Origin: Roseovarius halotolerans
Lineage (GTDB): Bacteria; Pseudomonadota; Alphaproteobacteria; Rhodobacterales; Rhodobacteraceae
DNA: 64,000 nt
Direction: 5' to 3'
Assembly: GCF_900172255.1 (NCBI RefSeq)
Contig: NZ_FWFU01000004.1
Span: 1 to 64,000, forward strand
Part shown: positions 1 to 64,000 of the stretch, piece after piece
How positions within the stretch are numbered: the first letter of the stretch is position 1
Layout: each line of letters begins with the position of its first letter
The notes under the pieces: generated by a model
Told to the model about the DNA's origin: nothing
Database searches by the model: none
Seen by the model: only the letters and a program-made list of their open reading frames with translations
Position numbers and translations under genes: made by a program

Positions 1-126
1 ATACGCACGGAAATCACCAAAATACTTCGTGATCGCCGCCGTCAGCGTCGTCTTGCCGTGGTCAACATGGCCAATCGTGCCAATGTTCACATGCGGTTTC
101 GAACGGTCAAACTTTTCCTTTGCCAT
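1..126 (-). CDS. tuf: Elongation factor Tu, N-terminal part (cut by window edge)
   Basis: The first 42 codons of EF-Tu, the GTPase that carries aminoacyl-tRNA to the ribosome, are read on the minus strand from an ATG at 126 to the window edge. The G1 loop GHVDHGKT is at residues 19-26 and is followed by TLTAAITK, as in EF-Tu. The gene lies downstream of fusA, the usual place in the str operon. The rest of the protein is outside the window, so nothing can be said of domains 2 and 3. A good purine-rich site (rc of tcctgg..., GGAGGCC) precedes the start. Confidence 0.95.
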
Positions 127-149
127 GATGGCCTCCTGGTTTTTGTGGC

Positions 150-205
150 GGTGCGTGCAGGCACGCACCCTACGGGTGGGTAGGGTGCGGGGTCTCCCCC
201 GCACC
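150..205. repeat. Cluster of three inverted repeats between fusA and tuf (REP-like)
   Basis: Three overlapping dyads fill the 84-base fusA-tuf spacer. Arms 150-158/161-169 (GGTGCGTGC/GCACGCACC) leave a 2-nt loop. Arms 166-172/181-187 are CACCCTA/TAGGGTG. Arms 184-192/197-205 are GGTGCGGGG/CCCCGCACC with a 4-nt loop. Because the second dyad shares bases with both others, the structures are alternatives. No T-run follows on the minus strand, so this is not a classical terminator. It could modulate tuf versus fusA expression or be a dispersed palindromic element. Confidence 0.6.
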
Positions 206-210
206 GCTTC

Positions 211-2352
211 TTATGCGTATTTCGACTGGATCTCGTCGCTGATGTTCTGCGGCACCGGATCGTAATGCGAGAACTGCATCGTGAACTGGGCGCGGCCCGA
301 GGACATCGAGCGCAGCGTGTTGATATAGCCGAACATGTTGGCCAGCGGAACGTTGGCGTCGATCACGATGGCATTGCCGCGCGGCGCCTGGCCCGAGACC
401 TGGCCGCGACGCGACGTCAGATCGCCGATGATGCTGCCGGTATATTCCTCGGGCGTCACCACCTCGACCTTCATGATCGGTTCCAGCAGCTTGGCGCCGG
501 CCCGCTTGAGACCTTCGCGCATGCACATCCGTGCGGCGATCTCGAAGGCCATGACCGAGGAGTCCACGTCGTGGAACTTGCCGTCGATCAGCGCGACCTT
601 GAAGTCGATCACGGGGAAGCCGGCCAGCGGACCGCTGTCCATGACGCTTTCGATCCCCTTCTCGACGCCCGGAATGTACTCGCGGGGCACCGAGCCACCG
701 ACGATGCGGCTTTCAAAGCTGTAGCCTTCGCCCGCCTCGGTCGGCGAGATGATCATCTTGACCTCGGCGAACTGACCCGACCCACCAGTCTGTTTCTTGT
801 GGGTATAGGTATGTTCGATCTCGTGGCCGATCGTCTCGCGGTAGGCGACCTGCGGAGCACCGATATTGGCGTCCACCTTGAATTCGCGGCGCAGACGGTC
901 GATCAGGATGTCGAGGTGAAGTTCGCCCATGCCCTTCATGATCGTCTGGCCCGACTCGAGGTCGGTTTCGACGCGGAAGGACGGATCCTCGGCGGCAAGC
1001 CGCTGGAGACCCTGGCTCATCTTCTCCTGGTCGGCCTTCGATTTGGGCTCGACCGCGATCTCGATCACCGGATCGGGGAAGGTCATGGTTTCCAGAACAA
1101 CCGGTTTCTGCGCATCGCAGAGCGTGTCGCCCGTGGTGGTTTCCTTCAGACCCGCCAGCGCGATGATGTCGCCCGAACCGGCCCAATCGATCTCTTCGCG
1201 CGAGTTCGAGTGCATCATCATCATGCGGCCGATCCGCTCTTTGCGGCCCTTGGTCGCGTTGAGAACGCTGCCGCCCTTTTCCAGCAGACCCGAATAGATC
1301 CGCGTGAAGGTCAGCGTGCCAACGAACGGGTCGTTCATGATCTTGAACGCCAGGCCCGCGAAGGGCTGATCGTCGCCGGGACGGCGCTCGATGTTGCGGG
1401 TCTCGGTCTCGTCATCCGGCGAGAAGCCCATGTAGGGCGGCACGTCCAGAGGACCGGGCAGGTAGTCGATCACGGCGTTCAGAAGAGGCTGCACGCCCTT
1501 GTTCTTGAATGCCGAACCGGCAAGAACCGGAACGAAGCTCATCGACAGCGTGCCCTTGCGGATCAGCGAACGCAGCGTCGGCTCGTCGGGCTCTTCGCCC
1601 TCGAGATACGCTTCCATCGCGGCGTCGTCCATTTCGACGGCGTTCTCGATCAGCTTGCCGCGCCATTCCTCGGCCAGCTCTTTCATGTCGTCGCGGATAT
1701 CCTGGACGACCCAGCTTGCGCCGAGATCCTCACCGATCCAGACCCATTCCTTCATGGTCACGAGGTCGATGATGCCTTCCAGCTTGTCTTCGGCCCCGAT
1801 GGGCAGCTGGACCGGTGCCGGCACGGCGCCCGTGCGGCTGGCGATCATGTCGACGCAGTTGAAGAAATCGGCGCCGATCTTGTCCATCTTGTTGACGAAC
1901 ACGATGCGCGGCACCTTGTAGCGGTCAGCCTGACGCCACACGGTTTCGGTCTGCGGCTCGACACCGGCGTTGGCGTCCAGAACGGCGACGGCGCCGTCCA
2001 GAACGGCCAGCGAACGCTCGACTTCGATGGTGAAGTCGACGTGGCCGGGCGTGTCGATGATGTTGAAGCGGAACTTGGCTTCCTGCGGGGTGTCGCCATA
2101 GATGCCGGTCGGGTTCTCGCCATCCTCGGTGCGGAACCAGAAGGTGGTGGTCGCCGCCGACGTGATGGTGATGCCGCGTTCCTGCTCCTGCTCCATCCAG
2201 TCCATCGTGGCCGCACCATCGTGCACCTCACCGATCTTGTGGGACTTGCCGGTATAGAACAGGATGCGCTCGGTGCAGGTGGTCTTGCCTGCATCGATAT
2301 GCGCCATGATCCCGAAGTTGCGGTAGCGATCGAGCGAAAATTCGCGTGCCAT
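211..2352 (-). CDS. fusA: Elongation factor G
   Basis: EF-G is the cytoplasmic GTPase that drives ribosomal translocation and, with RRF, ribosome recycling. The 713-residue product is slightly longer than the common 690-705. G1 AHIDAGKTT is at residues 17-25, the switch I region ERGITI at 58-63 and G3 DTPGH at 100-104, followed by NKMD further on. A short acidic insert (about 76-95) precedes DTPGH. The start [15 protein letters not shown] matches the usual N-terminus. It is 20 bases after rpsG and upstream of tuf, so it is co-transcribed in the str operon. Confidence 0.98.
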
Positions 2353-2372
2353 TGTCGTGAGCCTTCCGAGCT

Positions 2373-2846
<474 letters not shown>

Positions 2847-2855
2847 TTATTCCTC

Positions 2856-3227
2856 TTACTTCGGACGCTTGGCGCCGTATTTCGAGCGACGCTGCTTACG
2901 ATCCTTGACGCCTTGCGTATCGAGAACGCCGCGCAGGATGTGGTAGCGCACACCGGGAAGGTCTTTGACACGGCCGCCACGGATCAGGACCACCGAGTGT
3001 TCCTGAAGGTTGTGGCTTTCGCCGGGGATGTAGCTGATGACCTCGAAACCATTGGTCAGGCGCACCTTGGCAACCTTACGCATGGCCGAGTTCGGCTTCT
3101 TCGGCGTCGTGGTGTAGACGCGTGTGCAAACGCCACGCTTCTGAGGGCACCCCTGAAGGTGCATGGACTTCTGACTTCTGATTTTCGGCTGACGCGGTTT
3201 ACGGATCAGCTGTTGGATCGTTGGCAT
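2856..3227 (-). CDS. rpsL: 30S ribosomal protein S12
   Basis: S12 sits at the decoding centre and controls accuracy. The ATG at 3227 gives the expected 123 residues ([10 protein letters not shown]...). A longer in-frame reading up to 3314 lacks similarity to S12. The loop TTPKKPNSA with Lys43 and the loop [10 protein letters not shown] are both intact; these are the sites where streptomycin-resistance changes usually arise, so the sequence looks streptomycin-sensitive by this criterion. It is the first gene of the str operon and follows the promoter at 3457-3485 after a leader of roughly 220 bases. Confidence 0.98.
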
Positions 3228-3624
3228 TGGGTATCTTTCCCCGTCTCTCAACACATGTGTCTGCACGAAAAGCCGTGCGGGTTCATTCCTATGCAGCGCC
3301 TCACGCGTCCGCAAAACGCAAAAACCGCTATCGCAGCCTGCTCGTTCAGGTACGACGCGGTGGGTTTCCAGAGGATCGGAGCGCTGGACGCCCGGATCGT
3401 GACCACTTCAGTTATGATATCGGCTGCGGGGCGACCCCCTTGGCCGGGATGGGGCGCGTATAGGGGGAGTCGTTTGCCTTGTCAACAGCCCTTGCCCCGT
3501 TCCGGCCCTGCTTCGGCGGCGTGGTGATCGCGCACGCGGTCATGGCATTGCCGGGCTTTGGGCTTGTTCCGGTCACAGGGTTTTGCCAGCATGCGCGAAA
3601 CGCCGTCAAGCAAGGTCCGGTTTC
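3228..3624. other. Intergenic region between rpsL and the rhamnosyltransferase-like gene
   Basis: A gene-free stretch of about 400 bases separates the divergent rpsL (minus) and 3625 gene (plus). It holds the rpsL promoter (3457-3485) and a long str operon leader. I saw no convincing ORF and no strong promoter for the plus-strand gene. Confidence 0.6.
3457..3485 (-). promoter_or_regulatory. Sigma-70 type promoter of the str operon
   Basis: On the minus strand a perfect -35 box TTGACA (3480-3485) is followed after exactly 17 bases by a -10 box TATACG (3457-3462, four of six matches including TATA). It points toward rpsL. It is the best promoter match noticed in the window and fits the high expression expected for ribosomal genes. 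The transcript start would fall near 3450. Confidence 0.75.
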
Positions 3625-4443
3625 ATGCGTGTTGTTGGTATCTGCCGCTTTTCCTATCCCGCCGAGGGCGGTTTCAAGCGCATGCATGACAGTATCGCGG
3701 AACGCGAGGCCTATCTGTACGACCCGGACCGCATGGCGCTCCGGTTCCGGCATTTTGAAACGCTCACCCTGCCCTCGATGGCGGCACAGCGCGACCCGCG
3801 CTTCACCTTCATCGTGCTGGTGGGCGAAAGCCTGCCGGCAGTCTGGCGGGACCGGCTCGAGGCGCTGACCGCCGCCATCCCCCAGATCCGCATCGTCGCC
3901 AGCGCGCCGATGAAACATCGCCTGGCGATGCAGCTGGCGATCAAGGCCGAACTGGGCGAGGACGAGACCGAGTCGATCCAGTTCCGCCTCGATGACGACG
4001 ACGCGGTCGGGGTGAATTTCGTCGGCACGCTGCGCCGCACCGCCCGGCGCAGCGCGCGCATGCGCGAGGGCTGGCGCAACATGGCGTTCGAGTATCGCAG
4101 CGGCTACACCGTCGAACTGTCCCGCGAAGGCATCCGCGCCCGCGCCGTGCAGGCGCCGTTCTGGGCCTGCGGGCTGGCGGTGCTGTTTCGGCCCGGCGAT
4201 CCCAAGACGGTGATGAACTATCCCCATCACAAGCTGCATGAACAGATGCCGACCCTGGTCGATCCCACCATGCCGATGTTCCTGCGGGCGGTGCATGGGG
4301 ACAATGATTCAAACCCCTCCTCCGGGCCGCTCATGCCCCTCGACGACAAGCAGCGCGCCGCCTTCAAGGCGCGCTTCAACGTGGACGAGGCGCAAGTGAA
4401 GAGCGTCTTTTCCAACCCAGTTGCGCCTCTCGGTACAACGTGA
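3625..4443 (+). CDS. Putative rhamnosyltransferase-family glycosyltransferase
   Basis: The 272-residue product resembles the putative rhamnosyl transferase family (PF11316) common in roseobacters. It starts MRVVGICRFSYPAEGGF, has a mid-protein block ETLTLPSMAAQRDPRFTFIVL, and carries the acidic cluster DDDD at residues 123-126, which I take as the GT-A type nucleotide-sugar/metal site. No signal peptide or membrane segment is visible, so it is probably cytoplasmic. The ATG at 3625 is chosen because the family start MRVVGI lies there; upstream codons look like non-coding extension. Its 3' end overlaps the convergent permease gene by 68 bases. Donor and acceptor sugars are unknown. Confidence 0.75.
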   Translation: MRVVGICRFSYPAEGGFKRMHDSIAEREAYLYDPDRMALRFRHFETLTLPSMAAQRDPRFTFIVLVGESLPAVWRDRLEALTAAIPQIRIVASAPMKHRLAMQLAIKAELGEDETESIQFRLDDDDAVGVNFVGTLRRTARRSARMREGWRNMAFEYRSGYTVELSREGIRARAVQAPFWACGLAVLFRPGDPKTVMNYPHHKLHEQMPTLVDPTMPMFLRAVHGDNDSNPSSGPLMPLDDKQRAAFKARFNVDEAQVKSVFSNPVAPLGTT

Positions 4444-5278
4444 ACATGCCCGACCCCACCACGATCGCGGCACCGACCAGCGTGACCGGCGCGGGCCATT
4501 CGCCAAACACCAGCCAGCCCAGCAACAGCGCCCAGATCAGGCCCGTATAGCGGAACGGCGCGATAAAGCTGACCTCGCCCACCCGCATCACCATGATCGA
4601 GCTGAGATAGCCCCCCACCACCATCACCGACGCCCCCAGAACCAGGCCCGCGGCGCGCAGATCCACCGCGACCCAGTCGCCGCCGAGACTGGCCAGCCCG
4701 AAGGCCACCATGATCGACGCCGAGGTGATGAAGGTGACCAGCATCGAGGGCGCATCGCGCGACAGCCGCCGGGTAATGAGATCGCGCAGCGTAACAAAGC
4801 CGACCGCCGCCAGCGCGTAGAACGAATAGACCGTGAAATCATCGGCACCGGGCCGCACGATCAGCAGCACGCCGCCGAACCCGATCAGGATCGCCACCAG
4901 CCGCCGCCAGCCAAGCGGGTCGCGGTAGAACACCGCCGCCGCCAGCGTGATGGTCAGCGGAATCACCTGAAGGATGGCGGTGACATTGGCGATCGGCAGG
5001 TTGAAAAGCGCGGTCAGAAAGAAATACGCCGCGCCGATCTCGGCGACGATGCGAATCGCCACGCTGCCCATGTCACGCCGCGACAGGCGCACCCGCAGCA
5101 CCCCCATCCGCCAGGCAATCGCGCCGACAAGGATGGTGGTCACGATGCCGCGCAGGAACAACAGCTGAAACAGCGGAATGTCACCCGCCAGCGTCTTGAT
5201 GAACACGTCATTGACGGTAAAGGCCACCATCGACCCCATCATCAGAAGCGCACCTGTCAGGTTGTCGGATCGTGCCAT
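4376..5278 (-). CDS. DMT-superfamily (EamA) permease
   Basis: A 300-residue hydrophobic protein with about ten membrane segments in two halves, the EamA duplication of drug/metabolite transporters. It starts MARSDNLTGALLMMGSMVAF, and the second half contains RYTGLIWALLLGWLVFGEWP, a typical EamA end motif. The substrate cannot be inferred. The start at 5278 is preferred because the sequence before it is Arg-rich and lies within the neighbouring phosphatase gene in another frame. The gene is downstream of the CysQ-like gene on the same strand and overlaps the convergent glycosyltransferase gene at its end. Confidence 0.85.
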   Translation of the reverse strand: MARSDNLTGALLMMGSMVAFTVNDVFIKTLAGDIPLFQLLFLRGIVTTILVGAIAWRMGVLRVRLSRRDMGSVAIRIVAEIGAAYFFLTALFNLPIANVTAILQVIPLTITLAAAVFYRDPLGWRRLVAILIGFGGVLLIVRPGADDFTVYSFYALAAVGFVTLRDLITRRLSRDAPSMLVTFITSASIMVAFGLASLGGDWVAVDLRAAGLVLGASVMVVGGYLSSIMVMRVGEVSFIAPFRYTGLIWALLLGWLVFGEWPAPVTLVGAAIVVGSGMFTLYREAQLGWKRRSSLAPRPR

Positions 5279-5370
5279 CGTCAAGCTGCCTTTCGGGATG
5301 TAGCCCCTGTCGCATCTGCCCCGGATCATGCGGGCGCACAAGAGGGCGCCCACGCCGCGCTGCGGCGAAA

Positions 5371-6159
5371 TCAGGCGGAGGCTTCGGGCGCCAGCGCTTC
5401 GGCCAGCGCGGCATGCAGCAGCGGGTTCGCGGCGACAACGCCGCCGACCTGCGGCACCGGGTTGTTGAAGCGCAGCGGCCTGGCGTTGCGGTCCGAAACC
5501 CGCGCGCCGGCCTCGTCGAGGATCAGCGCACCGGCGGCGATATCCCACTCCCAGCTGTCGCGCAGCGTCAGCATCGCGTCATAGCGCCCCTCGGCCACCA
5601 GGCTCAGACGATAGGCCAGCGAGGGGCGATAGGCGCGTTTCACCTCGGGCACGCCGCGCGGCCAGTGCCGGGGCGCGTAGTTGGGCTTGGCGGCCAGCAC
5701 CGCCGCGCCATCGAGATCAGCCCTGTCACTGACCCGGATCGGGCGCGCATTGAGGGTCGCGCCCTGCCCCAGGGCGGCGGCGTAAAGCTTGTCGCGCATC
5801 GGCAGATAGACGACCGCCGCCGTGATCTTTCCCGCTTCGGCCACCGCCAGCGCATGCGCCCATGTGCCCGAGCCTTCGATGAAACTGCGCGTGCCGTCGA
5901 TCGGATCGACGATGAACACCCGCTCGCGATCAAGCCGCGCGCTGGTGTCCTCGCTTTCCTCGGAAAGCCAGCCGTAACCGGGCCGCGCGCCCAGCAGACG
6001 CGCCGCCAGGAGCGTATTCACCGCCATGTCGGCCTCGGTCACCGGGCCAAGCCCGCCAGGCTTGTCCCAACGCTTCGCCTCTGGCCCGGCAAAGCGCGCC
6101 GCCACCTCGCCCGCCGCGCGGGCGGCGTCGATCAGAAGGTCAAGATCATTCGCCGGCAA
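5371..6159 (-). CDS. Inositol monophosphatase / CysQ-family phosphatase
   Basis: A Mg-dependent phosphatase of the IMPase fold, 262 residues. The metal-binding signature DPIDGTRSF is at 85-93, an upstream acidic SEE at 66-68, and the second signature WEWDIAAG at 203-210. Candidate substrates are 3'-phosphoadenosine 5'-phosphate (CysQ role in sulfate assimilation) or an inositol/sugar phosphate; sequence alone does not decide. It overlaps the end of pmbA by 14 bases, so the two are probably co-transcribed. Confidence 0.85.
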   Translation of the reverse strand: MPANDLDLLIDAARAAGEVAARFAGPEAKRWDKPGGLGPVTEADMAVNTLLAARLLGARPGYGWLSEESEDTSARLDRERVFIVDPIDGTRSFIEGSGTWAHALAVAEAGKITAAVVYLPMRDKLYAAALGQGATLNARPIRVSDRADLDGAAVLAAKPNYAPRHWPRGVPEVKRAYRPSLAYRLSLVAEGRYDAMLTLRDSWEWDIAAGALILDEAGARVSDRNARPLRFNNPVPQVGGVVAANPLLHAALAEALAPEASA

Positions 6160-7492
6160 TCGTCAGACCCTCGACCAGAAGCGAGGGCACCACCCGGCTC
6201 AGCCAGGGGCGCGCATCGTTGGCGGGCGTGATGCGGCGCAGCATCTCGGGCAGGTTGCCCGCGATGGTGCATTCATTGACCGGGCAGACGATCTCGCCAT
6301 TCTCGACCCAGAACCCCGAAGCCCCGCGCGAATAGTCGCCGGTGTTGGGATTGACGGTCGAGCCGATCATCGACGTGACCAGCAGCCCGGTGCCCATCTG
6401 GGCAATCAGGTCCTCTCGGCTCTGCTCGCCCTGGGTCAGCGCGACATTCCAGGTGGTGGGGCTCGGTGGCGACGAGGCGCTGCGCCGCGCATTGCCGGTC
6501 GGGGCCATGCCCAGTTTGCGGGCATTGGCCAGATCCAGGGTCCACCCCGCCAGCACACCGTTTTCAACGATGGCGCGGCGGCGCGTCGGCAAGCCCTCGC
6601 CATCGAACGGGCGCGAACCCATGACGCGCGGGCGCAAAGGGTCCTCGATCAGCGACAGCGATGTCGGCAGCACCTCTTCGCCCAGACGGTTCAGCAGCCA
6701 CGACGAGCCCCGCGCGATCGCCGCGCCATTGGCGGCCATCAGCAGGTGCCCGATCAGCGAGGACGAAATGCGCTCGTCGAACAGCACCGGGTAAGCACCC
6801 GTGCGCGGGCGGCGCGGGTTTAGCGCGGCCACCGCGCGTTCCCCGGCACGACGGCCGATATCGTCGGCGCTGCGCAGATCATCATGAAAGATGCGGCTGT
6901 CGCCGTCGTAATCGCGCTCCATGCCGCTGCCCTCACCGGCGATGGCGACGCAGGAAATCCCCCGGTCGCTGCGCGCATAACCGCCCGAGAAGCCGTTGGT
7001 CGCGGCCATGTGAACCGCCCGCCAGCTGTAACCGGCACTGGCGGACTGCACCTGTGTGACGCCCTCGACGGCCAGCGCGGCGGCCTCGGCGGCGCGCGCG
7101 TCCTCCTGCAATTCATCGGGCGAAGGTTCGGGCGCGGGATCGGTCAGTTCCAGCGCGTCGGCGTCGCGCGTCCCGGACAGCTGCTCGGGATCGGCCAGCC
7201 CGATCCAGGGGTCCTCGGGCGCCTCGCGCGCCATCGCCACGGCGCGTTCCGCCAGCGCCGTCAGGACCTCGGGGCGCGCATCCGAAGCCGAAACGCAGGC
7301 CTGGCGTTGCCCGATCAGCACCCTGAGGCCGATATCCAGCCCTTCGGCGCGCTCGGCCTGTTCCAGCGTCCCGCCGCGCATGTCGATGGTGACAGAACGC
7401 CCGTTCATCGCCATCGCATCGCCCGCATCGGCCCCGGCCTTGCGCGCGGCATCCAGCAACGCGTCGGTGATCTGGTGAAGCGCCTGTGTCAT
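6146..7492 (-). CDS. pmbA: PmbA/TldE-type protein, metalloprotease TldD/E partner
   Basis: The 448-residue product belongs to the TldD/PmbA family. It lacks the HExxxH zinc motif, which marks it as the TldE (PmbA) subunit; the catalytic partner TldD is at 45070-46494 in this window. In other bacteria TldD/E form a heterodimeric protease that trims modified peptides and degrades unfolded peptides. The C-terminal half has the family features GARGASGFWVENGEI and CTIAGNLPEML. The start at 7492 (MTQALHQITDALL) is preferred to an upstream codon whose extra residues look unrelated. A dispersed GC-rich repeat lies between it and the upstream DUF2125 gene. Confidence 0.9.
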   Translation of the reverse strand: MTQALHQITDALLDAARKAGADAGDAMAMNGRSVTIDMRGGTLEQAERAEGLDIGLRVLIGQRQACVSASDARPEVLTALAERAVAMAREAPEDPWIGLADPEQLSGTRDADALELTDPAPEPSPDELQEDARAAEAAALAVEGVTQVQSASAGYSWRAVHMAATNGFSGGYARSDRGISCVAIAGEGSGMERDYDGDSRIFHDDLRSADDIGRRAGERAVAALNPRRPRTGAYPVLFDERISSSLIGHLLMAANGAAIARGSSWLLNRLGEEVLPTSLSLIEDPLRPRVMGSRPFDGEGLPTRRRAIVENGVLAGWTLDLANARKLGMAPTGNARRSASSPPSPTTWNVALTQGEQSREDLIAQMGTGLLVTSMIGSTVNPNTGDYSRGASGFWVENGEIVCPVNECTIAGNLPEMLRRITPANDARPWLSRVVPSLLVEGLTIAGE

Positions 7493-7590
7493 GCATCTCT
7501 CCTGTGGCGCGCAACAGGTAGCCCCTGCCTCATGAGGGTGCAAGAGCGGCGCAGCCGAAAAGGCCGCCGCGCCGCATGTCCGGGGTACGG

Positions 7591-7643
7591 CCGGGGGGCC
7601 AGCCCCCCGGACCCCCCGAGGTATTTTCAGCCAGATGAAGGGC
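7591..7643. repeat. Dispersed GC-rich repeat with hairpin, copy 1
   Basis: Positions 7598-7643 match 12001-12046 at 43 of 46 bases by hand comparison, in the same orientation. At its left end is a 9-bp stem 7591-7599/7602-7610 (CCGGGGGGC/GCCCCCCGG). It lies just 3' of the DUF2125 gene on the minus strand and may terminate or attenuate its transcript before pmbA, although no long T-run follows. Confidence 0.7.
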
Positions 7644-7650
7644 GGGGCGG

Positions 7651-9174
7651 TTACTTGATGCGCTGCCCGTTGGCCAGGACCTGCCCGTCTGCTGTGACCT
7701 CGATGGTCGAGTTGAGCTCGTCCTCACCCGCACCGGGACGGGCGAAAAGCCCCATCATCATGCGCATGCCGCTGGCCTGTTCCTGCGGCAGGATGCCGAT
7801 CGCGATCAGCTTGTCGAGCAGCGTGTTACCGCCCACCAGCTTCAGATCGAGCGTGCCTTCGGGGGCGGGCATCCCGTCGAAGCTTTCGAGGTCGTCATTG
7901 TCGAAGGTGAAATCGCCGGCACCGGTCAGCTCTGCGCCTGCAAGACGCAGGGTCAGATCGTTCAGCGTCAGCGCGTTGAGTTCGCCCGGTGTCGCATCGG
8001 ACTCCTCCATCGCCTCGATCTGCTCGGGATCGAGCAGGTCGAACAGCAACTTCGCCTTGCCCGAAAGGTCGATCACCAGCGTCGCCGGATCGCGCGGCAG
8101 TTCCTGGCCGGGATCGAAGATCGCCCAGAGCATCTCGGACATGGTGAAATCCGCGAGCGTGAAGGCGCCGGCGAAATCCTGCGGCTCCTCGCCTTCGGAA
8201 ACCGGGCCGGTCAGATCGAGCGCCAGCGTCTGCATCGCCAGTTCCACCGGAAAGGGCAGGCCCGCGCCCTCGATCTCGATCTGTACCTCCTGCGCGGCGG
8301 CGCCATAATGCAGCTGCTCGCTGTTCATCGCGATGTCGAGCGTGCCGCTGCGCGACTGCGTGCTCCCCTTCATCGGGGCATCGTCGTTCTCGAAGTTGAA
8401 TTCGCTTGTGCCGGTCTCGAAGGTGAAACGCCCGTCCATGCTGAACCCGGCCTCCAGCATGGCCGCCATGTCATCGCTGCCGATATCGGGCGGCAGCATG
8501 CCGGTGCCTTCAAAGCGCACGCTTTCATAGCCGCCCGAGGCCAGAACCCGCCCGCCCTCTTCGGGGTCGGTGACGTCGAGCGTATAGGTCACCGGACCGG
8601 CGCTGAATGTCTGGAACACGTCGCGCATGTCGCCCGTGACCATCCGGCTCGTGCCCGCGACATCATTGGCTGTCATGCTGGCGGCGCCAATCTCGACCGC
8701 TTCGCCCTCGGCCTCGACCCCGGTCAGGGCCACGGTCATCGACGCGGCGCTGTAATCATAGGTCATGTCATCGGGATCGCCCGCGACCGACATCTCGAAC
8801 TCGCTGGTGCGGTAATCGAGCTCGGTCTTGACGGTTTCGCCCTCCGGCCCGGTGCCGACGATCACCATCGGCATCGATTCAGGAAAGGACACCCGCACCG
8901 TGCCATCGCCATTATCCCTGAGCAGGACCTCGTCGAGCGCGATGCTGGCGCTGCCCTGGTCCTCGGGCATGTCGATTTCGAGCGTGATATCGCTGACGGT
9001 CAGGGTATCGCCCGATTTCGCCTCGCTCGCCTCGACCGAATAGCCGAATCCCTCGAGGTACTCCTGCCAGTCCTGCCAGACCTGTTCAGGCGTGACATCC
9101 GCCAAAGCGGCCGATCCGGACGTGAAAATGAATAATGCGGCCGCGGAGCAGGCCCCCTTGTTGCGGAACGTCAT
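7651..9174 (-). CDS. Exported DUF2125-type protein of unknown function
   Basis: A 507-residue protein whose N-terminus has a Lys/Arg start, a hydrophobic core and a probable cleavage after ALA near residue 25, so it is likely periplasmic or outer-membrane associated. The rest is acidic and beta-rich with many T/S/D repeats, as in the DUF2125 family of alphaproteobacteria. The ATG at 9174 (MTFRNKGACSAAAL) is chosen because it gives a complete signal peptide; the much longer open frame upstream is antisense to the SDR gene. No enzymatic motif is visible. The gene is divergent from the SDR/crotonase pair. Confidence 0.75.
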   Translation of the reverse strand: MTFRNKGACSAAALFIFTSGSAALADVTPEQVWQDWQEYLEGFGYSVEASEAKSGDTLTVSDITLEIDMPEDQGSASIALDEVLLRDNGDGTVRVSFPESMPMVIVGTGPEGETVKTELDYRTSEFEMSVAGDPDDMTYDYSAASMTVALTGVEAEGEAVEIGAASMTANDVAGTSRMVTGDMRDVFQTFSAGPVTYTLDVTDPEEGGRVLASGGYESVRFEGTGMLPPDIGSDDMAAMLEAGFSMDGRFTFETGTSEFNFENDDAPMKGSTQSRSGTLDIAMNSEQLHYGAAAQEVQIEIEGAGLPFPVELAMQTLALDLTGPVSEGEEPQDFAGAFTLADFTMSEMLWAIFDPGQELPRDPATLVIDLSGKAKLLFDLLDPEQIEAMEESDATPGELNALTLNDLTLRLAGAELTGAGDFTFDNDDLESFDGMPAPEGTLDLKLVGGNTLLDKLIAIGILPQEQASGMRMMMGLFARPGAGEDELNSTIEVTADGQVLANGQRIK

Positions 9175-9306
9175 GGCGAACCCCTTTACTTGAAATGCGC
9201 GCACAGCTTCTGACGATGAGGCGGCAGGGTCAAGGGCTGTTCTGGGTGGACCTCGACCGGGCGGCGCGCTACCAATCCGGGCAACCGCAGGAAACGGAGA
9301 ACCGAC

Positions 9307-10056
9307 ATGGACCTGACCGGCAAGACCGCCCTGATCACCGGCGCAAGCCGCGGGATCGGGGCTGCGACGGCGCGGTTGTTTGCCGCCGCAGGCGCGCATG
9401 TGGCACTGGCCGCGCGCGACCGCGACGCCATTGCCGCGCTGGCCGCAGAGATCGGCCCGCGCGCCATCGTCACGCCCTGCGACATCAGCCGGTATGACGA
9501 GGTGCAGGGCGCGGTCGATGCCTGCATCAGCGCGACCGGGCGGCTGGATATCCTGATCGGCAATGCCGGGGTGATCGACCCGATCACGCCCCTCGCCGAG
9601 GCCGACCCCGAGGCCTGGGGCAAGGCGGTCGATATCAATCTCAAGGGGGTCTTTCACGGCATGCGCGCGGCGATGCCCGTCATGCGCGACCAGGGCGGCG
9701 GCACGATCATCACCGTCAGTTCCGGCGCGGCGCACAGCCCGCTGGAAGGCTGGAGCCAATATTGCGCCGCCAAGGCCGGGGCGGCGATGCTGACCCGCTC
9801 GGCGCATCTCGAGGGCGCGCCGATGGGGCTGCGGGTGATGGGCCTGTCGCCCGGCACCGTGGCCACCGACATGCAGCGCCGCATCCGCGCAAGCGGCGTG
9901 AACCCGGTCAGCACGCTTGACTGGTCCGACCACATCCCCCCCGAATGGCCGGCAAAGGCCCTGCTGTGGATGTGCGGCCCCGAGGCCGATCCGTGGCGCG
10001 GCGAGGAAATCTCGTTGCGTGATCCCGAAATCCGGCAAAAGGCAGGTGTGGCATGA
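9307..10056 (+). CDS. SDR-family NAD(P)-dependent oxidoreductase
   Basis: A classical short-chain dehydrogenase/reductase, 249 residues, with a Rossmann fold. The cofactor loop TGASRGIG is at 11-18, the structural NAG at 86-88, a catalytic Ser near 138-139, and Tyr152/Lys156 in YCAAK. Arg and Asp after the second beta strand (ARDRD) suggest NADP or NAD mixed preference; this is not decisive. The stop overlaps the start of the next gene (ATGA at 10053), so the pair is co-translated. The substrate is unknown; the crotonase-fold partner hints at an acyl or CoA-linked compound. Confidence 0.88.
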   Translation: MDLTGKTALITGASRGIGAATARLFAAAGAHVALAARDRDAIAALAAEIGPRAIVTPCDISRYDEVQGAVDACISATGRLDILIGNAGVIDPITPLAEADPEAWGKAVDINLKGVFHGMRAAMPVMRDQGGGTIITVSSGAAHSPLEGWSQYCAAKAGAAMLTRSAHLEGAPMGLRVMGLSPGTVATDMQRRIRASGVNPVSTLDWSDHIPPEWPAKALLWMCGPEADPWRGEEISLRDPEIRQKAGVA

Positions 10057-10676
10057 TCCGGCTCGACAAGCATGACAGCGATGACAAGTTCTGGGTGGTG
10101 ACCATCGACCGCCCCGACAAGGCCAATTCCCTGACCGAGGCGATGCTGGTGGAACTGGCGCGCATCGTCGAATCGGCGCAGGAAAGCGCGCGGGTGCTGG
10201 TTCTGACCGGCGCGGGCGAAGTGTTCTCGGCTGGCGCCGATCTCGAGGCGGCGCGCGCCGGGCTGGCCACCTCGGCGGTGTGGGAGCGCCTGAGCGCCGC
10301 CATTGCGGGCTTTCCCGGCCTCAGTATCGCGGCCCTCAACGGCACCGTGGCGGGCGGCGCAATGGGCATGGTGCTGGCCTGCGATCTGCGCATCGCCGTG
10401 CCGGGTGCGCGGGCGTTTTATCCGGTGATGAAGCTCGGTTTCCTGCCCCAGCCCTCCGATCCCAAGCGGCTCATTTCGCTGGTCGGTCCGGCGCGCGCCA
10501 AGATGATCCTGATGGGCGGGCAGAAGATCGACCATGACGAGGCGATCCTGTGGGGGCTGTTCGACCGTATCGCCACGCCGGATGCGCTTCTGGACACGGC
10601 GCGCGAGATCGCCGCCGACGTGCTCAACGCGGATTACCTGCATGCCGCCACGATCAAGGGCATGTGCAGGGGCTGA
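10053..10676 (+). CDS. Short crotonase-fold protein, catalytic glutamates absent
   Basis: A 207-residue member of the enoyl-CoA hydratase/isomerase superfamily, about 50 residues shorter than typical members because the C-terminal helical lid is missing. Oxyanion-hole elements are present (FSAGADLEAA, and the second-strand GG in TVAGGAMGMVLACDLRIA). The two glutamates that activate water in hydratases align with Gly (GGAMGM instead of GGxxEL) and Val (YPVMKLG instead of xPExxLG), so hydratase activity is unlikely. Start and coupling are fixed by the ATGA overlap with the SDR gene. It may be an isomerase, hydrolase or non-catalytic CoA binder. Confidence 0.8.
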   Translation: MIRLDKHDSDDKFWVVTIDRPDKANSLTEAMLVELARIVESAQESARVLVLTGAGEVFSAGADLEAARAGLATSAVWERLSAAIAGFPGLSIAALNGTVAGGAMGMVLACDLRIAVPGARAFYPVMKLGFLPQPSDPKRLISLVGPARAKMILMGGQKIDHDEAILWGLFDRIATPDALLDTAREIAADVLNADYLHAATIKGMCRG

Positions 10677-10699
10677 GCCCGCACGCGCGCTGATCGTTT

Positions 10700-11854
10700 T
10701 CAGGAAGCCTTGCGGTTGGCGATCTCCTCGCCGATCCGGTCGAGTTCCCGCTCGTCCTCGGGCAGCCCCTCGCGCGACAACAGCACCGCCACCTTGCGCA
10801 GGCCCGGCACATGGCTGCAGATGACCAGCAGCATCACCATGATCGGCACCGAAAGAAACATCCCCGGAATGCCCCAGACCGCGCCCCAGAAGGCGAGGCT
10901 GATGATGATCCCGAAGGACGACAGCCTGAGCGCGCGGCCCATCATCCATGGGTCGATCACGTTGCCGTTCAGGAACTGGATCGCCGCCGACAAGACAAAG
11001 ATCAGCCCCGTGGTCTGCGCATCGCCGGTTTCCACATAGGCCACCAACGCCACCATCCCCGTCGCCACGATCGAGCCGATATTGGGGATGTAATTGAGGA
11101 TGAAGGTCAGGATGCCCAGCGCCAGCGCCAGTTCGATCCCGAAGAACTGCGCCAGCACATAGATCATCGCGCCGGTGATCAGGCTGACGGCGGTCTTGAC
11201 CAGCAGGTAATAGTTCACCCGGTGGATGATCGATGAAATGATCTTGTTCACCCGTTCGGCCTGAGCCTCGTCGCCCAGGAAATTCGCCATCTTGGTGTCG
11301 AACCAGATCCGCTCGGCAAACAGGAAGCCAACGAAAAGGATGACCAGCACCGTGCCCTGCATGAGGTTCCCCGCCTGCCCCGCCACGGTGCGCACATAGC
11401 TCGATATCTGCACGCTGCTGAGCGAGTTCAGGACCGCCTGTTCGACGTCCTCGCCCATCCAGGAGAACAGCGAGGCGACCGCCTCGGGGGCGCGCTCGGC
11501 ATAGGAGACGGTGGTGAACAGAACGGTGTTGAGCTGTGCGAGAAGGATCGAGGAAAGCACAAGAAGCGCGCCCGAGATCAGCACAAGGGCGATGATCGAG
11601 GCCAGCCAGTTGGGAAAGGCGAACCGCCCGATGCGCTGGCGCGCGATCAGTCGGATCACGTCCGAGGTGAGCGAAAAGAGGATGATCGCCACCGCCAGCG
11701 AGATCAGCAGGAAGCGCGCCTGCACCAGCATGAACAGCACCACCGCAAAGGCGATGATCACCAGGGCCGTGGTGCGCACACGCGCATCGCTCTCGGTCTC
11801 GCCCAAGCCCCGCGCCAGCTTATCTTCGTCTCGCGTTCCCATGTTCCCCTGCAT
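10700..11854 (-). CDS. AI-2E family transporter (PerM-like permease)
   Basis: A polytopic membrane protein of about 384 residues in the AI-2E/UPF0118 family. It has an N-terminal pair of membrane segments, a long middle domain, then four or more segments containing GILTFILNYIPNIGSIVATG, the hallmark of the family. Members export small molecules or ions (AI-2 in one case, Na+/H+ antiport in others), so the substrate is open. Two starts are possible: ATG at 11854 and ATG at 11842 (MGTRDEDK), the latter with AGGGG just upstream. It converges on the crotonase gene with a 23-base gap. Confidence 0.85.
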   Translation of the reverse strand: MQGNMGTRDEDKLARGLGETESDARVRTTALVIIAFAVVLFMLVQARFLLISLAVAIILFSLTSDVIRLIARQRIGRFAFPNWLASIIALVLISGALLVLSSILLAQLNTVLFTTVSYAERAPEAVASLFSWMGEDVEQAVLNSLSSVQISSYVRTVAGQAGNLMQGTVLVILFVGFLFAERIWFDTKMANFLGDEAQAERVNKIISSIIHRVNYYLLVKTAVSLITGAMIYVLAQFFGIELALALGILTFILNYIPNIGSIVATGMVALVAYVETGDAQTTGLIFVLSAAIQFLNGNVIDPWMMGRALRLSSFGIIISLAFWGAVWGIPGMFLSVPIMVMLLVICSHVPGLRKVAVLLSREGLPEDERELDRIGEEIANRKAS

Positions 11855-12000
11855 CGGTCCCCGCCCACTATGGGCAGCGCGGCGCGCGGATACAACCCGC
11901 CAGAGCCCCGCATGATGGCACCGGCTGCGCCGCTCGCGGGCAAAGCGCCCATTTTCGCGCCACCTGCCGGGGAAGTCCCTTGCCACGGCCAAGGCGGGCG

Positions 12001-12046
12001 GCCAGCCCCCCGGACCCCCCGAGGTATTTGGGGCCAGATGAAGGGC
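12001..12046. repeat. Dispersed GC-rich repeat, copy 2
   Basis: It matches 7598-7643 at 43 of 46 bases: the first 29 bases and the last 14 are identical, with three mismatches between. On the minus strand it reads CTTCATCTGGCC, then AAATACCTCGGGGGG. Part of the hairpin arm of copy 1 is degraded here. Confidence 0.7.
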
Positions 12047-12135
12047 TTCGGGGGGAAGATGCCAAGCCGAAGAAGGTACGGAAATGACGGTCTTTTGTAC
12101 GTTTGACATGCGCGCGCCCTGTTAAGGCCCGGTCG

Positions 12136-12190
12136 TGACCGCCCCGAAACCGACGCGATACCGACCCGTTACCGGCGCGATACCGAAGCG
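12136..12190. repeat. Array of five 11-bp units with ACCG...CG core, array 1
   Basis: Five contiguous units of exactly 11 bases start at 12136, 12147, 12158, 12169 and 12180. Each has ACCG at unit positions 3-6 and CG at 10-11; the consensus is ATACCGAcgCG. The 11-bp period places every core on about the same DNA face. A related array lies at 46555-46599. It is upstream of mscS and suggests a cooperative protein-binding site rather than coding sequence. Confidence 0.7.
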
Positions 12191-12338
12191 GGTTCCGCCT
12201 TGTTAACAAGGGCCCGCGGGGTCTCGAATCGGCCCGTGATGCCCGCGCAGCGACGCCGCGCCCCGCTTTTCCTTGATCCCCGCGCCGCTTGCGGGCATGA
12301 GAATGTCGCCAAGGTATTGTTTGACGAGAGGTTGTTTC

Positions 12339-13676
12339 ATGGACTGGGATCACCCACCCGCCGTCATCGCCCAAGGGGTCGATCTTGCCCTGCGGGGCTG
12401 GGATCTGGCAAAGGGCTGGCTCTCGAGCCCGGCGGCGTGGTCGCAATTCGCCCTTATCATCGCCGCCTACCTGCTGGCTTTCCTTTTGGCGCGCAAGTTC
12501 AGGCCCGCCCTGGCCCGCCTGCTGGCGCCGCCCCCCGGACAGGACAATATCATTGCCCGGATCCGCCAGACCCTGCTGTTGTTCATGCCCCTGATCCTGC
12601 CGCTGCTGGCCTACGGGCTGACCGGCATGGGCGAAAGCCTGACCCGCTCGATCTTTGGCTCGGGGGCCGTCATCGCCTTTGGAAAAAGGGTTTTCCTGTT
12701 CCTCGCGGTGCGGATTCTTGTGCGTGACATCCTGCGCGATCCCTTCCTCAAGCTGATCGGCAGATACGTTCTGATTCCGGTCGCCGCGCTTTATGCGCTT
12801 GGCCTGCTGGAGCCGGTGACGGCAAAGCTGGCAACCACGATCGTGCCGCTCGGGAACATGTCGTTTGACCTTCTGTGGTTGATCAAGGCCATTGTCGCAG
12901 GCGGCATCGTGTTCTGGCTCGGGCGCTGGTCGAACGACCGGACCGGCCAATATATCCAGACCCAGGCCGAGATGCGCCCCGCCACGCGGCAACTGGCCGC
13001 CAAGGCCGCCGAGATCGCGATCTTCGGCGTGGCCTTCCTCGTGCTGATGAACTATCTCGGAATCTCGCTGACATCGCTGGCAGTGCTTGGCGGTGCCATC
13101 GGCGTCGGGCTTGGCTTCGGGCTGCAGAAGATCGCCTCGAATTTCATCTCGGGGGTCATCCTGCTGCTTGAGGGACAGGCGACCGTCGGCGACTATGTCG
13201 AGCTTGACGGGGGCGAGGCGGGAACCATCGTCAAGATGACGGCCCGCGCCGCGATCCTGGAAACCGTGGACGGCCGCTGGATCGTGGTGCCCAACGAGGA
13301 TTTCATCACCACACGCGTCGTGAACTACTCAGATCAGGGCAGCGCCAACCGATATGAAGTCGAGTTTTCAGTATCTTACGGGACGGATATCAACATCGTC
13401 CCCGAGATCATCCAGGAGGCTGTCGGGCGCTTGCCACAAGTGTTGGACAAACCCGAACCGCCGGATTGCGAGCTGCGGAAATTTGGCGACAGCGGGATCG
13501 AGTTCGTGGTCGAGTTCTGGATCAACGGCATCGACGAGGGCGCCAACAAGGCCTCGCCGGATGTGCTGTTCGCGATCTGGAACGCCCTGAAGGCGCATGA
13601 CATCGAGATCCCCTTCCCGCAGCGGGTCGTGCATCATGTGGGTCTCGAAAAGGCCGGATTGACACCTGCGGCATGA
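12339..13676 (+). CDS. MscS-family mechanosensitive channel
   Basis: A 445-residue membrane protein with several N-terminal segments, then the MscS core. The pore helix is at about 251-275 (GGAIGVGLGFGLQKIASNF), followed by the beta domain (EGQATVGDYVELDGGEAGTI) and the C-terminal cytoplasmic alpha/beta vestibule. It would release osmolytes on hypo-osmotic shock. It is larger than E. coli MscS (286) because of extra N-terminal membrane segments. ATG 12339 is preferred, with GAGAGG 8-9 bases upstream. Its stop overlaps the next gene (ATGA at 13673). The upstream region carries the 11-bp array. Confidence 0.9.
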   Translation: MDWDHPPAVIAQGVDLALRGWDLAKGWLSSPAAWSQFALIIAAYLLAFLLARKFRPALARLLAPPPGQDNIIARIRQTLLLFMPLILPLLAYGLTGMGESLTRSIFGSGAVIAFGKRVFLFLAVRILVRDILRDPFLKLIGRYVLIPVAALYALGLLEPVTAKLATTIVPLGNMSFDLLWLIKAIVAGGIVFWLGRWSNDRTGQYIQTQAEMRPATRQLAAKAAEIAIFGVAFLVLMNYLGISLTSLAVLGGAIGVGLGFGLQKIASNFISGVILLLEGQATVGDYVELDGGEAGTIVKMTARAAILETVDGRWIVVPNEDFITTRVVNYSDQGSANRYEVEFSVSYGTDINIVPEIIQEAVGRLPQVLDKPEPPDCELRKFGDSGIEFVVEFWINGIDEGANKASPDVLFAIWNALKAHDIEIPFPQRVVHHVGLEKAGLTPAA

Positions 13677-14842
13677 GCGACGCATTGGTCATCGGTGCGG
13701 GGCCGGCGGGGCTGATGGCGGCAGGGGAACTGGCGCGTGCAGGACACACCGTCACCGTGGCCGAGGCCAAACCCTCGCCTGCGCGCAAGCTGCTGATGGC
13801 GGGAAAATCGGGTTTGAACCTGACCAAGAACACCGCTTTCGAAACATTCATGGCCGCCTATGGCGAGGCCGCCCCCGCCCTGCGCCCGATGCTCGAAGCC
13901 TTCGGGCCCGAGGCCGTGCAGGATTGGGCGCGGGGCTTTGGATTGCCGCTTTTCACCGGCAGCACCGGGCGGGTGTTTCCCAAGGCGATGAAGGCCTCGC
14001 CGCTGCTCCGGGCTTGGCTGGCCGAACTCGACGCCATTGGCGTGCGGCTGGAGACCCGCTGGCGATGGCAGGGCTGGCAGGGTGACGCGGTCAGAATCGA
14101 AACGCCCGATGGCATCCGCTCCGTGACGCCGGATGTCACGGTGCTGGCCTGTGGCGGTGCCAGTTGGGCGCGCCTGGGGTCGGACGGGACCTGGGCTGCG
14201 AATCTGCCCGCGCCCGCTCTTGCGCCGTTCCGGCCCGCCAACATGGGCTTCGTGCTGAGTTGGTCGGAGCATATGCGGCGCCATTTCGGCAAGCCGGTCA
14301 AGGGCGTGGCGCTCAAGGCCGGAGCGGAGGTATCGCGTGGCGAGATCGTCATTTCGGCGCAGGGGATCGAGGGTGGCGGCATCTATGCCATCTCCGCCGC
14401 CCTGCGCGAGGGCGCGCCCCTCATGCTGGACCTGGTGCCTGACCTCGATATCGAAGCGGTCCGCGCGCGTCTTGCCCGCCCGCGCGGCAAGGCCAGCATG
14501 TCCAATCACCTGCGCAAGGCGCTGAAGCTGGACCCTGTGAAACAGGCGCTTCTGATGGAGTTCGCCCGCCCCCTGCCGCCCGATCCCGCGCCTCTGATCA
14601 AGGCGCTGCCGGTTCCCTTGCAGGGGCCGCGCCCGATGGACGAAGCGATATCCACCGCAGGCGGGTTGCGCTTTGAAGCGCTCGACGGGGGGCTGATGCT
14701 GCGCGCGCGCCCCGGCACCTTCGCCGCCGGAGAGATGCTGGATTGGGAAGCGCCGACCGGGGGTTACCTGCTGACAGCCTGTCTTGCCACGGGCCGATGG
14801 GCCGGGCGCGCGGCGGCGGAGTATGCGGCACAGCGGGGCTGA
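13673..14842 (+). CDS. HI0933-like FAD-dependent oxidoreductase (PP_4765 type)
   Basis: A 389-residue flavoprotein with an N-terminal dinucleotide loop GAGPAG (8-13), the HI0933-family block RKLLMAGKSGLNLTKN near 38-53, and a C-terminal GEMLDWEAPTGGYLL flavin-contact region ending in a helix. It matches the family of uncharacterised flavoproteins related to BaiN/HI0933. The reaction is unknown. It is translationally coupled to the MscS gene by a 4-base overlap, so the two share a transcript; a functional link is only inferred. Confidence 0.85.
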   Translation: MSDALVIGAGPAGLMAAGELARAGHTVTVAEAKPSPARKLLMAGKSGLNLTKNTAFETFMAAYGEAAPALRPMLEAFGPEAVQDWARGFGLPLFTGSTGRVFPKAMKASPLLRAWLAELDAIGVRLETRWRWQGWQGDAVRIETPDGIRSVTPDVTVLACGGASWARLGSDGTWAANLPAPALAPFRPANMGFVLSWSEHMRRHFGKPVKGVALKAGAEVSRGEIVISAQGIEGGGIYAISAALREGAPLMLDLVPDLDIEAVRARLARPRGKASMSNHLRKALKLDPVKQALLMEFARPLPPDPAPLIKALPVPLQGPRPMDEAISTAGGLRFEALDGGLMLRARPGTFAAGEMLDWEAPTGGYLLTACLATGRWAGRAAAEYAAQRG

Positions 14843-14876
14843 GCATCCTTCAGGTCAGCGGCGGACGGACGCGCAG

Positions 14877-15902
14877 CTATCGCTTTGCCATCATCGACAG
14901 CCGGATCAGCGCACGTTCCACAAGCGCCATCGCCGGGGCACGCTGCCCTGCCGAACGCAGTTGCAGGTCGGTATCGGTGAGCAGGCGAAGCGCCTCTTCC
15001 AGGCGCGGCGCGCCCCATTTCTGCGCCTGGCGCAGGATCCGGTCGCGGCGCGGGCCATAGACAGGCGGACGCAACCGCCCGATCCCCTGACCAGGGCCAT
15101 CAGGGTCAGCCGCCACGGCGTAAAGCCTGCGGAAATGGCGCGTGGCACTGATGCACAGGGTCACCGCCTGAACCCCCTGCCCGCGCAGACGCTTCATCAC
15201 CGGGCCGATCTCACCGGCGCGGGCCTCGGCGACGATATCGAGGATATCGTCCAGCTCGGCTTCGGTGGAACTTGGTGCGCAAAGCGCGACATCCTCGGGG
15301 GTCAGCGGCGTCTCGTCACCAATCTTGTAGAGCGCCAGTTTTTCCATCGTCTGGCGAAAATCGCCGGGGTCGAGATCGCGCGCCAAAGCTGTCAGATCGC
15401 GCATCGCATCGCCTCCGACATCTTTGAGTCCAGCCTTGGTCAGTGTGGCTTCGATCTCATCGCGCGAGGGCGGATCGTCATAGATCACGGCGGCATAGGC
15501 ATTGGGATGGCCCTCGAAGAGCTTGCGCAGCTTCGAGGCGGGTTTGAGCGCACCAGCGGTGACAATGACCTGCGCATCGCCCTCCTGCCAGTCGGCCAGG
15601 GCGTCCGTCACCATTGGGGCAAGCGCGTCAGTCGCATCCTCGACAAAGGCCACGCGCGGCCCCGGAAAGAACCCCTGCGCCTTCACCGCATCAAGCAGCA
15701 TCGCGGGGTCCTTGCGCAAATCGCTGGCGGAAATGCGCGTGAGGCGCATTTCCTCTTCGCCCGCGGGGCCGATCAGGGCGGCGATCACCTCCTGACGGCG
15801 CAGCGCCACGCGCATCGCATCCTGCCCGTAGATCAGAAGACCCGTGCGCTTGGGGTCGGGGCGGGCGAAATACCCTGCCGCATCACGGCCCGAGAGTTTC
15901 AT
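14877..15902 (-). CDS. holA: DNA polymerase III subunit delta
   Basis: The delta subunit opens the beta sliding clamp within the clamp loader. The 341-residue length is standard. The N-terminal [11 protein letters not shown] and the segment RTGLLIYGQDAMRVALRRQEV fit alphaproteobacterial HolA, followed by the AAA-like fold without a functional Walker A and a C-terminal helical collar domain (IRLSMM end). It overlaps the upstream lptE-like gene by ATGA and forms part of the leuS-lptE-holA unit that is conserved in this family. Confidence 0.9.
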   Translation of the reverse strand: MKLSGRDAAGYFARPDPKRTGLLIYGQDAMRVALRRQEVIAALIGPAGEEEMRLTRISASDLRKDPAMLLDAVKAQGFFPGPRVAFVEDATDALAPMVTDALADWQEGDAQVIVTAGALKPASKLRKLFEGHPNAYAAVIYDDPPSRDEIEATLTKAGLKDVGGDAMRDLTALARDLDPGDFRQTMEKLALYKIGDETPLTPEDVALCAPSSTEAELDDILDIVAEARAGEIGPVMKRLRGQGVQAVTLCISATRHFRRLYAVAADPDGPGQGIGRLRPPVYGPRRDRILRQAQKWGAPRLEEALRLLTDTDLQLRSAGQRAPAMALVERALIRLSMMAKR

Positions 15903-16360
15903 ACCGGCAAGACCCGCGATGCAGCAACCAACCGCTCGGCCAGCCCATCGGCAAGGCGCGCAAGGATGTCCTCGCCTTGCGCCGCGACCCTGCCAGAGGT
16001 CAGGACCACGCCACCCTGCAAGTCGTTGACTGCATATGTCATTTCAGCGTTGTAGGGGGCGCGAGCAGTGAGGCTGCCGGACGTTTCATCGCCCTCACGG
16101 CCGTCGAGCTTAAGCGCATAGAAGAGACCATAACGCGCATCCCGCGCACGGCAGCGACCCAACCGGCTTTCCAGCGCCTTGGCCATGCGGCGCGCATCAT
16201 GCCCATTCAGAAGGGTGATCGCCACCGCGTTGCGAAACCGGCCCAGATCATCCGGCAATGCGCTGCCCGAAGGCGCGCAGAAACCCGCGGCCGGGGCCAG
16301 CATGGCGGCGCCGGCGACAACACTTCCGATCACGACCTGGCGGCGATCAAATGACGACAT
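15899..16360 (-). CDS. lptE: LptE-like protein lacking a canonical lipobox
   Basis: A 153-residue exported protein at the position of lptE, between leuS and holA. LptE normally is an outer-membrane lipoprotein that plugs LptD for LPS insertion. Here the N-terminus ([19 protein letters not shown]) has a twin-Arg-like pair and a hydrophobic core, but the only cysteine near the cleavage region (Cys28) follows AAGF, so the -1 residue is Phe and no standard lipobox exists. The middle (ALESRLG, then [19 protein letters not shown]) keeps the LptE pattern. It overlaps leuS by 14 bases and holA by 4. Assignment leans on synteny. Confidence 0.65.
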
Positions 16361-18983
16361 TCACGATCCGTCCGGGGACGACGATGACCTTCCTGGGCTG
16401 GGCCCCGTCCAGCGCCTTGATCACAGCATCCGCCGCCAGCGCCTGTTTTTCAACCTCGGACTTGTCCATGTCCCTGGGAACGCTGATTTCAGCGCGGCGT
16501 TTGCCGTTGATCTGGATCGGCAAGGTCACCGTGTCATCGACCAGCATGGAGTCATCCGCCACCGGCCAGGGCGCCTGCCCGACCAGCCCCTGCTGACCAA
16601 GCGCGGCCCAGAGTTCCTCGGCAAGATGCGGGGTCATCGGCGACATGAGCTGCACCAGCGCAGCGGCCGCCTGCTGGCGCGCCTGCGCGCCGGCCTGCGA
16701 CTTTGCCAGCGTATTGGTAAAGGCGTAGAGCTTGGCGATGGCGGCGTTGAAACCGAAGGATTCCACGCCGCCCGTCACGTCATGGATGGTCTTGTGCATC
16801 TCTCGCAGCAGGGCCGTGTCATGCTCGTTCGCAGGCTCGTCGCTGGTGGCGATGCCGGTGACAAGGCGATGCACGCGGGCGAGATGCTTGAAAGCGGCCT
16901 CGGCGCCTGCGGCGGTCCATTCCACGTCACGTTCCGGCGGGCTGTCGGAAAGAACGAACCAGCGCGCGGTATCCGCACCATAGGCGCCGATGATGCTGAC
17001 CGGATCGACCACGTTCTTCTTGGATTTCGACATCTTGGCCGAGGGGATAATCTTAACGGGTTGCCTGGTCCCTTTGAGGAACGTTCCATCATCTAGACGC
17101 TCGACTTCCTCTGGATACCGGTAGACTCGCTTTGGTTCGCTAAGAGAATCGACCTCCGAAAGTCTTCCCCAGTCACTCATAGGAGCGTCTTCAGTTGTGT
17201 AATATATCTCATGCGTCACCATACCCTGCGTGAACAGCGCATTGAACGGCTCGATCGCCTTTTGCGGCAGGTGGCCGGTCTGGTGCATGGCGCGCGCGAA
17301 GAAGCGCGAATAAAGGAGATGCAGGATCGCGTGTTCGATTCCGCCGATATACTGGTCCACGTTCATCCAGTATTCGGCCTCTTCCAGATCGGTCGGGGTC
17401 TTTGCGCGCGGCGCGGTGAAGCGGGCGAAATACCACGAACTGTCAACGAAGGTATCCATCGTGTCGGTTTCGCGCCGGGCGGGCGCACCGCAGGACGGAC
17501 AGGCGCAATCGCGCCATGTCGGGTGTCGGTCCAGCGGGTTGCCGGGGATCGAGAAATCGATCGGCTGGCCGCCCTCGTCATAGGGCAGCTGGATCGGCAG
17601 GTTCTCTTTCTTCTCCGGCACCACGCCGCAGGATTCGCAATGCACCACCGGGATCGGGCAGCCCCAATACCGCTGGCGGCTGAGGCCCCAGTCCCGCAGC
17701 CGGAACTTGGTCACACCCTGACCGACGCCGTTCTCCTCGCAAAAGGCGATGGCGCTGTCGATGCCCTGCTCGCCGGTCTGCATCTCGTCACCGGCAAAGC
17801 CCTTGATATAGCGCACCTTCTCCGATTTGGGCGGCACATAGGCATCGCCCCCGTCCTCGGGCAGGGCGAAATCGTCGCCGGGGTTCGCCGGGGCGTAGGT
17901 CGACATCACCGGCAGGTCGTATTTGCGCGCGAAGTCAAGGTCGCGCTGGTCATGCGCCGGGCAGCCGAAGATCGCGCCGGTGCCGTAATCCATCAGGATG
18001 AAATTGGCCACGTAGACCGGCAGCTCCCACGCTGTATCAAAGGGGTGGCGCACCCGCAGCCCGGTGTCGAAGCCCTTTTTCTCAGCCTTCTCCAGCTCTT
18101 CTTCCGATGTGCCCATGCGGCGGCATTCGGCGTTGAAGGCGGCCAGCTCATCATTGTCCTTCTCCATCTGGCGCGCCAGCGGATGATCGGGCGAGATGCC
18201 GATGAAGCTCGCGCCCATCAAGGTGTCGGGCCGGGTCGTGTAGACCTCGATGCGGTCATGGCCCTCAAGCCCCTCGACCAGCGAGAAGGCGAATTGCAGC
18301 CCGCGCGAGCGGCCGATCCAGTTGGCCTGCATCAGCTTGACCTTGGCCGGCCAGTCATCAAGCCCGTCAAGCGCATCGAGCAGCTCTTCGGCGAAATCCG
18401 AGATGCGGAAGAACCACTGGGTCAGCTCGCGCCGCTCGACCACTGCGCCCGAGCGCCACCCGCGCCCGTTCTCGACCTGTTCATTGGCCAGCACGGTCAT
18501 GTCCACCGGATCCCAGTTGACGACCGCGTTCTTGCGATAGACCAGCCCCTGTTCCAACATGTCGAGGAACAGCGCCTGCTGCTGGCCGTAATATTCCGGG
18601 TCGCAGGTGGCGAATTCACGGCTCCAGTCGATCGACAGGCCAAGCGGCTTCATCTGTGCGCGCATGTCGTCGATATTGCCGTACGTCCAATCCTTGGGGT
18701 GTCCGCCGCTGGCCATCGCGGCATTTTCCGCAGGCATCCCGAAGGCGTCCCAGCCCATCGGGTGCAACACGTTGTGCCCTGTGCTGATCTTGTAGCGCGC
18801 GATCACGTCGCCCATCGTGTAGTTGCGCACATGCCCCATATGGATACGCCCGGAGGGATAGGGGAACATCTCAAGCACGTAATACTTGGGCTTGCCCTCA
18901 CTGCGGGCGGCGCGAAACAGCCCCGCATCGTCCCAGGCCTTTTGCCATTTCGCTTCGATCTCGGCGGCTGAATAGCGCGACAT
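16347..18983 (-). CDS. leuS: Leucyl-tRNA synthetase
   Basis: A class Ia aminoacyl-tRNA synthetase of 878 residues, the normal bacterial length. HMGH is at 48-51, the editing (CP1) domain follows, a zinc-type CESC/CPSC pair lies in the middle, and KMSKS is near 650. The C-terminal anticodon-binding helices end in VNVVI. Codons about 590-645, between the catalytic FTQGMVTHE block and KMSKS, have clearly lower G+C and use ATA, ACA, AGA, AGG, CTA and GGA, which are rare elsewhere in the window. The frame is unbroken, so the protein is probably functional. It heads the leuS-lptE-holA unit. Confidence 0.97.
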
Positions 18984-19133
18984 GCCTCAAACCCTTCGTG
19001 GTCCCGTTGATTGCCTCGCGTGATAGGGCGCGGCGGGCGCGGGGTCCAGTGGTCAGGCGCAAAAATGCGGACCTATGCAGGGGCGCCGCACCTGCTTATA
19101 AGGTTCAAAAACCAATGCCGGGTGATGCTTTCG

Positions 19134-20381
19134 ATGAAAATCCTCTTCATTCATCAGAATTTTCCGGGCCAATTCAAACACCTGGCGCCGCTTCTGGCGG
19201 CAAGGGGGCATCAATGCGTGGCGCTGACGCTGCGCGCCAAGGAACCCGCCAACCGGAACGGCGTGCGCCTTGTCCCCTATCGTCTGCCCAAGAGATCGGG
19301 GCAGAACCTGCATCCCTGGCTGATCGATCTCGACACCAAGCTGACCCGTGGCGAGGCGTGCTATCGCGCGGCACGGGCATTGCGTGACAAGGGATTCACC
19401 CCCGATCTGATCCTCGCCCATCCAGGCTGGGGCGAATCGATGTTCCTCAACGATGTCTGGCCAGCGGCGCGGATCGGGCTCTATTGCGAGCTGTATCATC
19501 AGGCCGATTACCCGCATCTGCATTTCGATCCCGAGTTCGACAAGGGCGATGCCGAACTGTCGCGGCTGCGTATCCGCATGAAGAACCTCAACAATCACCT
19601 CCACGCGCCGATCATGGATGCCGGGATAAGCCCCACGCACTTCCAGGCCGAGACCTTTCCCGAGGACTTCCGCGAGCGCATCACCATTTGTCATGACGGC
19701 ATCGACAGCGCAGTGGCGCGACCCGATCCCGATGTGCGCCTGACGCTCGATGACATGCCCGAGCTGACCCGTGCGGACGAGGTCATCACCTTCGTCAATC
19801 GCAACCTCGAACCCTATCGCGGCTATCACATATTCATGCGCGCCCTGCCCCGCCTGCTCGTCGAGCGGCCCGATGCGCGGGTCGTCATCGTTGGTGGCGA
19901 CGAGGTCAGCTATGGCCCGCGCCCGCCCTCTGGGCAGACCTGGAAGCAGGTGTTCATCGACGAGGTGCGCGCGGACATTCCCGATGCCGACTGGGCGCGG
20001 GTCCATTTTGCCGGGCGCATCGCCTATGACGATTTCACGCGGCTTTTGCAGGTCAGCCGGGTGCATGTCTACCTGACCTACCCGTTCGTGCTGAGCTGGA
20101 GCCTGCTTGAGGCGATGAGCTGCGGCGCGGCGATCGTCGCCAGTGACACGGCGCCGGTGCGCGAAGTCCTGTCCCACGATGACAACGGGCGGCTGGTGGA
20201 TTTCTTCGACGGCGACGCCCTGGTGGGGGAGGTCTGCGATCTGCTTGACGATGAAGCGGCGCGGCGGCGCTTGGGCGAGGCCGCGCGTGCGACGGTGCTG
20301 GCACGTTATGATCTGCAGACGATCTGCCTGCCCCGTCAGCTGGACTGGGTGTCGCAGATCATGGACGGCGCGCCGGTCTGA
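19134..20381 (+). CDS. Glycosyltransferase family 4-like protein
   Basis: A 415-residue GT-B fold enzyme. The N-terminal MKILFIHQNFPGQFKHLAPL with ARGH is the acceptor domain. The C-terminal domain has NRNLEPYRGYHIFMRAL, then the donor-binding block PFVLSWSLLEAMSCGAAIVA, with the E-x7-E region of GT4 enzymes replaced by LLEAMSCG. It likely transfers a sugar from a nucleotide donor in envelope or exopolysaccharide synthesis; the specific sugar is unknown. ATG 19134 is chosen because the family motif begins there (a nearby ATG at 19125 is possible). It lies on the plus strand between leuS and the DUF3576-like gene, both on the minus strand. Confidence 0.85.
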   Translation: MKILFIHQNFPGQFKHLAPLLAARGHQCVALTLRAKEPANRNGVRLVPYRLPKRSGQNLHPWLIDLDTKLTRGEACYRAARALRDKGFTPDLILAHPGWGESMFLNDVWPAARIGLYCELYHQADYPHLHFDPEFDKGDAELSRLRIRMKNLNNHLHAPIMDAGISPTHFQAETFPEDFRERITICHDGIDSAVARPDPDVRLTLDDMPELTRADEVITFVNRNLEPYRGYHIFMRALPRLLVERPDARVVIVGGDEVSYGPRPPSGQTWKQVFIDEVRADIPDADWARVHFAGRIAYDDFTRLLQVSRVHVYLTYPFVLSWSLLEAMSCGAAIVASDTAPVREVLSHDDNGRLVDFFDGDALVGEVCDLLDDEAARRRLGEAARATVLARYDLQTICLPRQLDWVSQIMDGAPV

Positions 20382-20396
20382 ACCGCGCGCCGGTCT

Positions 20397-20867
20397 TCAG
20401 TATTTGCCGGCGTTGATACGCAACTGGCGGGCGCGGGCGAGGATCGCATCCTCGACGGCGCGCTGTGTGCCTGCGCTAACCGGGCCATTGCGGGTTTGCA
20501 GCGCCACGTTCAGCGAGCGCGCATCAAGCGCAGGATCGCTGATCAGGATGGTCGCCCTGTAGGCCGGCCCGCCGCCCGGAGGCGTCCCGTAACCCGTTGC
20601 AATCACGCCGGTAAAGGGGTCTGCCGTCTGGATCGGAAGGAAGTCCAGCACGTCCAGCGAGGCGTTCCACAGGAAGCGGTTGACCTTGATCTGGGCGTCG
20701 CCGCTTTTGAATATGTCGAACAGCGAGCCATTGGCCTTCGCGCGTGCCGACTTGGGCGACGTATAGGCGTCAGGGTCGAGGCCCTCGTTCCGAAAAGCGC
20801 CGCATGAGGCAAGTACTGCAAGGCAGATCGTTGTAAGAGCGGCGTTTCTGATGCGGGACTTTGTCAT
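20397..20867 (-). CDS. DUF3576-type lipoprotein
   Basis: A 156-residue lipoprotein with a type II signal whose lipobox LASC gives acylated Cys22. The body (SLFDIFKSGDAQIKVNRFLW, then the DFLPI and DPFTGVI segments) matches the DUF3576 family of alphaproteobacteria, whose gene is commonly found close to leuS. No catalytic motif is visible; a periplasmic or outer-membrane role is inferred. It converges with the glycosyltransferase gene, with 15 bases between stops. Confidence 0.8.
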   Translation of the reverse strand: MTKSRIRNAALTTICLAVLASCGAFRNEGLDPDAYTSPKSARAKANGSLFDIFKSGDAQIKVNRFLWNASLDVLDFLPIQTADPFTGVIATGYGTPPGGGPAYRATILISDPALDARSLNVALQTRNGPVSAGTQRAVEDAILARARQLRINAGKY

Positions 20868-21027
20868 TGCGCAATCCGAATTTGTTTCCCTTCCCTACTA
20901 TCCAAGCTGGGACAGCGGAGCAAGGTGTTTACTGAAATCGGATCGGGCTTTGCGGCGGGGATTGTGCGTTTGTATCGGTCTGTGGCAAACAGGCGACCGG
21001 CACAGGACCAGCCAGGAGAGCCGCCAG

Positions 21028-21675
21028 ATGAGTCTCGAGGACATCAGGAACCGTATTCGCAAGGCCGAGGAGAACGCGGGACGCGCGTCGGGGAGCGTGA
21101 CGCTGATCGCGGTCTCCAAACAGCAGCCCGACGAGCGCGTTGCGGCGGTCCTGGAAGCGGGGCATCGCTGTTTCGGCGAGAACCGCGTGCAGGAAGCGGC
21201 GGGCAAGTGGCCAGATTTTCGCGAGCGTTTTCAAGATATTGACCTGCACCTGATCGGCCCGCTCCAGACCAACAAGGCGCGGCAGGCCTTTGATCTGTTC
21301 CAGTCGATTCATTCGGTGGACCGGCCTAAGCTGGCGAAAACCATTGCCCGGCTGGCGCAGGAAGAGGGGTCTTGCCCGGAGCTGTTCATACAGGTCAATA
21401 CCGGCGAAGAGGATCAGAAGGCCGGGGTGCTGCCCGCAGATGCGGACGATTTCATCAATGATTGCAAGGGGATGGACCTGCCGGTGCGAGGGCTGATGTG
21501 CATCCCGCCCGTCGAGGAAGAGCCCAGCCTGCATTTCGCGTTGCTGGCGAAGATCGCAAAACGCAATGGACTCAATGGCTTATCAATGGGAATGAGCGGT
21601 GACTTCGAGGCGGCCATCGCACTTGGCGCGACCCATGTGCGGGTAGGAAGCGCGATTTTCGGCGCCCGAAACTAG
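21028..21675 (+). CDS. YggS/PROSC-family PLP homeostasis protein
   Basis: A 215-residue PLP-binding protein with a single TIM-barrel domain like the N-terminal half of alanine racemase. The PLP lysine is Lys31 in LIAVSKQQP. Downstream are the family blocks HLIGPLQTNKARQAF, SIHSVDRPKLA and the phosphate-binding GMSGDFEAAIALG. Members control PLP pools and amino-acid balance without known catalysis. ATG 21028 has AGGAG upstream. The stop overlaps the convergent L,D-transpeptidase gene by 4 bases. Confidence 0.92.
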   Translation: MSLEDIRNRIRKAEENAGRASGSVTLIAVSKQQPDERVAAVLEAGHRCFGENRVQEAAGKWPDFRERFQDIDLHLIGPLQTNKARQAFDLFQSIHSVDRPKLAKTIARLAQEEGSCPELFIQVNTGEEDQKAGVLPADADDFINDCKGMDLPVRGLMCIPPVEEEPSLHFALLAKIAKRNGLNGLSMGMSGDFEAAIALGATHVRVGSAIFGARN

Positions 21676-22175
21676 GGCCGAGCGCGCGTGAGAAGACGCG
21701 TTCCTGGACTTATTTTTCCTGCAATATCAATAAGATGATCTCTTCTCAGCGCCACGCAACCCTCGGTCGGGAAATGCGGGCGGCGCCATTGGTGGATGAA
21801 GATACAGGACCCGGCGCCGGGGGTTGCGTGGGGCCAGTTCCAATCGGTGATCAGAATCAGATCATAGAGCGGATCAGCCCGGCGAAGCACCTCGTGAGAA
21901 TGAAAATAAGGCTTTCTAACCAATAGGTTATAGGATTCATCATCGGGGTCGTCTGACCACAGGTCCGACGGGCCGATGGGCTGTGCCCAAGACGCGGGGC
22001 GGGCCATTCGGTCGGGGCGGTAGAACATCCCGACGACATGCAGAACGCCCACCGGGGTTGCGCCATCTCCCTCATGTTTACAATGACTTAGCCCCCCTCG
22101 CCCGATAGAGCAGGGATAGAGGCGGCGCCTGAAACGCAGGCCCAGAGGCGTCAAGACAAGGTCATCAGGTGTCAT
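21672..22175 (-). CDS. L,D-transpeptidase (YkuD domain), no visible signal peptide
   Basis: A 167-residue YkuD-fold protein. The catalytic signature is His128...PTEGC with Cys140 (IHQWRRPHFPTEGCVAL). Such enzymes cross-link peptidoglycan or attach proteins to it via meso-diaminopimelate. No signal peptide or membrane helix is visible, which is odd for a periplasmic enzyme; extension to the ATG at 22193 adds only six residues and does not help. Two stretches (about 21701-21750 and 21891-21950) are unusually low in G+C and use AGA, ATA, CTA and GGA codons, so the gene may be a recent arrival or weakly expressed. Confidence 0.82.
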   Translation of the reverse strand: MTPDDLVLTPLGLRFRRRLYPCSIGRGGLSHCKHEGDGATPVGVLHVVGMFYRPDRMARPASWAQPIGPSDLWSDDPDDESYNLLVRKPYFHSHEVLRRADPLYDLILITDWNWPHATPGAGSCIFIHQWRRPHFPTEGCVALRRDHLIDIAGKISPGTRLLTRARP

Positions 22176-22231
22176 CCCCGAGTGATGCCGCAAATCGCCC
22201 CGTCATGGAAGCCCGCGCCCCCGAAAGAACT

Positions 22232-22301
22232 GTACGAAACGTCCGTTTTGTACGCGGCTTTTGTACAGGATTTGCCGCTGGCCGGCCGAACTCTGTACAA
22301 A
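22232..22301. promoter_or_regulatory. Paired GTAC dyads upstream of the antiporter gene
   Basis: A 22-bp near-perfect palindrome (arms 22232-22241 and 22244-22253, 9 of 10 paired, outer GTAC on both sides) is followed by a second inverted pair, TTTGTACAG at 22260-22268 and CTGTACAAA at 22293-22301, perfect over 9 bp with a 24-bp spacer. The region lies between the divergent L,D-transpeptidase and antiporter genes, where an operator for a dimeric repressor or activator would be expected. The regulator is unknown. Confidence 0.5.
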
Positions 22302-22363
22302 CTGCCGAATCCGACCCTCGCGCGGCGTTTGCAATCGTGCCGCGTCACCATCAGGTTGAGACG

Positions 22364-23398
22364 ATGTGGTTCGATACGCTGCCCCTCTCAGGACTGATCG
22401 CGGGATTCGTGGCGACCGCCGCGGTGATCGCGGTGGTCGGCGTCCGGCTGACCGAAAAGGCCGACCAGCTGGCCGACCGCACCGGCGTCGGCGAGGCGAT
22501 CGCGGGGGCGGTGCTGCTGGGGATGGCGACATCACTGTCGGGCACGGTGGTGTCGATCACCGCCGCGATGGATGGCGAAGCGTCGCTGGCCTTCTCCAAC
22601 GCGGTCGGCGGGATCGCCGCGCAGACCGCATTTCTGGCGCTGGCCGACATGACCTATCGGCGGGCGAATCTGGAACATGCCTCGGCCGATCCGGCGATCC
22701 TGTTTCAGGCGAGCCTTCTGACACTGCTGCTGGCCCTGCCTCTGGCGGCCTGGGCGGGGCCGGAGGTTTCGGTCTGGGGGGTGCATCCGGTGTCGTTGTT
22801 GCTGCCGGTCATCTATGTGGGCGGGCTGCGCGTGGGATCGCAGGTGCGCGTGGCTCCGATGTGGCAGCCGGTCCACACACCGCTGACCCGCAAGGACGTG
22901 CCCGATACCGAGACGGCGACATCCGGCAAGTTGATTCCCCTGCTGCTGCGCTTTGCCGGGCTGGTGGTGATTCTGGGGCTGGCCGGCTGGACAATGTCGA
23001 AGATCGCGGTGGAGCTGCCCGAGCGGCTGGGTATTCCTGCGACGGTGGTCGGGGCGCTGATGACGGCGGTGGCGACATCGCTGCCCGAACTGATCACCAC
23101 GCTGGCCGCGGTGCGGCGCGGGGCGGTGCAACTGGCCGTGGGCGGGATCATCGGCGGCAACACGTTCGACGTGCTGTTCCTGACGGCGGCGGATGCGGGA
23201 TACCGGGAGGGGTCGATCTATCACGCGATCGGCCGCGCAGACCTGTTCTGGATCGCGGTGGGGCTGGTGATGACCGCCATCCTGCTGATCGGCCTGATCG
23301 TACGCGAGCAGAAGGGACCGGGGCGAATCGGGCTGGAAAGCAGCGCACTGTTGCTGGTGTATGCCGGCGCGGTGGCGGTGCAGGCCTTCATGTGGTGA
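22364..23398 (+). CDS. Calcium/sodium antiporter family (CaCA) protein
   Basis: A 344-residue integral membrane protein with about ten segments in two inverted halves. The alpha repeats, which form the ion path, are seen as GMATSLSGTVVSITAA in the first half and TAVATSLPELITTLAAV with GGIIGGNTFD in the second. The first repeat has Gly where cation exchangers usually have Glu or Pro-Glu, so the transported ion is uncertain. ATG 22364 is chosen because it starts the first membrane helix and follows GAGACG. The upstream dyads may control it. Confidence 0.82.
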   Translation: MWFDTLPLSGLIAGFVATAAVIAVVGVRLTEKADQLADRTGVGEAIAGAVLLGMATSLSGTVVSITAAMDGEASLAFSNAVGGIAAQTAFLALADMTYRRANLEHASADPAILFQASLLTLLLALPLAAWAGPEVSVWGVHPVSLLLPVIYVGGLRVGSQVRVAPMWQPVHTPLTRKDVPDTETATSGKLIPLLLRFAGLVVILGLAGWTMSKIAVELPERLGIPATVVGALMTAVATSLPELITTLAAVRRGAVQLAVGGIIGGNTFDVLFLTAADAGYREGSIYHAIGRADLFWIAVGLVMTAILLIGLIVREQKGPGRIGLESSALLLVYAGAVAVQAFMW

Positions 23399-23419
23399 CG
23401 CTTGCGTGGGGCATGCGCC

Positions 23420-24634
23420 CTATTCTCCATCGCGCGGCACGATCCGGACGCCGTCGCGGATCGCATCGGAGGGGTGGGTGATGACCCGCTGACCGGCCTG
23501 GAGCCCCGAAAGCACCTGAGCGCCGGTGTCGTTACGCCGCCCCAGTTCGATCACCTGAAGGCGCGCGGTGCCGTCGGGGCCGGCGACAAAGACCGCCCAG
23601 TCCTGCCCCTGGCGAAAGATCGCGCCAAGCGGCACCTGGAGAACGTCATCGGCCTCCCATTCGACGATGCGCAGGAAAACCGAGAACCCGTCGCCAAGCC
23701 CGGAGCGTTCAGGCACCGGTGTCACGAGGTCGAAAACCACATCGACGCGCTGTTCCTCGATCCCCAGAGCGGAGACCTTTGTGTAGCCCGACGGTTCGAT
23801 CTTGGTCAGTTCCGCCGCCAGCGTCCCCGCCCCGCCCCAGCGTTCGACGACCGCGCGCGCGCCGGGGCGAAGACGCACCGCATCGGTCGAGAGAAGGTCG
23901 GCGACGATCTCGAGATCCTCGGGCCGGCCGACCGACAAGAGCCGCGTGCCCGCGGTGACGGGGCGTTCGCTGATGGTGTCGATGCTGAGCACCTTTCCAT
24001 CGACCGGCGCATGAAGGCGCACGCAACAGGAGGTCGATTGCGCGGGATCGTCGCCCGGTTCGATCAGCGCCGCGCGCACCCGGTCGAGTGCGCCATTTGC
24101 GCGTTCGAGATTGGAGGCGGCGGCATCGGCCCCGGCCTCGGCGGAGCGCAGGCGTTGTTCGGCATCCTCGAGCCGGGTGATCGAGGCGACGCCGCGTTCC
24201 ACCAGCGTGCGGGTGCGTTCGTGATCGGTGCGCGCGTAGTTCAGCTCTTCCTCGGCCTGGCGCAGGGCACTGCGCGCCGAGACGAGCGCGGCTTCGGCCT
24301 CGCGCACGGCGGCTTCGGCCTGAATGCGGCTGCGCATATCCAGAAGGCCCGGCGAGGCGGGTTCGACGATGGCGACCACGGTTTCATTGGCGATGACCGG
24401 ATCGCCCTCGCGGACGGGCGAGCGACGCGCGATTCCCGCGAGCGGGGCGGAGACCTCGTAGATTTCGGCAATGCGGGTGCGGGCATCGGCATTGACGGTA
24501 ACCTGCATCGGCGCGCGGGCGAGTTCGTGCAGATCGACAGGCACCGGATCGCTGCGCAGCGCGAGCCAGGCAAGACCGAGCGTGGCAGCGGCGCCGAGAC
24601 CATAGAGAAGGACATTGCGGGCTTTGAAAGGCAT
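23420..24634 (-). CDS. HlyD/MacA-type periplasmic adaptor
   Basis: A 404-residue membrane-fusion protein: an N-terminal anchor helix (about residues 9-27), a first lipoyl/beta half (APLAGIARRSPVREGDPV), a long alpha-hairpin coiled coil (about 105-200), the second lipoyl half (LHAPVDGKVLSIDTISE) and a beta-barrel domain. Such adaptors join an inner-membrane ABC exporter to an outer-membrane channel. It is the last gene of the operon 30908-23420, 6 bases after the permease. No outer-membrane channel gene is in the window. Confidence 0.88.
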   Translation of the reverse strand: MPFKARNVLLYGLGAAATLGLAWLALRSDPVPVDLHELARAPMQVTVNADARTRIAEIYEVSAPLAGIARRSPVREGDPVIANETVVAIVEPASPGLLDMRSRIQAEAAVREAEAALVSARSALRQAEEELNYARTDHERTRTLVERGVASITRLEDAEQRLRSAEAGADAAASNLERANGALDRVRAALIEPGDDPAQSTSCCVRLHAPVDGKVLSIDTISERPVTAGTRLLSVGRPEDLEIVADLLSTDAVRLRPGARAVVERWGGAGTLAAELTKIEPSGYTKVSALGIEEQRVDVVFDLVTPVPERSGLGDGFSVFLRIVEWEADDVLQVPLGAIFRQGQDWAVFVAGPDGTARLQVIELGRRNDTGAQVLSGLQAGQRVITHPSDAIRDGVRIVPRDGE

Positions 24635-24640
24635 GAGGTA

Positions 24641-27007
24641 TTATTCCCTTGTTTTCATGACAGCGACAAGGTCAAGACGATCAAGGCGGCGGCGCACCAG
24701 CAGCGCAGCCGCAAGCGACGCCGCCAGCACAACGAGGCTGGCGCGGGCGAAACCCGCGGGTTCCAGCACCAGCGGAACGGAATAGAGATCCGAGGCAGAC
24801 CCCCGCGCCAGCGCCGCCGCGATCAGGCTGCCAAGCGCCCAGCCGAGCGGCTGCGCCAGCAGCGCCAGCAGCATGGTTTCACCGATCAGCACGAAGGAGA
24901 CCTCGCCGCGCGTGAAGCCGAGGATGCGCAGGCTGGCAAGTTCGCGGGCGCGCTCCGAAAGCTGGATGCGGGCGCCGTTATAGGCGACGCCGACCGTGAT
25001 CAGCACCGCGATGGAGATATAGACCGTGGTCATGGTGGTGACGTTGCGCCGGATCGTGTCCTCGAAAGAGCGGCGCATCCGGGTCAGCATCACAAGCCCG
25101 CTGAGCTCGGGCGTGTCCTTGAGCGTCGCATGGAGCTGCGGCAGGGCGGCATCGTCGATCAGCAGGTTGGCGGCTGTGATGCGCGGCGACTGGCGTTTGA
25201 GCCGGTCAAGCGTGCTGCTGTCCAAATAGGCGCCCAGCCCGACATATTGCGTGACCAGCCCGGCCACGGGCAGGTGGTGGATTTCGTCGCGCCCGTCGGG
25301 AAATTCGATCGCGATCACGTCGCCGGGGCGGGCTTCGAGCTGTGCCGCGAGGCGTTCGGAAAGGAGGATCGCGCCGGGTGGCGCGTCGACCACTCGGCCT
25401 GCCGCGTCGACGATGCGCGAAAGGTCGGCACCGGGGGCGCGGGCCTCGATGGCGGTGTCCTTTTCGAGATGGCCGTGGCGCAGGGTGGCGGGCTGGAATT
25501 GCTGGCCCTCGGCCACGAGCACCCCCGGCAGGTTGGCGACATCCTGAAGCGCGTCATCGCGCAGCCCCGGTGAAAACAGCAGCATCGCGTGCTGCCGGTT
25601 GGACTGGTAGAAGGCCTTGTCGAGGATCGTGTCGAGCGCGTCCGAAAAGAAGCTGGAGGCGACCAGAACCGCCACCGCCAGCGACAGGCCGAGCGTGGTC
25701 AGCCCCGAGCGCAGTGGCCAGCGCATGAGGCTGCGCAGGATCATCATCACCGGCTGCGAGAGGCGCAGGCGCGAGAGCGCGCGATCAAGCAGGCCGCGGC
25801 TGAAGCGGGGCGGTGCGGGCGGCGACATCGCCGTTGCGGGCGCAAGGCGCGCGGCGTGAAGCGCGCTGCGGGCCGCCCCGAGCGCGGCGCTGGCCAGCGC
25901 CAGCAGCCCCGAGATCGCATAGGCGTCATAGGCGACGCGGTAGATGAGGTAGGGAAAGTCGAAGAACTGCGCGTAGAGCCGCGCCAGCGCGCCGGACAGC
26001 CATGTCCCCACCGCCCAGCCCAGGAGCGTCCCCACCACCGCCACGAGACCCGCCAGCATGAGGTAATGGACGCAGATTTCCGCATCGCTGTAGCCGATTG
26101 CCTTGAGCAGCCCGATCTCGGCGCGTTCCAGCGCGATGATCCGCCCGATCACCATGCCCACCAGAAAGGCGGTGATGCCGAAGAAGATCGGCGGCAGGAT
26201 CATGGCGGTGCTGCGCAGCTGTTCGATCTCGGCATCGACGAAACTGTGCGAGGTCTGGATGGCGCGCCCATGCGCGCCGGTGCCGCCGTAGGGGTCGAGC
26301 AGGATATCGAGCCGGTCGATCACCTGCGCCTCGGGTGCGCGGGGATCGAGCTTGAGCGTCACGTCGTTGAAGGCGCCCTGCATGTCGAAGGCCGCATCGG
26401 CGACGCGCGCGGGCACCCAGAGGATTCCGAAGGTCTCGGCGTCGGGCATCATCGCGCCGGGGCCGATCGTGTAGATGAATTCGGGCGACAGCAGCGTGCC
26501 GGTCAGGGTGAGCACCCGTTTGCGCCCGCCCATGTTGGCGGTGAAGCTGTCGCCGGGTCGCAGCCCGTTGGCATCCGCGAAGGGCTCGTTCACCGCCACC
26601 TCGCCGGTGGCGGCAGGGTCCGGCAGGCGGCCGCTGCGCAGCACCGGGCGATTGAGCAGCGGCGCGCCCGTTTCGGGCAGCGAGATCATCCGCCCGGTCA
26701 CCGTTTCAACCCGCCCCGGAATGTCGAGGATCACGTGTTTCACCACCCGCGCCTCGGCCTGACGCACACCGGGGATGGCGCGGATTTCGGACAACAGGGA
26801 ATCCGGGGCGCGGTTCGCCCCGGCAAAGACATCGGCGAAGCGGTTGCGTTCGTAATAGGCGGCGCGGGTGTCCTCGAGCGCACCATACATGCCGAAGGTG
26901 GTCATCAGGATCGCCACCCCACAGGCCAGCACCAGCGCGATGGCCAGCGCCTGCGCCCAGAGGCGGCGAAAATCGCGCAGGAGTTTCTTGTCGAGCGCGT
27001 CCATCAT
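24641..27007 (-). CDS. FtsX-domain ABC transporter permease
   Basis: A 788-residue permease starting with a membrane helix after MMDALDKKLLRDFRRLWAQA, followed by a large extracytoplasmic domain. A first FtsX module of three to four helices is near residues 260-400, a second extracytoplasmic domain follows, and a C-terminal FtsX module ends the protein. This double-FtsX layout is that of LolC/MacB-related exporters that move lipids, peptides or lipoproteins. It lies 3 bases after the ATPase gene, so the ATPase, permease and adaptor form one machine. Substrate unknown. Confidence 0.87.
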   Translation of the reverse strand: MMDALDKKLLRDFRRLWAQALAIALVLACGVAILMTTFGMYGALEDTRAAYYERNRFADVFAGANRAPDSLLSEIRAIPGVRQAEARVVKHVILDIPGRVETVTGRMISLPETGAPLLNRPVLRSGRLPDPAATGEVAVNEPFADANGLRPGDSFTANMGGRKRVLTLTGTLLSPEFIYTIGPGAMMPDAETFGILWVPARVADAAFDMQGAFNDVTLKLDPRAPEAQVIDRLDILLDPYGGTGAHGRAIQTSHSFVDAEIEQLRSTAMILPPIFFGITAFLVGMVIGRIIALERAEIGLLKAIGYSDAEICVHYLMLAGLVAVVGTLLGWAVGTWLSGALARLYAQFFDFPYLIYRVAYDAYAISGLLALASAALGAARSALHAARLAPATAMSPPAPPRFSRGLLDRALSRLRLSQPVMMILRSLMRWPLRSGLTTLGLSLAVAVLVASSFFSDALDTILDKAFYQSNRQHAMLLFSPGLRDDALQDVANLPGVLVAEGQQFQPATLRHGHLEKDTAIEARAPGADLSRIVDAAGRVVDAPPGAILLSERLAAQLEARPGDVIAIEFPDGRDEIHHLPVAGLVTQYVGLGAYLDSSTLDRLKRQSPRITAANLLIDDAALPQLHATLKDTPELSGLVMLTRMRRSFEDTIRRNVTTMTTVYISIAVLITVGVAYNGARIQLSERARELASLRILGFTRGEVSFVLIGETMLLALLAQPLGWALGSLIAAALARGSASDLYSVPLVLEPAGFARASLVVLAASLAAALLVRRRLDRLDLVAVMKTRE

Positions 27008-27010
27008 TCC

Positions 27011-27757
27011 CTACCAGTGAATATCCGCCGGGGCGATGCGGTGGGCGTTGGTCTCGATCCGCTCGATCTGACCGTCGCGGAACCAGATCACCCGATGCGC
27101 CATGCGGCGGATCTCGGCGTTGTGGGTGATGACGGCGGTGGTGGTGCCCAGCCTGTCGTTGATGTCGCGCAGCGCCTCGAGCACCTGCACCCCGGTCTTG
27201 CTGTCAAGCGCACCGGTGGGTTCGTCGCACAGCAGCACCTCGGGGCGTTTCGCGATGGCGCGGGCAATGGCGACGCGCTGCTGCTCGCCGCCCGACATCT
27301 CGGCGGGAAAGTGATCCATCCGCGCCCCCAGCCCGACCTGTTCAAGCGCCTCTTCGGGCGACATCGGATCGCGCGCCACATCGGTCACGAGCTGGACATT
27401 CTCGCGCGCGGTGAGGCTGGCCACGAGGTTGTAGAACTGAAAGACGAAGCCGACATGATCGCGCCGATAGCGTGTCAGGCCGCGATCCCCGAGCCCCGTG
27501 AGTTCGAGATCGCGGAACCAGACCCGACCCGCGCTGGCGTGATCAAGCCCGCCGAGGATGTTGAGCAGCGTGGACTTGCCCGACCCCGAAGGGCCAAGCA
27601 GCACGGCCAGTTCCCCACCGTAAAGTTCGAGATCAACCCCCGCCAGCGCATGAACCTTGGTCAGCCCACTGTCATAGACCTTGGTCAGCCCCTCGGTGCG
27701 AAACATCGCTTCCGGCCCGGTTGCATCTGGCCGGGGCGCGGTGGCGGATGCGCTCAT
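27011..27757 (-). CDS. MacB/LolD-type ABC transporter ATPase
   Basis: A 248-residue ABC ATPase: Walker A GPSGSGKS at 55-62, Q-loop in VFQFYNLV, signature MSGGEQQ at 154-160, and Walker B VLLCDEP at 174-180 followed by the D-loop TGALDS. These details place it in the MacB/LolD/DevA clade. The ATG at 27757 overlaps the stop of the USP-like gene (ATGA). The longer open frame upstream is within that gene in another frame and is not credible. Confidence 0.92.
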
Positions 27758-28458
27758 GAATCGCCCTCCGGGGATGTTGCGGGCAGGATGAGCGGGCAGC
27801 GCGCGGCATCGAGCAGGCGCGCCACGAGCGGCAGGTCGGCACGCGGGGCGGCCCCGATCACCGCCGCCGGGCGGTGGCGTTCGAGCCGCGCGAGAAGCGC
27901 CTCGGGACTGTCGCAGGTGATGACATCCGGCCCGCCGATGCCGGGGGGCGCGAAGATCAGAAGCGGCTTGCCGGTCTTTTGCGAAAGCTGCGCGGCGAGC
28001 GCCGCAAACCGGGGCGCGGGCGGCGCTGCCCCGACGACGAGCGCCACGCAATCGGTGCTGCCGGGATCCCTGGAAAAGCCGTAGATCAGCACATCCCCCG
28101 TGCCCGCGCCCTGATCGAGCGCGGTCGCAAGCCGCCCCTGCATCTGGCGGAATGCCGTCGCCAGCGAGGCGGCCTGCGCCGCGCGCTGCAACTGTTGCTC
28201 GAAGCGGCGGGCATCGGCGCGAAACGCCGCCTCCATCCGTGCTGCCGTCACCTCGATCACCTGCGCGCCGCCAAAGCCGATGCAGCGCGCCCGCGGCGTC
28301 GATGCGGCGGCCATGATCGCCTCGTCCGCGACCAGAACGCCATGCAGGTCGGCGCCGATCTGGCGGGCGATCTCGACGGCGACACGGATCGCGCCCTCGG
28401 CATCGAGATAGCAGGTGGCGCCAAGGATCACGCGGGCGCGGCGGGTTTCGGGGCTCAT
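27754..28458 (-). CDS. Universal-stress-protein-like protein of unknown function
   Basis: A 234-residue cytoplasmic protein, not firmly recognised. The first half ([37 protein letters not shown]) resembles the start of a USP domain; a helical middle (about 75-115) follows, and the C-terminal half has a second alpha/beta unit ([14 protein letters not shown]... [19 protein letters not shown]). The ATP-binding GxxGxxxxG motif of classical USPs is not clear. It overlaps the Lon-like gene and the ABC ATPase gene by ATGA on each side, so it is part of the operon. A regulatory or sensing role is inference. Confidence 0.6.
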
Positions 28459-30908
28459 GACTTGCCCCCCTGTTCGTTCATCGTGCGCCCATAGGCGCGC
28501 CGCGCATCGGCAAACCCGCGCAGCCGGGCCTCGACGCGCGCGTTGATGCTGCCGTCGGGATAGGCCCCGTCCGCGTCGCGCGCCCCTGCCCTGCTGCCCA
28601 TCAGAAGCGCGATCGCCTCGTCGACATGGGCGACGGGAATGATGCGGAAGCGGTCCGATTCGACCGCCTCGATCACGCGGCGACGCAGGGCGAGATGCTT
28701 GGTATTGGCGGCCGGGATCAGCACGCCCTGACGCCCGGTGAGGCCACGCGCGGCGCAGATGTCGAAGAAACCTTCGATCTTCTCGTTGACCCCGCCAATC
28801 GCCTGGATCGCGCCGAACTGGTTGATAGAGCCGGTGATGGCGAAGGACTGGTCGATCGGGGCCTCGGCCAGCGACGAGACCAGCGCCAGCAGTTCGGCCG
28901 CGGAGGCGCTGTCGCCATCGACGCCGCCATAGCTTTGCTCGAACACGAGGCTGGCCCAGAGCGACATCGGCATGTCGGTCGCGTAGGTGGCGGCCAGATA
29001 CCCCTGGAGGATCAGCACCCCCTTGGAATGGATCGCGCCCCCGAGTTCGGTCTCGCGCTCGATATCGACCAGCTTGCCGCCGCCCATGCGGGTGCGTGCC
29101 GTCAGCCGCGAGGGCCGCCCGAAGGCGTATCCGCCGACCTGAAGCACCGAGAGCGCATTGATCTGGCCGATGGCCGCGCCATCGGTGTCGATGAGCACGG
29201 TTTCGCGGGTGATCGACTCGTGGCTGAGTTCGCGTATCCGGCTGGCGCGGCGTTCGCGTTCAAGCAGCGCCGTTTCGATATCGCGCGGCGTGATCGCGTC
29301 ATGGCCGTTGCCATCGGCCCAGTGATCGGCCTCGCGCAGGATGTCCGAGAGCGTATCGGTATTGAGCGTCAGGCGTTCGGCGTCACCGGCAAGGCGCGTG
29401 GCCTCGCGCAGGATGGCGGCCACGGCGCCCGGATCGAGCGGGCGGATGCCGGCCCTGCGCGCGATCGTTCCGATCATGCGGGCAAAGCCCTGGCGCGCGC
29501 CGGCGTCATCGGGCAGGTGATCGTCAAGATCGGCCTCAAGCTTGAAGAGATGCGCAAAATCCGGGTCGAGCGCCGAAAGCAGGTAGTAATGCATCCGCTC
29601 GCCCACAAGGATGACGCGGGTTCTGAGCGGGATCGGATCGGGATCGAGCGAAACCGTCGAGACGAGGCTGAGGCGCTCGCCGGGGGAATAGATCGAGATT
29701 TCGCCGGTGCGCAGGCAGCGTTTGAGCGCATCCCAGGCAAAGGGCTCGCTCAGCACATGAAGCGCGTCGAGCACGATGAAACCGCCATTGGCGCGATGCA
29801 GCGCGCCGGGGCGGATCATGGTGAAATTGGTCACCAGCGCGCCCATTTCGGACGCGTACTCGATCCGCCCGATCAGGTTGCCGAGGGTGGGGAGGCTCTC
29901 GCGGATCACCGGCGCGCCGCCACCTTCATCCGTGCCGCCATCACCGACGATCACGTTGACGGCGTAGCGCTGGAACTGGGGGCGGGTGTAATGTTTGGAG
30001 GTCGCACCGGGAAACGGGCCGCCCTGCATCTGGTCGTCGCGCATCAGGAATATCTGGGCGTTCTCGATCAGGTCGGCGCGCACCGTTTCCAGGTAGGCGC
30101 GCAGCGCGTCGATTTCGGGCAGCGTGGCGGTCACGTCGGCAATGGCATCCTCGACCCCGGCGCGGGCCATCTCGTAATTCAGCTCCTCGACCTGGCGTCG
30201 GTGGTCCTTTTCGCGCGCGGGGGCGGCTTTGAGGATCTCGCCCAACGCGTCCTGGATCTCGTCGACGGCGGTGTCGACCTTCTCCTGCTCGGCCTCGGAA
30301 AGGGCCTCATACTTGTCGGGGGTTAGCACCTCGCCGTCATGCAGGCCGGTGACCGTAAAGCCCATCGGCGTGCGCAGGATGGCGACATTGCGGGCGCGGG
30401 CGCGTTCGAAAAGGGCCGACATCGCTTCTTCATGGGCCTCGGCGAAGCCCTGTTCGATGGTGTTGCGGCGCGATTGGTAATCCTCGGATTCAAAGAGCGC
30501 GGGGATGGCGTTGGCCAGATCGTCCACCAGCGCCTCCATCGCCTTGCGCAGGCGCGTGCCGATGCCGGGGGGCAGTTCGATGGCGGTGGGCTTGTGGGGT
30601 GTTTCAAAATTGTTGACGTAGACCCAGTCATTGGGGCGTGCGCGCGTGGCCGCGGCCTCTTTCAGGATCGCATCCACGATGCGGTGGCGCCCTGTGCCCG
30701 GCATGCCCAGCACGAAGGCGTTGAAATCGCCGTGCCGGATGCTGGCGGCCATGCGGATCGCATCGACCGCGCGATCCTGCCCCAGCCAGCCGGTTTCGGC
30801 GGGCAGATCGGCGGTGGTGGCAAAGTCGAACTCGGCCGCCGAGACGGGCATGCAAAGCGCGGCGGCAGGCAACGGAGCGGGATGGACAGGATCGGTGGGG
30901 TCGTTCAT
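28455..30908 (-). CDS. Lon-like AAA protease (LonH/YcbZ type, AAA_32 family)
   Basis: An 817-residue ATP-dependent protease. The N-terminal region holds an AAA-type P-loop G-M-P-G-T-G-R-H at 68-75, where the usual Lys is Arg. A long insertion with coiled-coil character spans about 95-270, the second AAA half follows ([20 protein letters not shown] as Walker B region), and the Lon proteolytic domain is C-terminal. The catalytic Ser667 (GDSAS) and Lys710 ([10 protein letters not shown]) are 43 residues apart, the same spacing as Ser679/Lys722 of E. coli Lon. ATG 30908 ([12 protein letters not shown]) is preferred to an in-frame codon 42 bases upstream. It is the first gene of the exporter operon. 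Confidence 0.85.
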
Positions 30909-31084
30909 GAGCGGGCGAAACCTTCTGTAATTGCAGACCGGGACGCGCACCCAGTCTAACGCGATGCGCGCCTTGCGTCTTGACCCAAATCATTCAGGCG
31001 CACCGCCTTTGCACTGGCATGTCGGCAAGGCCGGCGCTATGCACGGACCCCAGCGAAAGGCGTGGGACAAGGGCGAGGACGCCA

Positions 31085-31804
31085 GTGGAAACAGCGACTG
31101 ATCCGGTGTGCCTTGAGGGCGTGAGCGTGCGCTTTGGCTCGCGCGAGGTGCTGCGCGATCTGACGCTGACGCTGCAGTCGCGCCGGGTCGGGATCGTCGG
31201 GCGCAACGGCTCGGGCAAGACCACGCTGGCGCGGCTGATCGCGGGGCTGATCGCGCCCGATGCGGGGCGCGTCACGGTGGCGGGCGTGGATGTCTGCACC
31301 GACCGCAGGGCGGCGATTCGCACGGTCGGCATCCTGTTTCAGAACCCCGACCACCAGATCATCTTTCCCACCGTCGAAGAGGAGCTGGCCTTCGGCCTGC
31401 GCCAATTGGGCCGGTCCAAGGCCGAGGCGCGCGAAGGCGCGCGCGCCATGCTGGCGCGGTTCGGGCGCGACGACTGGGCCGAGCGCGCGGTCGACGGGTT
31501 GTCACAAGGGCAGCGCCACCTCGTCTGCCTGATGGCGGTGCTGGCAATGGAGCCGCGTGTGATCGTGCTGGACGAGCCCTTTGCGGGGCTCGACATCCCC
31601 ACGATCCGCGCCTTGCGCCGCTACCTCGAGGCGCTGCCGGTCACGTTGATCCAAGTCTCGCATGATATCGCCGCACTTGGCGAATACAACCGGGTGATCT
31701 GGCTCGAGGGCGGCAAGGTCGCCGCGGACGGCCCCGCAGACGAAACGCTGGCGCGTTACCTCGCGGCGATGGAGGAGGTGGATGATGCTGACGCTGACCT
31801 CTGA
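31085..31804 (+). CDS. bioM: ECF transporter A component BioM
   Basis: The ATPase of the tripartite biotin ECF transporter, 239 residues. Walker A GRNGSGKTT starts at residue 39, the Q-loop motif is FQNPDHQI as in cobalt/biotin ECF ATPases, the signature is LSQGQ, and Walker B is VIVLDEP. A GTG start at 31085 is preferred because GAGGA precedes it by six bases and the product length fits; an in-frame ATG at 30980 would add 35 non-conserved residues. Its end overlaps bioN by 23 bases. No obvious BioR-type TTATNNATAA site was seen upstream. Confidence 0.88.
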   Translation: METATDPVCLEGVSVRFGSREVLRDLTLTLQSRRVGIVGRNGSGKTTLARLIAGLIAPDAGRVTVAGVDVCTDRRAAIRTVGILFQNPDHQIIFPTVEEELAFGLRQLGRSKAEAREGARAMLARFGRDDWAERAVDGLSQGQRHLVCLMAVLAMEPRVIVLDEPFAGLDIPTIRALRRYLEALPVTLIQVSHDIAALGEYNRVIWLEGGKVAADGPADETLARYLAAMEEVDDADADL

Positions 31805-32390
31805 GATCCGCACGCCCTATCACCCGATCCGCGCAGGCGCCAAGCTGGCTCTTTTATGCGCGGCGACGGTGGGGCTGTTCATGCTCGGCAGCCTCGGCGC
31901 TATGGTGGCGGCGAACGCGGCGGTCGCCGCGCTTTACCTTGTGCCCGGACGCCCATTCGCCAAGGATGGTTTGCGGCTGCTGAAACCGGTCTGGATTTTC
32001 GTGGCGCTGGTGCTGGCCTGGCACGTGCTGACCCATGACACCCGCGCGGGGCTTGTCATCGCGCTGCGCCTGACGGCGGCGGTGGCGCTGGCAAACCTGG
32101 TCACGATGACCACCCGCTTCGACGACATGGTCGAGGTCGTCCTGTGGCTGCTCTCGCCACTCCGGCGGCTGGGAATCAGGACCGCACCCATCGGCTTCGC
32201 GATCGTGCTGGTGGTGCGCTTCATCCCGGTGCTGCTGGCCAAGGCGCGCAGCCTGATCGAGGCCTGGCGCGCGCGCAGCCCGCGCCGTGCGGGCTGGCAG
32301 GTGGCGCTGCCGATCGCGCTGGTGGCCATCGACGACGCGGAGCATGTGGCCGAGGCATTGCGCGCGCGCGGCGGTTTCGACACAGAATGA
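31782..32390 (+). CDS. bioN: ECF transporter T component BioN
   Basis: A 202-residue membrane protein with four to five helices, the transmembrane scaffold that joins the ATPase to the substrate binder. The ECF T-component coupling helix is seen as EAWRARSPRR, carrying the Ala-Arg-Ser signature. A strong ribosome site GGAGGAGGTGG inside the end of bioM precedes tandem ATG codons at 31782 and 31785. It lies between bioM and bioY, which fixes its role in biotin uptake. Confidence 0.88.
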   Translation: MMLTLTSEIRTPYHPIRAGAKLALLCAATVGLFMLGSLGAMVAANAAVAALYLVPGRPFAKDGLRLLKPVWIFVALVLAWHVLTHDTRAGLVIALRLTAAVALANLVTMTTRFDDMVEVVLWLLSPLRRLGIRTAPIGFAIVLVVRFIPVLLAKARSLIEAWRARSPRRAGWQVALPIALVAIDDAEHVAEALRARGGFDTE

Positions 32391-32467
32391 GTGACAGGCA
32401 GACAGACGAACAAGCGAACAGACCAACCGATAAACCAAAAGAACGGACAGACAGAAGGAAACGCGAC
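32391..32467 (+). other. Nearly T-free spacer between bioN and bioY
   Basis: This 77-base spacer has only two T residues on the plus strand and is built from GACAGA/GAACAA-like runs. A transcript of it would be unstructured and purine/cytosine rich, ending in GGAAACGCGAC before the bioY ATG. In frame it could encode a hydrophilic peptide fused ahead of BioY, but that has no BioY similarity. Confidence 0.5.
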
Positions 32468-33013
32468 ATGGAACGTCAGATCACACTTATCGCCCTTTTC
32501 GCCGCGCTGATCGCGGTGCTGGGGCTGGTCCCGCAATTCACCCTTGCCTCGGGCGTGCCGATCACGGCGCAGGGCATGGGCATCATGCTGTGCGGCACGG
32601 TCCTGGGCGCCCGGCGCGGCGCGCTGGCGGTGCTGCTGTTCCTGGCGCTGGTGGCGCTTGGCCTGCCGCTGCTGGCGGGTGGCCGCGGCGGTCTGGGCGT
32701 GTTCGTCGGGCCGACCGTCGGTTTCCTCGTGGGCTTTCCGATTGCCGCCTTCGTGGCCGGCTGGATCGTCGAGCGGATGCGCAGCACCCCGATCCTGACC
32801 GCCGCCTTCATCGGCGCGGTGATCGGCGGCATTCCGGTGATGTATGTCTTCGGCATCATCGGCATGTCGGTCACGCTGGACAAGACCATCGCCGAATCCG
32901 CGCTGCTGGTCACACCCTTCATTCCGGGCGACCTCATCAAGGCCGGTCTGGCCGCCGCGCTGACCGCATCGCTGCTCAAGGCGCGCCCGGCCAGCGTGCT
33001 GTCGCGCGGTTAA
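32468..33013 (+). CDS. bioY: Biotin transporter S component BioY
   Basis: The biotin-binding membrane protein of the ECF transporter, 181 residues with six helices. Family blocks are VPITAQGMGIMLCGTVLGAR near the N-terminus, then GGRGGLGVFVGPTVGFLVGF and the C-terminal TPFIPGDLIKAGLAA. BioY can work with BioM and BioN, encoded just upstream. ATG 32468 follows GGAAACGCGAC. The last four bases overlap the convergent cupin gene. Confidence 0.95.
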   Translation: MERQITLIALFAALIAVLGLVPQFTLASGVPITAQGMGIMLCGTVLGARRGALAVLLFLALVALGLPLLAGGRGGLGVFVGPTVGFLVGFPIAAFVAGWIVERMRSTPILTAAFIGAVIGGIPVMYVFGIIGMSVTLDKTIAESALLVTPFIPGDLIKAGLAAALTASLLKARPASVLSRG

Positions 33014-33333
33014 GCCTCTTCGAGGCGGTCGAAATCGAGCGGCGTCTTGTACTCGATCTCGACAAAGGCCATCGGCTGCGCACCGGCATTGATCACGTTA
33101 TGCTCGATGCCGGTGGGCCGGTGATAGGTGCGCCCCGGCGGCAAGGTGACCTCGTTCACCGTGCCGTCGGGCATTTCCAGCTTCATCCGGCATTCGCTGA
33201 GCGCGACGATCACGTAATCGAAACCATGCACATGCCAGCCGGTTTCGGCACCGGGCTCGAAATCGAACCGCGTCACGCGATGCTCGGCGGTGTCGGTCAA
33301 CAGTTCGGGCTGTGCTTCGGGGCGGTCTGGCAT
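33010..33333 (-). CDS. Small cupin-domain protein
   Basis: A 107-residue single-domain cupin. Cupin motif 1 is GAETGWHVHGFDYVIVAL (two His as metal ligands) and motif 2 is THRPTGIEHNVINAG-like (RPTGIEHNVIN). Such proteins bind a metal and act as dioxygenases, isomerases or binders; function here is unknown. It converges on bioY with a 4-base overlap and has no clear operon partner. Confidence 0.82.
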   Translation of the reverse strand: MPDRPEAQPELLTDTAEHRVTRFDFEPGAETGWHVHGFDYVIVALSECRMKLEMPDGTVNEVTLPPGRTYHRPTGIEHNVINAGAQPMAFVEIEYKTPLDFDRLEEA

Positions 33334-33594
33334 CTGCGGCCTCCTGGAAACCTTGAGTCGGTCAGCCGCAGCTTAGGGCCGTGCGCCCGCTTGGCAAGCG
33401 CCGCACGCCGTGCCGCGGCGGTTCAGGGCGCGCCGCCATGTCCCCCGCCCGCCTGATCGCGCAGAATCGCGGGCTTGAGAGGCAGGCGCGCCGCCACATA
33501 TGTGTTAGAAGGCGGCGACAGCAGGGCCACGGCACGCCGCACCACCAACGAGCGGGCGGATTCCGCCGAGGATCCTGACAGGAAGGGAGACGAA

Positions 33595-33798
33595 ATGAGC
33601 GACGATATCAGCGATTTCAACATGTCCATGCGCCGGTTCCTCAAGGAGGTGGGCGTCACCTCGCAACAGGCGATCGAGGACGGGCTGCGCAATGCGGACG
33701 ATATCGAGGGGCGCCGCTTTCGCGCGCGCATGGTCCTGACGGTCGAGGGCCTCGATATCGAACATGAAGTGACCGGCATCATCGAAAGACAGGACTGA
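33595..33798 (+). CDS. Small DUF6494-type protein
   Basis: A 67-residue acidic protein (MSDDISDFNMSMRRFLKEVG, then VTSQQAIEDGLRNAD) resembling the DUF6494 family. ATG 33595 has AGGAAGGGAGA upstream, a strong ribosome site. The upstream in-frame extension is not conserved in character. It precedes mrp by 2 bases, so the two are co-transcribed; a role connected with Fe-S handling is only inferred from that. Confidence 0.75.
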   Translation: MSDDISDFNMSMRRFLKEVGVTSQQAIEDGLRNADDIEGRRFRARMVLTVEGLDIEHEVTGIIERQD

Positions 33799-33800
33799 AC

Positions 33801-34865
33801 GTGACATTGACAAAAGACAGCGTCCTCGCGGCGCTCAGAACCGTTGCCGACCCCCAGAGCGGCTCCGATATCGTCACCGCGGGCATTGCGCGCGGCGTGA
33901 CTGTCGAGGACGGCGCGGTGCGCTTCGTGCTCGAGATCGACCCGGCCAAAGCCGAATCCTACGAGCCCGTGCGCGCGGCGGCTCAGGCAGCGGTGCAGGC
34001 GCTTGACGGCGTGCGCGGGGTCTCGGCGGTGCTGACCGCCCATAGCGCCAAGGCGCCGCCCGACCTCAAGGCGCAGCGCAAGCCCGAACCCCAAGGGCCG
34101 CAGCGCGTGCCGGGGGTGAACCACATCATCGCCATCGCCAGCGGCAAGGGCGGGGTCGGGAAATCCACCGTCTCGGCCAATCTCGCCTGCGCGCTGGCGG
34201 CGCAGGGGCAGCGCGTGGGTCTGCTCGATGCCGATGTCTACGGACCCAGCCAGCCGCGAATGCTGGGCGTCTCGGGCCGCCCCGCCAGCCCCGATGGCAA
34301 GACCATCCTGCCGCTGCGCAATCACGGCGTCACCATGATGTCGATGGGGCTCATGACCAATGAGGACCAGGCGGTGATCTGGCGCGGGCCGATGCTGATG
34401 GGGGCATTGCAGCAGATGCTGATGCAGGTGCAATGGGGCGAACTCGACGTGCTTCTGGTGGATCTGCCGCCGGGCACCGGCGACGTGTCGATGACGCTGG
34501 CGCAGAAAACGGTGGTGGACGGGGCGATCATCGTCTCGACACCGCAGGACGTGGCGCTGCTCGATGCACGCAAGGGGATCGACATGTTCAACCAGCTGCA
34601 TGTGCCGGTGCTGGGCATGATCGAGAACATGTCCACCCATATCTGCAGCCAGTGCGGCCATGAGGAACATGTCTTCGGGCATGGCGGCGTCGCGGCGGAA
34701 TGCCGGAAACTGGGCGTGCCGCTGATGGGTGAAGTGCCGCTGCATATCGACATCCGGACCACCTCGGACAATGGCACGCCGATCGTGGTCGCCAATCCCG
34801 ACGCCCCCCAGGCGCAGGTCTTCCACGACATCGCCCGCGCGCTCATATCCCAGGGCGTCGCCTGA
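33801..34865 (+). CDS. mrp: Mrp/ApbC/NBP35-type Fe-S cluster carrier ATPase
   Basis: A 354-residue P-loop protein that holds and transfers Fe-S clusters. The N-terminal MIP18-like domain (about 1-85) is followed by a linker, then the deviant Walker A SGKGGVGKST at 114-123 and the family block DLPPGTGDVSMTLAQ. The conserved CxxC pair Cys282/Cys285 (ICSQCG) bridges the cluster between two subunits. All key residues are present. It follows the small DUF6494-like gene. Downstream inverted repeats separate it from the convergent oxidase gene. Confidence 0.93.
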   Translation: MTLTKDSVLAALRTVADPQSGSDIVTAGIARGVTVEDGAVRFVLEIDPAKAESYEPVRAAAQAAVQALDGVRGVSAVLTAHSAKAPPDLKAQRKPEPQGPQRVPGVNHIIAIASGKGGVGKSTVSANLACALAAQGQRVGLLDADVYGPSQPRMLGVSGRPASPDGKTILPLRNHGVTMMSMGLMTNEDQAVIWRGPMLMGALQQMLMQVQWGELDVLLVDLPPGTGDVSMTLAQKTVVDGAIIVSTPQDVALLDARKGIDMFNQLHVPVLGMIENMSTHICSQCGHEEHVFGHGGVAAECRKLGVPLMGEVPLHIDIRTTSDNGTPIVVANPDAPQAQVFHDIARALISQGVA

Positions 34866-34886
34866 CCCCGCCAGCCAGCGCCATGT

Positions 34887-34947
34887 GAGTATTCAAGGCA
34901 AGATGAAGCCCGGCACGCCGCTGCGCTTCATCTTGCGGCAAATACTC
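34887..34947. repeat. 22-bp imperfect inverted repeat related to the dispersed repeat
   Basis: Arms 34887-34908 and 34926-34947 pair at 18 of 22 positions with a 17-base spacer. The right arm reads CTTCATCTTGC..., then AAATACTCCGGGGG, and resembles the minus-strand reading of the repeats at 7598 and 12001 (CTTCATCT-GC...AAATACCTCGGGGG). Thus this locus holds an inverted pair of the same element family, between two convergent genes. Confidence 0.65.
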
Positions 34948-34972
34948 CGGGGGTGAATTGGCCGGAGGCCAA

Positions 34973-34991
34973 GAGGGGGCGGCGCCCCCTC
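34973..34991. terminator. GC-rich hairpin between mrp and the FAD oxidase gene
   Basis: A perfect 8-bp stem GAGGGGGC/GCCCCCTC (34973-34980/34984-34991) with a 3-base loop, preceded by a smaller TTGGCC/GGCCAA hairpin (34958-34963/34967-34972). No long T-run follows, so termination may be partial or act on both strands for the convergent genes. Confidence 0.5.
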
Positions 34992-35029
34992 GTTGAAAGG
35001 ATCGGGCGCGCCGCAGGCGCTCATCTGGA

Positions 35030-36448
35030 TCACACGGCCCTGAGCACGGCGCCGGGGTTCATGATGCCCAAAGGGTCGAGCGCTGATTTGATCGCGCGCA
35101 TCGCCGAGAGCTTGGCCGGGTCGCCATAGCGTTCAAGATCGCCCACCTTGAGCCGCCCGATCCCGTGCTCGGCGCTGACCGAGCCGCCCATCTCGTGAAC
35201 GAGGTCATGCACGCAGCGCTGGATCGCGTCGCGCGCGCCGAGATGGTCCTCGCGCCGCTGGCCTTGGGCGGGGAAGACGTTGTAATGCAGATTGCCATCC
35301 CCCAGATGCCCGAAACAGTTGATGCGGAACGGGCCGAGCCGCCCGATATGCTCGGGCGCGCGGGCGATGAAATCCGGGATCGCCTCGAGCGGCAACGAGA
35401 TGTCATGCGAGTTCAATGCGCCGATCAGCCGGTTGGCCTCGGGGATCTGTTCGCGCAATTCCCAGAAATCATGGCGCTGCGCCTCGCTCTGGGCGATCAT
35501 GCCGTCGCTGACCAGCCCCGCCTCGAGCCCTTCGGCAAAGAGCGTCTCGAGCGCCGTGGCGGGATCGAGGCCGCGTGCAAGGCCGATATCGACCAGCACG
35601 AACCATTCGGGCGCTTCGGCAAAGGGCTGGCGGATGTCCGGCAGGGTCTCGGCCAGGAAATCGAGCCCGGCGCGGTGGATGAGTTCAAAGGCGCTCACCC
35701 CCTCGCCCATGTGATCGCGCGCCAGCGACAGCAGATCGAGCGCCGCCGCCGGGCTTTCGACCACCATCAGCGCCGTGCCCTCGCCCGCAGGCCGGGGCAC
35801 GAGGCGCAGCGTGGCGGCGGTGATCACCCCGAGCGTGCCCTCCGCGCCGATCAGGAGATCCTTGAGGTCATAGCCCGTGTTGTCCTTGCGCAGCCGCTTG
35901 AGCCCGTGCCAGATCTGCCCGTCGGGCAGCACCGCCTCGAGGCCCAGGCACAGCTCGCGCGCATTGCCATAGCGCAGCACGTTCACGCCCCCCGCATTGG
36001 TCGCAAGCAGGCCGCCGATCCGCGCGCTGCCCTTGGCGGCGATGCTGAGCGGAAAGAGCAGCCCGGCCTCGGCGGCGGCGTCATGCACATCCGAGAGGAT
36101 CGCGCCCGCTTCGACCAGCATCAGGTTCTCGCGCGGGTGGATCGCGCGCACCGCGCGCATCCGCTCGAGGCTCAGCACCACCGGCGCGGGGCCGTCGGGT
36201 GCAAGCTGCCCGCCCACGAGCCCGGTGCCCCCGCCATAGGGCACCACCGGCACGCGCGCCGCCGCGGCGGCGCGGATCACCGCCGCCACCTGCGCCGTAT
36301 CCTGCGGCGCCACCACCACGCCCGCCTGCCCGTGCCAGCGCCCGCGCGGCTCTTCGAGGTAATGCGGTGCGGTCTCGCGAATGGCACTTTCGGGAAGCGC
36401 CGCCTCGAGATCGGCGATGAAGGCGGGGGTGACGGGATTGAGACTCAT
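35030..36448 (-). CDS. FAD-linked 2-hydroxyacid dehydrogenase (GlcD/D-2-HGDH type)
   Basis: A 472-residue flavoprotein of the vanillyl-alcohol-oxidase fold. The FAD-binding PCMH domain is N-terminal (VPVVPYGGGTGLVGGQL near 90-106, LATNAGGVNVLRYGN later). The C-terminal substrate domain contains FGHLGDGNLHYN, whose His residues bind metal and substrate in D-lactate/D-2-hydroxyglutarate dehydrogenases, and ends SAEHGIGRLK with the family His-Gly. The exact hydroxyacid cannot be told. It stands alone on its transcript as far as seen. Confidence 0.87.
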   Translation of the reverse strand: MSLNPVTPAFIADLEAALPESAIRETAPHYLEEPRGRWHGQAGVVVAPQDTAQVAAVIRAAAAARVPVVPYGGGTGLVGGQLAPDGPAPVVLSLERMRAVRAIHPRENLMLVEAGAILSDVHDAAAEAGLLFPLSIAAKGSARIGGLLATNAGGVNVLRYGNARELCLGLEAVLPDGQIWHGLKRLRKDNTGYDLKDLLIGAEGTLGVITAATLRLVPRPAGEGTALMVVESPAAALDLLSLARDHMGEGVSAFELIHRAGLDFLAETLPDIRQPFAEAPEWFVLVDIGLARGLDPATALETLFAEGLEAGLVSDGMIAQSEAQRHDFWELREQIPEANRLIGALNSHDISLPLEAIPDFIARAPEHIGRLGPFRINCFGHLGDGNLHYNVFPAQGQRREDHLGARDAIQRCVHDLVHEMGGSVSAEHGIGRLKVGDLERYGDPAKLSAMRAIKSALDPLGIMNPGAVLRAV

Positions 36449-36510
36449 GGGGCTTTGCTACCATCTGGCGCGGCGCAGTCCAGTTCTTCCTGCGCCGGGC
36501 CGGGGCGGCG

Positions 36511-37344
36511 CTATTCGTCCTCGCGCAAATAGGCCGGGCGCAGCACCATGATCGTGGGCCGGTCAGGCAGGCTGCGCAGCGAAACGGTGATTTCATGCGC
36601 GCCGGTGTCGACGATGGCGAATTCATCCTCCATCCCCGCCAGAAAGCGCCCCAGCGAGCCGTCGGCGAACCAGTGCATCGGGATCACGATCCGCGCCTTG
36701 GTGCGGCGCAGCACGTTCATCATGTTCTCGAGCGGCAGCGTCAGCCCGCCATCGACCGGCGCCATCACCACATCCATCCGCCCCAGCGCCGCGTATTGTT
36801 CGTCGCTCGGTTCGTGATGCAGATGGCCGAGATGGGCGATGCACAGCCCCGCCGCCTCGAAGACGAAGATCGAATTGCCGTTGGTTTCGACCGTGCCGTC
36901 CCAGCTTCGGATATCGGTGGGCACGTTGCGCACCAGCATGGACCCGAGATCGACATGATGGTCGACCCCTTCGCCGAAATCTCCCCATCCGGGCAGGACA
37001 TTGGGAATCAGGGGATCGGGGTTGGCGGTCCAGTGGGTCGAATGGGCATGGTTCATGGTCACGACATCGGGAATGAAATCCACATTGCCGATAAAGCCGG
37101 TGAAATCCGTGACCGCCGACAGCCCGTCATCGGTCTGGATCAGAAAGGAGGCATGGGCGATATAGCGCAGGCGCACCGTATGGGCGGGCAAGGGATCGCG
37201 AAAACCTGCCTTGTGAAGATAGGCAATCCCCGGCGTGGTCTGCGCGATGGCGATGCAATGGCTGGGGCGGCGGTCCTGCTGGGCAAGGACTGGCGCACCG
37301 AGGCAGATCTGCGCGAAGACAAGAGCAGTGATGAAACGGATCAT
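36511..37344 (-). CDS. Exported metallo-beta-lactamase-fold hydrolase (UlaG-like)
   Basis: A 277-residue protein with a signal peptide (MIRFITALVFAQICLG, cleavage near APVLAQ). The MBL metal motif is His99-x-His101-x2-His104 (MNHAHSTHW) rather than the full HxHxDH, with Asp80 and later His (AHLGHLHHEPSD, IPMHWF) as further ligands, as in UlaG-type enzymes. Substrate unknown. ATG 37344 follows GGGGGAGG and starts the signal peptide; the frame is open further upstream but overlaps the GNAT gene. Confidence 0.82.
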   Translation of the reverse strand: MIRFITALVFAQICLGAPVLAQQDRRPSHCIAIAQTTPGIAYLHKAGFRDPLPAHTVRLRYIAHASFLIQTDDGLSAVTDFTGFIGNVDFIPDVVTMNHAHSTHWTANPDPLIPNVLPGWGDFGEGVDHHVDLGSMLVRNVPTDIRSWDGTVETNGNSIFVFEAAGLCIAHLGHLHHEPSDEQYAALGRMDVVMAPVDGGLTLPLENMMNVLRRTKARIVIPMHWFADGSLGRFLAGMEDEFAIVDTGAHEITVSLRSLPDRPTIMVLRPAYLREDE

Positions 37345-37396
37345 GAAAGCAACCTCCCCCTGACCTTGGGAAAGGATAGCACGAATTGCCGTCGCG

Positions 37397-37981
37397 TCAG
37401 CCTGTTGCGGTGCGCCCGCGCCGGTCGCGCCTGAGCGATGCATAAAGAACATGCGTTCGCCAGCGCCCGTTGATCTGAAGATAGCTTTGCGCGACGCCCT
37501 CGTATTTGAAGCCGCATTTTTCCAGCAAGCCGCGCGATGCCTGGTTTTCGGGCAGGCAGGCGGCCTCGATCCGGCTGAGGTCGAGCCGTTCAAAGGCGTG
37601 ATGCACCACGGCGAGGATGGCCTCGCGCATGTAGCCCTGGCGCGCAAAGGCCGCACCCGTCCAGTAGCCCAGCGTCCCGGCCTGCGCGGGGCCGCGGCGG
37701 ATATTGTCGAGCGTGATCGCCCCGACCAGCGCGTTGTCCTCGCGCCGGATCAGGAACAGCGGCAGCGCGGTGCACTGCGCGATCGAGCGCTGCGCCCAGT
37801 AGACACGGTTGGAAAACGCCCTGCGCGCAAGGTGGTCATCGGCCCAGGTGGGTTCCCACGGGATGAGGAAAGCGGCGCTTTCCTCGCGCAGGGCGGACCA
37901 TGCGCGGTGATCGGTCAGCACCGGCTGGCGCAGGGTCAGACGCTCGGTCTCGATCCTGACTTTCCGGCGCGGGATGAACAT
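37397..37981 (-). CDS. GNAT N-acetyltransferase (RimJ/RimL type)
   Basis: A 194-residue GNAT protein starting with the RimJ-like ETERLTLRQP segment, followed by ALVGAITLDNIRRG and the acetyl-CoA region GYWTGAAFARQGYMREA, and CLPENQASRGLLEKCGF near the C-terminus. It probably acetylates a protein N-terminus or small amine; target unknown. ATG 37981 sits on the last base of the M16 stop codon; a GTG three bases earlier (37984) is an alternative. It is the last gene of the surf1-thrC-M16-GNAT chain. Confidence 0.85.
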   Translation of the reverse strand: MFIPRRKVRIETERLTLRQPVLTDHRAWSALREESAAFLIPWEPTWADDHLARRAFSNRVYWAQRSIAQCTALPLFLIRREDNALVGAITLDNIRRGPAQAGTLGYWTGAAFARQGYMREAILAVVHHAFERLDLSRIEAACLPENQASRGLLEKCGFKYEGVAQSYLQINGRWRTHVLYASLRRDRRGRTATG

Positions 37982-39243
37982 CACGCGGCGCGCCTGTCCT
38001 GAAGCGCCTGAAGGCTGGGCGCGGCTTCGACCGGACCGTAAAGCGCCATTGCGGCGGGGGCCGTGGTGATCGTGTGTTCGGCCAGCGCGCGCACATCCGA
38101 CAGGGTCACGGCGTCGATCCGGCCGATCACCTCGTCGAGGGGCGGAATGCGGCCCCAGATCTGAAGCATCCGCGCCAGCCGCTCGGCCCGGTTCGAGGGG
38201 CTTTCAAGCCCCATCAGCAGCCCCGCCTTCATCTGGGCGCGGGCGCGTTCGATCTCGTCGGGACGGAAATCCTCGGCGGCGCGTTTCATCTCGTCGATGG
38301 TGATCTGCGCAAGGTTGGCCATCTCGTCGCGCGAGGTGCCCGCATAGATCGTCATCATGCCGGTATCGGCATAGGCTCCGGCCTGCGCGAAGATCGTATA
38401 GCAGAGGCCGCGCCGCTCACGGATTTCCTGGAACAGCCGCGAGGACATCGACCCGCCCAGAGCCGAAGCATAGATCTGCGCAGCATAGATATCACGATGC
38501 GCGTAATCCGGCCCCTCGAAGGCCAGCGCGAAATGCGCCTGTTCCAGTTCCTTGACACGGCGGCTTTCACCCCCGGCGAAACGCGCGGTATCGGGCACAT
38601 AGGGCGTCTTGGGACTCATGTCGCCGAAGAGGCGCTCGGCGGCGCGCACCAGAGCGTCGTGATCGACGGCCCCGGCGGCGGCCAGCACCATCTGGCCGGG
38701 ACCGTAATGTTCCTTGACGAAGCCCTCGAGATCATCGCGCGAGAACGCGCCGACGCGTTCCTCGGGGCCAAGAATGGTGCGCCCCAGCGGATGATCGGGA
38801 TAGGCCTTCTCCTGAAGCCAGTCGAAGATGATGTCGTCGGGCGTATCCAGCGCCTGGCCGATCTCCTGCAGGATCACGCCGCGCTCGATCTCGATCTCGC
38901 GGCCCTCGAAGACCGGGTTGCGCAGGATGTCGGCCACCACATCGAGCGCCAGCGGCACGTCATCCTTGAGCACCCGCGCGTAATAGGCGGTGACTTCGCG
39001 GCTGGTATAGGCGTTGATATAGCCGCCCACATCCTCGATCGCCTCGGCGATGGCCAGCGCGCTGCGCGTCTTTGTGCCCTTGAAGGCCATGTGTTCAAGG
39101 AAATGCGCGATCCCGTTCTGTTCGGCGCGTTCGTGGCGCGCGCCGGCGTTCACCCAGATCCCGATGGCGGCGGATTCCAGGCTCGGCATATGTTCGGTGA
39201 CGATGCGAAACCCGTTGTCGAGCGTGGTCAGATTGACGGTCAA
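37981..39243 (-). CDS. M16 zinc peptidase (processing-peptidase-like)
   Basis: A 420-residue M16 family protein. The inverted zinc motif HFLEH is at 47-51 (His47, Glu50, His51) and the third ligand Glu is in the IERGVILQEI segment about 75 residues later, so the catalytic half is complete. The C-terminal half resembles the inactive partner domain (RGLCYTIFAQAGAYADTG). It resembles the beta subunit of mitochondrial processing peptidase and bacterial homologues near thrC. ATGA overlap with thrC (39240) couples translation. Confidence 0.92.
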   Translation of the reverse strand: MTVNLTTLDNGFRIVTEHMPSLESAAIGIWVNAGARHERAEQNGIAHFLEHMAFKGTKTRSALAIAEAIEDVGGYINAYTSREVTAYYARVLKDDVPLALDVVADILRNPVFEGREIEIERGVILQEIGQALDTPDDIIFDWLQEKAYPDHPLGRTILGPEERVGAFSRDDLEGFVKEHYGPGQMVLAAAGAVDHDALVRAAERLFGDMSPKTPYVPDTARFAGGESRRVKELEQAHFALAFEGPDYAHRDIYAAQIYASALGGSMSSRLFQEIRERRGLCYTIFAQAGAYADTGMMTIYAGTSRDEMANLAQITIDEMKRAAEDFRPDEIERARAQMKAGLLMGLESPSNRAERLARMLQIWGRIPPLDEVIGRIDAVTLSDVRALAEHTITTAPAAMALYGPVEAAPSLQALQDRRAA

Positions 39244-40628
39244 TGCCCGGTCCGTTCCTTGATCAGTGTTTCAATCGCGCCAAGATCGTTGGCGACCCCG
39301 GTCACGCGTTCGGATCGCTCATACAGGTCAGACATGCGCTCGGGCAAGGGGGGATGCACGCCGCTTGCTGCCTCGACGGCGGCGGGGAACTTGGCCGGGT
39401 GGGCGGTGGCAAGGGTGATCATCGGCGTCCCCGGCACGCGCATCTCGTCGGCGACCTTGACGCCGACGGCGCTGTGCGGACACAGGAGTTCGCCCGTGGC
39501 GGCATGGACGCGGCGGATCGTGGCGCTGGTCTCGTCCTCGTCGCAGCGCCCTGAATCGAACGCCTCGCGCAGTGCCTCGAGCGCGCCCTGGCTGACCTTG
39601 AAGCCGCCGGCCTTGAGCTCGTCCATCAGCTGCGCGACGGCGCCGCCATCCTGACCATAGGCATAGAACAGCGCGCGCTCGAAATTGGAGCTGACCTGAA
39701 TGTCCATCGACGGGCTGATCGAGGGGATCACCCCGTCGGGGCGATATTCCCCCGCGCTCAGGCAGCGGTGCAGGATGTCGTTCTGGTTGGTCGCCACCAC
39801 CAGCCGGTCGATGGGCAGCCCCATGCGCCGCGCGATGTAGCCCGCGAAGATATCGCCGAAATTGCCGGTCGGCACCGTGAAGCTGACCTTGCGGTGCGGC
39901 GCGCCAAGGCTGACGGCGGAGGTGAAGTAATAGACCACCTGCGCCAGCACGCGCGCCCAGTTGATCGAATTGACCCCGGCGAGCCCGACCGCGTCGCGGA
40001 ACTCGAAATCGTTGAACATGTCCTTCACGCGGGCCTGGGCATCGTCGAAATGCCCCTCGATGGCGAGCGCGTGGACATTGGACTCGGCCGGCGTGGTCAT
40101 CTGGCGGCGCTGCACTTCGGAGACGCGCCCTTGCGGGAAGAGGATGAACACATCCACCGCATCGAGCCCGCGAAACGCCTCGATCGCGGCGCTGCCGGTG
40201 TCGCCGCTGGTGGCGCCCACGATGCAGACCCGCTGGCCGTTACGCTTGAGCGCGGCCTCGAACAGCTGACCGATCAGCTGCATGGCGAAATCCTTGAACG
40301 CCAGGGTCGGCCCGTGGAACAGCTCGAGCAGGAAATGCCCGCTCTCGAGCTGCTTGAGCGGCGCGCGCGCGACATGGCCGAAGCCCGCATAGGCGCGGGC
40401 GATGATGCCGTGGAATTCCTCGTCGGTGAAGGTGTCGCCGATGAAGGGCCGCATCACCCGGAACGCCGCCTCTTCATAGCTCACGCCCTCAAGCGCGGCG
40501 ATATCGGCGGTGCTCATCTGCGGGATGGTTTCTGGAAGATAGAGCCCGCCGTCGCGCGCCAGCCCGGTCAGCATCGCCTCTTCAAAGCTCAGAACGGGCG
40601 CTTGCCCACGGGTCGAGATGTATCTCAT
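39240..40628 (-). CDS. thrC: Threonine synthase
   Basis: A PLP enzyme that converts O-phosphohomoserine to threonine, 462 residues, long-type as in other proteobacteria. The N-terminal MRYISTRG segment is typical, the PLP lysine is Lys112 in GPTLAFKDFAMQL, and the phosphate loop lies in ATSGDTGSAAIEAF, followed by PTGNFGDIFAGY. ATG 40628 overlaps the SURF1 stop by four bases. The chain surf1-thrC-M16-GNAT is a recurrent order in this family. Confidence 0.96.
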   Translation of the reverse strand: MRYISTRGQAPVLSFEEAMLTGLARDGGLYLPETIPQMSTADIAALEGVSYEEAAFRVMRPFIGDTFTDEEFHGIIARAYAGFGHVARAPLKQLESGHFLLELFHGPTLAFKDFAMQLIGQLFEAALKRNGQRVCIVGATSGDTGSAAIEAFRGLDAVDVFILFPQGRVSEVQRRQMTTPAESNVHALAIEGHFDDAQARVKDMFNDFEFRDAVGLAGVNSINWARVLAQVVYYFTSAVSLGAPHRKVSFTVPTGNFGDIFAGYIARRMGLPIDRLVVATNQNDILHRCLSAGEYRPDGVIPSISPSMDIQVSSNFERALFYAYGQDGGAVAQLMDELKAGGFKVSQGALEALREAFDSGRCDEDETSATIRRVHAATGELLCPHSAVGVKVADEMRVPGTPMITLATAHPAKFPAAVEAASGVHPPLPERMSDLYERSERVTGVANDLGAIETLIKERTGH

Positions 40629-41308
40629 GCGGTGTCGCCTTTCGCTGTCTTGCGCGAGCGCCAAAGGAAATAGCCGGTCATCGCGGCCCAGATCGCGGCC
40701 AGGGAAAACCAGGTGATCGCGTATTCGAGGTGATCGTTCGGAATGGCGCCCGTGTCCACCGGCAAGGGCGTCACCGGACCATCGGAAAAGGATGTCTCGC
40801 GCGCCACCACTAGCAGCGGATCGGTATCGAGGGCCGTCGCCATCTGGTCGAGGTCGCGGGCGAACCACATGTTTTCCGCCACGTCATTGGCGGGGGTCGC
40901 GCTGTTGCGGTCATCGGGCCAGTGCAGGTTGCCCGTGATCGTGACCTCGCCCTCGGGCGGCGCGGGAATATCGACGGCGGTCTTGACGAAGCCCCTATCC
41001 ACAAGGATGCGCCGCGCGCCCATGTCGAGCGCCGAGATCACGCGGTAACCCGCGCCCACCTGTTTCTGGCTGACCAGCACGCGCAGCGCGTCATCCCCCA
41101 TCTGCCCGCTGACCCGCACCGGCAGGTAGCGGTCGGCTTCGGGGTCGGGCTGTGGCGGCAACGCGACGGGGTCGGCGCCGATCCGGGCCTCGATATCGGC
41201 CAGAACGCCCTCTTTCCAGGCCAGGCGTTGCATCTGCCAGGTGCCAAGGCCGATCAGGATGGCCACACCGGCCAGACCGAAGATCAGGGGAACGAGGTAA
41301 CGTGCCAA
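40625..41308 (-). CDS. SURF1-family cytochrome oxidase assembly protein
   Basis: A 227-residue protein with a membrane helix at each end (about 4-20 and 205-222) and a periplasmic domain between. Family blocks are LGTWQMQRLAWKEGVLA, RILVDRGFVKTA and HLEYAITWFSLA. SURF1 delivers or inserts heme a into subunit I of aa3 oxidase. It follows the cta operon but a terminator lies between, so it may be transcribed separately with thrC. Confidence 0.92.
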   Translation of the reverse strand: MARYLVPLIFGLAGVAILIGLGTWQMQRLAWKEGVLADIEARIGADPVALPPQPDPEADRYLPVRVSGQMGDDALRVLVSQKQVGAGYRVISALDMGARRILVDRGFVKTAVDIPAPPEGEVTITGNLHWPDDRNSATPANDVAENMWFARDLDQMATALDTDPLLVVARETSFSDGPVTPLPVDTGAIPNDHLEYAITWFSLAAIWAAMTGYFLWRSRKTAKGDTA

Positions 41309-41340
41309 TCAGGGGCGCTCCGTTGGAAGTCGGAAAAGGA

Positions 41341-41365
41341 AAAGCGCGCGAAGCCCGCGCGCTTT
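41341..41365 (-). terminator. Rho-independent terminator of the cta operon
   Basis: On the minus strand a perfect 10-bp stem AAAGCGCGCG/CGCGCGCTTT (41356-41365/41341-41350) with a 5-base loop is followed by TTCCTTTTCCG, a T-rich tail. It lies between ctaE and the SURF1 gene and should end most cta transcripts. Confidence 0.75.
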
Positions 41366-41417
41366 GTGTTCTTGCGTTTCGGAGACGGAAATGCAACCGC
41401 CCCGTGGCCTGCCGGGC

Positions 41418-42230
41418 TCAGCCGCCCCAGATATAGACCGCTGCGAACAGGAACAGCCAGACCACGTCGACGAAGTGCCAATACCAGGCGGCGGCCTCGA
41501 AGCCGACATGATTTTCCGGCGTGAAGTGGCCGCGCAGAACCCGCATCAGGCAGACGAACAGGAAGATCGTGCCGATCACCACATGCGCGCCGTGAAAGCC
41601 CGTCGCCATGAAGAAGTTGGCGCCATAGATATTGCCCGAGAAGCCGAAACCGGCATGGCTGTATTCGTAGATCTGGAAGACCGTGAACAGCGCGCCGAGC
41701 GCGATCGCGATGGCGAGGCCGGACTTGATGTCCTTGCGGTTGTTCTCATGCACCAGCGCGTGGTGCGCCCATGTCGCCGCCGCACCCGAGCAGAGCAGGA
41801 TCAGCGTGTTGATCAGCGGCAGATGCCACGGATCGAAGGTCTCGATCCCCGCCGGGGGCCACTGGCCGTCCACGGCCGGGCTTTGGGGCCCCATCGGATA
41901 CATTGCGTGCTTGAAGAAGCTCCAGAACCACGCCGCGAAGAACATGACCTCGGACATGATGAACATGATGAAGCCATAGCGCAGGCCGATGCGCACGACC
42001 GGGGTATGATCGCCGGCCTGGTTCTCGGCCACGGTGTCCGACCACCAGCCGAACATGACGTAAAGCACGCCGACAAACCCGATCAGGAACACCCAGGGCT
42101 GGTTGTTCGCCGCCTGCGGCGACATCCAGAGGACCGCGCCGAACAGCATGACAAATCCCGACAAGGCGCCCAGGAGCGGCCAGATCGAGGGGTTCAGGAT
42201 GTGGTAATCGTGGTTTTTTTCGTGTGCCAT
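41418..42230 (-). CDS. ctaE: Cytochrome c oxidase subunit III
   Basis: A 270-residue polytopic protein with seven membrane helices, subunit III of the aa3 oxidase. Family blocks are [20 protein letters not shown] at the N-terminus, [10 protein letters not shown], and the C-terminal [13 protein letters not shown]-like segment ([18 protein letters not shown]) with [11 protein letters not shown] at the end. It is the final gene of the cta operon, 26 bases after ctaG. Confidence 0.97.
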
Positions 42231-42256
42231 CTTGGTCTTTATCCCTCGTGGAAGGC

Positions 42257-42841
42257 TCAGTTCTGTTTTATTTCGGTTTCGCCGGTCCGATCAAGGGCGG
42301 CGTGGTCTTCGGGCATGTCGATCTCGTAGAACGTATAGGACAGCGTGATCGTGTGCACGAGCTTCGCGTCCCGGTCATCGACCATTTCGGGATCGACATA
42401 GAAGGTCACCGGCATCTCGACGCGCTCGCCGGGTTGCAGGATCTGCTCGGTAAAGCAGAAACAGTCGATCTTGGTAAAGAAGCTGCCCGCCTCGAAGGGC
42501 GTCACGTTATAGCTCGATTGCCCGGCGATGGGGTGATCGGTGGGGTTGTAGGCCTCGTAGAAGGCCAGCCCGGTTTCCCCGATGCGCAGTTCCATTTCGC
42601 GCTGCATGGGCTTGAATTCCCAGGGGAATCCCCGCTCCTTGCTGGCGTCGAAGCGCACTTTCACGGTGCGCTCCAGAATCTCGTCCGACCCGGCGGTCGC
42701 GGTGCTGGTCTCGCCGCCGTAACCGGTGACGCGGCAAAACCAGTCATAAAGCGGCACAGACGCCCAGCCCAGCGCGCCCATTGTCAGGACCACTGCGACC
42801 AGCGACACCACGGTCTTGTTTATTCCATTCAATTTCATCAA
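42257..42841 (-). CDS. ctaG: Cytochrome c oxidase copper assembly protein CtaG (Cox11)
   Basis: A 194-residue membrane-anchored protein that delivers copper to the CuB site. One N-terminal helix (about 9-27) is followed by the periplasmic immunoglobulin-like domain, [15 protein letters not shown], and the copper-binding [10 protein letters not shown] with two Cys. The start overlaps the small upstream gene by ATGA. Confidence 0.96.
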
Positions 42842-43002
42842 TCCCGCGCCTCGCTGGACGGTTGCATGGTGAAATCATCGGTCGTGACCTTGGCCACGGT
42901 CAGGCCGAAGACCAGCGCGACGAAGGCCGCCAGGACCAGCCCGAGGCCCAAGTTGCGGCCAAAGCGGCGCTTGTGAAGGTCGTGTTCCTCGCGAAAGCTC
43001 AT
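42838..43002 (-). CDS. Small single-helix protein of the cta operon (CoxF-like)
   Basis: A 54-residue protein with a charged N-terminus ([17 protein letters not shown]) and one membrane helix (about 18-37). It lies between ctaB and ctaG, 4 bases after ctaB, and overlaps ctaG. Small proteins at this site in related genomes are annotated as CoxF-like assembly factors; no motif proves this. ATG 43002 is chosen because the upstream extension is antisense-like and Cys/Trp rich. Confidence 0.7.
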
Positions 43003-43006
43003 CCGC

Positions 43007-43948
43007 TTACCAGCCCCCCAGCCCGTAGGGCACCAGCGCCGCTTCCAGCGCGATCGCCCCGAAATGCAGGAACAGGTAGTAGAGCGACAGGCGGAAGAAC
43101 CGCTTTTCGACCGCGTAGCCATCGGCCTCTGCCATGTCCTCGTCGCGCCGCCAGATGCGAAGCGCGCCCACCAGGAACAGCGCGTTCAGCACCAGCGCCA
43201 CCGCCACGTAAAGCGGCCCGCCCACGGCGGTGAAGCCCGTGCCCACCGCCAGCGCCGCGAGCAGGATCGTGTAGATCAGGATATGCCTGCGGGTGACGCG
43301 GCGGCCATGCGTGACCGTCAGCATCGGCACCCCGGCCTTTTCGTAATCCGAACGCATGAACAGCGCCAGCGCCCAGAAATGCGGCGGCGTCCACATGAAG
43401 ATCAGCGCGAACATCAGCACCGATTCCACGCTGACCGTGCCGGTTGCGGCGGCCCAGCCGATCATCGGCGGAAACGCCCCGGCGGCGCCGCCGATCACGA
43501 TGTTCTGCGGCGTCCAGCGCTTGAGCCACATGGAATAGATGACGACATAGAAGAAGATGGTGAAGGCGAGGAGCGCCGCCGCCACGAGATTCGTCGCCAG
43601 CGCCAGCATCACCACCGCGAAACCGGCCAGCGCGATGCCAAAGGCGAATGCCTCGTCCTCGGTGATGGTGCCAGCCGGGATCGGCCGCGAGCGGGTGCGC
43701 TTCATCACCCGGTCGATATCGGCATCCCACCACATGTTGAGCGCGCCCGAAGCGCCCCCGCCCACGGCAATGAACAGGATCGCGGCAAATCCCACCACCG
43801 GGTGCACCCCGACCGGCGCGGCCAGAAGGCCGACCAGCGCGGTGAACACCACCAGCGTCATCACCCGCGGCTTGAGCAGGGCGAAATAATCGCCAAACCC
43901 TGCCTCGCCGGTCCGGCTGGTCGCTGTGTTGAAACTTGCGTCGCTCAT
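43007..43948 (-). CDS. ctaB: Protoheme IX farnesyltransferase (heme O synthase)
   Basis: A UbiA-family prenyltransferase, 313 residues and nine helices, that adds a farnesyl chain to heme b for the heme a pathway. The first Asp-rich motif is [19 protein letters not shown] and the second is in the [14 protein letters not shown] region. It follows ctaC after an 84-base spacer with a strong hairpin and is 4 bases from the small downstream gene. Confidence 0.96.
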
Positions 43949-43994
43949 CCTGGTCTCCGGGTTCGGATCGTGTCAGGCATCGCTGCGGATGCTG

Positions 43995-44022
43995 AAGGGC
44001 GCGCAGCCTGGCGCGCGCCCTT
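43995..44022 (-). promoter_or_regulatory. Strong hairpin between ctaC and ctaB
   Basis: A perfect 10-bp stem AAGGGCGCGC/GCGCGCCCTT (43995-44004/44013-44022) with an 8-base loop. No T-run follows on the minus strand, so it is more likely an mRNA processing or stability element that would keep ctaC transcript levels above those of downstream genes. Confidence 0.55.
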
Positions 44023-44032
44023 GGCTGTCATG

Positions 44033-44875
44033 TCAGTCGGCCAGGGCCACCTGCACGTCGCGCGGCGTGCCGGCATATTCCTCGATCGCGCCATCCAGCC
44101 AGCGGTCGTAATCTTCCTGGCTCACCACCTTCACGGTGATCGGCATATAGGCGTGGTCCTTGCCGCACAGTTCGCTGCACTGGCCGAAATAGATGCCTTC
44201 CTTCTCGGCGTTGAACCACAGTTCCGCCAGACGGCCCGGCACCGCGTCCTGCTTGACGCCGAAGGCGGGGATGGTCCAGCTGTGGATCACGTCGGCGCCC
44301 GTCACCTGCATGACGACGGTCTTGTTGACCGGCACCACGACGGCGGTATTGGTCGCCAGCAGGTATTCATCCTGGCTGTAGCCGTATTCCTCGAGCTCGT
44401 CGCGCGACAGCATGAAGCTGTCGAAGGCGAAATCGTGGTCGGTGTATTCATAGCCCCAATACCATTGGTAGCCGGTCACCTTGATGTTGATGTCGGCCTC
44501 GGGGATTTCCTGCTGCTTGAACAGCACCGGCAGCGAGAACGCCCCGATGAACACCAGAATCACGATCGGCACGATCGTCCATGCGATCTCGAGCGGCGAG
44601 TTGTGGGTGAAGCTGGCCGAATTCGGGTTCTTGCGGCGGTTGTAGCGCACCATCACGACAACCAGCAGGGCACAGACGAAGATGGTGATCGCGGTGATGA
44701 TCACCAGAATCATCCCGTCCAGCCAGTGCAGGTCGCGCGCCAGTTCGGTCGCGGCGGGCTGAAAGCCGATGCCGCCATCCTTGGGCGCGCCGATGATCTC
44801 GAGACCGTCCTGCGCATACGCGGGGTTGAAGGAAACGGCGGCCATCGCGGCCAATAGGCTAAGGAATCGTCGCAT
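44033..44875 (-). CDS. ctaC: Cytochrome c oxidase subunit II
   Basis: The 280-residue CuA subunit of aa3 oxidase. A signal peptide (cleavage near NPAYAQ, residue 21) precedes two membrane helices and the periplasmic cupredoxin domain. CuA ligands are all present: His198, Cys233, Glu235, Cys237, His241 and Met244 ([15 protein letters not shown]). The aromatic patch YQWYWGYEY for electron entry is intact. ATG 44875 gives a complete signal peptide. First gene of the cta operon; a perfect FNR-type site lies 146 bases upstream. Confidence 0.97.
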
Positions 44876-45020
44876 TTTGCACCCTGATCGGTTGAAGCGG
44901 TCGGTTTGTTTTTCGCAGCGTCGGACCCGGCAAGCGCGGAATCCCGTTGTTTCACCGACGTTAGAAACCATATTCTGACACGGCAGACAAGAAAGACCGT
45001 TGCGGCAAACGGACGCTTTT

Positions 45021-45034
45021 TTGATTTAGATCAA
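45021..45034. promoter_or_regulatory. FNR/FnrL-type operator
   Basis: TTGATTTAGATCAA is a perfect match to the FNR-family consensus TTGAT-N4-ATCAA. It is in the 194-base divergent spacer between ctaC (start 44875) and tldD (start 45070), centred 42 bases before tldD and about 153 before ctaC. In relatives FnrL controls oxygen-responsive genes including oxidases, so oxygen control of one or both transcripts is likely. Confidence 0.75.
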
Positions 45035-45069
45035 ACTCCAATGTCGCACCTTATCAAGGAACACAACCC

Positions 45070-46494
45070 ATGACCGACGCCGCCTTTCGCCCCTTCGAGA
45101 CCATGCTCGACCGCGATGCCGCCCTTGCGCGGCTGCGCGACGCGACCGCCGGCGCCGACGATGGCGAGCTGTTTCTGGAGCGCCGCCAGTCGGAGTCGCT
45201 GGTCTTCGATGACGGTCGCGTCAGGACCGCATCTTTCGACGCTGCACAGGGTTTCGGGCTGCGCGCGGTGCGCGGCGAGGTGGCGGGCTATGCCCATTCC
45301 TCGGACATTTCCGAATCCGCACTGGCCCGCGCCGTCGAAACCGCGCGCCTTGCCGTGGGCGATGGCGGCGGCGTGATGGCGCCGCCCCCGGCGCGCACCA
45401 ATCGCCACCTCTATACCGATGCCGATCCGATCGCGGGCGCCGATTTTCCCGTCAAGCTCGAGACCCTGCGCGAGATCGACGCCTACGCGCGCGGCCTCGA
45501 TCCGCGGGTGGTGCAGGTGACGGCCTCGCTGGCGGCCTCGCATCAGGAGGTGGTGATCCTGCGCGCCGATGGCAGCGAGGTCAGCGATTCGCGTCCGATG
45601 GTGCGCGTCAATGTCTCGGTCATCGTCGAACAGGACGGGCTGCGTGAATCCGGATCGGCGGGCGGCGGCGGGCGGGTCGGCCTTGACGGGCTGATCGACC
45701 CCGCCGACTGGCAGGCCAAGACGCAGGAGGCGTTGCGCATCGCGCTGGTGAACCTGCGCGCCGAGCCCGCCCCGGCGGGGGTGATGGACGTGGTGCTCGG
45801 CCCCGGCTGGCCCGGCATCCTGCTGCACGAGGCCATCGGCCACGGGCTCGAGGGCGATTTCAACCGCAAGGGCAGCTCGGCCTTTGCCGGGCTGATGGGC
45901 CAGCGCATCGCGGCGCCCGGCGTCACCGTGCTGGACGATGGCACGATCCCCGACCGGCGCGGCTCGATCACCGTCGATGACGAGGGCACGCCCAGCGCCC
46001 GCAACACCCTGATCGAGGATGGCATTCTCGTGGGCTTCATGCAGGACCGCCAGAACGCCCGCCTGATGGGGGTTGAACCCACCGGAAACGGGCGGCGCGA
46101 AAGCTATGCCCACGCCCCCATGCCGCGGATGACCAATACCTACATGCTGGGCGGCGATGCCGACCCCGCCGACATCCTGGCCGATCTCGATGACGGCATC
46201 TATGCTGTGGGCTTTGGCGGCGGGCAGGTGGATATCACCAACGGCAAGTTCGTTTTTTCCTGCACCGAGGCCTACCGCGTGAAGAACGGCAAGGTCGGCG
46301 CACCCGTGAAGGGCGCGACGCTGATCGGCGACGGCGCCACCGCGCTTCAGCAGATCCGCGCGCTTGGCAACGACATGGCGCTCGATCCCGGCATGGGCAA
46401 TTGCGGCAAGGCCGGCCAATGGGTACCCGTCGGCGTCGGTCAACCGACCGTGATGATCGGCGGCCTCACGGTTGGCGGCTCTGCGGCGGGCTGA
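45070..46494 (+). CDS. tldD: TldD metalloprotease subunit
   Basis: The 474-residue catalytic partner of the TldD/E protease. The zinc motif HEAIGH is at 253-258, in LLHEAIGHGLEGDFNRKG, and the C-terminal block NGKFVFSCTEAYRVKNGKVG is typical. The partner PmbA/TldE is at 6146-7492. It is divergent from the cta operon, a gene order seen in other roseobacters. The start follows AAGGAACACAACCC, a good ribosome site. Confidence 0.95.
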   Translation: MTDAAFRPFETMLDRDAALARLRDATAGADDGELFLERRQSESLVFDDGRVRTASFDAAQGFGLRAVRGEVAGYAHSSDISESALARAVETARLAVGDGGGVMAPPPARTNRHLYTDADPIAGADFPVKLETLREIDAYARGLDPRVVQVTASLAASHQEVVILRADGSEVSDSRPMVRVNVSVIVEQDGLRESGSAGGGGRVGLDGLIDPADWQAKTQEALRIALVNLRAEPAPAGVMDVVLGPGWPGILLHEAIGHGLEGDFNRKGSSAFAGLMGQRIAAPGVTVLDDGTIPDRRGSITVDDEGTPSARNTLIEDGILVGFMQDRQNARLMGVEPTGNGRRESYAHAPMPRMTNTYMLGGDADPADILADLDDGIYAVGFGGGQVDITNGKFVFSCTEAYRVKNGKVGAPVKGATLIGDGATALQQIRALGNDMALDPGMGNCGKAGQWVPVGVGQPTVMIGGLTVGGSAAG

Positions 46495-46554
46495 GCGTTG
46501 GGGCTGCGCGCGCCCTGTTCACGATTCACCCGCCCTCGACGGCCACTGACAGGC

Positions 46555-46599
46555 GCACCGACGCGATACCGATGCAATGCCGGGGCGATACCGAAAGCG
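46555..46599. repeat. Array of 11-bp units with ACCG...CG core, array 2
   Basis: Units start at 46555, 46566, 46577 and 46588: GCACCGACGCG, ATACCGATGCA, ATGCCGGGGCG and ATACCGAAAGCG (the last with one extra base). Laid against 12147-12190 the two arrays align through ACCGACGCGATACCGA and CGATACCGAA...TTCC. It lies between tldD and dprA, upstream of dprA, as the other array lies upstream of mscS. Confidence 0.7.
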
Positions 46600-46687
46600 T
46601 TTCCATATCGTCGGGGAGAATAATTAAGGCGCAATATCAATATCTTGAAATAATTCTCGCAAAGAATCGCGACTCGCCCGTTTGCGG

Positions 46688-46704
46688 TTTACCAGCCGTT
46701 AACC
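46688..46704 (+). promoter_or_regulatory. CtrA-like box upstream of dprA
   Basis: TTTA-N7-TTAACC matches the CtrA consensus TTAA-N7-TTAAC with one mismatch in the first half. It ends 40 bases before the dprA ATG. In Rhodobacter, dprA is reported to depend on CtrA, which supports a functional site; binding is not shown by sequence alone. Confidence 0.5.
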
Positions 46705-46744
46705 ACCCCTGCGCATAGTGGGTTTGCAAGCAGGCGGAGCGGCG

Positions 46745-47917
46745 ATGTCCGAAGACCCACATCCTTCCACTCACCCCCCACTCCCACCCACCACGGAAGA
46801 TGATCGGGTGTCGTGGCTCCGCCTCTTGCGCTCACGCCGGGTCGGCCCAACGACCTTCATGCGGCTGATGGGGGAACATGGCTCTGCCAGCGCGGCGCTT
46901 TCGGCGCTGCCCGAAGTAGCCCGCGCCGCCGGGGTCGAGGATTACAGCCCCTGCCCCGAGGACGTCGTCCGCGCCGAACTGCGCGCCGCAAAGGCGGCGG
47001 GTGCGCGCATGATCTGCATGGGCGACCCTCTCTATCCCGCTGATCTGCAACAGATTCCCGATGCGCCGCCGCTTCTCTGGGCGATTGGCGATCCCGATGT
47101 TCTCAAACGCCCGATGGTCGCGCTGGTGGGCGCGCGCAACGCCTCGTCGCTGGGGCTGCGCATGGCCCGCGCGCTGGCCGCCGACCTTGCCGCCGAAGGC
47201 TTTGTCGTGGTCTCGGGCCTGGCGCGCGGCATCGACACCGCCGCCCATACCGCCACGCTCGACGCGGGCACCGTCGCCATCTTGGCCGGGGGCGTCGACG
47301 TGATGTACCCGGCCGAAAACGCGCGCCTTGCCGAGGGTATCGCCAAGACCGGGCTGCGCCTTTCGGAGCAGCCCCTGGGCATGGCGCCGCAGGCGCGCCA
47401 TTTTCCCCGCAGGAACAGGATCATAAGCGGTATTGCAAAGGCTGTCGTGGTGGTCGAGGCGGCGGTCAAATCGGGCTCGCTCATCACCGCCCGCATGGCG
47501 CTTGACCAGGGGCGCGAGGTGCTGGCGGTGCCCGGCCACCCCTTTGATGCGCGCGCCGCCGGGTGCAACATGCTGATCCGCGACGGTGCTCTTCTGGTGC
47601 GCCGCGCCGCCGACGTGATCGAGGCGCTGCCAGCCACCGCGCACCCGGCCCCGGCACAGACGGAAATACCACTGACGGAACCGGCCCCCGCCCTGCCCGG
47701 CGAACCTCCGACGCCACCGCGCGAGCGCCGCAGCCTGCGCGATACCGCCCTCTTGCACAGCCAGATCCTTGACCGGCTCGGCCCCTCGCCCCTGGCCGAG
47801 GATCAGCTGATCCGCGATCTGGCCGCGCCCGCCAACGCCATCACCCCGGCGCTGACCGACCTGGAACTGGATGGCCGCATCCGCCGCCAGCCGGGTGGCC
47901 TTTTGTCGCTGGCCTGA
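46745..47917 (+). CDS. dprA: DNA-processing protein DprA
   Basis: A 390-residue DprA/Smf protein that binds incoming single-stranded DNA and loads RecA during transformation and gene-transfer-agent uptake. After a Pro-rich N-terminus and SAM-like region comes the Rossmann-like domain with ALVGARNASSLG, SGLARGIDTAAH and SGSLITARMAL, and a C-terminal winged helix (about 325-390). ATG 46745 follows GGCGGAGC and is preferred to an in-frame GTG at 46718. A CtrA-like box and the 11-bp array lie upstream. Confidence 0.94.
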   Translation: MSEDPHPSTHPPLPPTTEDDRVSWLRLLRSRRVGPTTFMRLMGEHGSASAALSALPEVARAAGVEDYSPCPEDVVRAELRAAKAAGARMICMGDPLYPADLQQIPDAPPLLWAIGDPDVLKRPMVALVGARNASSLGLRMARALAADLAAEGFVVVSGLARGIDTAAHTATLDAGTVAILAGGVDVMYPAENARLAEGIAKTGLRLSEQPLGMAPQARHFPRRNRIISGIAKAVVVVEAAVKSGSLITARMALDQGREVLAVPGHPFDARAAGCNMLIRDGALLVRRAADVIEALPATAHPAPAQTEIPLTEPAPALPGEPPTPPRERRSLRDTALLHSQILDRLGPSPLAEDQLIRDLAAPANAITPALTDLELDGRIRRQPGGLLSLA

Positions 47918-47993
47918 CCCGTCAGCGGCACCCCGGCGCCGCCTGCATTGACGTCCCGCCGGCCCCGCACCGGGCCCGCCCGCCCCCGGCGCA

Positions 47994-48022
47994 TTGACAA
48001 ATCCACTTGTAAGCCCACATGG
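47994..48022 (+). promoter_or_regulatory. Possible promoter of topA
   Basis: A perfect TTGACA (47994-47999) lies 64 bases before the topA ATG. At 17-18 bases spacing the -10 is poor (ACATGG or CATGGT), so the call rests mainly on the -35 and location. Confidence 0.35.
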
Positions 48023-48063
48023 TCCGCCGCCATAAGTCTCGACCCGAGTCGAAAGGAGTCTCC

Positions 48064-50586
48064 ATGCCCGTCGTCGTTGTCGAATCCCCGGCCAAGGCCA
48101 AGACAATAAACAAGTATCTGGGATCCGACTACACGGTTCTGGCGTCTTACGGGCATGTCCGCGACCTGCCCGCCAAGGATGGTTCGGTCGATCCCGAGCA
48201 TGATTTCGACATGAAATGGGAGATCGGAAACGACTCCCGCAAGCACGTCAAGGCGATCGCCGACGCGCTCAAGGATGACCAGACGCTGATCCTCGCAACC
48301 GACCCTGATCGCGAGGGCGAGGCGATCAGCTGGCACCTGGAAGAGGCGCTGCGCAAGCGCAAGGTGATCAAGGCCGACACCAAGGTGAGCCGCGTGGTGT
48401 TCAACGCGATCACCAAGACCGCCGTAACCGAGGCGATGAAGAATCCCCGCGACGTCGATGGCGACCTCGTCGAGGCCTATCTTGCCCGCCGCGCGCTCGA
48501 TTACCTTGTCGGGTTCAACCTGAGCCCGGTACTGTGGCGCAAACTGCCGGGCGCGAAATCGGCCGGGCGCGTGCAATCGGTCTGCCTGCGCCTGATCGTC
48601 GAGCGCGAGATGGAGATCGAGGCCTTCCGCGCCCGCGAATACTGGTCCGTGAAGGCGCTTCTGGCCACCCCGCGCGGACAGGAATTCGAGGCCCGGCTGA
48701 CGGTTCTGGCCGGCAAGAAACTTGAACGCTACGACCTTGAGAACGGCACCCAGGCGGAACTGGCGGTGCAGGCCATCGAGTCACGCGACCTGAGCGTGAA
48801 GTCGGTCGAGGCCAAGCCCGCATCGCGCAACCCGGCCCCGCCCTTCATGACCTCCACCCTCCAGCAGGAGGCCAGCCGCAAGTTCGGCATGGGCGCGCGC
48901 CAGACCATGAGCGCGGCGCAGCGGCTCTATGAGGCAGGGTATATCACCTATATGCGGACCGACGGCATCGACATGGCCCCGGAGGCCGTGATGGCCGCGC
49001 GCGACGCGATCAAGGACCGTTTCGGCGAGGATTATGTCCCCAAATCGCCGCGCATGTACAAGAACAAGGCGAAGAACGCGCAAGAGGCGCATGAATGCAT
49101 CCGCCCCACCGACATGACGCGCGATGCCAAGGCGATCCGCACCACCGATGCCGATCAGCGCAAGCTGTATGACCTGATCTGGAAACGCACCCTCGCCTGC
49201 CAGATGGAGGGCGCGCGCATGGAGCGCACCACCGTCGATATCGGCAGCCGCGATGGCCAGGTCGAGCTGCGCGCCACCGGGCAGGTTGTCCTGTTCGACG
49301 GTTTCCTGCGCATCTACGAAGAGGGGCGCGACGATCAGGCGGTCGATGACGACGACAAGCGCCTGCCCCAGATCACCGAGGGCGAACCCGCAGACAAGCG
49401 CGGCGTCACCCCCGAGCAGCATTTCACCCAGCCGCCGCCGCGCTATACCGAGGCGACGTTGGTCAAGAAGATGGAAGAGCTGGGCATCGGCCGCCCGTCG
49501 ACCTATGCCAGCATCGTCACCACGATCCAGGACCGCGAATATGTCCGCAAGGACAAGAACCGCCTGATCCCCGAAGACAAGGGCCGGATCGTCACGATCT
49601 TCCTGCTCAACTTCTTCCGCAAATATGTGGGCTACGAGTTCACCGCCAATCTGGAGGACGACCTGGACAAGGTCAGCGCGGGCGATCTTGACTACAAGCA
49701 GGTGCTCAACCGGTTCTGGCGCGATTTCTCGGCGGCGATCGCCGAGACCTCCGAACTGAGGATCACCGAGGTTCTGGACATTCTCGACGACGCGCTTGCC
49801 CCGCAGCTTTACCCGCCGCGCGAGGATGGCAGCGATCCGCGCGCCTGTCCGCTCTGCGGCGAAGGCAGCCTGCATCTCAAGACGTCGCGCACCGGCGGAT
49901 TCGTCGGCTGTTCGCGCTATCCCGAGTGCCGCTACACCCGGCCCATCGGCGGCGAGGGGGCCGAGGGCGGCGACAGGGTGCTGGGCGAGGACGCGGGCGA
50001 CGAGATCAGCCTGCGCTCGGGCCGGTTCGGCCCCTATGTGCAGCGCGGCGATGTCACCGAAGAGAACAAGAAGCCACCCCGCGCCAGCCTGCCCAAGGGG
50101 TGGAGCCCCGACGACATGGACCTGGAAAAGGCCCTGATGCTGCTGAACCTCCCGCGCGAGATCGGCCCGCATCCCGAGGACGGCGAGCCGGTCGAGGCCG
50201 GGATCGGGCGCTATGGCCCCTATGTGAAACACGGCCGCCTTTACGCCAACCTGAAGGATCCCGATGACGTCTTCACCATCGGGATGAACCGCGCGGTCGA
50301 GGAACTGGCCAAGAAGGCCGCCTCACGCGGGAAGGGGCGCGCCACGGCGAAGGCGCTCAAGGAACTGGGCGATCATCCCGAAAGCGGCGGTGCGGTGAAC
50401 GTGATGGATGGCCGCTATGGCCCCTATGTGAAATGGGACAAGGTCAACGCCACCCTGCCCAAGGGCACCGACCCCGAAGAGGTGACGATGGAGATGGCCG
50501 TGCAGCTTATCGCCGAGAAGGCCGGCAAGAAGGGCAAGGGCCGCGCCAAGGCCGCACCCCGCAAGAAGGCCGCCGCCAAGAAATGA
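48064..50586 (+). CDS. topA: DNA topoisomerase I
   Basis: A type IA topoisomerase of 840 residues that relaxes negative supercoils. The Toprim domain begins VVVESPAKAKTINKYLG with DPDREGE further on. The active tyrosine is Tyr296 in GYITYMRTDG. One four-Cys zinc ribbon (CPLCGEGSLHL...GCSRYPEC) follows, then three GRFGPYVQ/GRYGPYVK repeats and a Lys/Ala-rich basic tail that binds DNA. ATG 48064 (MPVVVVESPAKAK) is the family start; upstream codons are not conserved. Confidence 0.97.
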   Translation: MPVVVVESPAKAKTINKYLGSDYTVLASYGHVRDLPAKDGSVDPEHDFDMKWEIGNDSRKHVKAIADALKDDQTLILATDPDREGEAISWHLEEALRKRKVIKADTKVSRVVFNAITKTAVTEAMKNPRDVDGDLVEAYLARRALDYLVGFNLSPVLWRKLPGAKSAGRVQSVCLRLIVEREMEIEAFRAREYWSVKALLATPRGQEFEARLTVLAGKKLERYDLENGTQAELAVQAIESRDLSVKSVEAKPASRNPAPPFMTSTLQQEASRKFGMGARQTMSAAQRLYEAGYITYMRTDGIDMAPEAVMAARDAIKDRFGEDYVPKSPRMYKNKAKNAQEAHECIRPTDMTRDAKAIRTTDADQRKLYDLIWKRTLACQMEGARMERTTVDIGSRDGQVELRATGQVVLFDGFLRIYEEGRDDQAVDDDDKRLPQITEGEPADKRGVTPEQHFTQPPPRYTEATLVKKMEELGIGRPSTYASIVTTIQDREYVRKDKNRLIPEDKGRIVTIFLLNFFRKYVGYEFTANLEDDLDKVSAGDLDYKQVLNRFWRDFSAAIAETSELRITEVLDILDDALAPQLYPPREDGSDPRACPLCGEGSLHLKTSRTGGFVGCSRYPECRYTRPIGGEGAEGGDRVLGEDAGDEISLRSGRFGPYVQRGDVTEENKKPPRASLPKGWSPDDMDLEKALMLLNLPREIGPHPEDGEPVEAGIGRYGPYVKHGRLYANLKDPDDVFTIGMNRAVEELAKKAASRGKGRATAKALKELGDHPESGGAVNVMDGRYGPYVKWDKVNATLPKGTDPEEVTMEMAVQLIAEKAGKKGKGRAKAAPRKKAAAKK

Positions 50587-50595
50587 CCGGTCGCG

Positions 50596-50615
50596 CTACG
50601 TAAAGCCATACGTAG
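50596..50615. promoter_or_regulatory. Perfect CTACGTA/TACGTAG dyad upstream of scoA
   Basis: A 7-bp perfect inverted repeat with a 6-base spacer lies just after topA. A possible promoter for scoA follows (TTGACT at 50651-50656, CATACC at 50675-50680, 18-base spacer). The dyad is a candidate operator for the CoA-transferase cluster; the regulator is unknown. Confidence 0.45.
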
Positions 50616-50713
50616 TAACCCTAGTGGGCCGGATTTGCGGGCCGGGGTCGTTGACTTTGGCCCGTCTCGCGCCGCATACCGTGGGCAGACAGGTTTTCGA
50701 GGAGGATCTCGTG

Positions 50714-51409
50714 ATGAAGAAGGTCTATGGCAATGCGACCGAGGCCCTGGACGGGCTTTTGCGCGACGACATGCTGATCGCCGCGGGCGGCTTTGGCTTG
50801 TGCGGTATTCCGGAGCTTCTGCTGGAAGCGATCAAGGACAGCGGCGTCAAGGATCTGACCTTCGCCTCGAACAATGCGGGCGTCGACGATTTCGGCATCG
50901 GCATCCTGTTGCAGACCCGCCAGGTCCGCAAGATGCTCAGCTCCTACGTGGGCGAGAACGCCGAGTTCATGCGCCAGTACCTGTCGGGTGAACTGGAGCT
51001 GGAATTCAACCCGCAAGGCACATTGGCCGAGCGGATGCGCGCCGGGGGCGCGGGCATTCCTGGCTTCTACACCAAGACCGGCGTCGGCACCCAGGTGGCC
51101 GAGGGCAAGGAACACAAGGATTTCGACGGCGAGACCTATGTTCTTGAGCGCGGCATCTTTGCCGATCTCAGCATCGTCAAGGCCTGGAAGGCCGACACGA
51201 CCGGCAACGCGATCTTCCGCAAGACCGCGCGCAACTTCAATCCGCCCGCCGCAATGTGCGGCAAGGTCTGCGTGATGGAAGTGGAGGAGATCGTCGAACC
51301 CGGCGAGCTCGACCCCGATCACATCCACCTGCCCGGCATCTATGTGCATCGCCTGATCCAGGGCAAGCACGAGAAGCGCATCGAGCAACGCACCACCCGC
51401 GCGGCCTGA
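50714..51409 (+). CDS. scoA: 3-oxoacid CoA-transferase subunit A
   Basis: The 231-residue alpha subunit of a family I CoA-transferase, which moves CoA between succinyl-CoA and a 3-oxoacid such as acetoacetate. The family blocks are GGFGLCGIPELLLEAI, SNNAGVDDFGIGILL and GAGIPGFYTKTGVGT. ATG 50714 follows GGAGGATCTCGTG; the GTG 3 bases upstream is also possible. The matching B subunit is encoded at 53265, not directly next to it: two other genes lie between. Confidence 0.93.
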   Translation: MKKVYGNATEALDGLLRDDMLIAAGGFGLCGIPELLLEAIKDSGVKDLTFASNNAGVDDFGIGILLQTRQVRKMLSSYVGENAEFMRQYLSGELELEFNPQGTLAERMRAGGAGIPGFYTKTGVGTQVAEGKEHKDFDGETYVLERGIFADLSIVKAWKADTTGNAIFRKTARNFNPPAAMCGKVCVMEVEEIVEPGELDPDHIHLPGIYVHRLIQGKHEKRIEQRTTRAA

Positions 51410-51422
51410 GCCGGGGGCGGGA

Positions 51423-52493
51423 ATGCGTTCGCCCTATCAGGATCTGCCGGACCGGGCATTCTGGCGCAGCAGCGTCGGGCGAGACGATGCCGCGTCGCTG
51501 GCGCAGCTCTGGACACCCAAGGCGGGGATCACGCGCGAGACCGCGCTGATGACGATCGGAAGCTGCTTTGCCCAGCATCTGCATCGCGCGTTGGTGCGCG
51601 GCGGCTGGAATGTGCTGCAAGGCGAGGACATGTCCGCGCACCTGCCCACTCGGCTGTGCCATCGCTACGGCTACAACCTGTTCTCGGGGCGCTATGGCAA
51701 TGTCTATACCGCGCGCCAGTTCCGCCAGCTGATCGAGCAGGCGATCTCGCCCGCACCCGCGCCCGGCCCGATCTGGGAAAAGGACGGACGGTTTTATGAC
51801 GCGCTGCGCCCGACGGTCGAACCGGAGGGTCTGGGCCATCCCGACGAGGTCATGCAAAGCCGGCGGGAGCATCTTGTGGCGCTGCGGGGCGTTCTGGAAC
51901 GCGCCGAATGCATCATCCTGACCCTGGGCCTGACCGAGGGATGGATCGACAGCGCCAGCGGCTATGCGCTGCCGACGGCGCCGGGCACCGTGGCCGGGGA
52001 TCATGACCCCGCACGCGCGACCTTCCACAATTTCACCCAGACCGAAGTCATGGAAGACCTGAGGGCCAGCCGCGACCTGTTGCGCGCCCATGGTTGTTCC
52101 GCGCGCTTCGTGCTGACTGTGTCGCCGGTGCCGCTGGTGGCGACAGCCAGCGGCGATCATGTCGCCTCCGCGACCGCCTATTCCAAGGCGGTGCTGCGCG
52201 CGGCCTGCGGCGAATTGCAGATGAGCGATCCCGATTTCGACTATTTCCCGGCCTACGAGATCGTCACGACCACCATCGCACGCGGTCCCTATCTCGACCA
52301 GTTCGCGCGCCAGCCCACCGACGAAGGCGTGCAACTGGTGCTGAAGGCCTTCTCGCTGGCGCTTGGCGCGGGCGAAACGTCGGGCAAGGGCGCGGAAGCC
52401 GACAGCCCCGCCATCCCCCCGACCCCGCTTCCGACGCCTGTCGACGACGACACGATCTGCGAGGAAATCCTGCTGGAGGCGTTTCGCAAATGA
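51423..52493 (+). CDS. GSCFA-domain protein
   Basis: A 356-residue protein of the GSCFA family (PF08885), named for the motif seen here as TIGSCFAQHLHRAL near residue 45. Further features are LTLGLTEGWID and FVLTVSPVPLVAT, which suggest an SGNH/GDSL-hydrolase-like fold. Members occur in polysaccharide or cell-surface clusters in bacteria, but the reaction is not known to me. No signal peptide. It begins 13 bases after scoA, and its stop overlaps the next gene by ATGA, so it is in the same transcript as the CoA-transferase genes. Confidence 0.8.
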   Translation: MRSPYQDLPDRAFWRSSVGRDDAASLAQLWTPKAGITRETALMTIGSCFAQHLHRALVRGGWNVLQGEDMSAHLPTRLCHRYGYNLFSGRYGNVYTARQFRQLIEQAISPAPAPGPIWEKDGRFYDALRPTVEPEGLGHPDEVMQSRREHLVALRGVLERAECIILTLGLTEGWIDSASGYALPTAPGTVAGDHDPARATFHNFTQTEVMEDLRASRDLLRAHGCSARFVLTVSPVPLVATASGDHVASATAYSKAVLRAACGELQMSDPDFDYFPAYEIVTTTIARGPYLDQFARQPTDEGVQLVLKAFSLALGAGETSGKGAEADSPAIPPTPLPTPVDDDTICEEILLEAFRK

Positions 52494-53284
52494 CCCGCGT
52501 GGCGATCATAGGCAATTCGCATATCGGCGCCTACATGCTGGCGCGCGAAGCGATCGAGGCGGCCTTTCCCAAAGTGGCGCTGTCCTTCTTTGCGCTGCCG
52601 CGCCACAGCTTCTCGTCGTGCCGCTATGACGAGAACGGCGTGCTGATCGCCCGCGAACCCGCTGCAGAGGGCCTGCCGGACCGGATCGACCTGAGCGAAC
52701 AGGATCACATCCTGCTGACGGGCCAGAGCTTTGCCATCAGCGGCCTGAGCCGGATGATAAGCGATTTCGACGTGCTGGGGCTGGCCCCGCGCGGGCGAGC
52801 ACGCAGCGTTTCGTTGATGTTGCTGACAGAGTTCCTGGATTTCCGGATCGAGCGCTACTGCGAGAAGCTGGCGCGCTTCCTGCGCGGCGATCCGCGCTGC
52901 GTCGTGGTGCCGGCGCCCTTTCCCGCCGATGGGGCCGCGGATCTGCCCCAGGATGCCGCCGCGTGGCTGGAGCATCCCTCCGCTGCCGATCTAATCGGCC
53001 TCTGGTCGGATACGGTCGACTATCACATGTCAGGGCTCGACTATGGGTATATGCCCCAGCCCGACCACCTGACTGCGGGTCCGGGCCGCAGCATCGGCGC
53101 CTATGCGCGCGCCGCCACGCTCGCGCCGGAGCAGACCCCGGCGGCGCCCGATTACACGCATATGAATTCCGATTACGGCTTCGCCCATTTTGAAGCCTTC
53201 GCACGGCAATGGCTGGGCCTCGAGCCCGAATGCCGCCCTCACTCACCCCGAAAGGAGTATGACAATGGCTTGGGACCGCAATGA
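52490..53284 (+). CDS. Unknown protein, possibly SGNH-like, between GSCFA gene and scoB
   Basis: A 264-residue protein not firmly recognised. The N-terminus [21 protein letters not shown] has a glycine-flanked GNSHIG that could be a nucleophile loop of an SGNH-like fold, followed by [10 protein letters not shown]. The C-terminus has [17 protein letters not shown], where His could complete a catalytic set; this is speculative. No signal peptide. It shares ATGA with the GSCFA gene and overlaps scoB by 20 bases, so the pair is embedded in the operon. It looks like a functional partner of the GSCFA protein. Confidence 0.65.
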
Positions 53285-53891
53285 AATGGCCGCCCGCGCG
53301 GCGCAGGAACTGCAAGACGGCACCTATGTGAACCTGGGCATCGGCATCCCGACGCTGGTACCCAACTATATCCCCGAGGGCGTGCATGTGACGCTGCAAT
53401 CGGAGAACGGCATGCTGGGCATGGGCCCCTTCCCGACAGAAGACGAGGTCGATCCCGACCTGATCAACGCGGGCAAGCAGACCATCACCGAACTGCCGCA
53501 CACCGCCTATTTCGACAGCGCCACCAGCTTTGGCATGATCCGGGGCGGCAAGATCGCGATGGCGATCCTTGGCGCGATGGAGGTCGCCGAGAACGGTGAT
53601 CTTGCCAACTGGATGATCCCCGGCAAGCTGGTCAAGGGCATGGGCGGCGCGATGGACCTGGTGGCAGGCGTCGGTCGCGTCGTGGTGGTGATGGATCACA
53701 CCAACAAGCATGGCGACAGCAAGGTGCTCAAGGCATGCACCCTGCCGCTGACCGGCACCGGCGTGGTGAACCGGATCATCACCAATCTCGGTGTCCTCGA
53801 TGTCGTCGAGGGCGGGCTTAAGATCGTCGAGTGCGCCCCCGGCGTGACCGAGGACGAACTGCGCGCAGCCACCGACGCGACGATCGTCTGA
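53265..53891 (+). CDS. scoB: 3-oxoacid CoA-transferase subunit B
   Basis: The 208-residue beta subunit of the same CoA-transferase. The catalytic glutamate is Glu47 in [12 protein letters not shown], and [15 protein letters not shown] precedes it. Start choice: ATG 53265 has AAAGGAG at 7 bases spacing, whereas ATG 53259 leaves only one base and is unlikely. The start is inside the end of the upstream gene, so translation is probably coupled. Confidence 0.93.
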
Positions 53892-53906
53892 TCGCCCGGC
53901 GCGGGC

Positions 53907-54725
53907 TCAGTTCATTGCGAGGTTGAGCGCGCAGCCATCCGAGATCAGTTCGGGGCGGGTCTTGCACAGCCCTCTGGCCACTTGGAAGGCGGCCAGCACC
54001 TTGGGCACGTAGTCGCGCGTCTCCGCGAAGGGCGGCACGCCCTTATGCGTCTTCACCGCGTTCTCGCCGGCATTGTAGCCGGCGAGCGCCAGCACCGCGT
54101 CGCCGCCGAATTCGGCCAGCAGCCAATCGAGATAGGCAACTCCGGCGCGAATGTTCTGTGCCGGCGAGAGGCTGTCTTCGACGCCGAAGCGGCGGGCGGT
54201 GTCGGGCATGAGCTGCATCAGCCCCTGCGCACCCTTGTGGCTTTCCGCACTGCGACGACCGCCGGATTCGACAGCGATGACCGCAAGGACCAATGCAGGC
54301 GACACGTTGGTGCCGATGGTCGCGCGCAGCACATGCTCGCCCTCGGACCGGGCGATACCCTGGATCGTTTGCAGGCGGGGCTCCTTGACCGAGGTGCCTC
54401 CCGGCCCTGCCGACAGGTTCAACATCGCCTCGCGCAGCCGTTCGGTGCCGTCGATCCCGATCGCGGGCGAGACCCGGTCCCAGAACCACGCGTAGCTTGC
54501 CACAGGCGCGCCGGGCGCCAGCTCAGGCGCGGCCGCGACTGTTTCAGTTGCTTTCGGCTTTTCGGGCTCGGGTTCGATCTGCACGGTGATACGCTTGGTG
54601 GTTCCCGGCTTGGGAGGCTTGCTCATCTTGAAAGTGAAGTCGGGGAACGGCGGCGGATCGCCGGCAAGCGCTGGCACGGGCAGCCAGACCGCCACGCCCA
54701 AAGCGAGGAGTGCGAAGAATTTCAT
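53907..54725 (-). CDS. Exported SLT-domain lytic transglycosylase
   Basis: A 272-residue periplasmic enzyme with a signal peptide (cleavage near ALAG, residue 22), a Pro-rich linker, and a goose-lysozyme-like SLT domain. The catalytic residue is Glu153 in AVIAVESGG, followed by GAQGLMQLMPDTARRFG and AGYNAGENAV. It cleaves peptidoglycan glycan chains to anhydromuropeptides. It is divergent from the tad locus, so it might open the wall for pilus assembly, but that is inference from position only. Confidence 0.92.
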   Translation of the reverse strand: MKFFALLALGVAVWLPVPALAGDPPPFPDFTFKMSKPPKPGTTKRITVQIEPEPEKPKATETVAAAPELAPGAPVASYAWFWDRVSPAIGIDGTERLREAMLNLSAGPGGTSVKEPRLQTIQGIARSEGEHVLRATIGTNVSPALVLAVIAVESGGRRSAESHKGAQGLMQLMPDTARRFGVEDSLSPAQNIRAGVAYLDWLLAEFGGDAVLALAGYNAGENAVKTHKGVPPFAETRDYVPKVLAAFQVARGLCKTRPELISDGCALNLAMN

Positions 54726-55084
54726 GGGCTTTTACTGCTCTGCCACTTCTTATGTCGTGGATTATCGCAAAAGAACGCGGGTTTTTCCAGAATTGTCTGA
54801 AAAAGAGAAACGCCAAACAGCCCCAGGCACCGGATATCCCCCCGAAACCATCAGATTCAAGCAATCTGAAAGTATTTTAAATCGTTAATTTTCCGATACT
54901 TGCAGTCCATCCCTCAGAAAAAGCCGCCATTCACGAAAAAGGTTCTAATCGCGCCAAATTCCTGCCCGAATTCAAGGGCTTTATGTGGTCATACCGCAAG
55001 GGAACAGGGCCAAGAGAGAGGCGGCCTTGAGAATGTCCAAGCGGTTGTAACGTGTAAGACACTGATCCTTTGGAGGGACCAACC
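54726..55084. other. 359-base AT-richer leader region upstream of the first flp gene
   Basis: Divergent spacer between the transglycosylase and flp genes. It holds a perfect 7-bp dyad TCAGATT/AATCTGA (54851-54857/54863-54869), then an AT-rich stretch with two TTAA sites only 4 bases apart, so it does not fit CtrA spacing. No obvious ORF or consensus promoter was found. Confidence 0.5.
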
Positions 55085-55288
55085 ATGATCAAGTTCATCA
55101 ACAATTTCTGCAAAGAAGAAGACGGCGCCGTGACAGTTGACTGGGTCGTTCTGACCGCAGCAGTCGTGGGTCTGGGCGTTGCAGGCGTCACCACCGTGAA
55201 AGGTGGCATCGACGGCCTGGCAGGCAATGTCAGCAGCTCGCTGAGCGGCGGCAGCGTTGTCAGCCTTGGCACCCTGGGCCAGAACTAA
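55085..55288 (+). CDS. Flp-type pilin 1
   Basis: A 67-residue type IVb prepilin. A short basic leader ends EEDG, and prepilin peptidase would cut after Gly14 to give AVTVDWVVLTAAVVGLG. The usual Glu5-Tyr6 of mature Flp pilins is Asp19-Trp20 here, which is common in this family as I recall. The C-terminal tail is Gly/Ser rich (SSSLSGGSVVSLG). ATG 55085 follows TGGAGGGACCAACC. A terminator directly follows, so this pilin can be made in excess of the other Tad proteins. Confidence 0.88.
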   Translation: MIKFINNFCKEEDGAVTVDWVVLTAAVVGLGVAGVTTVKGGIDGLAGNVSSSLSGGSVVSLGTLGQN

Positions 55289-55315
55289 TCACTTGCCGAC
55301 CGGCAACTGACAATC

Positions 55316-55351
55316 AAATCTGGCCGCAAACACCGCTTTGCGGCCAGATTT
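55316..55351 (+). terminator. Strong terminator after flp pilin 1
   Basis: A perfect 15-bp stem (55316-55330/55337-55351), with CTGGCCGCAAA pairing to TTTGCGGCCAG and a 6-base loop, followed by TCTTG. It lies between the two pilin genes. It would end or sharply reduce transcription into the second pilin and Tad genes. Confidence 0.82.
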
Positions 55352-55426
55352 TCTTGACGGCCTGCAACCGTCAACCCGGCTGAACGAGGCGCCCAAACGG
55401 CGCACCCACGCCAAAAGGAATGTGCC

Positions 55427-55621
55427 ATGATTAAGTTCTTCAAGAAGTTTGCGTTTAACACCGAAGGTGCCATCACCGTCGACTGGGTCGTCCTGACGGC
55501 CGCAGTGGTCGGACTTGGCTTCGGAGTGGTTGGCATGTTGCTGAGCGGCAACTCGGCCCTGGGCCAGAAGCTCTCGGAATCGATGCAGGACGCTAAAGTC
55601 CAAGAGCTGGTTCTGCACTGA
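55427..55621 (+). CDS. Flp-type pilin 2
   Basis: A 64-residue prepilin paralogous to the first. The leader NTEG ends at Gly14 and the mature part starts AITVDWVVLTAAVVGLG, with the same Asp-Trp pair at positions 5-6. The C-terminal tail differs (GQKLSESMQDAKVQELVLH) and is charged rather than Gly/Ser rich, so it may be a minor pilin. ATG 55427 follows AAAAGGAATGTGCC. Confidence 0.88.
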   Translation: MIKFFKKFAFNTEGAITVDWVVLTAAVVGLGFGVVGMLLSGNSALGQKLSESMQDAKVQELVLH

Positions 55622-55656
55622 CAGGCATCCGTAGAGCCTTTGAACCTCAAAAACGG

Positions 55657-55678
55657 CTGATGCCAATGCGTCAGCCTT
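55657..55678 (+). terminator. Terminator after flp pilin 2
   Basis: Stem GGCTGA/TCAGCC extended inward by U-G, G-C and C-G pairs (55657-55665/55670-55678) with a CAAT loop, preceded by AAAAAC and followed by TTTTTCTTTTCC. The flanking A and T runs make it work on both strands. Confidence 0.8.
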
Positions 55679-55839
55679 TTTCTTTTCCGATACAGAGTGC
55701 GAAAGCGGCGGAGCGGATCGTAAACGATCCCGAAACGATCACCGCCTTTCCCTGATTTCGCCACAATAAACTGCTTATTTGAGCTTCGCAGACGGGTGCC
55801 TTGCGCCCGGAGCGACGAGAGAAACAGAAAGGACGGGCA

Positions 55840-56709
55840 ATGCGACTGGTATTTGGACTGGTACTCATCCTGGGTCTCGGCCTGGCGGGCTTTGCCGTCT
55901 ACATGGCCAAGAATTACATTCAGAGCTATCAGAACCAGCTGGCGCTGGAACGCTCGCAACGCGCACCACAGATCGAGACCGTGGATGTCGCCGTTGCCGT
56001 CAAGCCGCTTCAGTATGGTGACCGGATTCCGCCGGAAGCGGTGCGCATGGTGAAATTCCCCAAAGACGCGCTGCCGGAGGGTGCATTCACCACTCCCGAG
56101 GCGCTGTTCCCGAACGGTATGGAAGTACACCGGGCCGTGCGTCGGACTATGGAAAAGAACGAAGCGATCCTGGAGGCCAAGGTGACCAAACCGGGCGAGG
56201 ATGCGGGCATCTCAGACCAGCTTGGGCCGGGGATGCGGGCCTTTGCCATCAAGGTTGACGTGGCCAGCGGCGTGTCGGGTTTCCTGCGGCCCGGCGATCA
56301 CGTCGATGTCTACTGGACCGGTCATGTGCGCGGCGACGGCGTGCGCACCGAGGGAGATTCCGTCGGCGAGGTCACCAAGCTGATCCAGACAGGCGTGCGC
56401 TTGATCGCCATCGACCAGATGTCGGATGAGAACACGACCCGGGCGATCATCGCCCGCACCGTGACCGTGGCCGCCAAGCCGCAGGAGGTCGCGGCGCTGG
56501 CACAGGCCCAGGCCACAGGGCGGCTGGCCCTGTCGCTGGTCGGCGTGCGAGACGAGACCGTGGCCGAGGTGATCGAAGTGGACCAGCGCCGCCTGCTGGG
56601 TCTGTCCGAGGTCGAGGCCGCGCCGGAACCCGAGCGCAACGAGGTCTGCACCATCCGGACCCGCCGTGGTTCAGAGGTGATCGTCAGCCAGATCCCGTGC
56701 ACGAACTGA
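55840..56709 (+). CDS. cpaB: Tad pilus assembly protein CpaB/RcpC
   Basis: A 289-residue periplasmic protein with an N-terminal anchor helix (about 3-24), an SAF domain (AVAVKPLQYGDRIPPEAVRM) and the CpaB fold (GMRAFAIKVDVASGVSGFLRPGDHVDVYWTG). It supports pilus assembly at the outer membrane. Two Cys near the C-terminus (EVCTIRTRR...IPCTN) may form a disulfide. ATG 55840 follows GAAAGGACGGGC. A hairpin follows the stop. Confidence 0.92.
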   Translation: MRLVFGLVLILGLGLAGFAVYMAKNYIQSYQNQLALERSQRAPQIETVDVAVAVKPLQYGDRIPPEAVRMVKFPKDALPEGAFTTPEALFPNGMEVHRAVRRTMEKNEAILEAKVTKPGEDAGISDQLGPGMRAFAIKVDVASGVSGFLRPGDHVDVYWTGHVRGDGVRTEGDSVGEVTKLIQTGVRLIAIDQMSDENTTRAIIARTVTVAAKPQEVAALAQAQATGRLALSLVGVRDETVAEVIEVDQRRLLGLSEVEAAPEPERNEVCTIRTRRGSEVIVSQIPCTN

Positions 56710-56734
56710 CCTTCAACACCACCCGAAACATGAT

Positions 56735-56757
56735 GGGCGCCTGTTCTGCAGGCGCCC
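56735..56757 (+). terminator. Terminator after cpaB
   Basis: Perfect 8-bp stem GGGCGCCT/AGGCGCCC (56735-56742/56750-56757) with a 7-base loop, plus an outer AACACC/GGTGTT pair (56715-56720/56760-56765), followed by TCTAC. It could stop or slow transcription before cpaC. Confidence 0.65.
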
Positions 56758-56775
56758 TTGGTGTTTCTACGGGCA

Positions 56776-56864
56776 GCATTTGGGTCACAACTCTCAGAAA
56801 ATGCGGCAGAAACGCGTTGATTCTTGAAAAACTTCGCGAACTGACGCAGAGTGATCCCAAATGC
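56776..56864 (+). promoter_or_regulatory. Long inverted repeat in the cpaC leader
   Basis: Arm 56776-56788 (GCATTTGGGTCAC) pairs with 56851-56864 (GTGATCCCAAATGC) through 13 pairs with one bulged base, across a 62-base loop that contains an AACGCGTT palindrome. It lies between the cpaB terminator and cpaC. It may form a folded 5' leader of the cpaC mRNA. Confidence 0.5.
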
Positions 56865-56912
56865 GGGCGCAAAGACCCGTTGAATTGAGGCGTGATCGGA
56901 AAGGCAGGTCAC

Positions 56913-58316
56913 ATGACAAATGCAGGCTTCTTCAAAGCCGCCCTTCTAGGGCTGGCGGTCTTTTTCAGTAGTTTTGTTACCGAGTTGCAGGCCGAAAATC
57001 TTCAAGTAGTGCGTAAGGGCGCGAGCCGTGATCTTGTGGTCACGATGAACCGAGCTGTGGTCGTCGAAAGCGACGTGCCCTTCGCCGAACTCAGCATTGC
57101 CAACCCCGCGATTGCGGATTTCTCCACCCTGTCGGATCGCACCATCTATGTTCTCGGCAAGGCGCCGGGGCGGACGACGCTGACGCTTCTGGACGAGACC
57201 GGCAAGCTAATCACCAATGTCGAAATCCACGTTTCGACCGACATCTCCGAGTTCAAGGAGCGCATCCAGCAGATCCTGCCCAATGAGCGGATCGAGGTGC
57301 GCACCGCCAATGACGGCATCGTGCTGTCGGGCAGCGTATCAAGCACGGCGCGGATGGAACGCGCGCTGGCACTGGCCGAGCGCTATGCGCCCGAACGGGT
57401 GTCGAACCTGATGGTGGTCTCCGGCAATCAGCAGGTCATGCTCAAGGTGCGTTTCGCCGAAATGCAGCGCAGCGTCTCCAAACAGCTGTCCACTTCGCTG
57501 GCTATCGACGCGCTTGGCGCAAGCGGCCGCGGCGCGGCATTCGGCGGCAGCAACCTGCCCTCCACCGGGACCACGGCGGGTGGCGTCTCTGCGGGCAACG
57601 ACGCCGGTGCGGCGTTCTTCGGCTTTGACGTGGGGTCGGTGGAAATCGGCATCCTGATGCAGGCGCTCGAGCAGAAGGGCGTTGTGCGCACCCTGGCCGA
57701 GCCCAACCTGACTGCGCTTTCGGGCCAGGAGGCCAAGTTCCTGGCGGGCGGCGAGTATCCCATCCCGGTCGCGCAGGACAACGATACGACCTCGATCGAG
57801 TTCAAACCCTTCGGTGTCGAGCTGAACTTCATCCCGCATGTGGTCGACGAGAACACCATCAACCTTGAACTGGCCGCAGCGGTGTCGTCGATCGACCCGA
57901 CCAACGGCTTCAGCACCGGCGCCTTTACCGTCGATGCATTCCGGCGCCGGGACACTTCGACCACGGTGTCGCTGCGCGATGGCGAAAGCTTTGCGATCGC
58001 TGGTCTGTTGCAGGACGATTTCCGCGACAACAACTCGCAAGTGCCCTGGCTGGGCGACGTTCCGGTTCTGGGCTCCCTGTTCCGCAGCGCGGATTATCAG
58101 CGCGCACAGACCGAATTGGTCATCATCGTCACCGCCCATCTCGTAACCCCGACTCGGGGCGAGGCGCTGGCCCTGCCGACCGACCGTGTCAGGCTCCCGT
58201 CCGAGGCCGATCTGTTCCTGAACGGACGTCTGATGAAAAGCAACCGCGCCGGCGGAACGGTGGGCGAAGTCGCAAGACAGGACTTCACCGGCTCTTACGG
58301 CTACGTGATGGATTGA
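56913..58316 (+). CDS. cpaC: Tad secretin CpaC/RcpA
   Basis: A 467-residue outer-membrane secretin with a signal peptide (cleavage near ELQA, residue 28), an N-terminal BON/N-domain region (DLVVTMNRAVVVESDVPFAE and onward), and the C-terminal secretin domain (about 235-400) with VRTLAEPNLTALSGQEAKFLAGGEYPIPV and VPWLGDVPVLGSLFRS. It forms the pilus channel. ATG 56913 follows AAAGGCAGGTCAC. The GTG at 56892 in frame is less likely. Confidence 0.95.
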   Translation: MTNAGFFKAALLGLAVFFSSFVTELQAENLQVVRKGASRDLVVTMNRAVVVESDVPFAELSIANPAIADFSTLSDRTIYVLGKAPGRTTLTLLDETGKLITNVEIHVSTDISEFKERIQQILPNERIEVRTANDGIVLSGSVSSTARMERALALAERYAPERVSNLMVVSGNQQVMLKVRFAEMQRSVSKQLSTSLAIDALGASGRGAAFGGSNLPSTGTTAGGVSAGNDAGAAFFGFDVGSVEIGILMQALEQKGVVRTLAEPNLTALSGQEAKFLAGGEYPIPVAQDNDTTSIEFKPFGVELNFIPHVVDENTINLELAAAVSSIDPTNGFSTGAFTVDAFRRRDTSTTVSLRDGESFAIAGLLQDDFRDNNSQVPWLGDVPVLGSLFRSADYQRAQTELVIIVTAHLVTPTRGEALALPTDRVRLPSEADLFLNGRLMKSNRAGGTVGEVARQDFTGSYGYVMD

Positions 58317-58333
58317 CCGGGAGGCAGCGGCTT

Positions 58334-58987
58334 ATGAAACATCTTCTTGCAACTGCGAGTCTGGTCGCGATGGCGGCCTGCACCACCAACGGCGACATCT
58401 ACCGCTCGTATTTCTCCGAGGCGGGCGCGCTGGTCGATAGCGGCGGGTTCGGCAACGCGAACATGAACAACATCCAGGTGATGAGCGGCGAAAAGGGATA
58501 TGTCTACGATCTCGCCAACCGGTTCTCGCAGGAGGTTCCCAGCACGGTCAACTTCGCGTTCAACTCGGCGGCTCTGGATGCCGGGGCGCGCGACACCCTG
58601 AACGAACAGGCCGCATGGATCCGTCAGTTCCCCGAAGTGCGTTTCCGTGTCTACGGCCATACCGACAAGGTCGGATCACCGGGATACAACAAGCAACTCG
58701 GGCTGCGCCGCGCCCATGCCGCGGTCAATTACCTGGTCGCCCAGGGCATCAGCCGTTCGCGCCTCGAGGCGGTCGCCTCTTATGGCGAAACCCAGCCCCT
58801 GATCGTCACCCAGGGCCGCGAGCGCCGCAACCGCCGCACCGTCACCGAAGTGACAGGCTTCGTCAGTTCGCACCCGACGGTCATGGACGGCAACTATGCG
58901 AGGGTGATCTATCGCGAATACGTCAAGAGCGCGGCCCCCAAATCGACGCTGATCATGACCGGCGGCGCCGAGCTGTCGCCGGAATGA
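58334..58987 (+). CDS. OmpA-domain lipoprotein in the CpaD position
   Basis: A 217-residue lipoprotein with lipobox MAAC (Cys16) and a C-terminal OmpA/peptidoglycan-binding domain (about 75-180) with FNSAALDAGARDTLNEQA and VYGHTDKVGSPGYNKQLGLRRA. It likely anchors the pilus secretin to peptidoglycan, taking the place of CpaD in the standard tad order. ATG 58334 is the only start that keeps the signal peptide. Followed by a strong terminator. Confidence 0.87.
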   Translation: MKHLLATASLVAMAACTTNGDIYRSYFSEAGALVDSGGFGNANMNNIQVMSGEKGYVYDLANRFSQEVPSTVNFAFNSAALDAGARDTLNEQAAWIRQFPEVRFRVYGHTDKVGSPGYNKQLGLRRAHAAVNYLVAQGISRSRLEAVASYGETQPLIVTQGRERRNRRTVTEVTGFVSSHPTVMDGNYARVIYREYVKSAAPKSTLIMTGGAELSPE

Positions 58988-59036
58988 CCAAGAGGGCGTA
59001 ACGAAATCTCCCTGTCCGGCACGCCGGACCAACTTG

Positions 59037-59059
59037 AAACCCGCCGCGCTGGCGGGTTT
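59037..59059 (+). terminator. Strong rho-independent terminator before cpaE
   Basis: A perfect 9-bp stem AAACCCGCC/GGCGGGTTT (59037-59045/59051-59059) with a 5-base loop, followed by TCTTTTTG. A smaller hairpin GTCCGGC/GCCGGAC (59014-59020/59023-59029) precedes it. It splits the tad locus into an outer-membrane part and the cpaE-cpaF-tadBC part. Confidence 0.85.
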
Positions 59060-59235
59060 TCTTTTTGTCGTTTCTTACCGCACAATTACGTTTTTTTAGC
59101 CCAAATGTCGCCCAGATTTTCTTGGAATGTCGCCGGGTGGCAGTCGTGTGCTCGGCCCTTTCCGGCGGGCGCGCGAACTGCGCAGCCATCAACGACTTCG
59201 GGCAAACCCGGAGCATCCTTCGTGGCGATTGAAAT

Positions 59236-60474
59236 ATGGGATCTATCATGATGACGAGTAGCGCGACGACAAAGCCAGAGCCCAGCCCGATCACGGCCTG
59301 CACGATCAGCCGCGACGTGCAGAACTTCGACCTCCTGATCGAGGACATGGAGACCGCCCTTGGTGAAAACTGGGGCGATCTGGGCTTTTCCGAGGCCCTT
59401 GTCTTTTTCAGCCAACCCGAGGCCGAGCATCTGGAATTCGTCGCTATCGCCATCGACGAGTCCGACGAAGACGATCTGGTGATGCTGGGCGAAATCATCT
59501 CGCTGGCGGATGCCAAGGGCATCAAGGTCATCCTGATCGCCGAGGATGTCAGCCCCGCGGCACTGCATCAGCTGCTGCGCCGGGGTGCGGATGAATTCGT
59601 GCCCTACCCGCTTCCCGAAGGCGAGCTTGAAGCCGCCATCGAGCGGCTGCGCAACAAGCCCCAGCCTGCCGCCGCCTTTCCCGGTGGCGATTCACCGGGT
59701 GACGGGGTGTTGCTGGCCGTGCAGGGGCTGGCCGGGGGCACCGGAGCGACCACGCTTGCGGTGAACCTTGCCTGGGAACTGGCGGTGGTGGACAAGAAGA
59801 ACCCGCCCCGCGTCTGCATACTCGACCTGGGGCTTCAGGGCGGCGCGGTTGCGACCTATCTCGACCTACCCCGTCGCGAGACCGTCTTTGACATGTGGTC
59901 GGATACCGACTCGATGGACGAGGACGTATTCCATCAGGCCCTGACCGAATTCGAAGAGAAGCTCTGGGTTCTGACCGCGCCGCCGGACATTCTGCCGCTG
60001 GACATGATCGGACCGGCGGATGTGCAGCGCGTCCTCGATTATGCGCGCGCGCGCTTTGACTATGTGGTGGTCGACATGCCCACGACCTTGGTGCAGTGGA
60101 GCGAGACGGTTCTGACCAATTCGCAGATCTATTTCACCACGCTCGAGCTGGACATGCGCTCGGCGCAGAACGCGCTGCGCTTCAAACGGGCGCTGCGCTC
60201 CGAGGAGCTGCCGACCGAGAAGCTGCGCTTCTGTCTGAACCGCGCCCCGAAATTCACCGATCTGAATGGCAAGAGCCGGGTAAAGCGCCTGGCCGAAAGC
60301 CTTGAGATCTCGATCGAGGTGCAGCTGCCCGATGGTGGCCGCCCGGTGACCCAGGCAGGCGATCACGGCACCCCGCTGGCGACCGCCGCCGGCAAGAACC
60401 CGCTGCGCAAGGAAATCGCCAAACTCGCCATGTCGCTGCACGAACTCGGCAAGCGCGAAGCCGAGGCCGCTTAA
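59236..60474 (+). CDS. cpaE: Tad localization ATPase-like protein CpaE/TadZ
   Basis: A 412-residue protein with an N-terminal receiver-like domain (about 20-145) and a ParA/MinD-like domain. The P-loop is GLAGGTGATT at 164-173, the atypical form without the signature Lys seen in TadZ proteins, so ATP hydrolysis may be weak. CpaE/TadZ directs the Tad machine to the pole. The start is uncertain: ATG 59236 has no clear ribosome site, and ATG 59248 or 59251 are alternatives. A promoter was not found, although the terminator upstream implies one. Confidence 0.9.
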   Translation: MGSIMMTSSATTKPEPSPITACTISRDVQNFDLLIEDMETALGENWGDLGFSEALVFFSQPEAEHLEFVAIAIDESDEDDLVMLGEIISLADAKGIKVILIAEDVSPAALHQLLRRGADEFVPYPLPEGELEAAIERLRNKPQPAAAFPGGDSPGDGVLLAVQGLAGGTGATTLAVNLAWELAVVDKKNPPRVCILDLGLQGGAVATYLDLPRRETVFDMWSDTDSMDEDVFHQALTEFEEKLWVLTAPPDILPLDMIGPADVQRVLDYARARFDYVVVDMPTTLVQWSETVLTNSQIYFTTLELDMRSAQNALRFKRALRSEELPTEKLRFCLNRAPKFTDLNGKSRVKRLAESLEISIEVQLPDGGRPVTQAGDHGTPLATAAGKNPLRKEIAKLAMSLHELGKREAEAA

Positions 60475-60493
60475 GGCAGGAAGGTAGACACCG

Positions 60494-61945
60494 ATGTTCT
60501 CGAGATACAAGAAATCATCCGCCAGCAACGCCAAACCGGCGCTCGCGCCCGTCACCACCCCGGCCGAACGCCCGAAAGCGGCGCCGGCCGGCGATGCGCC
60601 CGCTGCCAGCCTGCGCCGCGCCGCGCAAAAGCCCGCTGCGGTGGTGCAGCCCGCTGACAAGGAACGCAAGCGCAAGGAACGCATGTCCGAGATCAAGCTG
60701 GACCTGCACCGCGCGCTTCTGGATAACCTGAACCTTGGTGCGCTGGAAACCGCAACCGAGGCGGATCTGCGCGCCGAGATCAGTTCCATCGCGGGAGAGT
60801 TCCTGGAAGAGCGCAGCATCGTCCTGAACCGCGAAGACCGCAACACGCTGACTCAGGAGCTTTATGACGAGGTCCGCGGGCTGGGCCCGCTGGAAACACT
60901 GCTTCAGGACGACACGGTCAACGACATCCTCGTGAACGGCCCGCATCAGATCTTCGTCGAACGCGACGGCAAGCTGCAACTGAGCGATGTCACCTTCAAG
61001 GATGAAAAGCACCTGCTGCGCATCATCGACAAGATCGTGTCGGCAGTGGGCCGGCGGGTCGATGAATCCAACCCCTATGTGGACGCCCGTCTTGCCGACG
61101 GGTCGCGTTTCAACGCGATGGTGCCGCCGGTCGCGGTGGATGGCAGCCTGGTGTCGATCCGGAAATTCAAGAAGGACAAGCTTGGCATCGACGACCTTGT
61201 GAGGTTCGGCGCCTTCTCCGAAGAGATGGCCGCCTATCTTCAGGCGGCGGTGGCGACGCGGCTCAACATCATCGTGTCGGGCGGTACCGGCTCGGGTAAG
61301 ACGACGACGCTCAACGCGCTTTCGTCCTTCATCGACAATGCCGAGCGCATCCTCACCATCGAGGACACCGCCGAACTTCAGCTGCAACAGATCCATGTCG
61401 GCAGGATGGAGAGCCGCCCGCCCAACGTGGAAGGCAAGGGTGAAGTCAGCCCGCGCGACTGTCTCAAGAACGCGCTGCGGATGCGCCCCGATCGCATCAT
61501 CGTCGGTGAAACCCGCGGCGAAGAGGTGATCGACATGCTTCAGGCCATGAATACCGGCCATGACGGATCGATGACCACGATCCACGCCAACAACGCCCGC
61601 GACGCCATCAGCCGCCTTGAAAACATGGTGGCAATGGCCGGGATCGAGATGCCGCTCAAGGCGGTGCGCGCGCAGATCGCATCGGCCGTGCATCTGATCG
61701 TGCAGGCCTCGCGCCTTCAGGACGGCTCGCGCCGGATGACCTCGATCACCGAGGTGACGGGCATGGAGGGCGAGGTGATCTCGATGCAGGAAATCTTCCG
61801 CTATCAGCGCGTCGGCCTGACACCCGAGAACAAGATTATCGGTCACTTCACCGGAACCGGGGTGCGCTCGAACTTCACCGAGCGATTCCGCCTCTGGGGC
61901 TATGATCTGCCACCCAGCATCTATGAACCCATCGCAGCGGAGTAA
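60494..61945 (+). CDS. cpaF: Tad pilus ATPase CpaF/TadA
   Basis: The 483-residue secretion ATPase that powers pilus extension and retraction. Walker A GGTGSGKT is at 263-270, with Asp box, Walker B ([15 protein letters not shown]) and the His box ([17 protein letters not shown]). The N-terminal 70 residues are Ala/Pro rich and disordered. It follows cpaE by 19 bases and precedes tadB by 5, so it is in one operon. Confidence 0.96.
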
Positions 61946-61950
61946 CCCTG

Positions 61951-62919
61951 ATGTCCATCAGTGCGGAACCGATCATCTATGCCCTGATCTTCGTCGGGGT
62001 CCTGGTCCTCGTCGAGGGGGTCTACCTGACGATTTTCGGGCGCTCTATCAGCCTGAACAGCCGGGTAAACCGCCGTCTCGAGATGCTGGACAAGTCCGGC
62101 AACCGCGAAGAGGTGATGGAAAAGCTGCGCAAGGAGATGCAACAGCATCTCAAGGCGCGCAACATCCCGATCTATGCGATCCTGTCGGAAAAGGCGCAAA
62201 AGGCGGCCATCGCCTTTACGCCCAGACAACTGATCATGCTGATGGTCGCGGTGACCGGGCTCGCCTTTGTGGGCCTGTCCATCGGCACCGATACCAGCGT
62301 CCCGGTCCGTGTCCTGCTGGCCGTGGTGATCGGCGTCGGGGGTGTCTTTACCTGGATCAACATGAAGGCCAACAAGCGCATGGCCATGTTCGAGGAGCAA
62401 CTGCCTGACGCCATCGAACTGATGGTGCGCAGCCTGCGCGTGGGGCATCCGTTCGCCTCGGCGATCTCGATCGTTTCCAACGAGGTGGCAGATCCGCTGG
62501 CGACCGAATTCGGTATCATCGCGGACGAAGCCGCCTATGGGCGCGACATGGGCGAAGCGCTCAAGGACCTGGCCGAACGGCTGGACATGCAGGATCTCCG
62601 CTTCCTTGCGGTCGCAGTCACGATCCAGCAGCAATCGGGCGGTAACCTGGCCGAAATCCTCGACGGCCTCGCCAAGGTGATCCGCGCCCGCTTTCGCCTG
62701 TTTCGCCGTGTCAAGGCGATCACCGCCGAGGCGAAATGGTCCGGCAAGTTCCTGTCGGGCTTTCCCATCCTGGCGCTGATCGGCATCCAGCTGATCGACC
62801 CGAACTACTACGACGAAGCGATGGAACATCCATACTTCATCCCCGCATGTCTGATCGTGGGCACCTTCCTGGTCGCCAACCTCTTCGTCATGCGCGCGCT
62901 CGTGAACATCAAGGTCTGA
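61951..62919 (+). CDS. tadB: Tad inner-membrane platform protein TadB
   Basis: A 322-residue integral membrane protein with an N-terminal helix, two middle helices (about 90-130), the T2SSF domain (LPDAIELMVRSLRVGHPFASAI, with QQQSGGNLAEILDGLA) and C-terminal helices. With TadC it forms the platform that CpaF turns or drives. Start ATG 61951 follows AGCGGAGTAACCCTG. Confidence 0.93.
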   Translation: MSISAEPIIYALIFVGVLVLVEGVYLTIFGRSISLNSRVNRRLEMLDKSGNREEVMEKLRKEMQQHLKARNIPIYAILSEKAQKAAIAFTPRQLIMLMVAVTGLAFVGLSIGTDTSVPVRVLLAVVIGVGGVFTWINMKANKRMAMFEEQLPDAIELMVRSLRVGHPFASAISIVSNEVADPLATEFGIIADEAAYGRDMGEALKDLAERLDMQDLRFLAVAVTIQQQSGGNLAEILDGLAKVIRARFRLFRRVKAITAEAKWSGKFLSGFPILALIGIQLIDPNYYDEAMEHPYFIPACLIVGTFLVANLFVMRALVNIKV

Positions 62920-62935
62920 AAAGGAATCCGACAAG

Positions 62936-63922
62936 ATGGAAATCTTCGACCAGATCCAGGGCGGCCTGATCAGCGCTCTTGGCCCGTTCGGCCCCCTGAT
63001 CGTTGTCGGCACGCTGGGCGTCGTCCTCGTGGCGTTGATGATCCCGGTGCTGATCCGCGATTCCAAGGACCCGCTGGAGAAGCTCAAGAAGGACCAGCGC
63101 GGACAGTCGCGCCCGACCGGATCGGAAACCGTTCATCTGCGGACCAACCGGCGCAACGAGAAGCTGGACAAATACGCCAACTTCCTCGAACCGCAGGACG
63201 CCAAGGCGCTGTCGCAGATGCGCCTGACCCTGATGCAGGCCGGCTATCGCAACCGCGACGCAGTGCGCTATTTCCATTTTGCGCAGCTTGCGCTGGCACT
63301 GGGGCTTCTGACCGCTGGCGTGATCTATTTCCTGTTGTTCGTATCGAACGACCAAACCAGCGCGCAAGAAGCCGTCATGTATATCCTCGGTCCCGGCGCC
63401 GTGGGCTATCTCATGCCCAAATACTGGGTCACCAAGCGCCAGCAAAAGCGCCAGGAGGAGATCACGGACGGGTTCCCCGACAGTCTCGACATGATGCTGA
63501 CCTGCGTCGAGGCCGGACAGTCGCTTGACCAGTCGATCATCCGCGTCGCCAAGGAGATCGCCGCCTCCTATCCCGCGCTGGCCGAGGAATACCAGATCGT
63601 GTCCCAGCAGGTGAAAGCGGGTCGGGACAAGGCCTCGGTGCTCAACGAGATGGCCGAACGCTGTGGCGTGCAGGATATTTCCAGCTTCGTGACCGTGCTG
63701 GTTCAGTCGCAGACCTTCGGCACCTCGATCGCTGATGCTTTGCGGGTCTATGCGGGCGAGATGCGTGACAAACGAGTCATGCGGGCCGAAGAAAAGGCCA
63801 ACAAGCTGCCGACAAAGATGACATTGGCGACGATGATGCTTACAGTTCCGCCACTGCTTATCATCCTGGTCGGCCCTTCGATTCTCGGTATCATGGAACT
63901 GTTCACGATGGCCGGCCAATAA
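62936..63922 (+). CDS. tadC: Tad inner-membrane platform protein TadC
   Basis: A 328-residue membrane protein with the same T2SSF domain as TadB (FPDSLDMMLTCVEAGQSLDQSI and LVQSQTFGTSIADALRVYAGEMRDKR) and three to four helices. It is 16 bases after tadB and preceded by AAAAGGAATCCGACAAG. Confidence 0.93.
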   Translation: MEIFDQIQGGLISALGPFGPLIVVGTLGVVLVALMIPVLIRDSKDPLEKLKKDQRGQSRPTGSETVHLRTNRRNEKLDKYANFLEPQDAKALSQMRLTLMQAGYRNRDAVRYFHFAQLALALGLLTAGVIYFLLFVSNDQTSAQEAVMYILGPGAVGYLMPKYWVTKRQQKRQEEITDGFPDSLDMMLTCVEAGQSLDQSIIRVAKEIAASYPALAEEYQIVSQQVKAGRDKASVLNEMAERCGVQDISSFVTVLVQSQTFGTSIADALRVYAGEMRDKRVMRAEEKANKLPTKMTLATMMLTVPPLLIILVGPSILGIMELFTMAGQ

Positions 63923-63934
63923 CGGCGAGGCGAC

Positions 63935-64000
63935 ATGATACGGGCAGGGGCAACTCTGGCATTGGTGACCGCCCTGGCTGCTTGCAGCCCGGGCGTTTCG
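63935..64000 (+). CDS. Start of a lipoprotein gene, probably TadD-type
   Basis: The first 22 codons of a lipoprotein are read from ATG 63935 to the window end: MIRAGATLALVTALAACSPG, with lipobox LAAC (Cys17). Its place directly after tadC fits TadD, a TPR-containing lipoprotein needed for Flp pilus assembly. The rest of the gene is outside the window, so this rests on context. Confidence 0.6.
   Translation, partial: MIRAGATLALVTALAACSPGVS

Follow-up and report, generated by a model that had tools for sequence, protein, structure and literature searches.

Results

The array between the transporter gene and mscS

By the window we mean the whole stretch of 64,000 nucleotides analysed here, which lies on contig C9 of a genome of 3.73 Mb (labelled G000, and called the own genome below). 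Between the gene of an AI-2E-type transporter (10700-11854, minus strand) and the gene of MscS (plus strand, start at 12339), both identified by Pfam, five contiguous 11-bp units are found at 12136-12190, whose ACCG cores at 12138, 12149, 12160, 12171 and 12182 follow each other in exact 11-bp steps, with CG at positions 10-11 of every unit. The initial annotation had described these units as a non-coding array upstream of the MscS gene that chance would not produce, and it was right on each count: the array lies between called genes, and 200 dinucleotide shuffles of the window gave a mean of 0.055 two-unit runs and in no case three or more units in a row, against the one run of five that is observed. 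A scan of periods 8 to 30 returned no second five-unit array with at least six fully constant columns in the window. The perfect palindrome CCTTGTTAACAAGG described beside the array is also present, at 12198-12211.

These array coordinates are just the middle part of a longer repeat. Six copies could be aligned well past the limits of the array, and R1, a sequence-only model of 111 positions, matches at 12111-12219, leaving 119 bp between the mscS copy and the mscS start codon. A second model, R2, covers the core in 57 positions. The features in the window are as follows.

12076-12100, plus strand: two GTAC boxes, 21 bp apart (12076 and 12097), found by eye
12111-12219, plus strand: complete Roseovarius-type element; R1 match of 90.9 bits, the top-scoring copy in the own genome, with a score that is partly by construction because R1 was built from six copies including this one
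12112-12125, plus strand: left conserved block GCGCGCCCTGTTAA
12138-12148, plus strand: fifth, degenerate upstream unit of the mscS copy
12149-12187, plus strand: conserved core of four boxes (consensus ACCGACG) at 11-bp pitch; R2 match at 12145-12196
12190-12196, plus strand: position of the T-tract, degenerate at mscS (GGGTTCC)
12198-12211, plus strand: palindrome CCTTGTTAACAAGG, the right conserved block of Roseovarius copies
46507-46604, plus strand: second copy in the window, between tldD and dprA; R1 match of 36.4 bits, core at 46557-46595

A pair of GTAC boxes at 21-22 bp, farther left, was also seen by eye in several Roseovarius copies. The second copy, whose neighbours are TldD and DprA by Pfam, has its boxes at 46557, 46568, 46579 (degenerate) and 46590, so that the related array said to lie 34 kb away is real. 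The DprA frame has several candidate starts past this array (window 46718-46858), either a GTG at 46718 or an ATG at 46745 or later, and given these multiple possible starts the distance from array to start is uncertain at dprA.

A dispersed family of intergenic repeats

The mscS array is one member of a dispersed family of intergenic repeats and not a site specific to mscS. In the own genome the exact two-unit pattern matches 13 times forward and 4 times in reverse, the reversed control giving 1 and 2, and R1 recovers 37 copies at E<=1e-3 (55 matches at E<=10, where weak matches could have arisen by chance). The link with mscS that the initial annotation implied did not hold up, as copies occupy dozens of other gene gaps and as only 2 of 80 mscS loci of relatives, a few of them with little or no upstream flank, have a copy upstream of mscS, both in Roseovarius (L079, R. 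pacificus, and L076). The closest of these 80 loci is that of Roseovarius sp. EGI FJ00037, with 92% identity of MscS in the best segment; such MscS relatives put the own genome within or beside Roseovarius, and their names are the basis for assigning it to Rhodobacteraceae. In Shimia aestuarii (L101), a Rhodobacteraceae MAG (L111) and a Pseudopelagicola MAG (L127), a common copy is located at the end of the gene that follows mscS.

Across the genus, with 95 candidates scored per genome, R1 has matches in 23 of 40 genomes, the own one included, and copy number ranges from 0 to 92; five of these 23 genomes have a single match at 1e-4 to 1e-3 that may be chance. The R2 core is found at E<=1e-6 in 19 of the 40 sampled genus genomes, and since the other 21 are without it at this threshold, the element is dispensable within the genus. 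A family-wide R1 search (12 candidates scored per genome, strict filters) matched 34 of 295 genomes, and R2 matched 4 of 385 genomes across the class at E<=1e-5, all four in the window's own family, so that matches were seen only inside Rhodobacteraceae. In a genome of another genus, G320, at least 150 copies are present, a lower bound given that 150 candidates were scored, and the ten copies inspected there (L264, L267, L270, L273, L276, L279, L282, L285, L288 and L291) carry similar flanks, which makes this genome a good place for studying how copies spread. A 0.57-Mb contig of G007 (G007:C2), which is probably a second replicon, holds 10 copies, spaced about as densely as on the main contig.

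A phage origin was considered and rejected. The exact-pattern scan of viral contigs returned one contig with an array, and the gene adjoining it is, judging from its sequence, presumably a bacterial-type acyl-CoA dehydrogenase gene. Neither phages nor plasmids gave a BLAST match to a 50-base copy, a result of little weight because the low-complexity filter may mask such repeats, and an 851-base query had no match among plasmids either.

Anatomy of the element

For the comparison of copies, 152 were placed in six genomes: 32 in the own genome (the best 30 and two more), the best 30 of 54 in G021, 60 of 62 in G007, and 10 each in G320, G256 and G308. All six genomes share three repeats of ACCGACG plus four bases, then ACCGA and about six further bases, after which most of the genomes have a T-tract. 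This core of four boxes is about 38 bp long, with 4 C and 3 G in every 11 bases. An alignment of 52 of the 152 copies, taken in the larger sets from roughly the better two thirds, extends across 57 columns with zero gaps. Such a fixed pitch of 11 bp accords with the proposal of the initial annotation that the array would suit a cooperatively binding protein. A fifth ACCG is found 11 bases upstream in direct orientation in 12 of 152 copies and in inverted orientation (CGGT) in 22.

The copies of Roseovarius carry an extra left flank, GCGCGCCCTGTTAAC, and an extra right flank, TTGTTAACAA. The adjoining palindrome, which had been noted as a neighbour of the array, does belong to the unit as part of the Roseovarius flank, but neither it nor the rest of these flanks is shared by the copies of G256 and G308. 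At the left end of one copy of the own genome (L021, G000:C9:498419-498524), the block GCGCGCCC-TGTTA-GGGGGCGCGC folds back by eye and is then followed by a run of T on the strand opposite to the element, so that this copy resembles an intrinsic terminator there.

Conservation and apparent selection

For sixteen of the 32 own elements, the corresponding gene gap of G021 also holds a copy, without exception in the same orientation to the gene, and this is a lower bound because 30 of the 54 G021 copies were compared; between the own genome and the 60 copies of G007, six are in the same gap and direction and one is inverted. One gap of G021 contains two copies (G021:C4 380750 and 381040; L174 and L181) where the own genome has a single one (L019). 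In the 17 orthologous pairs between the own genome and G021, which involve the 16 own elements, core identity is 83.0%, compared with 82.5% in 943 non-orthologous pairs. Over 55-56 bases of flank, identity is 53% and 64% in orthologous pairs, the latter figure partly owing to the conserved right block, 50% and 51% in non-orthologous pairs, and about 46% after shuffling; the pair L021-L070 is an exception, with flanks kept at 78% and 93%. Most flanks have diverged between orthologous gaps whereas the core has stayed at its consensus with high identity, which suggests that the core is under selection.

These data bear on the reading that the element is a mobile or copied intergenic repeat, REP- or MITE-like, which spread with a strand bias and serves no host function, and which we consider unlikely. 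Some copying did occur, given the flanks that Roseovarius copies share past the core, and a copy number that varies from none to 92 in the genus and reaches at least 150 in G320 would be natural for such a repeat, as would the left and right blocks at mscS, which by eye are partly complementary (GCGCGCCCTGTTAA against TTAACAAGGGC) in the manner of MITE inverted repeats; strand-biased insertion would also yield a bias in direction. Against this reading, the core holds to the consensus in orthologous gaps where the flanks decay (L021-L070 excepted), and the Roseovarius flanks are not those of G256 and G308. The Y1 (RAYT) transposase of REP elements is absent from all ten element-rich genomes, which counts against mobility by the Y1 mechanism, and is encoded by two of seven element-poor genomes. 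A REP/RAYT repeat in the strict sense was rejected on this absence and because the core is not an imperfect palindrome.

Direction and local strand composition

When the surrounding 3-6 kb were examined with the element itself removed, GC skew along the element strand was negative (C > G) in 141 of the 152 copies, namely 30/32 in the own genome, 30/30 in G021, 53/60 in G007 (55/60 with a slightly different mask), 9/10 in G320, 10/10 in G256 and 9/10 in G308. A nearest-sample test in G308, where samples are sparse, failed, with 32 of 56 in agreement; the ten G308 loci examined for local skew are those with 9/10. On G007:C2 the sign of the skew obeys the rule in nine of the ten copies, several of them near zero, the exception being that at 294792. 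Gene direction does not follow the same rule: genes run mostly along the element at 18/32 copies in the own genome, 14/30 in G021 and 33/60 in G007, and the opposite gene biases of G320 (1/10) and G256 (9/10) go with the same sign of skew. Third-codon-position skew agrees as well (27/32 in the own genome, 30/30 in G021, 52/60 in G007, 8/10 in G320 and 10/10 in G256). Past the stop codon of one conserved gene, which we take to be the GTPase gene ychF (proteins 90% identical), the orientation of the element relative to the gene in G021 is opposite to that in G007, and each copy conforms to its local skew; a second flipped case (L042/L170 versus L206) disagrees with the skew in G007.

The composition also differs between the two sides of the element. 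For 20 copies in each genome, the 20-kb stretch centred on the copy was split into halves, and the left half was richer in C than the right half in 16/20 cases in G032 (p 1.7e-4) and 17/20 in the own genome (p 0.0017), and the difference was not significant in G007 (12/20, p 0.12); the step was first noticed in G032, which is included in the pooled figure of 45/60 (p 2.7e-6). A matching step in AT skew was seen in G032 only. With 5-kb arms and all 60 stretches, the step is at its maximum 1 kb right of the element and is gone 3 kb left of it. Eleven own copies selected for having no left neighbour have a mean skew of -0.063 over the 0-10 kb to their left and -0.009 over 2-10 kb to their right (10/11, p 0.003); the change to -0.028 at 10-50 kb to the left is not significant (7/11, p 0.083), and one of the eleven has the opposite sign throughout.

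Mutation pressure alone was rejected as the source of the coupling by argument, the asymmetry of the core being presumably too small for an agreement above 90%. Part of the coupling could reflect a mosaic of inverted segments; against this, 17 of 20 element-free 20-kb stretches of G032 carry the sign of their own arm, with mean skews of +0.022 (13 stretches) and -0.055 (7 stretches). Skew in these element-free stretches also depends on gene direction (rho 0.42), and gene direction was therefore put into the regressions reported below.

Chromosome arm and spacing

Of the 98 copies in three genomes assembled in one to three contigs, 69 are oriented toward the assumed origin, or 67 when dnaA is used for G007 too. 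By genome, agreement with the arm is 23/33 in G032 (origin at dnaA; Fisher p 0.067), 12/14 in G094 (dnaA; p 0.026; 14 listed matches of 18) and, in G007, 34/51 with the origin at the skew switch (p 0.023) or 32/51 with dnaA (p 0.093). There are no long blocks of a single direction in G032 (19 runs, 16.2 expected), G308 (31, 33.4 expected) or, less clearly, G094 (5, 7.8 expected), and directions are weakly blocked in G007 (19 runs versus 26.2 expected, p 0.024). Because agreement with the arm is moderate and directions are not in blocks, the direction of the element is more tightly coupled to local composition than to the chromosome arm.

Regressions that include arm and gene direction point the same way, with an element effect of -0.055 on the left and -0.017 on the right in G032, and of -0.064 and -0.056 in G007, which outweighs an arm effect of 0.009 to 0.025. 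All 13 G032 copies that are set with the arm have a negative 3-kb skew along the element, and so do 4 of the 7 set against it. As the element term outweighs the arm term, a purely replicational explanation is incomplete. The reading of the element as strictly replication-polarised was weakened by the nearest-sample test in G308, by the moderate arm agreement and by the larger element term.

The spacing of copies is more even than random in G007 (CV 0.71 versus 0.97, p 0.008), clumped in G032 and indistinguishable from random in G308 and G094. On the G032 chromosome (G032:C1), 0.8 Mb at 1.38-2.18 Mb, containing the point opposite dnaA, are without copies, a gap of a size that arose in 1.1% of random placements, and G007, G308 and G094 have no comparable element-free gap.

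It is in this light that a polar barrier to replication forks, or terminator, resembling Tus-Ter in its action, has to be weighed, and we regard it as distinctly unlikely. The element is directional and probably protein-bound, composition shifts close to it, and Ter sites likewise hold one direction per arm. Against it, copies are spread over most of the chromosome and are absent from the 0.8 Mb of G032 that contains the point opposite dnaA, and four of the seven G032 copies set against their arm have a local skew of the element's own sign.

Placement relative to genes

Genes were called with a simple codon-usage caller, which returned none for G308. Almost all examined copies lie outside coding sequence (2 of 60 G007 copies are inside a called gene), and so, of the pattern that the initial annotation had put forward as speaking against its reading, namely a random spread, mostly within genes and not conserved at mscS, the genome-wide occurrence was borne out but the coding location was not. 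Gaps with a copy are tandem, convergent and divergent in 18, 10 and 2 cases in the own genome, 19, 9 and 2 in G021, and 35, 14 and 9 in G007; for the other gaps of at least 60 bp at the same loci the respective numbers are 12, 0 and 9, 6, 3 and 7, and 67, 14 and 31. The mscS gap is one of the just two divergent gaps among 30 placed own copies. A stop codon is found within about 35 bp of the matched edge in 24 of 32 own copies, 18 of which abut the stop of a right-hand gene that runs against the element. In G007 the directions of the flanking genes are mixed (+/+ 20, -/- 15, +/- 14, -/+ 9). The direction of the element is thus not fixed relative to genes in the own genome, G021 or G007.

That the copies would form a regulatory array for their neighbours, such as sites at 11-bp pitch for an activator of the PhoB/OmpR type, we hold to be very unlikely. 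Direct repeats of 11 bp are the layout of Pho boxes, and the mscS copy ends 119 bp ahead of the start codon; divergent gaps, on the other hand, are underused, with shares of 2/30, 2/30 and 9/58 among copies versus 9/21, 7/16 and 31/112 among other gaps (own genome, G021 and G007, respectively), no shared function was evident by eye among the neighbour genes of the own genome, and direction is independent of genes in the three genomes. It is just as improbable that the copies act in 3' untranslated regions as a structured RNA or as a terminator, which the nearby stop codons and the T-tract that often follows the core might suggest, considering that copies occur in both directions relative to the upstream gene, that there is little excess of folding, as mean z-scores relative to mononucleotide shuffles are +0.61 and -0.64 for the core on its two strands and -0.18 and -1.07 for 150 bases, and that five element loci gave no Rfam match at the gathering score, the two matches at mscS being below threshold (one of them, ROSE_3, overlaps the array with 14.3 bits against a threshold of 43).

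Discussion

Our best guess, advanced tentatively and with chances that we would put a little short of even, is that the element is a directional, cis-acting element of chromosome maintenance, bound by a protein, kept by selection and linked to replication or segregation. Because the pitch is fixed and the boxes are conserved, we infer a protein site, in which a sequence-specific protein would bind the four ACCGACG boxes on one face of the helix over about 38 bp, with the T-tract at the 3' end, and might do so cooperatively. Selection would keep the element at intergenic places without the neighbouring gene being served, and because direction is independent of genes, gene regulation is not what the placement suggests. 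Direction would instead matter for a process that acts on DNA and not for transcription of the adjacent gene; together with the one-sided composition, it argues for a one-way DNA transaction. The element might, for example, be a site of loading, pausing or restart that is read one way and leaves a stronger imbalance of C over G on its 5' side. The observed sign, an element strand poor in G to the left, matches what leftward forks would leave, given the usual sign of replication skew.

The element may cause this composition or may instead sit at the edge of segments that have it. A more specific version of the proposal, which we think rather unlikely, is that a one-sided DNA transaction, for instance a unidirectional replication restart, begins or is anchored at every copy; its wake in composition would extend at least 10 kb on the 5' side and could override the background of the arm. 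If a directional element that is long, conserved, present in tens of copies and accompanied by a directional imprint on the adjoining DNA indeed acts on the chromosome, it would provide a handle on chromosome handling in Rhodobacteraceae. Directional chromosome signals are known in detail in few model bacteria, and most are very short.

Comparison with known systems

The initial annotation knew of no described element with such a unit, and a search of the open-licence literature, subscription papers being mostly uncovered, likewise found no published description of the four-box element. Pho boxes and iterons are direct repeats at one or two helical turns that are bound cooperatively and tied to promoters or origins. 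The element resembles them in being made of direct repeats at helical pitch, but it is not tied to promoters or to one origin. REP/BIME and ERIC sequences are palindromic and have many intergenic copies, often near the 3' ends of genes, and REPs need Y1 transposases. Multiple copies between genes, often near gene 3' ends, are a feature of our element as well, which unlike these families is a conserved multi-box array of direct repeats with little excess of folding.

Ter sites are single sites of about 20 bp, few in number, found in the terminus half of the chromosome and holding one direction per arm. Like Ter bound by Tus, the element is directional, a candidate protein site and inclined to one direction per arm, and unlike it has four boxes and many copies that extend beyond the terminus half. 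Chi sites are directional signals of 8 bp or less that are found chromosome-wide and act on one side of the DNA; the element shares with them its direction, its chromosome-wide occurrence and an apparent one-sided effect on DNA, whereas Chi is shorter and far more numerous, and the side and strand of the element do not match in a simple way.

AIMS are described (PMC5993296) as short strand-preferring repeats of 8 bp proposed to guide replication or segregation, and 7119 copies of 27 AIMS were plotted there in E. coli, rising toward the terminus. For our element, enrichment near the terminus was not apparent by inspection of the genomes examined, and unlike AIMS octamers the element is a four-box core of 38 bp that is intergenic and occurs in tens of copies. 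Like KOPS and AIMS, it is strand-biased and chromosome-wide, with 141 of 152 copies following the local skew and 69 or 67 of 98 the chromosome arm.
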